A stretch of DNA of 64,000 nt from Rhizophagus irregularis (taxonomy: Eukaryota > Glomeromycota > Glomeromycetes > Glomerales > Glomeraceae). The DNA is taken from contig NC_089430.1 of NCBI RefSeq assembly GCF_026210795.1, positions 5,828,001 to 5,892,000 of the forward strand, written 5' to 3'. Below are positions 1 through 64,000 of the stretch, one piece after another. Numbering within the stretch: the stretch's first letter is position 1; each line of letters begins with the position of its first letter. The notes beneath the pieces are model-generated. The model made no database searches, was not told the DNA's origin, and saw nothing but the letters and a program-made list of their open reading frames with translations. The translations under genes were made by a program, and so were the position numbers.

Positions 1-30
1 ATAATTATAGATTTTTAGATAATAATAACT

Positions 31-1361
31 TCATAATTGCACCATCATGTCATCTAATTCATCCGAAATGCCTTTTGAAAGACCAAATAAGGCACCTGTT
101 ATACCTGTTATTGAAGCTAATACTTTATTGTCTGGTTCAAGAGCGCGTCCGGCTTTTGCTCCAAAAATAGCTTTTTCTTCAATACTAAGTTTTCTAAATC
201 CTCTTGAATTTAAATCTTTATTAGTATGGTAAAGATTTCTCTTTCGCTCATACTCTAGTTCTTCTAGAAGTTTTGAATCTTTATAAAGATTTCTCTTTCG
301 CTCATACTCTAGTTCTTCTAGAAGTTCTTGATGCTTCGCTAGAAGTTCTTCATGCTTCGTTAGAAGTTCTTCTTGTTTCGTTAGAAGTTCTTCTTGCCTC
401 GCTAGAGGTTTATCTTGTTCCGCTTGTTGCTCCGCTTTGTAGACTCTTATTGCATCTTCTCTTATTTTATTCTCATCATCTTCCTTTTTTCTTCTTTCTG
501 CTTTTTCCGCTTCTTCTTTTAGACGTTTCTTTTCTTTCTGGTTCTCTTCAAATCGTGTAGTGGTATATAGAACTTGTATATGGCTAATACATTCCTTGAT
601 TTCCATTAATCGTTTTTCGTTGGCTTTTCTTTCATCTTCATTATAATATCGACGCATTGGAGAAACATGCCAACGGTACCCAATTTGTGTAATAAAAGAA
701 CGAAGAATTTCAATTTCATTCCAATCTATTTGTTTATCCATAACTCGTTCTGGGTCTGCTTTGGAAAATACAACGATGAAATTATTTGTCGCATCTTTTC
801 CAAGAAAATTTCTTATGGTATTCAAAACATTCTTTTCCTCATCAGTAATCCTTCCCGCTTCTACAAAGACCATTAAAGTCAAATACAAATAAAATGTACA
901 ATCAAATAAACAACAGTTATTTACATACCTAAAACCAAAAGAATTGCCCTGACCCACCGTCGCATTGATTAACGAATTCGGTTATTTCTTTAAGTGGATC
1001 TACATTTCCACGACTGTCAAATAATCCGGGTGTGTCAACAAGGTCATAATTTTTGTTGTTAATTTTCAATGTTGCTACTTCACATTTACTCGTTTTCGAT
1101 TTCTATATTTTCATTACTTTCTTCATGAATACAATAAAATAAAATGAATCAAAAATATGAAACATAGATATTACAAAACTGCTTGAAGCTGTAAAAGGCT
1201 TATTATCACGATTCCCAAGAAGCTGGTTACCAAGTGTACTTTTCCCGGCACCTACAGTAAATAATTTTGCCTTTAGTTAATATTTACAGTAACGAACGAT
1301 AAGAAATAAATGCCTTGCCGGTTTTTCCTAGCAAGAGGACAACTTCGTTTTGAACATTCAT
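31..1361 (-). CDS. AIG1/GIMAP-like GTPase with coiled-coil tail (apparent frameshift)
   Basis: The exons read 1361-1319, 1251-1175, 1102-929 and 860-31. The first intron splits the P-loop codon and appears to use a GC donor (ACCG|GCAAGG); joined, the exons give GKTGAGKST (G1). Exon 3 carries DLVDTPGLFD (G3), and exon 4 carries FSKAD, the likely G4. The C-terminal half is charged coiled coil with heptad copies such as LLTKQEE and a duplicated LLEELEYERKRNLY block. The AIG1 family comprises GTP-binding, often oligomerising, proteins. Near base 957-965 the frame must shift by one base within a G run (GTGGGTC) to recover VRAILLVL, which both paralogs in this window have; as written a stop follows. 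This is either a homopolymer sequencing error or a real inactivation. With the base restored, the length would be about 374 aa. No Hint domain follows. The start was chosen by exon structure and matches the paralogs. Confidence 0.75.
233..420 (-). repeat. Intragenic coding tandem repeats (heptads and a 14-residue block)
   Basis: Within the last exon of the AIG1 gene, a 21-base unit encoding LLTKQEE-like heptads is repeated about five times. Next to it lie two near-identical copies of a block encoding LLEELEYERKRNLY. The copies keep frame and heptad register, so the coiled coil can change length without losing frame. Confidence 0.7.
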
Positions 1362-2418
1362 TTTAGAACAAGTTAACAAAAATTGTTTTAAATGAAACCT
1401 CTTTTATATGCCGTTCTAATCGTGTGAAATGATGTACATATAATAATTGGTTTTAGTCTATTTGAGTTAGACCGGTGTATATAAATAGATGAGTTGTGTT
1501 TATAATGACGTAATATTATCACACTTGAAATAAACAAATGTTTTAACTTGTTACAGATTAGGTTAAACATTTGGCTGATTTGTAGTAATGTTCCACAAAC
1601 TGTATTCGTCTTTTGTTGTACAACGTACACAATATTTTATTTTACTTTATTTTAAACATTTAGACAGAAGCAGAGGTATTACAAGTATGGAGCGGAGCTA
1701 CAAGAGGCTCGAACTACACCTATCTAGGTAACCACCCAACCCTCGAAAGAATCGTCCTGCCTTATATTAAAAAATAACCTAGGCATAATCAGTTTCATAT
1801 AAGAAGGAAAAGAAATAAAATAAAAATCTGATAATCTATAAAATGAAGAGAAGAAAGAAAAGAAATCTAAAAATTGTTCATCATCATTATAAAAATCTAT
1901 ACTATAATTAAAATTGTTCAAAAAAGAGCTCCAAGTCTCCAACCACTCGAATATAAATAATTTGACGTTATAAGGACCATCCACTACGGGATCAGAGACG
2001 GTCCTTACCACGTTGAGACGTTAACAAAATGTTCTTTTATTTAAATTTATATATGAGAATTCAAAAGAATTCTAAATCTTCTACATCGAATTTGTCTCCT
2101 ATTTATAATAAATCATGAAATGAATATATACATCTTCTAAATATATTACTTGAGTTTTCTCCTAATTTAGATTTTCCATTTTCGGATTTTCATCTCATCT
2201 CTAAAGAAATTATTCTATCAAGATTCTCTATTCCTAATTTAGGTTTTCCTTATTTGTAATATTATCATCATCTTCTATTTGGAAAGATCTTATACTTTCG
2301 TTTATTATTTGACGATCATTTATTCACGATGTCCACGTGTGATCACTTCTAAAAATAACAAATTTATACACCTATACTAGATATAAAACTACGCCTCGTG
2401 ACTATTAAAGTTACTAGA
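1362..2418. other. Intergenic region left of the transposon
   Basis: No gene is recognised. The minus strand has one open stretch of about 95 codons (1724-2011) starting near MVRTVSDPVVDGPYNV, with no family resemblance that I recognise. Part of this spacer (1990-2400) is plain AT-rich sequence. It ends at the 8-bp target duplication of the large transposon. Confidence 0.4.
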
Positions 2419-2426
2419 TGATTCCG
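2419..2426. repeat. Left target-site duplication TGATTCCG
   Basis: TGATTCCG directly precedes the terminal repeat that starts CACCCCAGCC, and the same 8 bases follow the other terminal repeat at 20844-20851. Eight-base duplications are typical of KDZ/Zisupton-type transposons. Confidence 0.9.
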
Positions 2427-2612
2427 CACCCCAGCCAAATGATCGACATAGTTTATAAGCTGGATGTTCGTGCGCTAACTTATAGCTTATAAACTGCCCA
2501 TGGGCATATGTAGCCCACGGGATCTGATTGGTTCAGAATGAGGACAATAATGTCCCCGTAATTATGGACTATGTTGCGCCTTCAGTTTAAAAATGAGGAC
2601 AATAATGTCCTC
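2427..2612 (+). repeat. Left terminal inverted repeat, 186 bp
   Basis: This segment is base-for-base the reverse complement of 20658-20843. It begins CACCCCAGCCAAATGATCGA. Its inner part already contains the first copies of the GAGGACA-type subterminal repeat, so the terminal repeat runs into the array. The first mismatch between arms is at about 2613. Confidence 0.9.
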
Positions 2613-4125
2613 ATAATTATGGACTATGATGCGCCTTATTCAGCTTAAAAATGAGGACAATAATGTCCTCATAATTATGGACTATGATAGTTCTTTAGTT
2701 TAAAAATGAGGACAATAATGTCCTCGTAATTATGGACTATGAAGTGCCTTCAATTTAAGAATGAGGACAATAATGTCCTCGTAATTATGGACTATGATAG
2801 TCCTTTAGTTTAAAAATGAGGACAATAATGTCCTCGTAATTATGGACCATGATAGATCTTCAGTTTAAAAATGAGGACAATAATGTCCTAATAATTATGG
2901 ACAATGATGTGCCTTCAGTTTAAAAATGAGGACAATAATGTCCTCATAATTATAGACTATGATAGTCCTTTAGTTTAAAAATGAGGACAATAATGTCCTC
3001 GTAATTATGGACTATGAAGTGCCTTCAATTTAAAAATGAGGACAATAATGTCCTCGTAATTATAGACTATGATAGTCCTTTAGTTTAAAAATGAGGACAA
3101 TAATGTCCTCGTAATTATGGACTATGAAGTGCCTTCAATTTAAAAATGAGGACAATAATGTCCTCGTAATTATAGACTATGATAGTCCTTTAGTTTAAAA
3201 ATGAGGACAATAATGTCCTTGTAATTATGGACTATGAAGTGCCTTCAATTTAAGAATGAGGACAATAATGTCCTCGTAATTATGGACCATGATAGATCTT
3301 CAGTTTAAAAATGAGGACAATAATGTCCTCGTAATTATGGACTATGACAAGCCTTTAGTTTAAAAATGAGGACAATAATGTCCTCGTAATTATGGACTAT
3401 GATAGACCTTCAACTTAAAAATGAGGACAATAATGTCCTCGTAATTATGGACTAGTATGAAGTGTCTTCAGTTTAAAAATGAGGACAATAATGTCCCTGT
3501 GATTATGGACTATGATAGATCTTCAGTTTAAAAATAAGGACAATAATGTCCTAATAATTATGGACTATGAAGTGCCTTCAATTTAAGAATGAGGACAATA
3601 ATGTCCTCGTAATTATGGACCATGATAGTCCTTTAGTTTAAAAATGAGGACAATAATGTCCTCGTAATTATGGACTATGATAGACCTTCAACTTAAAAAT
3701 GAGGACAATAATGTCCTTGTAATTATGGACTAGTATGAAGTGTCTTCAGTTTAAAAATGAGGACAATAATGTCCCTGTGATTATGGACTATGATAGATCT
3801 TCAGTTTAAATATAAGGACAATAATGTCCTAATAATTATGGACAATGATGTGCCTTCAGTTTAAAAATGAGGACAATAATGTCCTCGTAATTGTGAACTA
3901 TGATAGTCCTTTAGTTTAAAAATGAGGACAATAATGTCCTCGTAATTATGGACTATGATAGACCTTCAACTTAAAAATGAGGACAATAATGTCCTCGTAT
4001 TTATGGACTATGATGTGCCTTCAGTTTAAAAATGAGGACAATAATGTCCTCGTAATTATAGATTATGATAGTCCTTTAGTTTAAAAATAGCTCTCATAAT
4101 TACAGACTATATTGGACCTCTCATT
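2530..4125 (+). repeat. Left subterminal array, about 28 copies of a 55-57 bp unit
   Basis: Each unit contains the imperfect palindrome GAGGACAATAATGTCCTC, then TAATTATGGACTATGA, a variable 6-9 base segment (for example TAGTCC or AGTGCC) and CTTTAGTTTAAAAAT or CTTCAGTTTAAAAAT. Copies start every 55-57 bases from about 2538 to 4035. The array is the mirror image of the one at the other end. In Mutator-like, hAT and Zisupton-type elements, subterminal repeats commonly bind transposase, so that role is inferred here. Confidence 0.9.
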
Positions 4126-4728
4126 TAAATTATATTCAGCTTCTGTATTCATATATAGATTATAGGAACCTCCTAATTAGTAAATGGACAATCATAGTGT
4201 CTTTATAATTATAGATCTCATTTAAAATAATAACAGTAGTATACTCATATAACTTACTATTAACAGGTTATATTATAAATAGCATGTTCTTTTTGTTTAA
4301 AATGTATTTTCATATTTGATTGTCTATTTAAACCACTTATGGACTGTTCCCTGACAGGACATTTTTCCAATAACCTAACGCTGGCCGTTTGATCACGTGT
4401 TCATGCATAACCTGCATAACACTGGCCAAATCTTTCAGGCAAATGTAATCCCGTCAGGAAATTGTGCCATAACCATTTAAACTAAAAGGTAATAATGTGG
4501 CAGAAAATTTAGAGAAATAAAAATATATTTTAATTGCAATATTTTTTTACCGCTTTAAACTCCTAATCAAATTGTTAGAAAAGTTATTTTTAAAGTAAAA
4601 TAGGTTTCTTCTATTTATTTCAAAGTTGTTATAATAAATATTATATCATATATGACTAATTTTTTTAAGTATCAAAATATTTGTCAGATTTATTAGATAT
4701 TCAATTCATATTGCTCCTTTTGGATCGA
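4126..4728. other. Spacer between left array and transposase 3' end
   Basis: This is AT-rich sequence holding a few degenerate array-like words (CATAATTACAGACTAT) near 4097-4115 and no open frame of note. It probably contains the transposase 3' untranslated region and terminator on the minus strand. Confidence 0.4.
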
Positions 4729-7700
4729 TTATACTATTTTATAATCCATACTTTCACCTTCTGTTATTATTTCTTCTTCACAATCTTTACTTTTATCTAC
4801 TATTTCCCCTTCATATTCTATACATTCTTCATTATCACAAATTTCTAATTCAGTTAAATTTTCTGCTAAATCTCCTTTTAAAAGATTATCTTCCTCAATC
4901 TCATTAATTAAATCATAAATTGGAACATCTACTACTTGTACAGTATTATTCACTTTGTAATTTTCAATTTTGTTTAAAGCTATCTGACAATTTTCTAAAT
5001 TTTTACTTACATTTTTATAATATTTCATCAAAATACAAATCATTCCATACTACAAACAAATTTTTTATTTAGATTATTAATAGCTTGTTCAAAATAATTA
5101 CAAGATAAAAATGAATAATACTTACATTTTTTGTAGTTTTTTCATTAAATTGTTGTAATTGTTGTAATTTATTTTCAATTTTAATTTTATAATTCATCCA
5201 GAAATCATATAATCTTTTTAATTCTTGCACAATTAATGATATTTCTTCTTTAGACCGTTGTAAATTATTAAAATTTTTAATTGAATTGAATATAACTATT
5301 CGAGGTATATTATCCATTTTATCATTAATTGATATATCTAATATTTGCCAAAAATCTGACGTATGATTAACTATTTCATTAAATATTGCTTTTGGATAAT
5401 CTTTACAAAATGAATTTTCTTGTGCAAGTAATCTGAAATATTCATAATATGAAATGTTTATTTCAATTTGTTTTGAAATATCTTTAATACTTGATTTAAT
5501 TTTTAATGTTAACTTATGACCTAATAAAAATAAATATGGTTAAATAATATTTTAATAAATAAGTTAAGATTACAAATATATATAATTACCTATATGGTCT
5601 TGATTATATAATTGTGAATTTTTAAATATATATTCATTACGAAATTTTCTAAGCTTATCAGAAATTAAATCCAAATTACGTTCACAATAATCATGAAAAT
5701 ATTTGGAATATATAGGATTAAATGGATTCCATCTTTTTGATTCAGGTATATCTAAATCTGATTCACATTTTTCAACTTTTTTTATATATAATGAGCGAGA
5801 TCTTTTTAATGATTCCAACTGTCTTTCAGAGTTAGCTTTTGATATTTCAATCCTAAAAAAATAATATTAGTATTTAGTAATATTAAAATAATTATTACTT
5901 GAATAAAATTAGTACATACTCATATCGATGTAATTCCATTAGGTTTAAGAAATACAACTCTTTTCCAATTAAATGTTGCCTAAAAACTAAAAATCTCATA
6001 TATTAAAACTAATTTTTAAAAAATTAGCATAATAAAATACATAATATTTACCAAAATTGGATTCATACTGGCACTGAATATAATAAAGTATTTTACTTTC
6101 ATCAATTCCATGCATTTGTTCCATTTCTTTTAATATTTTTACTGATACATTCATTATTTTATAAGCATTTTTAAACCTTTTAACTAAGTTACATGCTGAT
6201 ATAAAATAAAAATATAAATTAAAATATAAATATTTTAAATTATCATAAATTTAATTGAACATTACCTAAATTACTAATCATTTTTCTACTTATATGCTGA
6301 ATTCCTTTTTCTAAAATATCCAATCTATGATGTGGTCTCATATATCTTGTTGTAGAAGAAAAGCGTCCTAAATATGACCACAGTCTTTCTAAACTTTCCC
6401 CATCAGTTAATCCTATGGAATTACAAGCCCTTGGGTGGTAATTTAATTGGCATTTCATTGAATGTGCATAGGCATGAAATATTGAAACACACCAATTAAA
6501 TCGAGATTTGAATGGAAAAAGTCTACTTTCACTTTTTTCTACATGTGAATGAAGATTGCATGCAATATCATATAAGACAATAAATGTAGAAGAATCTTCA
6601 TAAAACATATTATGTAAATCTGATAAAATATATTCTGCTAAAGAAAATCTATAAAAATGTAATTATATAATATGAATAACTAATGTTAATATCAAATGTT
6701 AATATTACAATAATATATAAATTACCTTTCACCAATTCCTTTTAAATTAATAAATTTTAAAGGAATGCCGTGCCTACATGTACTTCCAAATATTCCTGTA
6801 TCGTCCAAATAATTGGATTTAAGGTTTGCTTTTGTTTGATTAGCCGCTTTAAAATGGCTGTCACATACATTTATTTGCTTAATGAAATAATAAATAATTA
6901 ATAATTAACAAATTAAAATAATAAATGAAGTTAAATAAACAACAAATATATATATAGAATACTTACCGCATTATTATTATTTATATTTAATGTATTTAAT
7001 GAACTTAAATTAATCGAATTTTGTACCCATTCATCATATTTATTTTGGTTTAAAATAAATGATTCTTCAATTATTCTTTCACCAATATTAGAACCAGCAC
7101 TTTTCATTCGTTTAAGTTGAAAATTAGCATCCAATGCAATTATAATTTTAGAGTTTTTCTCTTCTGGCTATAATTAAATTTGTTTATTAATTCAAAATAT
7201 AATGTAAAAAAGTTTTTAAAAATATAAATGGGAAGTAAATCAAGCAAAAAATAAAGTTACCTGTGGACAAGCTGGACAATTAAATTGTGATTTACTACTA
7301 AATAACTTATTAATAGTATTTTCAATCATAGTTTTTAATCCTAAATATTGATGAAAAGCAGATTTAAAAAGATAATATATGTTCTAATAATAATAAAAAC
7401 ATATTAGTAAACTATATAACATTAATATAATGAAATTTTTTAAAAACTTAACTCTAGTTATATCTTGATCAGAGAATAATGATTCTAATACTCGACAAAA
7501 TGAAAGATATGATACATGTGCTTCGAGTAATAATTCTTGATAAATATCAAATAATTCAAATGAGAAAGCAACTTGTGGATTTATAGGGGTGGAAGGAAAT
7601 AATTTATGCCTGATTAATGTTTCGACCAAACCTTCACAAGTTGGAAATTTTGCTTTAAATATTCCTATTTAATGCAATATTTATTTAATTGAAAATTTTA

Positions 7701-8373
7701 TTAAAGTATAACAAATAAGATTTATACTTTACCTTTTAAATTAATGATTGATATTTCCTTAATTTCATGCTCACAAAATCCTGTACATAATTGTGGTAGT
7801 TTTATTTCTTCTTTATCAAAAATATTACTTATAAAAACTTTTCTATGAAATAAATTTATATCCTTATGATATAAAGTATTACACTCTAAACACAAATAAG
7901 TATTAAGACCACAATCTAAACAATAACAAATGGCAGGTGAATTACATTTGAAGCATTTGGAGTCCTTATTAATTGCATTATTTTCTATCATAATGTCAAA
8001 TAATTTTGGTGAGATTTTTCTCCAATTTTCGGACAAATTTTTTTGAGCATTTTTATATGTATTTTTAGCAGAACTATAGTTTTCATCTTCTTTTATAATA
8101 TCAATATCTATCCATTCATCATTGTTTCTATCTTCATCCACTATTTCAGTAGATTTATATATATTTTCAGATAAATTTTTGGCTCGATATTTGTTACTTC
8201 CTTTTGCATATCGATTAATAACTACTTTTTTTGCATTTTTTTTATTTGAAGAAACTAAATAAGGCCTGTAACTAATTTTACCTAAAAATAAAAGATATTA
8301 AGTAACAATTTAAATATATTTCTTTAATAACAATAATATAAATACCTTTTTTATTCAAATTTCCTTTATTCAT
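4729..8373 (-). CDS. KDZ transposase with CxC2-like cysteine cluster
   Basis: Twelve exons join without a stop into 945 aa: 8373-8346, 8281-7733, 7664-7453, 7383-7261, 7167-6967, 6877-6726, 6648-6266, 6195-6052, 5986-5920, 5852-5590, 5520-5126 and 5049-4729. Residues about 119-181 form a cysteine cluster (CFKCNSPAICYC, CLDCG, CLECNTLYHKD, CTGFCEHE) like the CxC modules that precede KDZ transposases. Family motifs follow in order: LIRHKLFPSTP, FNCPACPQ, ALDANFQLKR (D317), DDTGIFGSTCRHGIPL, LYDIACNLHSH (D449), FHAYAHSMKCQLNYHPR and GLTDGESLERLWS (E506/E509), then a charged C-terminal region. D317, D449 and E506 or E509 are the candidate DDE residues. The protein should cut and rejoin the element ends in the nucleus. 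All catalytic-region motifs are intact. Confidence 0.9.
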
Positions 8374-8910
8374 ATTAAATATGTAAAAAGAATAAATTTA
8401 CAAAAAAAAAATTTTTCGGGATTGATCAAACTAAATTAGCCAATTAGACTACTTGCTGCAGATCAAATCTATTTATAAAATAAAAGCAGATTAGCAGATA
8501 TTACCATAAGTACCTTATAACACTGCCTAATACCTTAGGTATAAATCAATTTACCAGGTTTAAAACATTTAATTAGATCGGGTGTATACATACATCCTGC
8601 TGTATTAAACAAATTTAATGTACGAAAGATTTCATTCAACTTATAGTAATGGTTTAATGGTTTAATATTCTTAATTTAAGAAAATAAAAAAAATCTATAT
8701 ATTATGATATTTTGGGTCGGTATTAAATATAGAAGCTAAAATGGGCCTTTTAAGCAATGCACGGTAACTTTAATTTATACTGAACTATTACTTTAAGAAT
8801 CTTTTATTTCAATAATTTTAATAATATTTAGTAAAGATTTTATAATAATTCCCTACTTCAAAAAAAAAACAATACAAATTTAACTAAAAATTAATAAATG
8901 CTAAAACTCA
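8374..8910. other. Intergenic spacer in the transposon (transposase promoter side)
   Basis: This spacer lies between the transposase start and the stop codon of the next minus-strand gene. It is AT-rich, with no gene and no recognised RNA. It should hold the transposase promoter, but no clear TATA or other motif could be singled out. Confidence 0.35.
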
Positions 8911-10900
8911 TTAATCTAGTTCCATTATTTCATATGCTGACAATTTATCAAATAAAATTTTTGTATTTAATGGTCGTACTCCTTCATTTAAATTTTCTAT
9001 TGAATTGATATCAAGTGCTTCCATAAATATTTCATAAAAATGGTTGGTGGATTCAAAATCAGATACGTGCATTCCTACTTTAATTATCTGATTAAAGGAT
9101 ATTCCTGCACTAACGATATGTTGTAACCTCATTGCACTTGTTTTAAAACGTCGTTCTGAACATTCTGAAATGCCTTCTTGAATACAAATAATCTCTTTTA
9201 CAAATGTCCTTTGTTTACCCTTCTGATTTGGAAAATTTGATTCTGCCACAACATTAATTTCATTATAAATATCAATCAAGGACATCCTATGATAAAACTT
9301 GAATACATTGAACGCTATTCCAATTTTTTCTATTTGGTTCTTTTGGAGGGCCCACTGCTTGACTCTTTGTATACCACTTGTTTTATCTATAATCTTAATT
9401 GGTTCAGCAGTTAAAAGATTAAGGGAGTGCGTTAAATTATTATTTTGTAAATCCGATTCATTAACCATATCTTTATCTGCCAATTTTTGAACTGGTGAAT
9501 CATGAGTATTTGATTGAAGATCATCCATAACTAGTTTTCGGAGTTTTTCACCAAATTTTTTGAATTTCTTCTCTTTTAATTCTTTAGCTTCAAGGTTTTT
9601 TTTTGCTTTATCTATTGATTTAAGAAATATAATAGATTATATAAATATAAATTAATAATAATTATATTTATTAGTTCAATAAAAAACAGAAATACCTTCA
9701 GTTTCTTCATTTTGTATATCGTCATTTTCTACATCAATCTCCATAATTTCTACATCTTCGTCCACTTCATTTTTATTATCTACATTAATTTTTACAACTT
9801 CTATGCTTTCATTTACATTATCTCTTACTTTCTTTCCTTTAATTAAAGAGACAAATGATAATGGAACTGATGTTGAAGATGGTGATGGTTGAATTAATGT
9901 TGAGAACGAAGATGAAGATGAAATTAAAGTTGGGGACGACGATAACATATCATTTTTCTGCATATATTCGTTGATTTTAGCGATCCATTTTTCTATTAAA
10001 CATTTAAAATCTTTTAGTTTTTTCCATTCTGCATAAATAGGTAGAATATCAGCCCCCCATTTTATATCCTCTCTTGTAGGTTGTTTGATTTCGTTATTAT
10101 ATCCAAATTTTTTGTGGCATCTGGAATTTAATTTCTCCCAAATTTCATCAGAATCATCTTCAATTGATTGATTAACGGTATTTAAATCATCATTTAAAAC
10201 TGTAATATAATCTTCTAATTTAAAAGGTTTAGAAGAAGTTGATATAGACGGGGATGACATTGATGGCAAATTATTAGATGCAGTAGAAGTTGTAGATATG
10301 TTATCAACTAGACTAGTTTCGTTATTATCATTATCTGATGATACGACTGTTGAAAATGATCCATCAAAACGCGCCAGGGTTTCAAACTTCTTCAATTCAG
10401 ACTAAAGTAAATTTTAATATATTAAATAAAATTTTAATAAAATGTAAATTTTAAAATTAAAACACATTTGTATTATATATAACACTATTTACCAGCAAAT
10501 TATTATTTTCAGCTTTAAGTGCTTCGAGTTTTTCCTAATATGCATATAAAAATATAAATATAAATTATAGAGAAAAAAAGAATTTAATTTTAATAATCTT
10601 ACTTCTAAATTTTCATAATAATTATTATCCTTCAAATCGATCATCAATCTATCTTTATGTTTTCCATATATGACGACAGCTGTACGATCGTTGATGACAG
10701 AAATGTTTTTAAGGCGGCCTTGAAGTTTATTACGAATAAAAGATAAAGCTTCTGAAATTTTTATATTGTCATTATCAGATAATGATAATGAAACTTTATT
10801 GTCCTTAAAGTTAAATAAATAAACATATTAAATACATTATAAATAATTTTATTTAACTATAATAACTAAAAGTACAATTTACCTTTATATTATTTGACAT
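8911..10900 (-). CDS. Transposon-borne protein of unknown function, 555 aa
   Basis: Exons 10900-10883, 10803-10603, 10534-10493, 10401-9696 and 9611-8911 join in one open frame. The N-terminus (about residues 1-80) looks like a small alpha/beta domain (SEALSFIRNKLQGRLKN, AVVIYGKHKDRLMIDL), followed by a short coiled-coil stretch. Next comes a long low-complexity Ser/Thr/Asn/Asp region and a charged acidic stretch (VEIMEIDVENDD). A basic helical part (KEKKFKKFGEKLRKL) follows, then a more ordered C-terminus of about 150 residues. I recognise no domain. It is co-oriented with the transposase and both are uninterrupted, so a role in transposition or its control is inferred. Codon and base usage match the transposase. 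Confidence 0.75.
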
Positions 10901-10979
10901 TGTAAAAGTTTAAAATTTCGTAAACGTTAAAAAAAAGAAAAATAGGGATTGTTTATGTTATTTTATTCTAGTACATTTG

Positions 10980-11290
10980 TAATTAATTATTTTTAGAATT
11001 AAACGCGTAATGGTAAAATGTTTTACTATTTTTAGAATTAAACGCGTAATGGAAAATGTTTGAAATGTTTTCTATACTATTTATAGAATTAAATGACTTA
11101 AACGCGTAATGGGAAAATGTTTTACTATTTTTAGAATTAAACGCGTAATGGAAAAATGTTTAAAATGTTTTCAATACTATTTTTAGAATCAAACGCGTAA
11201 TGGGAAAATGTTTGAAATGTTTTCTATACTATTTTTAGAATTAAACGCGTAATGGGAAAATGTTTGAAATGTTTTCTATACTATTTTTAG
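10980..11290. promoter_or_regulatory. Tandem repeat carrying six ACGCGT boxes upstream of the 555-aa gene
   Basis: ACGCGT occurs at 11003, 11042, 11102, 11141, 11193 and 11245, each within TTAGAATTAAACGCGTAATGG or a close variant, in a tandem repeat with period about 40-60. It lies 80-390 bases upstream of the start codon at 10900. ACGCGT is the MluI cell-cycle box bound by MBF (Mbp1-type) factors in yeasts. A G1/S promoter role is inferred from the motif and its position. Confidence 0.5.
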
Positions 11291-12560
11291 ATTGTAACTC
11301 AAAATAGAATAATTACTTTAATTACCTGTTAAAAATTATAGAAAACTTATTTATAGTTTGTACTCCGATCAAATGGGGGCTAAAATAATAAAAAAAAATC
11401 TATACATTTTATTTGAATTTTTTTAATTAGTAACTATAATACAATTTAAATTACAAAGGATTATTTAATCATAAACGGTCAATTGAAAATAAAATGTAAT
11501 ATATCATCAATCAAATTTAAATTAATGATTACTAAATAAAAAAAGATAGTTATAGGGTTTTTGTGTAAAAATTATTTTCTTGTGCAAATTTATATATTAA
11601 ATCAATCACAAAAATGATGCAAATTTATTGTGGCATAAAATTCTTCATATTAGGCGAAAAAATTTAACTTCATTTGCGATTATTTTTTCAAGAAATAAAT
11701 ATTACTGATTATCATCATTGCAGCAGATTTATAAAGATTTATGAAATTTGGAAAAAGTCCTGCTGCGCCCTTGGGAATTAAAATTGACTTACAGAAATTT
11801 TTCCTAAAAAAATGTCAAATAATGATGCGCCTTTAACACTGGAAAAAAAATTTTTAAAGCTCATTTTTGACTGTTCACTAATAAATTTGGGACTTAAATA
11901 GAAATTTGGTGATCAAACATATAATTAATTTGACATGACAGACAAATTTTGGGGTATTTCATAAATCTGCCATGATGTTAATTTTAATTAAGTTGTTATA
12001 TAAATATTATATATTTATTATGAAACTGAATATTAAACTTTTAATAATTATTTTTATATTTATTATAATCAAATAAAAAAATTCTGATTTTTCGATTTTT
12101 CCAATAACTTTTATTACGTCATATTTTGTATTGATTGTCTGATTTCACATGGTATAAAAGTAAATTTGGTTTCGGCTTTTAATGATTATCCTAATTAACG
12201 CTAATTAAATTGTTAAAATTCCAATTTTATTTTAAGATTTCTTTGCAAATATTTCAGTACTCTACACCTGGCTTCTATCAACTATTTATAATATAATCCA
12301 GTACCATCATTTATTATAGCTAAATTTGAGATAATCAAAATCTTTACTTGTATAATAAAACATGAGACAATAGAGAATACTGTATAAATGAAATATAAAT
12401 TTAAAGTTTTTCAAAGGGTGCCATTAAACAAAGAAGGTAGACACTTATAGGAGATAGAGCTTTTTCTTTAATTTAATTGTTTTAAAGAAATGTTTCTGAA
12501 ATTTCTTATTTTTTTTATAGAGATGCCAGCACGCAAAAAATAATAAAGCTCCAGATATTA
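11291..12560. other. Central spacer of the transposon (non-coding)
   Basis: No coding sequence is recognised. Apart from the MITE at 11712-11977, this is AT-rich DNA leading into the LINE relic. Confidence 0.35.
11712..11977. mobile_element. MITE, GGCGGATTTATGAAAT family, copy A
   Basis: The ends CATCATTGCAGCAGATTTAT and ATAAATCTGCCATGATG are imperfect inverted repeats. The interior shares long stretches with 19121-19452 and 30380-30804, including CCTGCTGCGCCC and TTTGACTGTTCACTAATAAA. It has no coding capacity. It is inserted in the non-coding centre of the KDZ element. Confidence 0.65.
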
Positions 12561-15290
12561 GTGGGAATGTGGGATTCCATATGACTATTGGAAATATTGT
12601 AAAAATTTAACAAAAGGTTTTTGTTAGGAATAATTAATGAGGGTATGGAGTGTGGAGTAATTTTAGGAGAATGGAAAAAAGGTCTAATTTATCCGACTGG
12701 AATCAAGATTTGAAATTGATACAACCAATTACTTTAATAGAGACAGCGAGAAAATTATTTTTGAAAATTCTGGTAAATGACTAAGTAAAATTCTAACGAA
12801 GGAAAAATTTTGATGGGGACAAATTATGAAAGCTTTAAAAAATGATTTTATATGAGAAAGATTTTATGGGTTAAAAAATATTTACGATCTGCAACTTGAA
12901 AGTTTAAGTAAGAATGTTATTTATTTAGCAAATGGTAATGAAAAATTGAGTACTTTATTTAAAATCAAGATAATGCAAGAATAAATGAGATTGTGGACCG
13001 CAGTGTGCATAGGAGATATAAATGGTAAAGCAATAAAAGGACGCAATTGTTAGATTAACGATGCAATTAACTTGTTGAAATCAGAAACATGAGTTTATGC
13101 AATCATGAGATTTTAGACGAAAATGCAGGGCATAAGATTAAAGGTGGTAATATAGAGATAATAGATCTATTACCTGATTCAGAAATTTAAAGAAGTGCAT
13201 TATCACGAAGAAAGAAAGAAATTCTCTTTTTAGAACAATTATTGGAAGCAAATCAATTTAGAATAATGAAGTGGAAACATGTTTTATAGGAAATGATTTG
13301 AGTTTTAGAGGTAAAATACCTAATTGGTTTAAGATTGTAGAAAACGAAGTGAGAGAAAATAAAGAGATGAGAAATTTAATATAAAAATAAAAATTTTGAT
13401 AGAAATAATATTCATATGAAAATTTTTGATGAAAATGAGAAAGTGTCAAGAAATAATTTAATAACATGGAATGATGAAAAAGGATTTCCTATCTTTGGAG
13501 AAGATAGGAAAAAATCAAGAAATAAAAATTATAAGAGGATAGGGATACATTGGATCATGATAAATGAGAATATAAATATAGATGATTCACCTACTTTAAT
13601 TAAATGTAAGGGTTGTAAAAAGAATATAGGTAAAAAAAAATATGAATAAAGAGAGTAAAATTGAATGTTTAATTTATTTAAAATGAAGAAAGTAGGATTA
13701 TTAGAAAACGGAACGAAGGTTGGAATATCAAACCTTATGAGACATTCCGAAATATTAAAAATAAATGATCTGGTGGAAAAATATTTAAGAGAAGAATAAA
13801 AAGAATAAAGATTTAATACAAGAATTGAGATGATAGATAATTTGGTTAATACAAATAAAAATCTGATAGAATTTTAAAGAATAGTATTTTAGAGAAAGAC
13901 GATTTTAGTTTTAGGAGGAAGGTAAATTTTTTAATGATAGAGGTTATGAAACTAAAAAGTAAAGTTAAGGAAAATGGGAAAAAATCGATTGAATATTTAG
14001 TAATGTGGAAGATAAGACATGAAGAATTCGTTACAAAGAATGAGATTAATTTTAACAGAAAATTTAAAGTATTGTTTGAGAATGAATACAAAATTTTATT
14101 AAGATGTTTGATAATAGGTATCATTTTATTAAATAGTAATAGCGAATTAATTTTAGGTTTAGATGGGAAATTTTGTGAATTATCAAAGAATTATAGAAAA
14201 TTTAAGTACAAGACGAAGGTTAGATAATGAATACAATATGGAGTTATTGGTAATAGAAAAGTTTTGATCGCAAATGAATATAAGAACGATTTCGTGTACG
14301 GAGAAGGAGGCGAACGATATAAAAATATGTAAAGAAGAAATGGATAAATTCTATTGCAAATGAAAGAAAGCAAAAATGAAACATATATGATAGACTTTAA
14401 TGAAGGGGGATTAGTGACCAACGAATTCAATTTATATTGGAAATATAATTTGATTTTAGGAGATTTAAGGGGATGGCGAAAGAAAGTTTCAGAAGTGATA
14501 TGGAAGAACGAAATTTTAAATAGTAAAAAGATTGAAGATTTATTTTCCTATAATTACAGAAATAAATTCGATTGGGTAAAGTCTTTAAAATTTATAAGCA
14601 ATGGAACAAATTTACATTTTGGCAATGTGCGCAAGAGGACACAAAAGAAAGAGCGTATAAAATTAAAAATTGGATAAAAGAATTACTAACATATAGTGTA
14701 CTTTTTAAAAGGAAAATATTTGGATTGATAATGATACCTGCCCAAGATGCAATAAGGAAGAAGAAGATTGGTATAATTAATGGAAATGTGAGTGTAATGA
14801 ATTTTCTGTAAGAGAAATTATAGAGAATTCGATAAAAAGTTGGAGGATGAAAAAAAGATTGATGATTCGACAATATTATGAGATATTAATAGGATTTTGT
14901 TCAAGTATTAGAAAAGCCTACAAGAATTTTATTAGGTTTTAGTAGAGAATGGGAGATGCTTAGAGGATTATATAATAACAATTTCTGAAGAAAAAGAATA
15001 CAATATGATTATAGAAGAATTGTGGTGTTTTTGTTATGAGAATATAAGATTGAAAATATGGGATAAAAGATGTAAAGATGTAGTGGCGATAGAAGAAAAG
15101 AAGGATTTAAAGAAAGGTGAGAAAAAGAAACGTAAAAAAGATCAAAAGAGCAAAAGGAGGAGGTAAAGCGAGAAAAAATACAAAATAGCAGATAATATAG
15201 AAAAAGATAAAGAAAAAATATAGAAAACAATATTAGAAATAATGGAAGGTATATCAATTACGAAATCATGGGGGTATTAAAATAAATTAG
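12560..15290 (+). pseudogene. Decayed LINE-type reverse transcriptase relic inside the transposon
   Basis: Frames broken by many stops and shifts still read reverse-transcriptase-like words on the plus strand: DWNQDLKLIQPITLIETARK near 12700, then DLQLESLSKNVIYLANGN, KSIEYLVMWK, LLNSNSELILGLDG, and GLVTNEFNLYWKYNLILGDL near 14420. A C-terminal zinc-knuckle-like DTCPRCNKEEEDWYN lies near 14735. This order fits the RT, RNase H-like and Cys-rich tail of a fungal non-LTR element. AT bias and disruptions are heavy, so it is dead. It arrived in the KDZ element by insertion or is old cargo. Confidence 0.65.
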
Positions 15291-16029
15291 TATAAAAAAA
15301 TTTTTTAGTATAAAATGCTTTTAGTTATAGAAGATAATTAAAATTTTTAATTATTTTTTAGTGTTTTAAAAATTTTTTTATGTAATCTTTTTGTAATTGA
15401 TAATAAATGCATTATTAAAATTAAAAAAATAAAAAAAAGGGATAAGTGGATTATAGGTGATGGAAGTTGGAAAAGAGGTGTGATAATTCTGGGCGAGTGG
15501 TCACTAATGAAAGTTTCGTTTGGTTTTAAACACATTTCCGTATAATGGAAGTTACTTGTAATCTTACTTTAGTTAAATTTTAGTTTTCTGTTAGGTCTAG
15601 AGTTTTTATATATGTTATGTGTGAAAGTTTTTTGTTTTTCTTTTTTTATTTTGTATTGTTTCTTTTGGGTTGAGTGACATCGATTATATATTGTTGTTAG
15701 TTCTTTTTGCACGCTCAGGTATATATAATTATATATGCTCTTTGTATTTAAATAGACTGGTTTGCTATAGGGTCATGTGCTTTTTCACATGCCTCTAGGT
15801 ATTTCTGACGTTAATATGTATATCTATGGTATTGTTTAATAAAGAAATGCAGTGCAAATTTTTTTTAAAAAATAAAATATGGAAGGTTGTTATAGAAATG
15901 GGCCAAAGACCTTAGTAGTCTTAACAATAAGAAAGAAATTATGTTATTAAAATAATTAGAACAGCTATTTGTAACTAATATAAGTTAACATCAATTGGCC
16001 AATTTTGTTTATGATAATTCGTAATGAAA
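15291..16029 (+). other. Likely 3' untranslated remnant of the LINE and spacer
   Basis: This is non-coding sequence following the LINE relic. A possible polyadenylation signal, TTTAATAAAGAAATGC, lies near 15835, followed by an A/T-rich run that may mark the old 3' end. No gene is seen. Confidence 0.35.
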
Positions 16030-16720
16030 CAAGTGTATCAAAATCATCAACTAATGCGATGGATACTCAAATTAGAGCTTTTAGGATCAAAAAGTTTCTT
16101 TAAACATTGCCAACATATGAAATATTATATCAAAGGAAAGTTTTTGGAACTTCTTCAGAGAAATGTATAAGATGTAATGAAGAAACAGAAACATGGGATC
16201 ATACTACTATATAGTAGCATTGTAACAAGATTCTTCTATTAATTTATGGATAGATGCAGTCAATGTAATTACAGAAGATAATAAAGAAAGAGAAAAGCTT
16301 TACAACATAGTAATGTTAAATCAAGATTATTTACATTAAGAATTTACTATATGAGATAATGCGTGGACTTTCTAACATCAAGATTTGGCAATATAAACAT
16401 TGTAAAGTAGATGATTCAAAGATGTTGAAGATATGTTGTGACTTATATTTGACGTATATATATGAAAAAATTTGGAAAATGAGATGTCAAGAAGTAGTAA
16501 GTTCTGAGAAGTCTCAAAGCATAGGTAAATTGGATTAAAAGATAAGGGGATTCTTGATTAGAGAAGGATAAAAGAAGTGATAGAGAAACAGAGGAGTTAA
16601 GTATAAATAATAAAAACAAAAAAATTCAGAAAATAGTAAAATTATTAAAAAAATAAAATGAGAAAATATTAGAAATGGTAATGAGTTAAATACCCTAACA
16701 GTGAATAAGCAAGCTTTCTA
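16030..16720 (+). pseudogene. Second LINE C-terminal fragment (dead)
   Basis: Near 16068-16200 the plus strand reads IRAFRIKKFL, a stop, TLPTYEILYQRKVFG, then KCIRCNEETETWDHTT. This is the same Cys-rich tail as at 14735 but diverged. Stops and shifts are numerous. It is a separate, older or independently inserted piece. Confidence 0.6.
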
Positions 16721-16963
16721 AAAATTCAGTAAAGAGAAGCAATTTGATAAGTTAGTAATTAAAAGTATGTCACCAAAACTTTGAATCATATTTTTTTCGT
16801 TATTTATTGTACAAATGATTGTTTGTTTGTTTCAGGTGATTATTAGCCAATCATAATTCTTGATCAAAATAGCTGACAGCCAATTAAAATAACATTTTCA
16901 TGCTTTTTTCATCACAATCTTTTCATCTTTTTGATCATTTAATCTCTTTACACCCATCTCATA

Positions 16964-18428
16964 ATGGATATTTCAACGTAAAGTTTTTTTGATATACTGT
17001 TTAAAAATTATTTACCTTGTATTAATATCTCATATCTGATTCTTTTAGTGATCAACTTTTCAAAGAAAAAGGCGATGGTAATTACAATATAATGTTTTAA
17101 ATATTAAAATACTTTATACTTTCAGTTTATATTTAAGTTAATTAATTTAATTTAGGTCTTACACAGGAAAAATATGAAAAGATTATTGCTTTACAACAAA
17201 AACATGATGCAGAAATCCAAATGTTATCTGATGAATGCCAACTTGAGCTAGCATTTATAAAGGTTAAAAATTTTGAATACAATTCAAAGAATAATTTATT
17301 TTGATTTGACCAAATTTTTTATAAATTATAGAGTATCATGAAAGATAATCGAGAACCAGCACCAAAAAAGACTCGCAGTATTAGTTCATGGAATACATTT
17401 CAAACTGAATGGTTCAAAAAAAATAGTATGTTCTATAAATATTATTGGTTTAATTTATCATAAAATATTTACTTATTAAAAGAATTATATATTTACTAGA
17501 AATTAAAGTTACTACTCCAGGAGCTCAAAAACAATGTGCTGAAGAATATGCATTGCTTAATAAAGAACAATTGAATTCTTTTAAAAACAGAGCTGAAGAA
17601 TTATCTGAAAATAGATTCAATAAAGAACCAAAATTAATAGAAAGTATAAGACTTCGCAAAGCTGAATTAAATAAACAAATTTGTGAAATTAGAAAATTGG
17701 TATGTATATATATTATTAGATTATCAGTTAAAATATAAAATTCTATATAATTAATTATTAAATGCTTGATTTCTAGTATCGAACTTTACAAATTACCTGT
17801 GATGTAGAATTTTTGACACTTGTGATTCCTTTAAGCAAAGAATTGAACATCTCTTATTTTGGAACTCCAGTTGGTGAAGAATTTTACAAGTCCTGCTTAA
17901 AACTAGACGAAATTCATAACAGTTTTTATCATTTTTCTTGTTTAAAAAAATCAGGTATAATAATATTATTTTATACAAATGTTATAAAAATTAACTAACT
18001 TTTTATATTATTCTGTATCAGCTAAAAATGAAATTATTAAACAAGTTACATTTCAAAAAGATATAGAGGATATAACTATGATAGAAAGTGCAGATGATCA
18101 ATTATCTATTATTGATAAAGAATGTCCAAATAGTAAGAATGCACGTGATAAAGTTAGAAAATATTTACAAGAGAAATTTAGTAAGTAATAATTATAATTT
18201 TAAATATAATGGAAAGTTAATAATAATTATACTTAATTAATTATAGATTTGATAACAAAAGAAAGAATACCCTATAAAAATTGGTATAACCAAACTAAAT
18301 ATACTATAATAGGATGGCCTGAAGATGTTTTATTCTGTAATTATTCTGATTTAAGTACTGAAGATAAGAAAAAGATATTAAGTAATTTAAATAACATATA
18401 TTTTAAGATAAATAATTTGAGTGAATAG
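16964..18428 (+). CDS. Transposon-borne protein of unknown function, 320 aa
   Basis: Eight exons join in frame: 16964-16977, 17049-17077, 17156-17262, 17332-17425, 17500-17699, 17777-17954, 18022-18180 and 18247-18428. The N-terminus is a short acidic, coiled-coil-prone stretch (QEKYEKIIALQQKHDAEI). Residues about 85-145 (SISSWNTFQTEWFKKNK, then EEYALLNKEQLNSFKNRAEE) have the spacing of a divergent HMG-box, a weak resemblance only. A mixed region with SCLKLDEIHNSF follows, and the C-terminus ends with WYNQTKYTIIGWPEDV and LSTEDKKKILSNL. It faces the opposite way to the transposase and lies inside the right-hand array. All eight introns' frames are intact, implying selection or recent spread. 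DNA binding is a guess. Confidence 0.75.
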
Positions 18429-19090
18429 TAGAATAGTTAGCATTATAGTTGGTAATAAAATAATTTCCCCAGTTCTAGAACTGGTTATTATGGTCTTTAA
18501 TCCAAGGTTATAAATTTTTCATCCAATAAAATGATTTAATTTCATTATCATATAATATTAAAATTTCATATTTCAAATTTCATATCAGTTTATTACAAAT
18601 TAGATATAATTAAATAATGACTGTTAAGTTATGACTGATAATTTCATTGTCTTTCTGATTAAGTCAAAGCTACATACATATAGCAAAATAATTTCAGTTT
18701 TATACCAGTCTAAAGAACAATCTTTAAAATGGCTCAAAGGCTGATTTGATCCAGTTCTAGTTAAAAGACTAGTTTTGTTAAAACCAGACTGGATCAGAAC
18801 AGAACAGACCAATTCATTATATACCAGTAAGCTAATTGTACATTTTAAATCATGTATATTATCATTATATAAAAATTGAAATTAAATATATTAAACCATA
18901 TGCAATTAATTAAAGAACTTTACAGTTGAATTTGCAACTTATTTAATACTTAAACTCTGGACTATAATTTTGATTGGATAATTAAAAATACTAGTACTAG
19001 CTAGTAAAAAAAAAATTTAAATAAGCAACTAAAGTTATACAGTCAAAGCTCGTCATAGTGAACTTTCCGTTCCACTATATAATTTTTTCC
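18429..19090. other. Spacer between 320-aa gene and right array
   Basis: No gene is seen. Near 18700-18820 there is a loose inverted arrangement of CCAGT-rich words (TTATACCAGTCTAAAG and TTATATACCAGTAAGC). At 19038 TATACAGTCAAAGCTCGTC resembles the end of pogo/mariner elements (compare 63268), so a small relic may be present. Confidence 0.3.
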
Positions 19091-20742
19091 TTTATTTTTA
19101 AACTGAAGTCCATCATAGTCCATCATTTATTGCAGCGGATTTATGAAATTTGGCAAAAATCCTGCTGCGCCCTCAGAAATCAAAATTGACTTACCAAAAC
19201 ATTAAGCTTTTTCCTAAAAAATGTCAAATAATGATGTGCCTTTAATACTGAAATAATTGGTTAGATAATGGGAAAATTGGTTAGATGCAAGATTTAAGGT
19301 ACAAAAAAATTTTTTAGAACTCATTTTTGACTGTTCACTAATAAATTTGGGACTTAAATAGAAATTTGATGACTAAAATAATACCTCATCTAATATTTAT
19401 TTAATTTGACATGACAGACAAATTTTTGGGTATTCTATAAATCCGCCATGATGTATAGGGACATTATTGTCCTAATTTTTAAACTAAAGCCCAACATAGT
19501 CCATAATTATGAGAATATTATTGTCCTCATTTTTAAATTGAAGGCGCATCATAGTCCATAATTATGAGGACATTATTGTCCTCATTTTTAAACTGAAGGC
19601 GCATCATAGTCCATAATTATGAGGACATTATTGTCCTCATTTTAAACTGAAGGCGCATCATAGTCCATGATTACGAGGACATTATTGTCCTCATTTTTAA
19701 ACTGAAGGTTTATCATAGTCCATAATTACGTTAGGACATTATTGTCCTCATTTTTAAACTGAAGGTCTATCATAGTCCATAATTATGAGGACATTGTCCT
19801 CATTTTTGAACTGAAGGCGCATCATAGTCCATAATTACGAGGACATTATTGTCCTAATTTTTAAACTGAAGGTTTGTCATAGTCCATAATTACGTTAGGA
19901 CATTATTGTCCTCATTTTTAAACTGAAGGCACATCATAGTCCATAATTATGAGGACATTATTGTCCTCATTTTTAAACTGAAGGCGCATCATAGTCCATA
20001 ATTACGAGGACATTATTGTCCTCATTTTTAAACTGAAGGTTTGTCATAGTCCATAATTACGTTAGGACATTATTGTCCTCAAGGCACATCATAGTCCATA
20101 ATTATGAGGACATTATTGTCCTCATTTTTAAACTGAAGGCATGTCATTGTCCATAATTACGAGGACATTATTGTCCTCATTTTTAAACTGAAGGCATATC
20201 ATAGTCCATAATTACGAGGACATTATTGTCCTCATTTTTAAATTGAAGGCACTTCATAGTCCATAATTACGAGGACATTATTGTCCTCATTTTTAAACTG
20301 AAGGTTTGTCATAGTCCATAATTACGTTAGGACATTATTGTCCTCATTTTTAAACTGAAGGCGCATCATAGTCCATAATTACGAGGACATTACTGTCCTC
20401 ATTTTTAAACTGAAGGCATGTCATTGTCCATAATTACGAGGACATTATTGTCCTCATTTTTAAACTGAAGGCATATCATAGTCCATAATTACGAGGACAT
20501 TATTGTCCTCATTTTTAAATTGAAGGCACTTCATAGTCCATAATTACGAGGACATTATTGTCCTCATTTTTAAACTAAAGGACTATCACAGTCCATAATT
20601 ATGAGGACATTATTGTCCTCATTTTTAAACTGAAGGACTATCATAGTCCATAATTACGAGGACATTATTGTCCTCATTTTTAAACTGAAGGCGCAACATA
20701 GTCCATAATTACGGGGACATTATTGTCCTCATTCTGAACCAA
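19091..20742 (-). repeat. Right subterminal array, about 24 copies, opposite orientation
   Basis: The unit is the reverse complement of the left array: GAGGACATTATTGTCCTC, ATTTTTAAACTGAAGG, a variable core, then CATAGTCCATAATTA. Copies recur every 50-58 bases up to 20714. A MITE (19121-19452) has split off the innermost unit. Some units carry an extra TTA (ACGTTAGGACATT), a sub-variant not seen on the left. Confidence 0.88.
19121..19452. mobile_element. MITE, same family, copy B, nested in the right array
   Basis: The ends CATCATTTATTGCAGCGGAT and ATCCGCCATGATG are inverted repeats. The interior matches copy A (CCTGCTGCGCCC, ACTGTTCACTAATAAATTTG, TGACATGACAGACAAATTTT). It interrupts an array unit, since AACTGAAGTCCATCATAGTC lies outside it on the left, so it inserted after the array existed. 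Confidence 0.7.
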
Positions 20743-20843
20743 TCAGATCCCGTGGGCTACATATGCCCATGGGCAGTTTATAAGCTATAAGTTAGCGCAC
20801 GAACATCCAGCTTATAAACTATGTCGATCATTTGGCTGGGGTG
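20658..20843 (-). repeat. Right terminal inverted repeat, 186 bp
   Basis: This is an exact reverse complement of 2427-2612, ending GGCTGGGGTG. Confidence 0.9.
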
Positions 20844-20851
20844 TGATTCCG
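20844..20851. repeat. Right target-site duplication TGATTCCG
   Basis: This is identical to 2419-2426 and directly abuts the end of the right terminal repeat. Confidence 0.9.
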
Positions 20852-22799
20852 GCGTTACGAACTTAAGCCCGTGATAACCCATTTTTTTTCTTTAAACCGA
20901 TTTTTTTCACTAAACCGATTTTTTAATATTTTTTGGGGATATAACTTTTTTTTCTATTTACAATCTTTTTTTTTCGAATTTTTTTTTGTTTTTTTGCCTT
21001 AAATATATTTTATATGATTTTGGAAAATACCTAGTACGCCAAAAACAATAAATAAATTGGGATTAAATGATTTTTTGGCGTACTACATACTGTATGTCCA
21101 TGTGGCGCGGTAAATTTAATAACAACAAAAACTTCATGAACTTTATGTTATTCATTTCAAATATCAATAGAACTCCTCCTTATGACAAATAAATTTAAGA
21201 GAAGCAGAATATTTTATCTTAATCTGGCAATAATAAATTTATGAACTAAAGTTGTAAGAAAGAATCATGCTACCAACGGTTTGGTATATAACCTCACTAA
21301 ATTTTTTTAATAAATAATCTTTTTTAAGAGAATTTTTTTTTCAGATTTATATTTTATTTATTCAATTCAAAAACTCTAACTCATATTCAATACTTTAACT
21401 GCTGCTTATTTAGTTTTATTTCTTTCATGTGTTCGATCATAAACACTAAATTATAATAATTTTATTATCCTAAATGCGTGTCAAAAGAACTACATATACC
21501 GTACATATCAAAAAAAAAACAATATTTTAAGGATAATATACTGTATTATCAAACCTCTACTTTTTATGTAACGTGCCGTGGGTGCTGGTGAAATAAAAGT
21601 ACCGGCTAGTTAGACCGTCATACATTTTATCAGGGGTTTCTTTTTTTGTAATTATTTTATTCTTTTTGCATTTTACGAGAAACTTGTCTTAAAAATCATA
21701 CTTTTTTTAAAGAACTTGACCTTTTAACAAAGATTTAGATATTTTTGTAATATGCAAAAAAAAGATTTTTATATGTCGATAATTTTATTGATGATTATTT
21801 TACAAGTATTCGCTAAATATTTATTTAAGGAAATTTATTACTATATTGGATACAATATATGAAACTATCACACTGTTTCTCCCTGTAATTTCTACAAGTA
21901 TATAAAAATTTTATTAATATTCATTAAAACTAGAGAATTTAATTAAACTCAAGAAAACCTAAGTTGTTTCTTTTGTAAAATTATGCATAACGCTAACAAT
22001 AAAATATGTATTATTACTTAACTGTTAGGCTAGGGGTTTTTATTAAACTTTTATTAGAATAAAATAATTTTTTATTAAATCTATTTTTTTGTATTTTATA
22101 GAAAATCTATCTGAATAATTACACTATAAACTTAGTAAATCTTTTCTCATGCAACATTACATATATTTTTGCTTGTTAATTATATTTTCGTTTATACTCT
22201 TAAAAGGAAACTCAAAAAAAGCTTGTTTTTAAGGGCGAACTTGTATGAGTAAAAAAAAAAATAATAGTTTATTTAAAAATTCTTACGGGGTAGATAATAA
22301 ACTTGCTTAATTAAGATAGGTATAATATATTAGAATTGACAATTAATTATTAAAATGAAGTGATTCAATTATGGTTACACAAATTTTGACAATATGAAAT
22401 GTTACTAGCTAATTGAAAAAATTTTAACATTTCATGCTAAGCCACAATAATATAGATAACATAACAATATAAATAAGTATCGATTGAAATAATTTTTTTT
22501 TGGTCACATTTGAAGCTTTACATTAAAAAAAAGTAATTTCGTTGTTAAACAGTTGCCACTCGATTAATGCATATTAATGCATGGTCCCGCACTGCATATA
22601 CGATTACGTTTGTGAAAATCCATGGTATTTACCCTGTGATTACATAATTTGTTTCGGCCGAGATTATTTACCCGTGATTATTACATAATTTGTTTCGGCC
22701 GAAATAATTTTTTTCTCCCGCAGTATACAATATATATATATACTAGCAACTTTGCGTCTTTTATTATTTTAAATCTGTTTATTAATTTATAAAAGTCTT
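20852..22799. other. Intergenic region upstream of the kinase-module gene
   Basis: No gene is recognised. It contains a perfect-stem hairpin at about 21032-21087 (AGTACGCCAAAAA and TTTTTGGCGTACT). A duplicated 22-base segment containing ATAATTTGTTTCGGCCGA lies near 22640 and 22680, in the presumed promoter. The rest is AT-rich. Confidence 0.4.
22632..22742 (+). promoter_or_regulatory. Putative promoter of the kinase-module gene
   Basis: Two direct copies of TTACATAATTTGTTTCGGCC, the only GC-rich words in the area, are followed by an alternating run ATACAATATATATATATACT at 22726-22745, about 60 bases before the start codon at 22800. The TATA role is inferred from position. Confidence 0.35.
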
Positions 22800-25700
22800 A
22801 TGGACACATTAATTAAGAAACTAAAAATTGATAAGAAATGCAAAAAGTGTAAATTTAAATGTAATGCAATATATTTTCAACAAAATTTCAAAAATTGGAC
22901 AAGTGGGAATAAATATATTGATAAATTTATTCAAGATACTCAGCTATCGGCTCATTATAACACAAAAGAGGCATTGGAATGGATACCTTATGATAGATTT
23001 TATGATATTAAATATATTGAGAAAAAAAAAATGTATAGAGCAAATTGGATTGATGGATATATTTACGAATGGGATGATGAAAATCAAAATGGGAGAAGAA
23101 ATGGTGAAAATATGTCAGTAGGTTTAGTAGACTTGAAAAATTCAAATAATTCAAAAAATATTGAATTAGAATTAACTAATAAGGTAATATAATAAATTTA
23201 TTATTTTTAATTAAGAATTTTTATAACTATCACCGGATGATGATCACCAGTGACTGAAATTATGACGATCGACCAGCATTAAAATAGTGCCGGTAAAAAT
23301 TGATAATTCTGGCCAACGGTGATGATCACCCCGGTGATTTGAAGTAATTAAATTTTGAAAATTTTTATTTTTACTGTGAATTATAATTGTAGGTTAATAG
23401 AATATATGGAATAACTCAAGACCTTCAAACAAAAAATTATAAGATGGTTTTGGGTGATGAATGTGAAATATGTAATTATTTATGCAATGCAGTACACTTT
23501 CAACAAAATTTTGAAAATTGGACTAGTGGTAATGATGATATTGATAAATTTATTCAAGATACTCAGTTATCAGCCCATGCAAGAAAGGCACTAGAATGGA
23601 TTCCTTATGATAGATTTCATGATATTAGATATATTTCAGAAAAAAATGTGTATAGAGCAAATTGGATTGATGGATATATTTATGAATGGGATTATGAAAA
23701 TCAAAATTGGAGAAGAAATGATGAAAATATGTCAGTAGATTTGAAAAGTTTAGATAATCCAAAAAGTATCAAATTAGGATTTACTGATGAGGTATAAGTA
23801 GTTTATTATTTTTAATTAAATTTTGAAATTTTTAACTTTTACTGTGCATTATGTTTGTAGGTTAATAGAATTTATGGAATAACTCAAGATCCACAAACAA
23901 AAAATTATATGATGATTTTGAGTGATAAATGTAAATTATGTAATCTTATATGTAGCTCAATTCACTTTCAACAAAATTTTGGGAGTTGGACTAGTGGTAA
24001 TGATGAAATTGATAAATTTATTCAAGATACTCAGTTATCAGCCCATGATAATGCAGGAAAGGCACTAGAATGGATTCCTTATGATAGATTTCGTAATATT
24101 AAATATATTGAGGGAAAAAAAGTGTGTAGAGCAAATTGGATTGATGGATATATTAATGAATTGGATAATGAAAATCAAAATTGGAAGCGAAATGGTAAAA
24201 ATAAGTTAGTAGATTTAGTAGATTTGAAAAGTACAAACAATCCAAAAAATATCAAATTAGTATTAACTAATAAGGTACTACTATTATAAATTTATTATTT
24301 TAATTAAATTTTTAAAATTTTTAATTTTACTGCGTATTATATTTGTAGGTTAATACAATTTATGGAATAACTCAAGATCCACAAACAAAAGATTATATGA
24401 TGGTATTGAATGATAAATGTAAAAAATGTAATTATGCATGTAATGCAATACACTTTCAACAAAACTTTGAAAGTTGGACTAGTGGTAATGATGATATTGA
24501 TAAATTTATTCAAGATATTCAGCTATCAGTTCATTATAGCATAAAGGAAGCATTAGAATGGATACCTTATGATAGATTTCGTGAAATTAAACATATTGAG
24601 GAAAAAAAAGTGTGTAGAGCAAATTGGATTGACGGATGTATTTCTGAATGGAATAATTATGATCAAAATTGGAAAAGATCTGACAAAAATATGTTAGTAG
24701 CTTTTAAAAGTTTAAATAATCCGACAAAGTTTACATTAGAATTTATAAACAAGGTATTATTAGAATTTTGAAATCTTAATTTTGCTATTTTTACTAACAT
24801 GTTATTTTATAGCTTAAAATAGATTATATAGTTTATGGAATGACTCAAAATCCACAAACAAAAGATTATATGATGGTATTGAATGATAAATGTAAAAAAT
24901 GTAAGCATATATGTTATGCAATACACTTTCAACAAAATTTTGAAAGTTGGACTAGTGGTAATGATAACATTGATAAATTTATTCAAGACACTCAGCTATC
25001 AGCTCATTATAGCATAAAGGAAGCATTAGAATGGATACCTTATGATAGATTTCGTGATATTAAACATATTGAGGAAAAAAAAGTGCGTGTAGCAAATTGG
25101 ATTGATGGATACATTGATGGATGGGATAATGAAAATCAAAATTGGAAAAGATTCAACAAAAGTATGTCAGTAGTTTTGAAAAGTTTACTAAACAATCCAA
25201 AAAATATTAAATTAGAAAGTACTAATGAGGTAAAATAAATTTATTATTTTAATTAAATTTTAAAATTTTGAAATTTTTTAATTTTTACTGTGTATTATAT
25301 TTGTAGGTTAATAGACTTTATGGAATAACTCAAGATCCACAAACAAAAGATTATATGATGGTATTGAATGATAAATGTAAAAAATGTAATTATGTATGTA
25401 ATGCAATACACTTTCAACAAAACTTTGAAAGCTGGACTAGTGTAAATGATTATATTGATAAATTTATTCAAGACACTCAGCTATTAGCTCATTATAGGTC
25501 AGAAGAGGCATTGGAATGGATATCTTATGATAGATTTCGTGATATTAAACATATTGAGGAAAAAAAAGTGTGTAGAGCAAATTGGATTGATGGATACATT
25601 GATGGATGGGATAATGAAAATCAAAATTGGAAAAGATTCAACCAAAATATGTTGGTAGATTTGAAATATTTAAATGGCCCAAAAAATGCTACATTAGAAT

Positions 25701-28700
25701 TTGTAAATAAGGTATTATTGAAATTTTGAAATTTTAATTTTGCTATTTCTATTAACATGTTATATTTATAGCTTAAAATAGATTATATAGTTTATGGAGT
25801 GACTCAAAATCCACAAACAAAAGATTATATGATGGTATTGAATGATAAATGTAAAAAATGTAACCGTGTATGTTATGCAATACACTTTCAACAAAATTTT
25901 GAAAGTTGGACTAGTGGTAATGATTATATTGATAAATTTATTCAAGACACTCAGCTATCAGCTCATTATATCATAAAGGAAGCATTAGAATGGATACCTT
26001 ATAATAGATTTCGTGATATTAAATATATTGAGGAAAAAAAAGTGCGTGGAGCAAATTGGATTGATGGATACATTAATGAATGGAATAATGAAAATCAAAA
26101 TCGGAAAAGATTCCACAAAAATATGTCAGTAGTTTTGAAAAGTTTAAACAATCCAAAAAATATTAAATTAGAAAGTACTAATGAGGTAAAAATAAATTTA
26201 TTATTTTAATTAAATTTTTAAAATTTTGAATTTTTTTAATTTTTACTGTGTATTATATTTGTAGGTTAATAGACTTTATGGAATAACTCAAGATCCACAA
26301 ACAAAAGATTATATGATGGTATTGAATGATAAATGTAAAAAATGTAATTATGTATGTAATGCAATACACTTTCAACAAAACTTTGAAAGTTGGACTAGTG
26401 TAAATGATGATATTGATAAATTTATTCAAGACACTCAGCTATCAGTTCATTATAGGCCAGAAGAGGCATTGGAATGGATATCCTATGATAGATTTCGTGA
26501 TATTAAACATATTGAGGAAAAAAAAGTGTATAGAGCAAATTGGATTGATGGATACATTAATGAATGGAATAATGAAAATCAAAATTGGAAAAGATTCAAC
26601 CAAAATATGTTGGTAGATTTGAAATATTTAAATGACCCAAAAAATGCTACATTAGTATTTGTGAATAAGGTATTATTGAAATTTTGAAATTTTAATTTTA
26701 CTATTTCTATTAACATGTTATATTTATAGTTTAAAATAGATTATATAGTTTATGGAGTGACTCAAAATCCACAAACAAAAGATTATATGATGGTATTGAA
26801 TGATAAATGTAAAAAATGTAACCATGTATGTTATGCAATACATTTTCAACAAAATTTTGAAAGTTGGACTAGTGGTAATAATGATATTGATAAATTTATT
26901 CAAGATACTCAGTTATCAGTTCATGAAGCTAATGAAATATCACATGCATTAGAATGGATACCTTATAATAGATTTTGTGATATTAAACATATTGAAGAAA
27001 AAAAAGTGTATAGAGCAAATTGGATTGATGGATACATTAATGAATGGAATAATGAAAATCAAAATTGGAAAAAATTCAACCAAAATATGTTGGTAGATTT
27101 GAAATATTTAAATGACCCAAAAAATGCTATATTAGAATTTGTGAATAAGGTATTATTGAAATTTTGAAATTTTAATTTTACTATTTCTATTAACATGTTA
27201 TATTTATAGCTTAAAATAGATTATATAGTTTATGGAGTGACTCAAAATCCACAAACAAAAGATTATATGATGGTATTGAATGATAAATGTAAAAAATGTA
27301 ACCGTGTATGTTATGCAATACACTTTCAACAAAATTTTGAAAGTTGGACTAGTGGTAATAATGATATTGATAAATTTATTCAAGATACTCAGTTATCAGT
27401 TCATGAAGCTAATGAAATATCACATGCATTAGAATGGATACCTTATAATAGATTTCGTGATATTAAACATATTGAAGAAAAAAAAGTGTATAGAGCAAAT
27501 TGGATTGATGGATACATTAATGAATGGAATAATGAAAATCAAAATTGGAAAAAACTCAACCAAAATATGTTGGTAGATTTGAAATATTTAAATGACCCAA
27601 AAAATGCTATATTAGAATTTGTGAATAAGGTATTATTGAAATTTTGAAATTTTAATTTTGCTATTTTTATTAACATGTTATATTTATAGCTTAAAATAGA
27701 TTATATAGTTTATGGAGTGACTCAAAATCCACAAACAAAAGATTATATGATGGTATTAAATGATAAATGTAAAAAATGTAACCGTGTATGTTATGCAATA
27801 CACTTTCAACAAAATTTTGAATGTTGGACTAGTGGTAATGATAACATTGATAAATTTATTCAAGACACTCAGCTATTAGCTCATTATAGCACAAAAGGAG
27901 CATTAGAATGGATACCATATAATAAATTTAATGATATTAAGTATATTGAAAAAATTGGAATGTATATAGCAAATTGGATTAATGGATTTGTACATGATTG
28001 GGATTATAAAAGTCAAAGTTGGAGAAGAAAAGATCAAAATATGTATGTGATTCTGAAATATTTTAACACTGTAGAAAATATTGCATCGGTATTTGAGAAT
28101 AGTAAGGTATAATAAATTTATTATTCGTAAAATTTTTATTAATTTTGATTTTCACTAATGCACTATATTTGTAGAAAACTACAATACATAAAATTTATGG
28201 AATAACTCAGAAACCGGGAACAAAAAATTATATGATAGTTTTGAATAATACATGTAAAAAATGTAATTATGAATGTAATGTAACACATTATCAACAGAAT
28301 TTTAAAAATTGGACTAGTGATAATAATGATATTGATAAATTTATTCAGGATACTCAGCTATCAGCCCATAAATATACTACAAGTGCATTAGAATGGATAC
28401 CTTATAATAGATTCCACAATATTGAATATATTGCAAAAGGCGGATTTAGTAAAATATATAAAGCAAACTGGATTGATGGGTATATTCATAAATGGAATAG
28501 ATATAATAATAACTGGGAAAGACAAGATAAAAATATGGTTGTAGCTCTGAAAAGTTTAAATGATTCAAAAAATATTACATTAGAATTTATGAATGAGGTA
28601 TGAATACTTATTACTTAAATTTTTAATAATTTTAATTTTCTAATATCATTTTTTATGCCTTTTATATGTAGTTGATATTTCATCATGAAGTAGAATTTGA

Positions 28701-29815
28701 TCATGGAAGTGTCAAATTCTATGGGATAACTCAAGATCCAGAAACAAATAATTATGTAATGATCTTGGAATATGCAGATGATGGAAGTTTACGAAAATAT
28801 TTGGACGCAAATTTTAATAAATTAAATTGGAAAAGCAAAATTATTTGCTTATTTGAAATTATAACTGAACTTGAATTTATTCATGAAAATAATTTGATTC
28901 ATCGAGACTTGCATATTGGTAATATATTAAAGTTTCAATATAAAACTGCTATAACTGATATGGGATTGTGTAAACCTGCAAATTGTAATACACAAAAAAA
29001 TCACATATATGGTGTTTTGCCTTATATTGCTCCTGAAATTTTACAGGGAAAAACTTATACAAAAGCTGCAGATATTTATAGTTTTGGTATAATTATGTAT
29101 GAAATAATTTCTGGACTACCTCCATATCATGATATGAGACATGATGAATATTTAGCAATAAAAATCTGTAATGGAATTAGACCAAGATTTAATATTAAAA
29201 TACCTCAATTAATTGTGCATTTAATTAAAAGATGCCTAGATGCAAATCCATCAAAGAGATTAAAAGCGGAAGAAATTAGAGATATTTTATACATATGGCA
29301 ATATAAATCAACTAACAAACAAACGATAAAATTACAAGCACAAATTAAAGAAGCAGATTTAGTAAACAATAATTTATCAAATAATAGTATGCTTTCAACT
29401 AGTTTATCATATAAAACACACTCAGAAGCTACTTATACAAGTAGATTACTTGAATTTAATAATCTTCCTGAACCAAAAAATTCTGATGATTATTATGAAC
29501 AAAATGATAACATAATTAGCATTAAAACTTCAGGTAGTGTTTAATAAAAAGTATTTAAATTAATTATGAAGAATACTAATAAACTGTTATTTATTAAACA
29601 GTGTCATTATCTCAACAAATTGATGTTTCTCGATTGGACATTAATGATAATAATCTTTCTGAACCAAAAAATTCTGTCTACGAACAAAATAATGACATAA
29701 CAAGCATGGAATGTTCAGGTATTAATTAAATATTTATGAAATAAATTGAGATTTATAAATACTAATAAATTTATTTTGTTAAGTAGAATCTTTACAAATT
29801 GATATTCTCAATTGA
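22800..29815 (+). CDS. Giant protein kinase with twelve tandem N-lobe modules (1,976 aa)
   Basis: Fifteen exons join in frame: 22800-23183, 23393-23791, 23861-24274, 24349-24753, 24813-25229, 25307-25711, 25772-26185, 26265-26669, 26730-27149, 27210-27629, 27690-28106, 28175-28597, 28672-29533, 29602-29718 and 29787-29815. Exons 2-12 are phase-0 duplicates of 133-141 codons; exon 1 is a related 128-codon module. Each holds a Cys cluster (KCKKCNYVCNAIHFQQNF), WTSGN..IDKFIQDTQ, EALEWIPYDRF, a degenerate glycine loop (IEEKKVCRANWIDGYI) and a VxLKSLNN strand. Only exon 12 keeps a proper loop (IAKGGFSKIYKANW) and VALKSL. Exon 13 adds HRDLHIGNIL, ITDMGLCKP (DMG for DFG), YIAPEIL and DIYSFGIIMYE. 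One active kinase domain (about residues 1560-1860) should therefore follow eleven dead N-lobes. Separate genes are less likely because no module has its own stop-to-start boundary. Expression as one mRNA is inferred. Confidence 0.8.
23229..23338. mobile_element. 110-bp MITE in intron 1 of the kinase gene
   Basis: ATCACCGG at the left and CCGGTGAT at the right are inverted ends, and inner parts also pair (GATGATCACC with GGTGATGATC). It explains why intron 1 is 209 nt while the other introns are about 60-80 nt. A related element sits in the last intron of the second kinase gene (40109-40238). Confidence 0.6.
24813..28106 (+). repeat. Recently amplified exon-intron units of the kinase gene
   Basis: Two exon types alternate: one begins LKIDYIVYGVTQNPQ, the other VNRLYGITQDPQ. 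Exons 5+6 and 7+8 repeat as a dimer of about 960 bases. Exons 9 and 10, with their introns (26730-27209 and 27210-27689), are nearly identical 480-base monomers. Exon and intron are copied together, so the mechanism is segmental duplication by unequal exchange, not retro-copying. Confidence 0.85.
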
Positions 29816-31757
29816 ATATATTGAATATTAACAAAGATGATAAATTGTAAGTTAAATGATAACGGATGCAAAAAAAACAGTCTATGACAATTATAATTTA
29901 ATTTTTTCGCATTATTTATTTTTATTATTATTTCAACGTGAATTAAGCAACGGTTTTTCGCATTATTTAGCTTTTTTTTAATAGTAGTATTATTTTTCGC
30001 ATTATAATTTAAATTCTATTTAATGCTTAGCTTTTTTTAGTACTATAATTTTAGAATTGGATGTACTTTTTTTTTTTGCTTTGCTTTTCAGCATTAGCAA
30101 TTTTTTTTTTCTAGACTAGATTGGGGATAAGAGTAGCGTTAAATAGAACTTTAAATTGTAATGTATTTTTCAATTAAATAAAAATATTTATATTTATATT
30201 ATAAAATGTAACAAAATAAAATGATAGATTCCGTTTTTTGTACTGTATATAAAAATTTAGTGTTAGTATGCTGACATGAAAAATTTCAACGCAAATTTCC
30301 AATTGTAAATATTTTGTATTTAATATTGTTTTACCAGAATTATGAAGCTTATTTCTAATGAAAATACGGTATAAAAAGTCATCACGGCGGATTTATGAAA
30401 TACGCAAATTAAATAAATATTTAACAATATTTTAGTCACCAAATTTTTATTTTAAGTCCCCAAATATATTAGTGAAAGCCAAAAATGAGCCCAAAAAATT
30501 TTTTTTGTACCCCAAATCTTGCGTTTAACCACTTTTCCAACTAAATCCATTTTCCCAGTGTTAAAGGCGCGTCATTCTTTGACATTTTTTAGAAAAAGCT
30601 GTAAGTCTATTTTAATTCCCGAGGGCGCAGCAGGGTTTTTGCCTACTCGAAAAAAACTAAGTCCCTCAGATACTTATAGAAAATGGAAACAAGGAAGGGT
30701 GTGACGCATGTGACAAAAAAACAGTCACGTGAATTTTCGTGACATTTTTGAAGGGTACGCAGGGGAAATCGGTTTTTGCCAAATTTCATAAATCCGCCGC
30801 AATGTATAAGATAAATATCATTGATGTTTAATGACCCATATCAAATATCACATATTTAATCGGTCTAGTTATCACCGTTTATTATGCAGCCAAATAGGAT
30901 CATGTTGTTTTTAACATACTGATATTTTTTGGATAAATTATTATTGCGTAAATATCTTTGATATTTTGACGCATTACGTCATATAAATTAATTATCACAG
31001 TTTTTCATATGGAACATGATCTTGGACGTCTGCATAATAACACAGTTATTAGGTATGGTGGTTAAAATGTCATCCGAACTGCTTTGCAGTTCGGTGATAT
31101 TTCAACCCCCCCTACCCAATAAATATTATATACTGTACATCCGAGGTGGGCACATCGCGTCGTACAGTCGTACTGATCGAAAATTCTGGGCGGACCATCG
31201 ACCACAGACAGATTTGGTACGAATTTAATCCGATCGTGATAATCGCGATAAAATTATCGTAGTTGATAAAAATTTGATTTGTACAGTTTGTTATATGCAA
31301 ATTTGATTTTTTTAAAGAAATTAGTCATTATCGTTATTAGAAAATAAAAATGCAACCACGTCTTACAGGAAAAAAAAAATAATAACAATAAAAAATAAAA
31401 TTCGACATCAAAACAAATGTTATTTTACTTTTTTTATTTAATAATTTGATTTTGACCAAATCAATTGAAAATATTTTGAAAATAATTCAACTATACTATT
31501 TTATATAAAAAAAAAATACAAATTTATTTTTTTACTTTGAGTAAAGAAGGAGGTATTTTTAGTGAAAATGTTTTTTTGATCAAACTATTTGTAAAAAAAA
31601 AAAAATGTTTTTAAAATAATTCACTATTCACTATACTATTTAAAATTTCTAATGTTTTAACTTTTTGAGAAATAGATTCAATCAATAGATGATATTTTAT
31701 TTTAGTTAACGACCCACTCCGTTAATATTTAAATTGAATTACAAATTATCAAGTAAT
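29816..31757. other. Intergenic region between kinase gene and RdRP
   Basis: The two genes converge here. Besides the MITE at 30380-30804, there is a small hairpin near 31070-31095 (CCGAACTGC ttt GCAGTTCGG). No gene or RNA is recognised. Confidence 0.4.
30380..30804. mobile_element. MITE, same family, copy C (about 425 bp)
   Basis: The ends CATCACGGCGGATTTATGAA and TTCATAAATCCGCCGCAATG are inverted repeats. The interior shares GAGGGCGCAGCAGG and the CCCAAATATATTAGTG region with copies A and B. The right interior (TCAGATACTTATAGAAAATG, GTCACGTGAATTTTCGTGAC) also matches 62340-62450 in reverse orientation. Confidence 0.7.
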
Positions 31758-34700
31758 TCAATTCAATGACCTTTTTAATACCTCGATGTCATCATTTATA
31801 TCATCATTTTTAGGTAATACGTTAATAGTATTACTTTTAGATTTTTTTCCCGCCGTTTTTTGTTTATTCTTCACGTTAGGTTTAATATTAATAACATTAT
31901 TTACATTACTTTCACTAGTTTCATTAACAATATCGCACAAAACATCATATGCCACCCAAGGAAAAGAAATCATCCTTTCGGAAGGATTACCTTTTAATTC
32001 TGCGGGATGATATGTTACAAAATACCAAGCAGCAGCTTTAGCTCTCATTCTATTATGAGCTACAGGTGAAATTATATTAGTTCCTTTTCCATAAAATTCT
32101 TCTTCAAATAATTTTCGATAATGTCGTCTAATTGAAATAAAAGCATCCATCACGGATTTATTTATATCTCGTGATTTTTTTCTTTCTAAATTTATGATAG
32201 TATTCACGATATATCCACTAGTCACTTCAAATTCAGTTTTAACACCATATTGATTCATTAATCCTTTTATATCTGCATCATATGTACTTTTGATCTTTCG
32301 TGCCTCCTCCACATAAGTTTTATATCCTTGAACATGTAATCTATCATCAAGAACCATTTGATAACTTGGATTAAACGCTTCTTCATTAATAGAACGATAT
32401 AATATACCTAAAACTTTTTCCGATATATAAGTAGGTTTATCATGTTTTTCCATAAAATCTGGAAAAGTATTAGCTCGAAGTACTGATGATAGTATTGCTG
32501 GTTTTCCTGTTTTTGGAAAATCTACTGCTTCGGAATGTAATTGTGCCAATCTTATACATTGTCCGTGAAATGCCCCAGTTTCAAAATGATCTGCTTTCGC
32601 CAAATGTGAATTTGCTATTATACCAAGTTGATCAGATAAAATATAATTTACAAAAAATGATTGAACATCTTCAATTGTTACATTTTCAATATAGTCAGGT
32701 CTTTGAGCTTCATATGCCATAGGTTCAATACGTTTTTTCTTGGGGATTAGACGTTCATCATATATAATACTAAAAAAAAAAATTTTTTTTTATTAACGAT
32801 AAATTTTTATTAACGATAAATTTAAAAAGAAATAATTCAAAAAAACTTTAATTATTTATACTTACGTAAAATCGTCACCATCTAAATCGCCACCACTACA
32901 TTGACTAGGGATATCTCGATAACCAGTCGCTGGGAATACCACAACATCCATAAGATTACTCAAATTTTTACAATTAACAGCTGTAACTACTCGTATATCA
33001 CCAGGATGAAAGCATGGATTTCGAAACACAATACAGGTTCCAGTGATCACTCTTCTACCATTTCTACCATTTGGATCTGTGACGCAACAATAAATTTCAT
33101 TTTCATTTAAACTTTGAGTTTCATCTAAAACTCCTAATAAAAATGCGCCTTTTTCTACACGGATTTTAGCTTTTTTCTTGAGATCTCTCAACATCACAAG
33201 ACGGAATAAGGAAATTAAATTCGTAACATAAGGATCTTTTATTTGTAAAAATCCGGCTTTTACAAGATCTGCCAATTCCCTTGATATCCCATATTCATCA
33301 GAATTTTTTTGTAAAAGTTTTATAGCCGTTCTTTCATCATTAAATATTTTGTTCAATTCATTAACTTGTAAATCTTTCATTTCAATGAATACATTATCAG
33401 GTATTCCTAATGTAGATAATAATGTTATGGCTTGTCGATTAAGATATGCTGGAATAAAATTCGAACATCTAATAACTTCCAATACATTATGACTAGATTC
33501 AAATTTATATTGACTAGGACGAACTTTTATCTCATCACCTCGTACGAAACGTGATTGGCATAATACACCCTTGTAACCAGCCAGTCTAAATTGAAAAGCA
33601 CTAGGAATATATTTTAATTCTAATTCTTGAGCGATTTTATTTGCTAATGAAAAAGATAATTTTCCGGTACCATCAGAAAATGTGTAACCATTTTTAACGA
33701 TATCAGATATTTCTTCAATATTATTCACAGGTAAATCTTGAATTTCACGGGTACTTGAAAAACATTGCCCCATACGAGCAGCATATTTTGCAACATTTTT
33801 AATACTGGTAAAATCCCCCATCCAATCCCTAATATGATTTGCGGTTAAATCCTCAGTTGATGCGAAAAACCAACAAGAATGATCCCTTAATTGACTTGAA
33901 GAAAAAGCCAAAAATTCGTAATGTCTATTACCAATCTTGATACCACGATTTAAAGTATGATAAATTCTATTGTATAAAGCGTAAATATTATTCCCATTTG
34001 AAGAACCAACTTTTCCACATGCTTCATCTACAAATTGAATACGTAAAAAATTATCCATTTTATCACGAAAACGTCGAATCACTCTATTTGAAGTTTCAAT
34101 AGTAGGATGTAAAAGATACATAGTTGTAGGAGAGATTACAACTTTACGCATCATAACACAATGTGATGGTATATATTTTGGATTAATATCGACATGATTA
34201 GATTTTATGATCTGCAACTCAGATCGTAAATATGTCAAAGGATCGTAAATACGTTTCTTTCTTGAGTAAATCCCCTCCAATATATAAATAGCGACATGAA
34301 TTGGTAATTTTGATAATAAAATAATGAAATCTTCCTTAAGATTATAATTATTAAGATAATTAAAAGAAATATTACTTTCTAACATATAAAGAACACGAAA
34401 ATTTAACTTTGAACGATCAACAACTTTTTGTAAAATACTTCCATCAATGGTACATAATGGGATCGTTTCATCAATATTAATATTTTTTGATACTAAATTA
34501 TATTCTTTGGATAAGTCAATCATTCTCTTAAAACGTTTAACACCTTCAAAAGGTTTGTCACCAACCATATCTAAATTTAAAGTAATCCTAAAAGCGAGAC
34601 ATCTACCCAATTTTTCACTTTTATCAGGCATATTAGGTTGAAGAGGTATTTCCTTTTCTTCTTTAGATTTTGGAGTAACGCGAAGTTCAGTTTTACGCTT

Positions 34701-35515
34701 CCAAGAATCATCATAACACCAATTGAAATTGTCTTTAGATTGTAATCTATTATCCAATACCCAATATTTTGCAGGAAACTTATTAGCAATAGTTATTGAA
34801 CCGATAGGACCTTTTTCCGTATTTTCAAGTACAACATGAAAGTCACCATCTACATCTTTAAAAGCGATTTCCAACTTAAAAAAGTGACATCTTTGATCGA
34901 ACGGAACACCAAATTCGATTATTATACAACGTCTTTGATAATTAATAGTGAATTTCACAGCTTCGATATATTTAAATTCCGGAACAAAAGTATTCGGATC
35001 TAGATAACCTCCCATCTCTAAACTTGCAGCTGGAAAAGTATAAAATTTTAATTTTGTTTTCCCATCTTGATCGACAAAAGTCATTGTACTATGACTATGA
35101 TAAGCTATTCTTAAAAGTTTTCTATTGATACGTATTTGTTTAGCCCAAAATGGGTAATCGGGTACAGGTCTATGGAAAAAAAAAAAATAAATAATTTTTT
35201 TTATGATAAATAAATTGATGACGATTTTAGGTAACAATAACAAACAAAATAAAAATAAGATTATACGAACTTGAAAGTGACATATGCAACGCCTTTACTT
35301 TCATCATCATCTGTCGTTTCAATTTCTACCTTATGAACGGCTCCATGATCGCTAAATAAATTTCTCAAATCTTGTTCCTTAACGTGAGTAGGAATACCGG
35401 TAACTTTAAATTTTAATTCGATAAAATTTCTCCAATCTTTAGGAGTACCATCTTCAAAAGTATTTATAATGTTAATATTGTTATTATTGTAACGTCGATT
35501 GTTGTTGCGGTTCAT
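31758..35515 (-). CDS. RRM-containing RNA-dependent RNA polymerase
   Basis: Three exons, 35515-35271, 35169-32866 and 32769-31758, join in frame to 1,186 aa. Residues about 30-80 form an RRM (FKVTGIPTHVKEQDLRNLF, KGVAYVTF). The large exon is the cellular RdRP fold (QDE-1/RDR family, eukaryotic RNAi). It includes CFFASTEDLTANHIRDWMG-like words (read SSQLRDHSCWFFASTED), YTFSDGTGKLS, FQFRLAGYKGVLC and the catalytic loop GGDLDGDDF (D843, D845, D847, D848). The last exon continues with LIPKKKRIEPM and YILSDQLGIIANSHL and ends in a basic tail. Such enzymes copy single-stranded RNA into double-stranded RNA for Dicer. The exon 1 donor (AA|GTTCGT) was chosen because it keeps frame. No break was seen. 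Confidence 0.92.
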
Positions 35516-37844
35516 TTATCTGTTGGTAATATTATAAGAGTGATGAGCGAAAAGAAATAATTTTTTTTTTTTTTTAAGTTTACGTCGAATATAAATAAAT
35601 TTTTATTTTTATTATTTGTTTGAAAAGGCTAAAATTAACTTATTAGGAATAAAGCTAACAAAATCGTGATTTTATCTCCTAAATCAATAAATACATTGTT
35701 GATCGATACCAGGTTTCATACTAACCTACCTTTCTTTTTTTTCTATAAAAAAAATAATGTCGTAGTGTATTAAACAATACAAAAAATATTTTTTTTTTTT
35801 GGAAAAAAAGGAGTAAAACCAAACATTATATAATCTAACTAAATAGTAAATTAATTTATATAAAAATAATTGAATGCACGATCAATATACATAATCTCTG
35901 CAATCAGTACTTAATATCTGCAGGACGATACATGATAACTCGTGAACCTGTTTTAGCGCATAAACAAATAATCCCTTGTGTAGATCCAAAAAACAAGAAA
36001 AAGGGGAAATGGGAAAAATTAAGTGTATGAAAATAACTTTGTATTATGTGAATTAACAAAAAAACTGGAAAATGTAACTATCTGTACCATATAAAAATCA
36101 AATAAGAATACTTGTGGTTCCTGCAACAAGTAACGACACGGATGAACAGGGCCAGTCGATTAAGCCGTTAAAGGTATGCAACTAGTATAAATATATCTAT
36201 GCACATCTTAAATGAATACATATATATTCTAATATCACGTGATGACGAGAAAAAATTCTTTTACATTTAGCTAAATAAAGCTACGGTTAACCATATTAAT
36301 TGTGCCGTCCTTATTATTGTTCTTTATTTTTGAAATTCTTCCCTTTTAAAGTTAATAAATAAATCAAATGACCGTGTACACACAAAACATCGTTTTAGAA
36401 TTGTTCTCATCTTTGAAATTAATTTAACGTGATGCAATGTCGGAAACGATATAATATTTCAGAAAATGTTACGTAATCATAAAAAGTAATTTTTGTGACA
36501 GGTTAACTACGCTTCAGAAATTAGTTTTTCAGGACGACGTTTGGTTGTCTTTCTTGATCTTACTATAAATTGATGCTAAAATATTCTGGAGGACGTATTT
36601 CTAATTTCTTTTATGTATGATAATTAGTTATTGTTTTTAAAAAAATTTAATATAGTCTTCCGTCATTATTGTAATGATCTACATATATCACTTTGAAGAG
36701 TCATATTCAATCTGACATTGATAATCTCCAGCCGAATTTTTTTTTTTTTTTTTGGCAAAACAAGTTTTATGGGATTTTTAAAATTTTGTCATTTTCTTAA
36801 GCGTGCAACAAAAGACACATTTTGGCGTTAAAAATCGTATTTCCTCATTTCAGGTGAGGCTTGTTTATTTGTTTATATCCTTTCCAAGTTATGAATTACC
36901 TTTTTTATAAGTCATGTGAATATAAATTCTATTGAAATTTAAAACTGGTTAGTTTTTGGAAAATTTTCAAATTTTAGAATTTTTTAACGTAAAATTCAAA
37001 TTTTTTTAAAAAATAAAATTTTTAAATTTTTTTTTACGATTGGTAGTAATTATTTATTTATAAGGTACTTCTGAAGAAACTAGGTAACATGATTCTATAT
37101 TTTTTATAGTTCACATATTTTGACGTAACCCTATTGGTTAATAATTCAAATACCGTGATTTCCAAGAATAAAAATATTCTTACGTAAATTATTAATTTAA
37201 TGATAAAAATTTTTACATAAAACTATTTTATTTTTATTTACAGGAAATTGTTTTTCAGGAGGTTTGTTTGATTGAAATTTAATTTGTGATTCATTCCCAT
37301 GATTACGGTAAATATGAAAAGATTAATTTGATCGGGTAAAAAATTTAATCGATAATACGAGACTTGAAATTTGAATAAGTTTTTATTCTCGCTCATTTTT
37401 TTAATTGAATTTAGAACCATCTGTCATTGTGTATTAAGATTTTCTTTATCGTAGAATAAACTAAATAAACTATCGTTGTTAAGCAGAATTTTGAAATATA
37501 ATATCTAAAAATAATTCATTTCAATTTTTTCGGAAAATAAAAATTTTACTTTAGATTCACAATTCACATTTTATAAAAAGGAAAATTATAAATTTATGAT
37601 CTATATAAACAAGAATATGGAAAAAAAAATTCAACTTTATTAAATTATGAAATATTAACATGATAATTTGTAAACCCGATTTATCGCACGTTTCCTATAG
37701 GATCATACTGATTTTGTTTGACCGATATTTTTTCAATCATCATCGTACAATATTGAATATTTACCTTTTTTTTTCATTTATTTGAGATATCAATCAACAA
37801 TGTAAGGCATGATCTCTACAAAAGATTTTACAATGTATAGAAAA
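35516..37844. other. Intergenic region upstream of the RdRP
   Basis: No gene is recognised. The sequence is AT-rich with several long T or A runs (for example 36738-36755). It should contain the RdRP promoter near 35520-35700, but no distinctive motif was picked out. Confidence 0.35.
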
Positions 37845-37952
37845 CCCTATAAAAAAATTCCGGAAAAAACTCCGATAAATGATCATTTTTCTAATTTTTA
37901 TTCCGAAGAAGCTCAGGCACGTGATCATTTTTCTGAAAGATTTTTTATAGGG
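37845..37952. mobile_element. CCCTATAAAA MITE, copy 1, with 3-bp target duplication AAA
   Basis: Ends CCCTATAAAAAAATTCC and TTTTTTATAGGG are inverted. AAA lies on both sides. The interior (AAATGATCATTTTTCTAAT, GCACGTGATCATTTTTC) is shared with 51985-52094. Confidence 0.65.
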
Positions 37953-38089
37953 AAAAATTTGAAGACAAAAAAAAATTGGATTCTCGTGACCCGGCCTTTA
38001 CAAAAATTCATGATTTTTTCAGTAAAATTTTTATCACGTGACTTTATATAATGAAATTATTTCTTTATTATATAAAATTCAAATTTCAA

Positions 38090-38230
38090 CATATTATTTT
38101 CGTGATCTTTTTAATACTTGAAACTTGGTACTCTTACCATTATTTGAAACTGTTGTATAACACTCATCACAACAATAATAAAACTCTTCCTTTACATTGA
38201 CTCTATCAGATTCGTCACAACATCTTTAAA
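38090..38230 (-). pseudogene. Cys-rich coding fragment, unassigned
   Basis: The minus strand reads CCDESDRVNVKEEFYYCCD, then ECYTTVSNNGKSTKF and a basic end before a stop. Cysteine pairs and charged composition look coding, but a stop codon lies just upstream in frame and no exon could be attached. It may be the last exon of a lost gene. The family is unknown. Confidence 0.3.
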
Positions 38231-38859
38231 AAATTCTTCTATGTTCATGTCTTTTTCATAAAAAAATATGCTGATAATAATTGTACATGTCGTGTTTAAT
38301 TCTAAAACAGTATTTGGGTGGGAAGGACTTCCCGTTAAATAAAGAGATTTACAGATCGATAAGGTCGATTTAATATATTACAAAGTTACACATAAAATAT
38401 AATAAACATTACATATAAAAATTTTACATATATAAAAAAAAAACCGGACGGCCGGGTCAATTTTAAAATTTTATGTCACGAGAATCTAATTTTTTTTTTT
38501 ACCTAAACAAAATATAGTTAAAATAAAAAATATATATTATGATTTAATAATTGTTTATGCAAACTTAGTACTGAAATATGTCCAAATGTAGATTCCAAAA
38601 ATCTTTTACCAGCTACCATATGTGTTTACTGTATATATGTGTATATAAAAAAAATTACAGCCTAAAAAACTATAGAAAAGCAAAAAAAAAAAAAAATGTT
38701 TTTAAAATTTCATACATATTGTTTTTAAGAAAATTATTTTCTAAAATTTCTAAAAATTATTTAATAGAAAAATTGATTATTATTTAGAAAGCTAAATTTT
38801 CTTGTTTATTTAATCTTTTTGACTGACAAACTTCATAATTAATTAGTTTTTTTGTCTAT

Positions 38860-38965
38860 ATATATGGTGTTTTATCTTATATTGCTCCTGAAATATTAGG
38901 AGACAGATTATAGATTGACCGCAGATATTTATAGTTCCATGTATGAAATAATTTTCGGATTAATA
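38860..38965 (+). pseudogene. Protein kinase fragment (APE and αF region)
   Basis: The plus strand reads YGVLSYIAPEILGDRL then a stop, followed by out-of-frame remains of the DIYSFGIIMYE segment (GCAGATATTTATAGTT, ATGTATGAAATAATT). It is homologous to exon 13 of the kinase gene and clearly dead. Confidence 0.6.
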
Positions 38966-39754
38966 TAATGATTAAAGAAATTGTAGAATTTTAGGTATGA
39001 TGATAATGACTTACAAAAACAGATTAAATATCAAAAATACGAGTATTTGTACGGTTATGCCTTACAGTGTCCGGTCTGATGATCTTTCCGAGTCATGTCA
39101 ATTTTTAGTACAATTCATCATCCAATTAAATTGACGCCCAAAATCTAACCATTGCTAAATAAATTTATTGCTCGTTGACAATAAATACAGCATGGTTAGC
39201 AAGATAATATATTATGACGTGATAAAAAATTTTCTCCTATGAAGAGTTGGCGTGCTAAAGCCCTCCCCTGTAAAAAGTAAATCCGTTTTTTAGATTCCAT
39301 CTTTTTTCCATAAAAGGCTCATATTTCCGGAATTAATAACCATATTTTTATTTTATATAATTTGATTACAAACAAGATAGTTACAACAACAGGGAGCTTT
39401 AAACAGATCCACATAAAAATGATAAAATAAAGTATAAGTATATCAAATTATAAATGAACATTCCCTATAATTATAAATAGAGTTGGGTATGATATATTTT
39501 TATCTCATAATTTAATCAAAATAGCCTAATATTTAAAAGAAATAAAAATTTTACTTGATGTTACTTCACAATCTTTCTTTCAATAATAATTTCTCCAATT
39601 TTGATAAAATTATAATTCAATTAAAAAAGTAAAAAAAAAGTCTAGTTTTAAATCTAAATAAGATCTTTCCCTCACCAGTAAAACTAAACGTCAGATAGGA
39701 TTTAGATTGTGACGTAATCAAATAATGCATATAGTAAAAAAGAGAAAATCAAGA
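38966..39754. other. Intergenic
   Basis: No gene, RNA or repeat was recognised in this AT-rich stretch. Confidence 0.3.
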
Positions 39755-39830
39755 ACTCTACAAATTGATGATTCTCGATATATTGATGTTTTTAGGTCAA
39801 TTAATTAAATTGGTGAATTTTAAGAACAAA
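39755..39830 (+). pseudogene. Kinase C-terminal tail fragment
   Basis: The plus strand reads TLQIDDSRYIDVFRSIN then a stop. This resembles the ESLQIDILN and DSQQIDIS tail exons of the kinase genes, in the orientation opposite to the adjacent minus-strand kinase gene. It has no start or splice partner. Confidence 0.45.
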
Positions 39831-39868
39831 AAATATCTAAAATAAAATAAATCGATTTCATTTAGTAT

Positions 39869-42206
39869 CTAATTCTTGTAAAATTTAGAGATATCAATCT
39901 GTTGAGAATCACCAATTTGCAGTAAAATATCGATTTGTTGAGAATCGTTAATTTTCGGCGAAATATCGATACGTTGAGTTTGTTGAGAATCAACAATATT
40001 ATTTAGCAAAGATTCTATTTAATGAATTTCATTAGTATAATATAATTTAAATATTTATTCTGCATATATAACAAAAATTATTAATTAATATTTAAGGGTA
40101 TTACTAAATATCACCAGTGGTCACTAGCGGTGAATTTATGATGTAATGTCGGCCAGCCAGTATTTTATTTTATTAGATTTTAATTCTGGCTAAAAGTACA
40201 TCATTAATGCTGGTATGGTGACCATCACCACTGGTGAGCTTTAGCAATAATTAATACCTAAATATTCCTTGCTTATTATATTATTATTTTGTTTGTAATA
40301 ATCATCAGAATTTCTTGGTTTAGGAAGATTATCAAAATTAAGTAATCTACTTGTATAAATAGCTTCCGAATGCGTTTTATATAATGATCCTAACCTAATT
40401 GAAGTGAATAATTCATTATTACTTCCTTCCACTTCTTTAATTTGCTTTTTTAATTCTGTTTGATCTGAATCAGACGATTTACTAAATTCATGAGCCCATT
40501 CTCTTAAAATTTTGCAAATTTCTATTGCTTTTGGTCGATTCAATGGATTTGCATCTAAACATCTTTTAATTAAATGCACAATTAATTGAGGTACATTAAT
40601 ATTAAACCTTGGTCTAAGTCCCTGGCAAATTTTTATTGCTAAATTTTCATCATGGCCTATATTATAATATGGAGGTAATCCGGAAATTAATTCATACATA
40701 ATTATACCAAAACTATAAATATCTGCGGCTTTGGTATAATTTTGACCTTGTAAAATTTCAGGAGCAATATAAGGTAAAACACCGTATACACTATTTTTTG
40801 TACTTTCTGATTCACTGTAATCTGCAGGTTTACATAATCTCATATCAGTAATACAAACACTACCTCTATGTAATATGTTGCCAACATGTAGATCCCGATG
40901 AATTAATTTATGAAAATGAATATGATTAAGTCCAAATGCAATATCATATAAATAATCAATCTTATTTTTCCAATTTATTATATTATAATTCATGTCTAAA
41001 TATTTTCGTAAACTTCCATTTTCTGCATAATCCAAAATCATTATATAATTTTGTGTTTTTGGATCCTGAGATATTCCATAAAGTTTAATAATACTAGCAT
41101 AATTATTTATTTTATGATGTTGTGTAATCTATAATATACAAAGAAGATGCATCAACAAAAATAAATATATTAAAATTTCATCATCATTAAAATAAATAAA
41201 TTTATACCTCATTCATAAATTCTAATGTAATATTTCTTGAACTATCTAAACTTTTTAAAGCCACAAATTTATTTGGATATTCTCTTTTCCAATTTAATCT
41301 TTCATCATCCCATTTACTTATATGTCCATCAATCCAATTTGCTTTATATATTTTTCCAAACCCTCCTTTTGCAATATATTTAGTATTATTAAGTTTATTA
41401 TAAGGTATCCATTCTAATGCTCTCTTTATATCATTATGAGCTGATAATTGAGTATTTTGAATAAATTTATCAATGTCGTCATTACCACTAGTCCAATTTT
41501 TAAAATTTTGTTGAAAATATATTGCATTACATGGATAATCACATTTTATGCATTATATATATGAGCTGATAGCTGAGTATCTTGTATATATTTATCAATA
41601 TCATCATTACTACTAGTCCAATTTTCAAAATTTTGCTTAAAGAGTATTGCTATTGCATTGCACACATTATTACATTTTTTGCATTTATTAATCAAAACCA
41701 TCATATAATTTTCTGTTAATGGATCTTGAGTAATTCCATAAAATTTATAATTACTTTTAATCTACAAATATAACAAATTAGTAAAAAAATAATAAAAATT
41801 AACCCTAAAAATTCATTAAATATACCTCATTCATAAATTCTAATGTAATATTTTTTGGATTATTTAAACTTTTCAATTCTACCAGCATGTTTTTATTAAA
41901 TCTTATCCAATTTCGATTTTTACTATCCCATTCACTAATATATCCATCAATCCAATTTGCTCTGTATATTCCAATTTTTTCAAAATATTTAATATTATGA
42001 AATCTATCATAAGGTATCCATTCTAATGCTTTTTGTGTATCACCATGAGCCAATAACTGGGTACTTTGAATAAATTTATCAATTTCAACACTACCACTAG
42101 TCCAACTTTCAAAATTTTGTTTAAAATATTTTACATAACAACTTACAGAACTACATTCTTTACACTTATCAATCAAAAATAGCTGAAAAAAATTCGTAAG
42201 ACTCAT
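39869..42206 (-). pseudogene. Second kinase gene of the same family, with out-of-frame module junction
   Basis: Exons 42206-41826, 41761-41208, 41128-40258 and 40014-39869 follow the plan of the big kinase gene. Exon 1 is a degenerate module (FEKIGIYRANW). Exon 2 fuses the first part of one module (to DTQLSAH, near 41560) to the start of another. The junction is out of frame: its length is 2 modulo 3 and a stop follows at the join. Beyond it a good N-lobe appears (IAKGGFGKIYKANW, FVALKSL). Exon 3 holds HRDLHVGNIL, ITDMRLCKP (DMR instead of DFG/DMG), YIAPEIL and DIYSFGIIMYE. The last exon encodes repeated DSQQIDI units. Unless the junction is an assembly error, only the C-terminal part could be expressed intact. 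Confidence 0.75.
40109..40238. mobile_element. MITE in the last intron of the second kinase gene
   Basis: Inverted ends TATCACCAGTGGTCAC and GTGACCATCACCACTGGTGA flank a short AT-rich core with TCGGCCAGCCAG and TTCTGGCTAAAAG. The family resemblance to 23229-23338 lies in the ATCACC ends and the central CCAGC and TTCTGGC words. Confidence 0.55.
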
Positions 42207-43308
42207 TTACAATTTAATAAAATTTGGTGAAATGAAGATTAATAGAATAAAATAATTAGGAATATAATTTGTGTGAAATGTATTTTACGGGAGAAACAGA
42301 AAAAAAAAAAGAATTTTAGCGTGAGGCCATTATATAGATAATACGTAATAATCAAGTGACTTAGTGTATTGCATAATTGGATATATCAATTTTGCCGATC
42401 TAACCATCTCCATATACTGTCCGTCATGTGATCTTAGGCCAATGAAATCGGAAATTTAAGTTTTATTTTTTTTGCTCACTTATAACGTTCCATTTTCCAG
42501 TAATATTATTACTTGGATTTTGCTACTTAAATTCCCAAAACTCACAAAAAGCTCTAATACTATTAAGACTAATTAAAACTGGAAAAGTAATACATCATTA
42601 ATATATTGTAAATTAAAGTCGCGTAACTTGACTCAAATTATTATTGACCCCCTAAAAAGCTCTATTGCACTTTGTCTTTGTGTAATAATAAATGGGGTCA
42701 TACTGAAAAAAAATAAGCAAATATTGAAATGACTTAACCCTTTCTTAAGCAAAAATTTTGGTAACACGTGCTTACTTTGTAAGCCTGTGAGTACCAGCTA
42801 TATGTAACCCAAACTATGATTCATTAATTATACAATTTCGCACCCTAACCGCAAGTAGATCACAGCATCACACAAAGCCACATTGTACAACCAAAAATTT
42901 CGTAATTATATAAATATCCGGAATTGTGTGAAACTGATAATAAAAATTTTTCAATATACTTTTATATTTGTATGTTTTGAGTCATTTTTTTGTATATTTA
43001 TTCACATACTTGTATATATTATCTAAGTCAACTAAGAGTTTATTTATTATCTATTTGCTATATTTATCAGTCACAGCACGCCGATAGTCATAGAATCTAT
43101 TTATTGGTCACAGTCACTTCATCATAAAAATGTATAGTCGAAATAGTCGAACAAATGGTTTGGCAAAAAATGACCCGATAAACAGTAATCAGCCAAAAAG
43201 ATGACTAATATTAAAAGTCATATACAGTAATAATGTACAATATGCCATAATGATTCAAATTTACATGACACATATATATATATGATGCATCTGTACCAAT
43301 TTCTCTAA
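42207..43308. other. Intergenic region before the NTPase array
   Basis: No gene is recognised. A TATATAGATAAT word near 42331 could belong to the promoter of the minus-strand kinase gene. The remainder is AT-rich single-copy sequence. Confidence 0.3.
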
Positions 43309-46300
43309 ACTCTCTTTCTTCAAATAATGTCTCAAAGGCTCATACTTGACATTTACAGATACATAATGCTAAACTATTTTATTTTGGGTAGATCCATTAA
43401 CATTTGAACAGTCCCTCTCTAAATGGCAGAGAGAACTACTTACAAAAGAATATAATATAAATGCTTAGCAGAAAGATCTTCTTAAAAGAGAACATGAAAT
43501 AAATTGGAGTTACCAGTGCCTCTTACACATGTGATATCAATGATAAAAAAAATAAGGATGTTGTTACTTTTCGCACTTCAAGGATGCAATCAAAGAAAAA
43601 ATTCAAAATGCCAAACTTGATGATTGTTGGAATAAGTTGGGAAGAATCGACAGAACAATGCAGAAAAATTCCATCAATTTTGATAGTAGATGAGGATCAT
43701 CTGATTTACGGGAAGGATAAAGCCTCTCTTTCTTCAAATAATGTCTCAAAGGCTCATACTTGACATTTACAGATACATAATGCTAAACTATTTTATTTTG
43801 GGTAGATCCATTAACATTTGAACAGTCCCTCTCTAAATGGCAGAGAGAACTACTTACAAAAGAACATAATATAAATGCTTAGCAGAAAGATTTTCTTAAA
43901 AGAGAACATGAAATAAGTGAGAGAGAATTGGAGTTACCAGTGCCTCCTACACATGTGATATCAACGATAAAAAAAATAAGGATGTTGTTACTTTTTCACA
44001 CTTCAAGGATGCAATCAAAGAAAAAAATCCAAAATGCCAAACTTGATGATTGTTGGAATAAGTTGGGAAGAATCGACAGAACAATGCAGAAAAATTCCAT
44101 CAATTTTGATAGTAGATGAGGCTCATCTAATTTACGGGAAGGATAAAGAAGCCTCTCTTTCTTCAAATAATGTCTCAAAGGCTCATACTTGACATTTACA
44201 GATACATAATGCTAAACTATTTTATTTTGGGTAGATCCATTAACATTTGAACAGTCCCTCTCTAAATGGCAGAGAGAACTACTTACAAAAGAACATAATA
44301 TAAATGCTTAGCAGAAAGATTTTCTTAAAAGAGAACATCAAAATAGAAATTGAGAAGGTGGAGTTACCAGTGCCTCCTACACATGTGATATCAACGATAA
44401 AAAAAATAAGGATGTTGTTACTTTTTCACACTTCAAGGATGCAATCAAAGAAAAAATCCAAAATGCCAAACTTGATGATTGTTGGAATAAGTTGGGAAGA
44501 ATCGACAGAACAATGCAGAAAAATTCCATCAATTTTGATAGTAGATAAAGGGAGCTCATCTAATTTACGGAGGATCAAGAAACTCTGTTTCTTCAAATAC
44601 ATATAAAGGCTGCTACTTGACATTTACAGATACATAATGCTAAACTATTTTATTTTGGGTAGATCCATTAACATTTGAACAGTCCCTCTCTAAATGGCAA
44701 GAGAACTACTTACAAAAGAACATAATATAAATGCTTAGCAGAAAGATTTTCTTAAAGAGAACACATGAAATAAGTGAGAGAGAATTGGGTGCAAAGTGCC
44801 TCCTACACATGTGAATATCAACGATAAAAAAAATAAGGATGTTGTTACTTTTTCACACTTCAAGGATGCAATCAAAGAAAAAATCCAAAATGCCAAACTT
44901 GATGATTGTTGGAATAAGTTGGGAAGAATCGACAGAACAATGCAGAAAAATTCCATCAATTTTGATAGTAGATGAGGCTCATCTAATTTACGGGAAGGAT
45001 AAAGAAGCCTCTCTTTCTTCAAATAATGTCTCAAAGGCTCATACTTGACATTTACAGATACATAATGCTAAACTATTTTATTTTGGGTAGATCCATTAAC
45101 ATTTGAACAGTCCCTCTCTAAATGGCAGAGAGAACTACTTACAAAAGAACATAATATAAATGCTTAGCAGAAAGATTTTCTTAAAAGAGAACATGAAATA
45201 AGTGAGAGAGAATTGGAGTTACCAGTGCCTCCTACACATGTGATATCAACGATAAAAAAAATAAGGATGTTGTTACTTTTTCACACTTCAAGGATGCAAT
45301 CAAAAGAAAAAATCCAAAATGCCAAACTTGATGATTGTTGGAATAAGTTGGGAAGAATCGACAGAACAATGCAGAAAAATTCCATCAATTTTGATAGTAG
45401 ATGAGGCTCATCTAATTTACGGGAAGGATAAAAAGAAGCCTCTCTTTCTTCAAATAATGTCTCAAAGGCTCATACTTGACATTTACAGATACATAATGCT
45501 AAACTATTTTATTTTGGGTAGATCCATTAACGCTTGGAGGCAGTCCCTCTCCTAAATGGCAGAGAGAACACACAAAGAACATAATATAAATGTAAGCAGA
45601 AGATTTTCTTAAGAGAACATGAAATAAGTGAGAGAGAATTGGAGTTACCAGTGCCTCCTACACATGTGATATCAACGATAAAAAAAATAAGGATGTTGTT
45701 ACTTTTTCACACTTCAAGGATGCAATCAAAGAAAAAATCCAAAATGCCAAACTTGATGATTGTTGGAATAAGTTGGGAAGAATCGACAGAACAATGCAGA
45801 AAAATTCCATCAATTTTGATAGTAGATGAGGCTCATCTAATTTACGGGAAGGATAAAGAAGCCTCTCTTTCTTCAAATAATGTCTCAAAGGCTCATACTT
45901 GACATTTACAGATACATAATGCTAAACTATTTTATTTTGGGTAGATCCATTAACATTTGAACAGTCCCTCTCTAAATGGCAGAGAGAACTACTTACAAAA
46001 GAACATAATATAAATGCTTAGCAGAAAGATTTTCTTAAAAGAGAACATGAAATAAGTGAGAAAGTGGAGTTACCAGTGCCTCCTACACATGTGATATCAA
46101 CGGTAAAAAAAATAAGGATGTTGTTACTTTTTCACACTTCAAGGATGCAATCAAAGAAAAAATCCAAAATGCCAAACTTGATGATTGTTGGAATAAGTTG
46201 GGAAGAATCGACAGAACAATGCAGAAAAATTCCATCAATTTTGATAGTAGATGAGGCTCATCTAATTTACGGGAAGGATAAAGAAGCCTCTCTTTCTTCA

Positions 46301-46720
46301 AATAATGTCTCAAAGGCTCATACTTGACATTTACAGATACATAATGCTAAACTATTTTATTTTGGGTAGATCCATTAACATTTGAACAGTCCCTCTCTAA
46401 ATGGCAGAGAGAACTACTTACAAAAGAACATAATATAAATGCTTAGCAGAAAGATCTTCTTAAAAGAGAAATGAAATAAGTGAGAGAGAATTGGAGTTAC
46501 CAGTGCCTCTTACACATGTGATATCAACGATAAAAAAATAAGAATGTTGTTACTTTTTCGCACTTCAAGGATGCAATCAAAGAAAAAATCCAAAATGCCA
46601 AACTTGATGATTGTTGGAATAAGTTGGGAAGAATCGACAGAACAATAATGCAGAAAAATTCCATCAATTTTGATAGTAGATGAGGCTCATCTGATTTACG
46701 GGAAGGATAAAGAAGCTAGT
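43309..46720 (+). repeat. Eight tandem copies of a 410-430 bp Crinkler-like NTPase segment
   Basis: Copies start near 43309, 43720, 44150, 44580, 45005, 45435, 45860 and 46290. In changing frames each unit reads MSQRLILDIYRYIMLNYF-like sequence, SLSKWQRELLTKEHNIN, HEISERELELPVPPTHV, VVTFSHFKDAIKEKIQ and IPSILIVDEAHLIYGKDK. The last has a Walker-B-like DEAH. Copies are more than 95% alike by eye, differ by small indels, and none has one frame right through. The set looks like amplified debris of a STAND/Crinkler-type NTPase gene. Family assignment rests on remembered glomeromycete proteins and is tentative. Confidence 0.7.
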
Positions 46721-46837
46721 AATAAAGAATCTGCAGATAAAGAATCTGCAGATCAATTCTGGGCAACTGTTAACCTTCAAAAAGTATCATCTATAAATAT
46801 TATAATATTTGTGGCCTATGGATATAGAAGTTCTAAC
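46640..46837 (+). pseudogene. NTPase continuation after the last array copy
   Basis: The final copy alone reads on past IYGKDKEAS into a short duplicated NKESADKESADQ, then FWATVNLQ, SSINIIIFVAYGYRSSN and a stop. This is the sequence expected after Walker B in the parent gene. It shows which end of the array is ancestral and that the array grew by repeating the upstream part. Confidence 0.55.
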
Positions 46838-47298
46838 TAGGTTCAAATCTGTCCTTGTGCCCTTTCATATCTTCATCATCTCTCAAAAGTTATATTGCCC
46901 AGTCTAACTTGTCCACATAGAAATCTATCTTTCCTTCACATCCAAAAACTGAACCTACTTCAGGTGACAAAAAATGATTCCTTCTCAATACCTGTGTACC
47001 GATTCTATAAAATTCCTTCTGCCATGTTTGTTCCAGGATTCTTCCTTCAGATCCAAATCCAAGTGTTTCTCTTAAAATGTTCACACTTAGTTTATTACAC
47101 ATTGCTGTGAAAATCTTCACAATAAATTGATACAAATCTGTGGGAATAATATTGCTACTACGGCTAACTCCATAATTTTGCTGAAAAAATGCCCACTTAA
47201 GAAGGGGTGTTGCAAAAGTTAAATAACTATTATCCTCCACAACCATAAGGACTCCAGTTTTAACTAGGTAATTTGACAGGAGTCGCGAGTCCTGCATG
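46838..47298 (-). pseudogene. Inverted middle part of a Crinkler-like protein
   Basis: The minus strand is open for about 135 codons with SRLLSNYLVKTGVLMV, DLYQFIVKIFTAM, LRETLGFGSEGR, WQKEFYRIGTQVL, GSVFGCEGKIDFYVDKLDWA, then a stop, and LLRDDEDMKGHKDRF beyond it. These words are typical of the region after the NTPase in glomeromycete Crinkler-like proteins. Its neighbours on both sides read on the plus strand, so the piece is inverted relative to them. Confidence 0.6.
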
Positions 47299-47490
47299 GA
47301 GGAAAATTTAAAGAGATTTTTAAATATGCAAAGAGTATAGCTATTATTGATATTCGCGTTGATACTCACAATGAAGCAAAAAAAGTTTAGGAAATGAAGG
47401 CGGATTTCATATACGTGTCATACTCCAAAGATTTTGGTGCATTTAAAATAAAGAGTTTGGGTAAAGAAACTTTATTTATTAGGTCTCAAG
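47299..47490 (+). pseudogene. C-terminal part of the same Crinkler-like gene
   Basis: The plus strand reads GKFKEIFKYAKSIAIIDIRV, a stop at KKV, then MKADFIYVSYSKDF and FKIKSLGKETLFI. It fits as the end of the protein whose middle lies inverted just upstream. At least one stop breaks it. Confidence 0.5.
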
Positions 47491-47904
47491 ATTAATTTAT
47501 TCTTCAATCAGACAAAGTAATACATGTTGTTTCTTTTTTGAGCAAAATGTAAAATAATAATAAAAATCTTGACGCTTCCTCGTTATAAATTTTACCATCA
47601 TGGGAGAATTTATCTGTTATATTGAATAAAGAAACATGATATTTTTATATTTATACTTTTTTTAAAAAAAAAGAAATAAAAATGGATAAATAAGTAGATA
47701 GTTGAATGACTAAACCTACTAGCTCTACGCAGTATATTCCTCTGTGTAATCCGGCCAAGTATATACACATATACGATAGGGCAACAGGTTTTATTACGGT
47801 CAAGAATATAGCTTCTCTGGAGCACCTTCGGGGTAAGACAAGATAGAGTAATAGCGTGTTTGATTACCCCGAACTTTGTGGGATTTCGATGCTAGAGGTC
47901 CGGA

Positions 47905-48189
47905 ATGTCGATCAACAGCTCAGAGGATTTAGATAGATCAATTAGTTATAGGGCTATCGATAATTTATTATCAGTACCTCAGGTATTTTATAAAAATTAT
48001 GTATCTTCAGATACTAAACAATTGATAAAATGCGCTACTAATTTTTTTTTTTTAAAAAAAAAAGTACATATAGAAGATTGGGTATGGATTTGCGAAGATA
48101 ATGAATATACTACAGAATTGGATATAATAATTAAAACAATGATAGAGTTAGCAGGGAAAAAGAGAAATTTAAATTCTAATGACTATTAA
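47905..48189 (+). CDS. Short hypothetical protein, 94 aa
   Basis: An open frame beginning MSINSSEDLDRSISYRAIDN includes DWVWICEDNEYTTEL and ends with a basic tail. It interrupts an AT-rich area and has charged, non-repetitive composition. A poly-T/poly-A stretch encodes FFFLKKK in the middle, which argues against a folded domain. No family is recognised, and it may be a chance frame or an exon fragment. Confidence 0.25.
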   Translation: MSINSSEDLDRSISYRAIDNLLSVPQVFYKNYVSSDTKQLIKCATNFFFLKKKVHIEDWVWICEDNEYTTELDIIIKTMIELAGKKRNLNSNDY

Positions 48190-49299
48190 TAGTGAGTTCG
48201 AAAGGATTTGCTCAAGAACTGTCTGTAATACTAGTTGAAAACAATAATAAGAAATCATGTGAAATTACGTGGTTTGTTTAATAGAAAATTTGAAAAGGCA
48301 ACGCAACAGGTTACTGGTTACAGCTACTAGTATATTGCTATAATTAATATATTCATAATAATTTATTTCTCATCGAATTTTATTCCAACTTACAAAGAAA
48401 GGCAAATTCTTCCATTTCAGTTATGCTTCTTTAGTCCAATTGACCCACCCCTCTGAATAATGAATATGTAATAGTTCTAAAATTCATGAAATGTGGAACC
48501 AATTGTCTTTTCAACAGTTGTCATACTACTACTGAATCTGAAAATAGTTACATTGCAATTTGTAAATGATCACAAGAACATTATTCAAATATTGAAGATC
48601 TTTAATAATAAGAATGTGTGTACGTAGTTTTAGTTCATTTATAAAATTTCCCAGTGAAATACTAACGCTAATGCTTGGCTGCGAGAAGATAGTAAGGTAG
48701 CATCGTTACGAGGAAATATTTATATTAGTATCGTTACCAAAAAAAATATTATAATCATTGCCTCACATTTTCCCTGTATATTCGGCTGTAAACGGTATCC
48801 ATAGGAAAATATATTTGCTAGTCGCATACCTGGATAGTGACATGGGCTGGTATTGTTTGCATATTATAGTACTTGGTATAGTAGTTTCGTATACAAAAAG
48901 AAATAGCAGGATTCTAGTAGCTTCACTTTAAAGTTCCTTCGGAATAGCTAGTTTCACTGCTGAAACAAGGTATGCCCAAATTCTTTGCGAGACAGGTGTA
49001 CATTCAACGCTTAGTGAATATTAGTGAATATGAGACGGTATTTGAACCAAATATCTGAAGGGTATCCTTCGGAATGTAATTTGTTGCGGAAGTTTGCTAT
49101 TTATGAACGTGAGTAAAAATGATGGTTATGGATTTTTAGCCATTGCTTGTTGTCACATTATAATTTCAACTTCTATCAATAGTAAGTTAAGTACATTATA
49201 ATAATTTTTATAGTATTTACATTTTTTTATTATATGAAATACGAATCATTTATCAATTAGTAATATACAGTACCTACATACTATCATATATATAAGTAG

Positions 49300-49790
49300 A
49301 TTGCGTTGATAATCTTCCCAAACCAAAATATTCTGATGATTATCATGTCATGAACAAGATAATTAATATAATAAGCAAGGAATATTCTGGTATTAATTAA
49401 TAATTAGTTGAATACGCAAAAATATTTGAAATTAGAATCTTTACAAATTAATATTATTGATTATTGATTTTCATATTTCCCATGATTCTCAAGAAATTGA
49501 TGCTTTTAAGTCGATTAATCAAATTGGCTGAATTTGAGAACAGAAAAATTTAAAATAAAATAATTTTTGATTTCGTCGAAGATTATCATTAAAAGGAAAG
49601 GTTTTAAAGTGACATTAATTAGAATTTTGAGTCGTAACCGGCTTATGTTGCTATTTATTTACTACATACATTAAATAAGCAAATTTGAAATATTTAAAAA
49701 TTTATAATTGAATTATAGAGATAAAAATAATGATATAATAAGCGAAGAATATTCTGATATTAATTAAATATTCAAAAATGTAATTTACTA
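49300..49790 (+). pseudogene. Scattered kinase C-terminal tail pieces
   Basis: DNLPKPKYSDDYHVMNKI with IISKEYSGIN (49305-49400), HDSQEIDAFKSIN (near 49480-49520) and NDIISEEYSDIN (49720-49770) match the tail NLPKPRNSDDYYKQN, IISKEYLGIN and DSQQIDI of the kinase genes. They are broken, spaced and partly duplicated relics. Confidence 0.5.
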
Positions 49791-50311
49791 CTAACAAAGC
49801 TTTAACTGAATTTATTAAATATAATCTTTACAAATTAATATTCTAAAAATTATAGAAATTACCAACTATACCGTACCGAAAAAGAATAATTTAACAAATT
49901 ACTGATAATAATATAGGCCTTACTATAAAATCAATTCTGACACTTGAATTCAATTTTGCCGTGTTTTCATAATAACTCGTTATTGCACTACTAATCACTT
50001 TATGTTTATGAATTTATTTAATAATTTATCTGTGAGAATCATTATTTATTATTATTCCTTTTTTCCTAATGTGCGAGTTCATAGTATTATATAATAAACA
50101 ATGGTTAGATGACAAGAACATTATCACTTGCTGCAGTACTGGAATTCATCTTAGATTCTCTTTGATGATATATTCATGCCTGTAATTTTTCTGATGATAT
50201 TTTTCATGCTCACGTGTTTTTATAGTTTATTTATACCTTTCCCATCACTGGACGTTAGTCTCCATGAGTCCAAAAGATAAAAGAGTTATTTCACGTGTCG
50301 CATAAATATTA

Positions 50312-50340
50312 TGATTTTCACGGCGCAGCCGTGAAAATCA
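50312..50340. repeat. Perfect hairpin TGATTTTCACGGC / GCCGTGAAAATCA
   Basis: A 13-bp perfect stem with a 3-base loop, extended loosely by TTATTTCA and TGAAATAA on the outside. It is GC-richer than its surroundings. It may be the remnant of an inverted-repeat element or a structured RNA. No transcript evidence is available. Confidence 0.5.
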
Positions 50341-50710
50341 TGAAATAACTATTTCTTATTTATTTAAATGATACATACCATAAACAATTACAGTTAAAAT
50401 AAGTATAACCATTCTGTTCGATTCATAATCATCAAAAATTCAAAATATTGATTAAGTTCTTGATTTTAACTCGAACAGTTTAGAATATCAAGGTTGGCAC
50501 TATGAAAGGTTAAACCTATAGGTGCCGTCGGAATTGCCAAATTCATCACTTTTACCATTTAAATATTTAACAAACATCGATGCCAGCGTTATAGATTTAC
50601 GGATTACAAATTATCTACGGCATAACCAGAAAAAAAATATTTACTTACTTTGTGTAATTTTTGTATTTTTGACATTAAATAATTACGGCATTGCGGCGAT
50701 TTAATATATT

Positions 50711-51005
50711 CCCTATAAAAAAAGAAAATTCGGAATTTGTCCTGAAAAGTATGGAAAATGTCCAGAAATTTTCCGTGCGTCCGGAAAACATTCGGAAACG
50801 GTCACGTTTTGGAACACTTTCCGGACGCACAAATTCCAGACATTTTCTTGACACTCCAGAATTTGTCCAGAATTTGTCCAGAATCGAGCGTCCGGAAAGT
50901 GTTCCAAAACGTGACCGTTTCCGAATGTTTTCCGGACGCACGGAAAATTTCCGGACATTTTCCATACTTTTCAGGACAAATTCCGAATTTTCTTTTTTTA
51001 TAGGG
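50711..51005. mobile_element. Near-perfect 295-bp palindromic MITE with 3-bp duplication ATT
   Basis: The arms (about 50711-50830 and 50887-51005) are almost exact reverse complements, from CCCTATAAAAAAAGAAAATT inward, around a loop of about 57 bases holding CCAGAATTTGTCCAGAATTT. ATT flanks both ends. The TIRs match the two shorter CCCTATAAAA elements, so it belongs to or is mobilised with that family. The open frames seen in it on both strands are consequences of the palindrome. Confidence 0.8.
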
Positions 51006-51984
51006 ATTACGGTACAAGCTTAATATGCCGTACTAATTAATTCCGACGGAAAGTATAGTTAAACCGCTGGGTCGTTTATCCAGTGATGGGTGGTTGGATG
51101 GTTGTGCGATAGTGTGATCATACTTCACATTGAGATATTGCGCTATCTAATCGGGAATTGAAGGAACATCTTTTCGCCTCCAGTTTTTCTTTTATATCAA
51201 ATCAAACATCAGTAAATATTCTTTAAGGTTTGTCCGAATATGCGGATTTTTAGATGTGCGTGTAAAGCTGCAAAATTTAAAGTTCTCCTTTTCTTTTTTC
51301 AAGATTAACTACAATCTTGAGGTGATTATGTAGCTACCACCTATTGCTCTTTCGTATTTGTAAAATTCTACATATATCATTTCTATGCGTAACAAGTAAC
51401 AACACTCATCCGGATCCATTATTCATAAATGTATCTATGTCCGTATCTCTTTCTCCGGCAGGCTTATCTAGAAAATCGTTTATTGAATGTTCCGAGAGTA
51501 AAACTTGTATTCCTGCTTCGTGATACACATCTGTATATGGTCCTCCATTGATCATCTTTTTTTTTCGGTAAGCAAGAAGGTAACTAATCTCGACTTTTAA
51601 CTGTCTATCTTTTCACCTAAATTCTGTTTGTATTACTTCTCTGATTTTTTTCACGGGATTCTATTACCTGAATCATATATAATCATCTGCATTATTGGCT
51701 TGTTAAATTCATAATATTTGTTACATTTATCCCTGGTTGTTCTACCTTCTACCTTGGGATTTACAAGGACCTACTTTTCCATATATCTTTTGTTCACATT
51801 TTCCCGTTAATATTCTCACGTCTTTATATCTTTTATTATTGATGGTTCATTATAAATGATTAATGGTTCTACGTTTGGAATTAATGTTCTGTTATGTTCT
51901 CTTGGTGAGAGTTCAATATATTCATATTACATAATAATAAAGAAAATTATGGACAGTAATTCTATAATTCTATTTGCGCAGGAA

Positions 51985-52094
51985 CCCTATAAAAATAATT
52001 CCGGAAAAAATTCCGATAAATGATCATTTTTCTAGTTTTTATTCCGAAGAAACTCAGGCACGTGATCATTTTTCCAAAAAATTTTTTTATAGGG
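51985..52094. mobile_element. CCCTATAAAA MITE, copy 2 of the short form, duplication GAA
   Basis: Ends CCCTATAAAAATAATTCC and TTTTTTTATAGGG are flanked by GAA on both sides (51982-51984 and 52095-52097). The interior matches 37845-37952 closely. Confidence 0.7.
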
Positions 52095-53064
52095 GAAACG
52101 ATTATGTTCGGAAAAATAATTTTAGAAATCAAATTGTTTATAAAAGATTAATTAAAATAATTAATTTTATTATTACATTGTTATTACATAATTAGTATAA
52201 TTAGTACAATTTGTATAAAAAGGAAGTTTTCACAAAGAAAAATTTTTCATTGATCAATTCCATCAGGCAAGACCAATGCAAAAAGCCATCTTACCGGTCG
52301 ATGATGAACCGGAAGCAAAAAAAAACCGCACGATCAAGAACAATCATTCTATTAACATTAACTTAGTTTGTAAATAAAATTTTGATAGTTTTCCGTTAAA
52401 AAAATGTTAATGATGCAATAAACGTAACAGGCGTAGCACTGTAACCAGTCTGTAACCTCGAAAATTCAGAAACCCAGATAATCAAGTCTCTTAAAAAATT
52501 AATCCGACTGTAAAACTTTCGTGTGAAAATTCGTTTTTTATACAGCGTATTTCGAATTTTGAATTTGATGGTTATTTATATTCGTGCGAAAACATTGTAA
52601 AATATATTACAACGCGGTTCGATTTTACTCACTCTGGATATCACGTAAAGTATTAAAAAATGCAAAGATGTGCCTTGTCCTTCCTTTTCAGCATGTTTAT
52701 AAGTTATCAATTATTGTGACATAGTGGTGAGGGGATCACTTTTCGAATTCAAAATACTTTGCGTAAGGAACATTTGCAAATGAACTGCTTTGTATAAGAC
52801 TTCCAATAATACTAGTCAAGGTACGAATATATCTTAAGTAATTGTTTCTCCAAGTACGAAAAGTTTCTGACACGCACTCTGCACAAATATAAATAGTACT
52901 AACTAGTGTAACTAGTATGTGTAAAAAGTTCCTCAGTCAAAAAAATTTAATGTGTCACAGGAAATCCGTAATGTTGCGAAATCACTATTAAGAGAAAGAG
53001 TGGTAAGTATGATAAAGCGATAAGTCTATAGTTCATTAGTTCCAACTATCCAAATGTAGTTGTG

Positions 53065-53065
<1 letters not shown>

Positions 53066-53101
<36 letters not shown>
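53066..53101. repeat. (ATT)12 microsatellite
   Basis: An uninterrupted ATT run of about twelve units. Confidence 0.9.
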
Positions 53102-54448
53102 GAGAAGAATGCCGAATTTTATTAAATGAAAAATACTTTCAAATAATTTTTATTTCAGTCTAATTTTATTTGTAGGAACTACAATTTATATCTCATTCTA
53201 AAAAATTAGACTGTGAAAAAAATATTAAAATCTCGTTTAAACGCTAGTTAATAATAATATTAATTTTGTTTTCAATATTGCATCAATCAATTATCGAAAT
53301 TTTTTTCCACCTATTTATCAGGTAAGAGTAAAGTTATAACATTGGAAGATTTTATGACGCTTGAAATACATAATGTTTATAAATCTGGCATTCTGACTAC
53401 GACAATTATTAGTTCGTTATATCATATCATACCTTTGGATTTATAAATTTAAGGCGCAGATTAAATACCACTTCCAAAGAGCGTAATTTTTTTTTTTATT
53501 TGCTTAAATAAATCGGATACAATAAAGTATCATGATAGGTAGTATATTCAAATTACTTGTTGAAATTTTTTTTTAAGGACGATGGGTTGACCAAATGAAA
53601 AATTGAGGACTCTGAAAAAAAGTATAACGGAAAACTATTTTTCATTGTAGAAAAATAACTTCCGGAAAATTATGTCCTATTATGCTAACATTATGACAAC
53701 GCAATACCTGCAGATACATTGTTTATTTATTCGTCTGTGATCAATCAAAGTTAAATTCCTTAACATATGTGGTCACGAGCCTGTTCCATCACGGGATCGT
53801 CAGCAAATAAAATTGGTTTATCTTTTTTTTGCTCCAGACTCAACGGATTTCGTTTCCCAGTATAATCATTCATTAAATAAATATAATTATTTATATCTAA
53901 AAAATGTTATCTTTCATTTATTGAGAAATGACAATTTAAGCACATTGAACCTGGAAAGTTTAAAATCTTTTATATGGACTTTATAAGAAGCAGATTTCTT
54001 TATTGATGCATAATCTGCAACTTTTAAGTATTAAAATTATTGTATCTCTTTTTCTCAAATGGAAAATTGACTAATTTTTTTTACATTGAAGATGAATGAT
54101 CTGATAACTTGATGAACAATAGGTTATACTTAACTACTGTTGGTGATTTTTATTTTGAATAGGCTATTATCATGTCGATAGTTAAATTCAACTAAAACTA
54201 AACTAGTAGTGAAACCGCTAGTTAAAATTGTCAGTCATGTGGTGTAAATATTACCGCCGAATATGGAAAACGTTAAAAAACAACTAAACTAAAATCGGAA
54301 AGTCCGTATGGTTAATAAAATAAAGTTCTGACAAATTACTTTTTTTGGAAAATTTGTAACTAACGAAATAGGGGGTTTGTATCGGATCATTGTTATATTA
54401 GGAAATGCAAATATTTTACGATGGACAGCTATATAAATAAATGTTCTC

Positions 54449-54453
<5 letters not shown>

Positions 54454-54496
<43 letters not shown>

Positions 54497-54500
54497 TATA
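54454..54500. repeat. Poly(A)27 followed by (TA)10
   Basis: A pure A run directly followed by a pure TA run, 60 bases before the metallopeptidase start codon. It may serve as a nucleosome-free promoter tract, or may be an old retroelement tail. Confidence 0.7.
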
Positions 54501-54559
54501 CAAATAACTGATAAAAATTAAAAATATATAATAAAATTTATTCATTCGATAATTTTAAT

Positions 54560-56639
54560 ATGATTTCAAATTCCGATTCATCATATTCTAAAGTCGAATC
54601 ATCACCTTATACTCCCGTTGTAATTAACGTTGAAAATGGTGAAGTGGTTCATCAGGTTAGAACAATATATGTTTTTATATAAATTGATTCATCATAAACT
54701 ATTATTGATGAGATAATATTTTTCTATTTATGTAACTTAGCGTATTTTATTAATTTATGGGCGTGCGGGTCCACAAGATATGAACTTTGAATCAAAGATT
54801 ACAGTTGAACATCATGTAAATAATTTTCCATCAACAACTTGGCAAGTTTTTAATTCTCATTTCAAATGTTTAGTACATTTAGATGCAGGTTTAAATAATA
54901 TTAAATTTATTCTTGATACATCACCATTTTCTTCTGATTCAAGACCATTAACAACAATATTTCAAGTAAATTATGTTCCATTATTACAAAATCCTCCATT
55001 AAATTTAGCAATTCTTGTAGCAAAAGATTCAAAAGAAATTATTGATGCTCCTGAAGAAAAAGAAAATTCCGGTGAAAATAAATTGGAAAGTGTTAAAGCA
55101 AAACTTCGTTGTGCAGGATATTTATGGCAAGCATTTACTGCAGAACAAATGAGTCGCAATGGATTTGGAAGAAGAGTTTTTAGATTAGATGAAGAATGGA
55201 CGGAAGATACGATTTCAAATCAAAATCCTGGATTAAGACAAACGGCAAAAATTCATATAATTCGTAGTTCATACACGTTAAAACAAATTTTAGATCCAGA
55301 TATAGCGCAACAAAATCCTAATGGAGTTGATGATAAAAAAAAAGATTTATATTCTATATTCATGGACAGTTTAAAAGAATATGGTGCTCCATTCGATAAA
55401 CAATGTTACGTTGCAGGATTAATTTTGGATTCTCATTATGATACTTCACCTAACATGGGATTCATTAGAGGTCATGCCGCATTAGGAGGTGGTTGGGATA
55501 ACATTCGACTAGGAATTTTTGGTAGTCATTTGACACATGCTTGGCCAAGATACCTTGAAGAAGTTGTTAGTTGTTTTCAAGATAATACCATCACAGATGA
55601 GAACAGATTGTCTAATGATGCAGGAGAAAGTGGAACATGGTGGAGATGTTGTAATATTGGAATTGGTGCATTTTTACATGAAGTCGGTCATTGTTTGACC
55701 GCACCTCATTCTCCAAGTGGAATTATGTCAAGAGGGTTTAATAATTTAAATCGTACATTTACGGTTAAAGAACCAAATAATCCTTTTCCAACGACACCAT
55801 CTGAAGAAGAAGGTGCACATTGGTATAGAAGTAATGTTATAAGATTTAGATATCATCCATGTTTCCGTTTGCCTTTTGAACCACCAGCAAAAATTGATCT
55901 TAAAAATATTGGAGCAGATTTTTGGATTTTAAATAAATTTTTATTAATTAAATGTTCCGCGGGAATTTCATTAATTGAAATTTATGTTAGAAATAATATT
56001 ATTGGTTATTTAGATTATTCTGATGAATATAATCAAACTGAAATTCGATTAAAGGTAGATGAAATTATTAAAAAATATGGTGGGAAATATAATATTATTA
56101 AAATGAATTTCGTAGCAAAGAATCAAACTGAAACTTTTTTACAAAATTTACAAAAATTTTCGGAAGAAAGTAAAATTATATTACCAATATATGGAAAAGT
56201 ATTTAAATCTAATTATTTGGGAAAACTTGATGAAAGTTTAACTGAATTTAAAATTTTATTTAAAAAATTTATTGATACTAAACCTATTACATTAAAAAGA
56301 ATGATTATTAAATATGATGTTTTTATCAATTCGATTACATTTTATTGGTCTGATAATACCAACTTACGTATTGGTATAGATGATGATGAAGGTATTAAAA
56401 AAGAATTTTTATTTGAAGAAGGAGAAAAAATTGTTAAAATTAAAGTTAATTCTGGTTGGTATATTGATGGATTTGAAATCAAAACTAATTTAGGTAGACG
56501 TAGTAAATGGTTTGGTGGTCATGGTGGTAGTAAGCATACATTAGAAGCACCTGATAATGAATATGAAATGATCGGTCTTTATGGTACTGGCAATTATTTT
56601 GTTAATACTTTAGGAATTATTTATAAAAAAATTTCGTAA
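54560..56639 (+). CDS. Zinc metallopeptidase with jacalin-like C-terminal domain
   Basis: Exons 54560-54655 and 54741-56639 join in frame to 664 aa. The zinc site is FLHEVGHCLTAPHSPSGIM (H345, E346, H349, H355), an HExxHxxxxxH metzincin-like pattern. The layout matches the fungal putative peptidase family that includes budding yeast YIL108W. Upstream words CAGYLWQAFTAEQMSRNGF and AALGGGWDNIRLGIFGSHLT are typical of that family. Residues about 545-664 (NSITFYWSD, GGHGGSKHTLEAPDNEYE, GLYGTGNYFVNTLGIIY) form a jacalin-like lectin fold that may bind sugar. No signal peptide is visible, suggesting a cytosolic protein. The gene is intact and stands alone. Confidence 0.88.
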
Positions 56640-57220
56640 ATTGAATAATTTTATGTATTTAATAATATTCGTCGGGTATTTCACGTTATTAAAAATATCG
56701 GGTATTATGGCCAAATTCAATCTTTTTACGATTTATATTCATTAACCAATGTATAATTTTTATCATATAAATAAAAAACACTTCAGTGTATCAAAAAAAA
56801 ATAAATTACATTTTTTTCCAAAAAAGAGAAAATTCGGTCATCGATAAAGTTATTTAAAAGCCAAAACATACTGGACTGATTTTTTGGAATGCTACGCACC
56901 TGATAGCTGCACCCTCGTTTGCCATAGACCGGTCTAGGCCTTTCCTTTTTGGTATAAAGATATATGTAACTCACTGGATAAATATATGTCCTTTGGTCAT
57001 TCCAAAAATGATTTATGGTTAGCGTGATTGAAAATCGTGTGTACAAGTGTGTCATCCTAATGGCCATATTCGGATACATTTGGTTGCCTTTTTGAAACAA
57101 TACTTGCATCGGAAAAACTCATTCTGCGCCAATAACGATTTCTATTTAATCGCTGCTTCTAAATTTCTGATTAATTACCACTTCTCTTTTGTGAATAATT
57201 TTTTCCACATTCGAATAACC
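56640..57220. other. Intergenic, promoter of the AIG1 gene
   Basis: No gene is seen. A TATAAAGATATATG word near 56954 lies about 265 bases before the AIG1 start. Evidence for a specific promoter is weak. Confidence 0.3.
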
Positions 57221-58411
57221 ATGGCAGACGCTATGTAAGGAATATGCATAATCTGTTACCGGAAATTCTTATTTCTTAATACTTACCTATTTTCACTCTT
57301 TAGACCTAAACCTCCACCGTTGCAAATCAATGCACCAGTCATACTCTTAGTTGGAAAAACGGGTATGCCTTGATATCGTATCTTTATTTTCGGTCATTTC
57401 TTTTTTTTTCATTGTACATTTGTTTGTAAGGCGCTGGTAAAAGCACTTTGGGAAATTTATTGTTGAAAACCTCTGAAGATGAAAACCCAACTTTCCATGT
57501 TTCCGACAGCTTTGTAAGTAAAAAATATATGTATATAAATAGGGTATTTGTAACTATATTGGTTTTTAACTCTCGAAATTGATTAGTCATCCGTTACTAA
57601 AGAATCTAGTTCTGCGAGTTACGAAATTGGGGACGAAGTTTACAATATTATCGACACGCCAGGGATTTTTGACACTGACGATCCCACCGAAGATATCTTA
57701 GAAGAAATCGCTCGCACCATCCAAAAGTGCGCTTATGGAGTCAGAGCCATATTATTTGTATTTGGTGAGTGAGAATACTGATAATTAAGTTTATGATGAG
57801 ACTAAATTAGAAACATTGTTAAAATGCTGTTTACAGAAGCCAAACGATTCACGAATGAACAAAAGAATACGCTCAATGGAATAACAATGTTTCTTGGAGA
57901 AGAGTCTATCCAATACATGATTTCTGTCTTTTCACATTGTAACAAAAAGCAGACTAAGGATCCAGAATATTTTAAAAATTCTTGCTGGAATGATCCAGTT
58001 AAGGATTTTGTCGATTCCATGAATAATCGGTGGGCTATTTCTCCGAATGCAGATGACTTTCCTCCCGATAATCTTGTGCATAAACAACGCCTCAAAGAAT
58101 TGAAAAAACATATCAACTATAATATAAATGGAGTGTATACAAATAACCTTTTCGAAAAGGCTCGGAAAAAGCAAGAAGAAAATGAAAGAAAAGAGAGAGA
58201 AGCAGAAGAGGAACGAAAAAAAGAATATGAAAAAAATTTAATGAGTAAAGGTGAAGCCCTTGCAAAAAAGTACTACGAGGAACAGAGGAAAAAAGATGAA
58301 GAAAAATTTCTTGAAGAAAAAGAAAAGGAAATTACGAGTATTAAAAACGAATTTCAAGGTGTAATAGATACGCTAAAGGGGGGAACCGGGGGATATTGCC
58401 AAATAGTATAA
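57221..58411 (+). CDS. AIG1-like GTPase with coiled-coil tail (GIN1 paralog lacking Hint)
   Basis: Exons 57221-57234, 57304-57362, 57431-57513, 57587-57764 and 57837-58411 give 302 aa. G1 is GKTGAGKST (residues 22-30), split by an intron at the same codon as in the other AIG1 genes here. G3 is IIDTPGIFD, and VRAILFVF and EAKRFTNEQK follow. The likely G4 is FSHCNKKQTKD. A charged helix (EAEEERKKEYEKN) makes the C-terminal coiled coil, and the protein ends at GGYCQIV. Its tandem neighbour carries a Hint domain at this point. Here the frame ends and decayed Hint-like sequence begins about 390 bases downstream, so the Hint module was probably lost. Start choice is supported by splice phase. Confidence 0.85.
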
Positions 58412-58794
58412 CACTACCAGCTTATTTAGAATTTTACATAATAATGATATCTAAGTTTTAGTTTTTATGTGAATTCTAAAAAAAATGAAAGAATTAATCT
58501 TAAAAAACAGTACTTTCAAATTTTACATTATAAAACATTTTAATTTTATATTGTTTGAAAGCTATTTGGAGAATATATATATGTGAATTTTTATGGGTTT
58601 ATCCTTTTTTAGAACATTAGTTATCGAAAAAATAAAATATTGTCCAAAAATTTTTGTCAGAAATTTTAATTACTATGTATAAATTTTAGAAGCATGAAAA
58701 TTCGACTCTATATTATTTAGAATCTATGTTATTGCATAATAAAATTTCAATATTACATTTTGAGTAATTAACAAAGATAAAGTCTGTACTTTTG
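58412..58794. other. Spacer after the AIG1 gene
   Basis: AT-rich, with no gene. It probably replaces the coiled-coil region that once led into the Hint domain. Confidence 0.35.
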
Positions 58795-59135
58795 TCCAGG
58801 TAGTTGTCATTGCAAAGGCGAACTACGAAAGGCAGGGGCAGAAGATGAAATAATAGCAAGTGAAAAACGTAATAAGGACCTTGAGAATATTACAATCAAT
58901 CAACGTCTGATCAAAAAATAAAATCTAACTGAAAAATCAAAAACAATAGTTGTTTCTGGCTCGAAATACAAGCTAAGCTAGAATCATTAAAATGTCAGAG
59001 CTTCAAATAGTGTTATAAACATCAGAAATGATATTGCAGAATTCCCAGAAGTGCCTTATCGCTCATATTGGTAAATTAGATCATGAAGCGAAGTTTGCTA
59101 AAGTCAGCTTCACCAGGCCGGATGTTTCTAAAGTC
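58795..59135 (+). pseudogene. Decayed coiled coil and Hint fragment of a GIN1-like gene
   Basis: It matches 60690-61110 of the neighbouring gene: GCGAACTACGA..GGCAG, TTGTTTCTGGC, ATGTCAGAGCTTCAAATAG, TTATCGCTCATATTGGTAAA and AAGTTTGCTAAAGT. Stops and indels break it, and the region of the catalytic motif WPETQIKLESGR is partly deleted. No TxxH part follows. Confidence 0.75.
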
Positions 59136-59688
59136 ATTTCATTTTGAATTAACTGTATTAACTGTTGGTTTAACCGTTACCGCAGTATGCACGTGACTTC
59201 GTTTAACCTATAAATTTGCATGAATATATTTCAGTGGATTATCAGATAAATGTTTACGTCTCAGAGAGTCATTTAATATTAAAATTGTCATAATGTAGAA
59301 AAATTCTTTAACCACCTATTTATTATCGTTATAATAATAAAATTTAAGCCATAAAAAAAAAAAAATTGTGACACAAAACGTAGTATGATTTTGTGTGTGA
59401 CTTATTGTCATACAATTTTCAATTTTTTTGCCATTCGTTATAATTTGTGCGACATTTTCAAATACTTTTATGGCTGTTGTACTCTTATTCTATTTTAATG
59501 GATACAATTAATAGCCTTTTAAGAATTACAGTTTAGAACAATATTTACTCTCAAACGAATGTACAATCCTTCGAACATTTTGTGTAACAACGATTTCTTA
59601 TTTAAAAACCTGCTTCTACTTCCGATTAATACTTCTTTTCATCATTGTTGGTGAATCAACGATATATTTTCAGCTCGAAACAATAACC
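59136..59688. other. Spacer upstream of the GIN1-like gene
   Basis: AT-rich, with no gene. It contains the promoter of the next gene by position. Confidence 0.3.
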
Positions 59689-61677
59689 ATGATATTAAGT
59701 CCTCCGTTAGTTATCAACGCACCGGTAATACTCTTAGTTGGAAAAACGGGTATGCACTAACATAATGTCTTTCTTTCAGTCATTTCTTTTTTTTTTTTAA
59801 TTGAAAGTAAATTATACATTTATTGTAAGGCGCCGGTAAAAGCACATTAGGAAATTTAATGTTAAGAACGTCTGAAAATGAAAATCCTACCTTTTTTGTT
59901 TCCGATAGCTTTGTAAATATAAAATATATATATTCATGACATTAATATACTGTAATGTTAGTTACTGCATATTCATTTATATTTATTTTCTAACTTCTCA
60001 AATCTTCCGAAATTGAATGACTAGTTATCTGCCACCAAAAACTCTTGTTCCGCGAATTATAAAATTAATGAAGAAACATACAACATTGTCGACACTCCAG
60101 GGGTTTTTGATACTGAAGATCTCGACACAGTTATCTTGGAAGAAATCGCTCGCACTATCCAAAAGTGTGCCTATGGAGTCAAGGCCATATTATTCGTGGT
60201 TGGTCAGTAGAAGTATAGTTGACTATTTTCACGGTAGAACTTAAATTAAATGCATGTATAAAATTATAGAAGCAAAACGGTTCACGAATGAACAAAAGGA
60301 AATGATCAACAGAATATTGTTATTTCTTGGAAAAGAGGCCTCCCGATACATGATTTCTGTTTTCTCGCATTGTAACGCTAAACAGACTAAGGATCTCGAA
60401 TATTTTAAAAGATATTGCTGGAATGATCCAGTTAAGGCTTTCGTCAATTCCGTTGGTAATCGGTGGGCCATTTCTCCTAATCCAGACATTTTCCCGCCCG
60501 ATGATCCAGTGCATGAAGAATGTCTCAAAGAATTGCAAGAACGCATCACCTCTATAGATGGAGTGTATACAAATGACCTTTTCGAGAAGACTCGGAGAGA
60601 GCAAGAAGAAAATGAAAGAAAAGCAAGAGAAGCAGAAGAGAAGCGGCAAAGAGAATACGATGAACTTAGAAGAAGAGAAGGAGAAGCTATTGCAAGAGCG
60701 AACTACGAGAGGCAGAGGGTAGAAGATGAGAGAAGAGCAAATGAAGCTCGGAATAGAGAACTTCAGGATATCAAAAACACACTACGTGAACAAATATCAA
60801 GACTAGACGAAAGAATGACTGAACTTTCCAAAGCCAACGAATATCTTACCAACAGAAATAATCAACTTTCCGACGAAATAAATGAACTCAAAAACAAAAG
60901 TTGTTTCTGGCCTGAAACACAAATTAAGCTCGAATCAGGAAGGATCATTCAAATGTCAGAACTTCAAATAGGGGACCGAGTGTTGTCAAACATAAGGAAT
61001 GGTGTTGCAGAATTCTCAGATGTTTACCTTATCGCTCATATTGGTAAACTCGATCATAAAGCAAAGTTTGCCAAAGTGAACTTTACCAAACCGGATGGAT
61101 CTAAAGGCAATTTTTTTAGTCAATTTTATTACAAATATTAATTATTCATTTACAGTATATTCATTTTAGTGTAATTTTTTTTTTTAGGTCAATTACTGTT
61201 AACGACCACTCACTACGTCTTTGACGAAAATTTATCAATTATATTTGCTAAAAATCTTCGTCCCGGAGAAACAAGAATTTTGGTATCAGATGATGGCAAT
61301 AGGCTAGTTCCAGTATTTGTGGATAATATAACAAATGTGAGTTTGAATCTACATTATAATTTTCATTAAAGATTGTAAAAATTATTTTTCTTGATAGTTA
61401 ACTGATATTTATACAGGAATGGCGTGACAAATATATTAGCTTTTACACACGAGCTGGATCAGTAATTGCCAATGGCGTGCTTAGTTCCTGTTACGATCAT
61501 TGTCCACCGTCTCAAATGCTTATGGATCTAGTTTTTTTACCAGTTCGTTGGTGGACTCGTATAATTCCAAGTACACATCGTGAAGAACGACTTCACCCAT
61601 ATGTTCAGTTCTTAGAAACAGCGTATCTTTCATTTATTAACGCTATGAAAAAGAGTAAACGACTTACTAATAACTAA
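59689..61677 (+). CDS. GIN1: AIG1 GTPase fused to a Hedgehog-type Hint domain (GIN1-like)
   Basis: Exons 59689-59749, 59830-59912, 60025-60202, 60270-61106, 61188-61336 and 61417-61677 give 522 aa. G1 is GKTGAGKST (residues 18-26), G3 is IVDTPGVFD, and the likely G4 is FSHCNAKQTKD. Residues about 200-315 are coiled coil (EEKRQREYDELRRREGEA). The Hint domain begins SCFWPETQIKLESGR (nucleophile candidate C319) with IGDRVLS and YLIAHIGKLDHKAKF. It continues through LLTTTHYVFD (T392/H395, the TxxH block), VIANGVLSSCYD and RWWTRIIPS, ending at residue 522. Exon 4 appears to use a GC donor (AAAG|GCAATT). The architecture matches GIN1 of Glomus mosseae, described with a Hedgehog-like C-terminus. Self-cleavage is predicted from the intact Cys and TxxH. 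The acceptor of the C-terminal reaction (sterol, water or other) cannot be read. Confidence 0.88.
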
Positions 61678-61919
61678 ATTCAGATTTTAGCAGGCGCCAA
61701 AATTGCAATACATATAAATTGATAATTATTTCAGTAAATTAGTAGCGTGTATACACCAATTAAATAAAGATCTAATTGTCAATGGTTTTTTTTTTCATTA
61801 TATTATTATATTAACGTAAAATAATATTTTTATCACTGTTTTCAATTTAATGTAACACCCCATAAAAACAATCAATTTTTAAAAAATTGTGAATAATCAT
61901 CTAGAAAAGGGTTGATTGC

Positions 61920-62080
61920 CTATGATTACCGGGGAAATTATGGAAATTCCAAATTATTTGAGTAGTTTACTTATAAAAAACGGCTATTGTTACACAAAGT
62001 TAAAAAACTTGCTTATAAGTAAACTACTCGAAAATTGAGATTTTTCTATAATTTCCACTGGTATTCACAGGTTATCTAAA
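61920..62080. repeat. Inverted-repeat (MITE-like) element
   Basis: GAGTAGTTTACTTATAA near 61960 pairs with TTATAAGTAAACTACTC near 62015. Outer parts GGAAATTATGGAAATT and ATTTTTCTATAATTTCC also pair. It is a stem-loop of about 150 bases without coding capacity. Confidence 0.6.
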
Positions 62081-62304
62081 TGATTTTTTAGAAAAATCAT
62101 GGGTATTCACAAATTTTTGATAATCATATTTTTATAGGAGCGCTAGCTGTGATCGCACTAAATTAAAAACAGCAATAAAAGTTATTTTAACATACAAATA
62201 GTAAAGAATTTTTTCGAATAATGATATTTTTTAATAAGAATATTAAAATTGTAATCAAAACTAGAAAAACGGAAACAATTATAGTTCCGTCGTAACCGAA
62301 GTGG

Positions 62305-62565
62305 CGCAGTACACGTTCAATGACTTTCCCAGCGTAACCTGAAAAAAATGTCACGAAAAAATCACGTGACTTTTTTGTCACAACTGTCACACCCCACTGC
62401 GTTTCCATTTTCTATAAGTATCTGAGGGACTTAGTTTTTTTCGAGTAGGTAAAAACTTATTCGTCACACCTTATTCGTCACAAGTGCGCCACACTTAATT
62501 TCAGTCAAGTTGCGTAATGCCGGCCATTTCATGACATTTTTTTCAGGTTACGCTAGGGAAGTCAC
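62305..62565. mobile_element. MITE with ends GACTTCCCTAGCGTAACCTG, related to copy C interior
   Basis: ACTTTCCCAGCGTAACCTG at the left and CAGGTTACGCTAGGGAAGT at the right are inverted, and AAAAAAATGTCA words continue the arms. The interior TTTCTATAAGTATCTGAGGG is found reversed at about 30660-30685. Confidence 0.6.
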
Positions 62566-63269
62566 GTTCAATCATTCGTTACATACTGTAAGTATATTCA
62601 GGGGATAGTACGATTTTTTGTGAGATCATGGTAGACCGTCTATTCGTGGTTATACAGTATAAACAACTTAAAATTTAATAATAAACTGTTAAATTAGGCA
62701 TGATCTTGAAGTAGCATGCATAATATTTTTTACCCCATATAATAACTATAATTTATTAAAACGACTCTGGAGATAGTCTTCCGCTTCAATTAAAACCATT
62801 TAATATTAAAAATTGTCACGATTCATTAAACCACCTATTTAACTGTAATATAGTAAATTTCACAAGCTACGTAGTAAATTTTGATGCTAAGTACTTGTTG
62901 GGTACTCAGCTACTCGGATTTCCGGAAAACTGAAAAATAAACAATAAGACCAGGGATAACCGTCCATGTTCGTCATCTTTTGTAAGAGAATTATCAGCAA
63001 AAATTATTCCATTTAATAATTTTTGTTGATTGGTTAAGTCGTATTATCAAACGACCCTAGCATTACCATGGTAGCCGGATCTGTTGCCAGGTTACACATG
63101 ATCTGCGAACATGATCTGGACGATTATTTTTGGTAATTATAAAACTTTTATTGATCTTTTACACCACACAGTCACACACCACCTTTCTTTCTTTTACGAA
63201 ATATTTTTCTAAAAAATTGTTAACATATCATATCAACAACAAAATAAGGTTTGTAAAGGGTGTCTTATA

Positions 63270-64000
63270 CAGTCAAACCTCAATGTACCGATACAGTTGT
63301 TTTGGGGGAATTGTATCGGTATATCATATTATCGGTATATTATAAATTTATATATATTATGTGAAATTTATATCGTCGATCAATTTATTATAAAATTAGA
63401 TATAAAATTCGTATTATTATTATTAAAACGATAGATTTAACCAATATTTATTAGTATTTGTATATTAAGAAACAAAAATATCAGCGTAAATATTACACAA
63501 TTTGAATAAAATGATCCAATGTAGTTTGTTTTAGGCTATTAATATGTGATTTTAAAACTTTATGTCTTAGTTTTCGTAATAAACTTGTTTCATTTGGATC
63601 AATAGAAATATCTAATGAATATTCAAAAAATAAAACAAGATTATCCAAATTATCTAGAGCTTCCGTTTTTGAAATTACCTTTGGAGATTCTTCAATTGGA
63701 TCCGTTTTTGGTTCATCATCATTTGATTTTATTATGGATACAATTTCTTCATCAGTCAGCCCTCCATCAACTTGTAAACGATCATCGATATGAAGGAATT
63801 CTTCCGCATCCATAGGATCATCATATGGAAGTTGGTCGATAAGTTCTTGTAATTCTATTTCATTGTAAGCTTCTTGATCAGCTTGATCTTCATTTTCTTC
63901 GCCTTCATCAATTTCATCTTGTGGAAGAATTCCTGTATGCCTCCAACAGTTAACAATTGTTCGTTGACTTACAAAATCCCAAGCTTCTTTACTAAAATTA
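63270..64000 (-). mobile_element. End of a pogo/Tigger-type Tc1-mariner transposon (runs past the window)
   Basis: TA followed by CAGTCAAACCTCAATGTACC at 63268-63289 is a typical pogo-family terminal repeat and TA target. The transposase C-terminus follows inside it in the expected orientation. The other end lies beyond base 64000. Confidence 0.75.
63493..64000 (-). CDS. Pogo/Tigger-like DDE transposase, C-terminal part
   Basis: The open frame enters from the window edge and reads NFSKEAWDFVSQRTIVNCWR then HTGILPQDEIDEG. This is the tail that follows the DDE_1 catalytic core in Tigger/jerky/CENP-B-like transposases, in which such proteins end with helix-rich acidic sequence (GLTDEEIVSIIKSNDDEP, LDISIDPNETSLLRKLR). 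The stop is at 63493, 220 bases inside the terminal repeat. The visible part is uninterrupted, while the N-terminal DNA-binding and catalytic parts are outside the window. Confidence 0.8.
   Translation of the reverse strand, partial: NFSKEAWDFVSQRTIVNCWRHTGILPQDEIDEGEENEDQADQEAYNEIELQELIDQLPYDDPMDAEEFLHIDDRLQVDGGLTDEEIVSIIKSNDDEPKTDPIEESPKVISKTEALDNLDNLVLFFEYSLDISIDPNETSLLRKLRHKVLKSHINSLKQTTLDHFIQIV

What the first reader, a model, noticed from the sequence alone, without database searches (positions are those of the whole stretch)
22800..29815. Kinase gene with twelve tandem N-lobe exons and a single C-lobe
Twelve exons, phase 0 at each internal boundary, each encode Cys cluster, linker and N-lobe. 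Eleven have lost the glycine loop; only the last, joined to the C-lobe, looks catalytic. All splice in one frame to 1,976 aa. Exon shuffling has built an array of pseudo-N-lobes that could act as a sensor or scaffold.
Basis: partly seen in the sequence, partly recalled or inferred. Interest (0 to 1): 0.85.

Follow-up and report, generated by a model that had tools for sequence, protein, structure and literature searches.

The report
Kinases with strings of half-kinase repeats
This fungal gene appears to encode one working protein kinase preceded by eleven copies of its own front half that look unable to bind ATP; the same layout recurs at other places sampled in this genome, which suggests a family of repeat-bearing signalling proteins.

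Summary
Twelve phase-0 exons (22800-28597) repeat Cys cluster, helical linker and kinase N-lobe; exon 13 carries one C-lobe. Eleven upstream modules lack the glycine loop (11 of 11); only the twelfth has it, plus VAxK and the alpha-C Glu. The 1,976 aa reading is reproducible. I fetched further arrays from the same genome, which looks like Rhizophagus irregularis. In the first sample 20 of 20 unbroken terminal modules, but 3 of 176 upstream ones, have GGF; none of 177 upstream modules keeps loop, Ala, Lys and Glu together. In the second, 5 of 5 arrays that reach a C-lobe end in a GGF module and 0 of 58 upstream modules have GGF. Loop lesions differ between arrays. Framework residues are under strong purifying selection, so the modules are not mere debris. 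Nearly every internal exon starts with beta4-beta5 of the preceding lobe fused to the next Cys cluster, which points to a founding tandem duplication. Best reading: one kinase with an N-terminal array of ATP-dead N-lobe repeats used for binding or regulation. Transcripts and function were not testable; fold and zinc stayed inconclusive.

The parts
22800..23183 (+). exon 1: ATG, Cys cluster, WTSGN helix linker, pseudo-N-lobe beta1-alphaC; no beta4-beta5 prefix; loop YIEKKKMYRANW
23393..23791 (+). exon 2: beta4-beta5 of lobe 1 fused to Cys cluster and pseudo-N-lobe 2 (YISEKNVYRANW)
23861..24274 (+). exon 3, pseudo-N-lobe (YIEGKKVCRANW)
24349..24753 (+). exon 4, pseudo-N-lobe (HIEEKKVCRANW); the only upstream module of the window gene that keeps the Ala of VAxK
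24813..25229 (+). exon 5, pseudo-N-lobe (HIEEKKVRVANW)
25307..25711 (+). exon 6, pseudo-N-lobe; near copy of exon 8
25772..26185 (+). exon 7, pseudo-N-lobe; near copy of exon 5
26265..26669 (+). exon 8, pseudo-N-lobe; exon submitted to AlphaFold2 (pLDDT 61, inconclusive)
26730..27149 (+). exon 9, pseudo-N-lobe; near-identical to exon 10
27210..27629 (+). exon 10, pseudo-N-lobe
27690..28106 (+). exon 11, pseudo-N-lobe (YIEKIGMYIANW)
28175..28597 (+). exon 12: terminal module with intact loop (YIAKGGFSKIYKANW), VALK and alpha-C Glu
   Evidence: joined to exon 13 it matches PF07714 from profile position 4
28672..29544 (+). exon 13: rest of alpha-C, beta4-beta5 and the only C-lobe (HRDLHIGN, TDMG, IAPE), to TAA; alternative donor after 29533
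29602..29718 (+). possible exon 14 (tail), from splice-site letters only
29787..29815 (+). possible exon 15 with stop, from splice-site letters only
40241..42206 (-). second, short kinase of the same kind: module without loop (41805-42206), interrupted middle module (about 41558-41749), module with loop (41202-41552), C-lobe (40241-41128)

Best explanation
22800-29544 (or to 29815) is one gene for one protein: a kinase of the PF07714 group whose first coding segment has been tandemly multiplied. Seen in sequence: exons after the first carry the beta4-beta5 of the lobe before them and the Cys cluster, linker and beta1-alphaC of the next, as a tandem duplication joining beta5 of the C-lobe exon to the Cys cluster of exon 1 would give; the junctions are phase 0, so copies can be gained or lost without breaking the frame; only the copy next to the C-lobe keeps loop, VAxK and alpha-C Glu. 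Inferred: that copy and the C-lobe form the working kinase; the upstream copies are folded, ATP-dead repeats that serve as a binding and regulatory arm (partner or ligand binding, or docking on the terminal N-lobe to control alpha-C), with length and variable residues changing quickly while the framework is kept.
For: Loop rule: GGF in 20 of 20 unbroken terminal against 3 of 176 upstream modules; loop + Ala + Lys + Glu together in 19 of 20 terminal (L019 has Val for Ala) and 0 of 177 upstream modules. Second sample: 5 of 5 terminal modules before a C-lobe and 0 of 58 upstream ones. Lesions differ between arrays: 3-residue deletion, 4-residue deletion, KDEFGK, KSRFGE, KNKFGK. Beta3 Lys kept in 160 of 176 upstream modules; most letters of WTSGN, LEWIPY and ANWIDG are about as conserved upstream as in terminal modules. 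One-gene layout: 20 of 21 first modules lack beta4-beta5 and 152 of 156 internal ones have it; one C-lobe, after the last module, in 21 of 21 first-sample arrays (in two pieces in L016 and L017); 191 of 197 neighbouring pairs can be joined by phase-0 GT..AG in a lenient search, median intron 72 nt, which I take to leave no room for separate promoters. Selection: the most conserved third of columns has pN/pS 0.15-0.21 against 0.77-0.91 in neutral simulation. Pfam: exons 12+13 joined hit PF07714 at 3.5e-41 from profile position 4; the C-lobe exon alone starts at position 64.
Against: No transcript or protein evidence was available. The module exons taken singly match no Pfam family above its cut-off (12 of 12), and AlphaFold2 gave low confidence with no clear fold match, so 'folded N-lobe' rests on homology to the terminal module. 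The stretch between exon start and beta4 is cut from 15-17 residues to mostly 4 or 7 in internal joints, so the repeats may not keep a standard N-lobe. Overall pN/pS is 0.56-0.67, only moderate constraint. In L017, 2 of 7 upstream modules keep GGF, and in L004, 1 of 4. Some arrays have interrupted modules (window minus strand, L003, L005, L011) or a C-lobe that is split or cut short (L016, L017, L013).
Confidence: 0.55

Rival explanations
1. Passenger exons: unequal exchange keeps adding copies in phase; they are tolerated, not used, and are free of stops only because a stop would cut off the kinase downstream.
For: Phase-0 junctions make gain and loss harmless; overall pN/pS 0.56-0.67 and variable columns near neutral, 0.96-1.15; loops lost in different ways in different arrays; arrays of very different length (3 to 20 modules in the first sample).
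Against: Selection against stops alone predicts pN/pS of 0.77-1.01 in every column class, but the conserved third is at 0.15-0.21. Many framework columns are as conserved upstream as in the catalytic module.
Confidence: 0.22
2. Exon cassette: in-phase modules are skipped or chosen during splicing, so one locus yields many kinase isoforms of different arm length.
For: The module exons are symmetric phase 0, so any number can be skipped in frame.
Against: Only the last module has a loop in nearly all arrays, so choosing another next to the C-lobe would give a dead kinase. No RNA data here.
Confidence: 0.12
3. Mostly silent or decaying loci: the arrays are repeat-like relics, poorly expressed, perhaps methylated, possibly with assembly errors.
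For: In R. irregularis, Ser/Thr/Tyr kinase and Sel1-like families have raised CG methylation (PMC8647823, passages); some arrays have interrupted modules or C-lobes.
Against: Modules look interrupted at 4 places (window 41558, one in L003, one in L005, the last of L011; 6 of 201 module hits), whereas 10% neutral substitution leaves 4.6% of modules stop-free in simulation. The published assembly of matching size is Nanopore-based with 77-85x even coverage (PMC10234402 passages).
Confidence: 0.11

Closest known systems
Expanded tyrosine-kinase-like (PF07714) kinases of Rhizophagus irregularis
   Same: C-lobe exon and exon 12+13 match PF07714. Nine of ten isolated hits I fetched have the same two-exon layout with a single module and GGF. 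Expansion of PF07714 genes is published (PMC6123716 passages; 2,533 members of the kinase repertoire in PMC10234402 passages).
   Different: Here the N-terminal exon is repeated (3 to 20 modules) and nearly all copies but the last look ATP-dead; the papers listed include none whose title or abstract start describes this.
Plant tandem kinase-pseudokinases (TKPs, e.g. WTK1/Yr15)
   Same: A dead kinase part and a live one in one chain (PMC6170490 abstract and outline).
   Different: TKPs are described there as kinase-pseudokinase proteins (I take this as whole domains, recalled); here only N-lobes are repeated and one C-lobe serves.
Janus kinases (pseudokinase JH2 + kinase JH1)
   Same: A non-catalytic kinase-derived part next to a catalytic domain; the TKP abstract makes the JAK parallel. 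The best PDB sequence match of exon 12+13 is 7t6f, named 'Tyrosine-protein kinase', with two matched stretches; that it is a JAK is recalled.
   Different: JH2 has both lobes and occurs once (recalled).
Fungal NLR-like proteins with highly alike WD/ANK/TPR repeats
   Same: In-gene repeat arrays, variable copy number, fixed framework and variable positions (PMC4986451 passages).
   Different: The repeat is a kinase N-lobe, the output is a kinase, and positive selection is at most slight here.

Membership tests
Protein kinase, PF07714 group | significant full-domain match with N- and C-lobe | tested here: met
   exon 12+13 joined: 3.5e-41, profile 4-257 of 258
Protein kinase, PF07714 group | catalytic Lys, alpha-C Glu, HRD Asp, DxG Asp, glycine loop | tested here: met
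   terminal module GGFSK, VALK, NE; exon 13 HRDLHIGN, TDMG; activity itself untested
Pseudokinase (lack of one or several conserved motifs; from the abstract start of PMC4718504 in the listing) | loss of conserved nucleotide-binding motifs in upstream modules | tested here: met
   GGF in 3 of 176 and VAxK Ala in 1 of 172 upstream modules
Pseudokinase | a whole kinase fold with two lobes | tested here: not met
   one C-lobe per array, after the last module, in 21 of 21 first-sample arrays and 5 of 5 second-sample arrays that reach one. So 'pseudo-N-lobe', not a pseudokinase domain
Plant TKP | two or more whole kinase domains in tandem | tested here: not met
   one C-lobe only
Fungal NLR-like receptor | NOD (NACHT/NB-ARC) domain | tested here: not met
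   Pfam on each of exons 1-13 taken singly lists no such domain; tail exons 14-15 not scanned, whole chain not scanned in one piece. The repeat behaviour is an analogy only
Zinc ribbon / zinc-binding module | four conserved Cys/His ligands | tested here: inconclusive
   three Cys at 97-100%, the fourth position H 50-53%, Y 30%; 8 of 9 single-module kinases have CxxC..CxxC; Zn_ribbon_3CxxC hit below its cut-off for joined exons
Kinase N-lobe fold in upstream modules | beta1-5 sheet plus alpha-C | tested here: inconclusive
   AlphaFold2 pLDDT 61 for exon 8, 48 for terminal exon 12; no clear PDB match for exon 8

The most novel reading that the evidence does not exclude
Arbuscular mycorrhizal fungi have turned half of a kinase into a recognition repeat: a genome-wide repertoire of receptor-like kinases in which arrays of up to 20 ATP-dead N-lobes, gained and lost in phase and diverging at variable positions, choose or sense partners while one terminal kinase signals, a kinase-based counterpart of repeat-bearing fungal NLRs.
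Probability: 0.3. Interest if true: 0.85.

Novelty: new variant of a known kind. Interest (0 to 1): 0.64.

Why it matters
The very large kinase set of this fungus is, as far as I know, unexplained. A simple, testable rule (many dead N-lobes, one live one, one C-lobe) repeated over many loci gives a handle on part of that set, and offers a natural case of a half-domain used as a repeat. If the arrays vary between strains, they would be candidates for partner, host or self recognition.

Tried and rejected
Diversifying selection: binning module pairs by pS gave pN/pS about 2 at variable columns. This is inflated, because choosing pairs with low pS raises the ratio. Binned by total divergence it is 0.96-1.15 against all-site pS and 0.85-1.29 against the columns' own pS; bootstrap intervals lie above 1 only in the two most diverged bins. 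I keep 'near neutral or slightly above'.

Introns less diverged than exons: a pairwise aligner suggested this in many arrays; a multiple alignment of whole units gave the opposite in the 8 of 8 arrays I ran (8 of 21 arrays). Dropped.

Codon positions: raw differences among upstream pairs are 0.179, 0.123 and 0.153 at positions 1, 2 and 3, not the third-position excess of strongly constrained genes.

Module tree: 129 columns, 83 of 191 inner branches open; it cannot say how often loops were lost. One clade of terminal modules is not rejected (p 0.71).

Structures: exon 8 (pLDDT 61) and exon 12 (pLDDT 48) are not usable. For exon 8 Foldseek had no match with E <= 0.001; VIA-align listed cystatin-like chains at Z 5.4 or less, which its own note calls middling; no kinase chain is among the 50 rows shown. 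Exon 12 was not fold-searched.

Papers: the ten searches (55 and 61 for comparators) listed nothing whose title or abstract start describes N-lobe arrays. Several lists were capped (15 of 98, 15 of 2,967, 10 of 433), and only open-licence papers are held. Kwon et al. 2019 on pseudokinases (seen only as a reference) is not held; I recall that it reports fungal pseudokinase expansions but have not read it.
Full report
Where it is. The window lies at C2:5828001-5892000 of a 146,748,485-base genome in 32 contigs. A published long-read assembly of Rhizophagus irregularis DAOM197198 has 146,773,001 bases in 32 scaffolds with 77-85x even Nanopore coverage (PMC10234402, passages). I infer the species from that match and from the gene families; nothing in the tools names it.

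The gene. Twelve phase-0 exons with AG|GTA...TAG introns lead into one C-lobe exon. Taken singly, none of the 12 module exons matches a Pfam family above its cut-off. The C-lobe exon matches PF07714 from profile position 64, and exon 12 joined to 13 matches from position 4, 3.5e-41, so the terminal module supplies the missing N-lobe. The upstream modules are called N-lobes by homology to it: the eleven are 55-62% identical to exon 12.

Module anatomy. Exon 1 has no beta4-beta5; in the first sample 20 of 21 first modules lack it, and 152 of 156 internal ones have it. That YGITQDP..MMVL stretch is homologous to the start of the C-lobe exon (family D6), and the first CxxC follows at a near-constant distance: 19 residues after the YG in 140 of 162 internal exons read. 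The likely origin is a tandem duplication with breakpoints in beta5 of the C-lobe exon and just before the Cys cluster of exon 1, later multiplied by unequal exchange. The part between exon start and beta4 is 4 or 7 residues in 162 of 169 internal joints, against 15-17 in 20 of 20 C-lobe exons (2 further joints gave no YG), so the second half of alpha-C and the alpha-C/beta4 loop seem to be missing upstream.

Not one gene but a class. A search with a module sequence scored the best 150 of 4,352 candidates; they fall at 63 places on 17 contigs, 27 of them with two or more hits (gap limit 2,200 bases). A strict DNA pattern, which also fits single-module kinases, occurs 1,130 times, reversed control 0; of the first 100 places listed, 33 lie in 13 clusters with gaps up to 700 bases. 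I fetched 20 stretches covering 19 arrays, 18 of them chosen for likeness to the window, ten isolated hits and seven further clusters taken from the pattern list.

The rule. The first set plus the window's two genes gave 201 module hits; three under 80 residues were dropped, leaving 198: 21 first, 156 internal, 20 terminal and one broken terminal in L011, which reads GGHGK. GGF is present in 20 of 20 terminal and 3 of 176 upstream modules with a readable loop (the exceptions: two in L017, one in L004). The Ala of VAxK is present in 19 of 20 against 1 of 172, Lys in 20 of 20 against 160 of 176, alpha-C Glu in 20 of 20 against 92 of 166, and all four together in 19 of 20 against 0 of 177. One C-lobe follows the last module in 21 of 21 arrays (in two pieces in L016 and L017, starting late in L013). 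In the second set, 5 of 5 arrays that reach a C-lobe end in a GGF module, and 0 of 58 upstream modules with a readable loop have GGF; the L033 stretch ends inside a GGF module before any C-lobe, and L038 stops before its end. That set includes a more distant subfamily: L032, whose modules mostly show two CxxC pairs, and L033-L034, whose modules as listed show no CxxC. Of the ten isolated hits, nine show one module, all with GGF (one, L030, interrupted), no second module in the roughly 700 bases fetched upstream, and a C-lobe; one (L026) is another array.

Loop lesions. Losses are by a 3-residue deletion (EKIGVYR, EEKKVYR), a 4-residue deletion (AKDKYQA), or substitution (KDEFGK, KSRFGE, KNKFGK). 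One type often fills an array, but L005, L009, L010, L014 and L020 are mixed. L017 looks intermediate: loops such as GGFG, GSFG and DGFG, but Ile or Phe in place of the Ala. The tree is too poorly resolved to count events.

Selection. Within arrays dN/dS runs from 0.43 to 0.86, median 0.59, over 20 arrays. With columns classed by variability in the other arrays and pairs binned by total divergence, pN/pS is 0.15-0.21 in the conserved third and 0.96-1.15 in the variable third; neutral simulation gives 0.77-0.91 and 0.85-1.01. Neutral change at 10% of sites would leave 4.6% of modules stop-free. Upstream modules are therefore kept as proteins with a fixed framework. Evidence for diversifying selection is slight: my first, stronger figure was an artefact of binning by pS.

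Mechanism. Seen: the architecture, loss of ATP-site residues upstream, and a kept framework. Inferred: one transcript and one protein; a terminal working kinase; upstream repeats used for binding or control. I favour this over passengers (which fail on the conserved third of columns), over splicing cassettes (which would put a dead lobe on the C-lobe) and over decaying loci (few interruptions). There is no RNA, no activity assay and no usable structure, so I hold the whole at 0.55.

Known relatives. The kinases belong to the expanded PF07714 set of R. irregularis (PMC6123716 passages; PMC10234402 passages). Plant TKPs are kinase-pseudokinase proteins likened to JAKs (PMC6170490 abstract); fungal NLRs use other repeats (PMC4986451 passages). 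My paper searches listed no description of N-lobe arrays; I saw titles, abstract starts and word counts of capped lists, in open-licence papers only.

Noticed in passing
window 40241-42206 (-): A second kinase of the same kind with three modules; the middle one is interrupted after the linker helix and runs, in another frame, into the Cys cluster of the next, as if a deletion had joined two modules.
   Followed up: partly
G000 C2 4.8-5.9 Mb: 81 of the 150 best module hits lie in this 1.1-Mb stretch near one end of contig C2, a hot spot for likeness to this array.
   Followed up: no
L032, L033, L034: A distant subfamily also forms arrays: most L032 modules show two CxxC pairs; in L033 and L034 the listed modules show no CxxC, so beta5 runs almost straight into the W(T/I)SGN-like stretch.
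   Followed up: partly
window 31758-35294 (-): RNA-dependent RNA polymerase gene (PF05183) in two ORFs, about 2 kb downstream of the array.
   Followed up: no
window 20013-20821: Tandem array of about 55-bp units roughly 2 kb upstream of the kinase gene.
   Followed up: no
window 54741-56639 (+): Metallopeptidase (PF12044) with a C-terminal jacalin-like lectin domain (PF01419).
   Followed up: no
window 60245-61141 (+): AIG1-type GTPase fragment (PF04548), a likely coiled coil (by eye) and a Hint-like segment (just under its cut-off) in one ORF; similar ORFs at 57806-58411 (+) and 31-981 (-) judged by eye.
   Followed up: no
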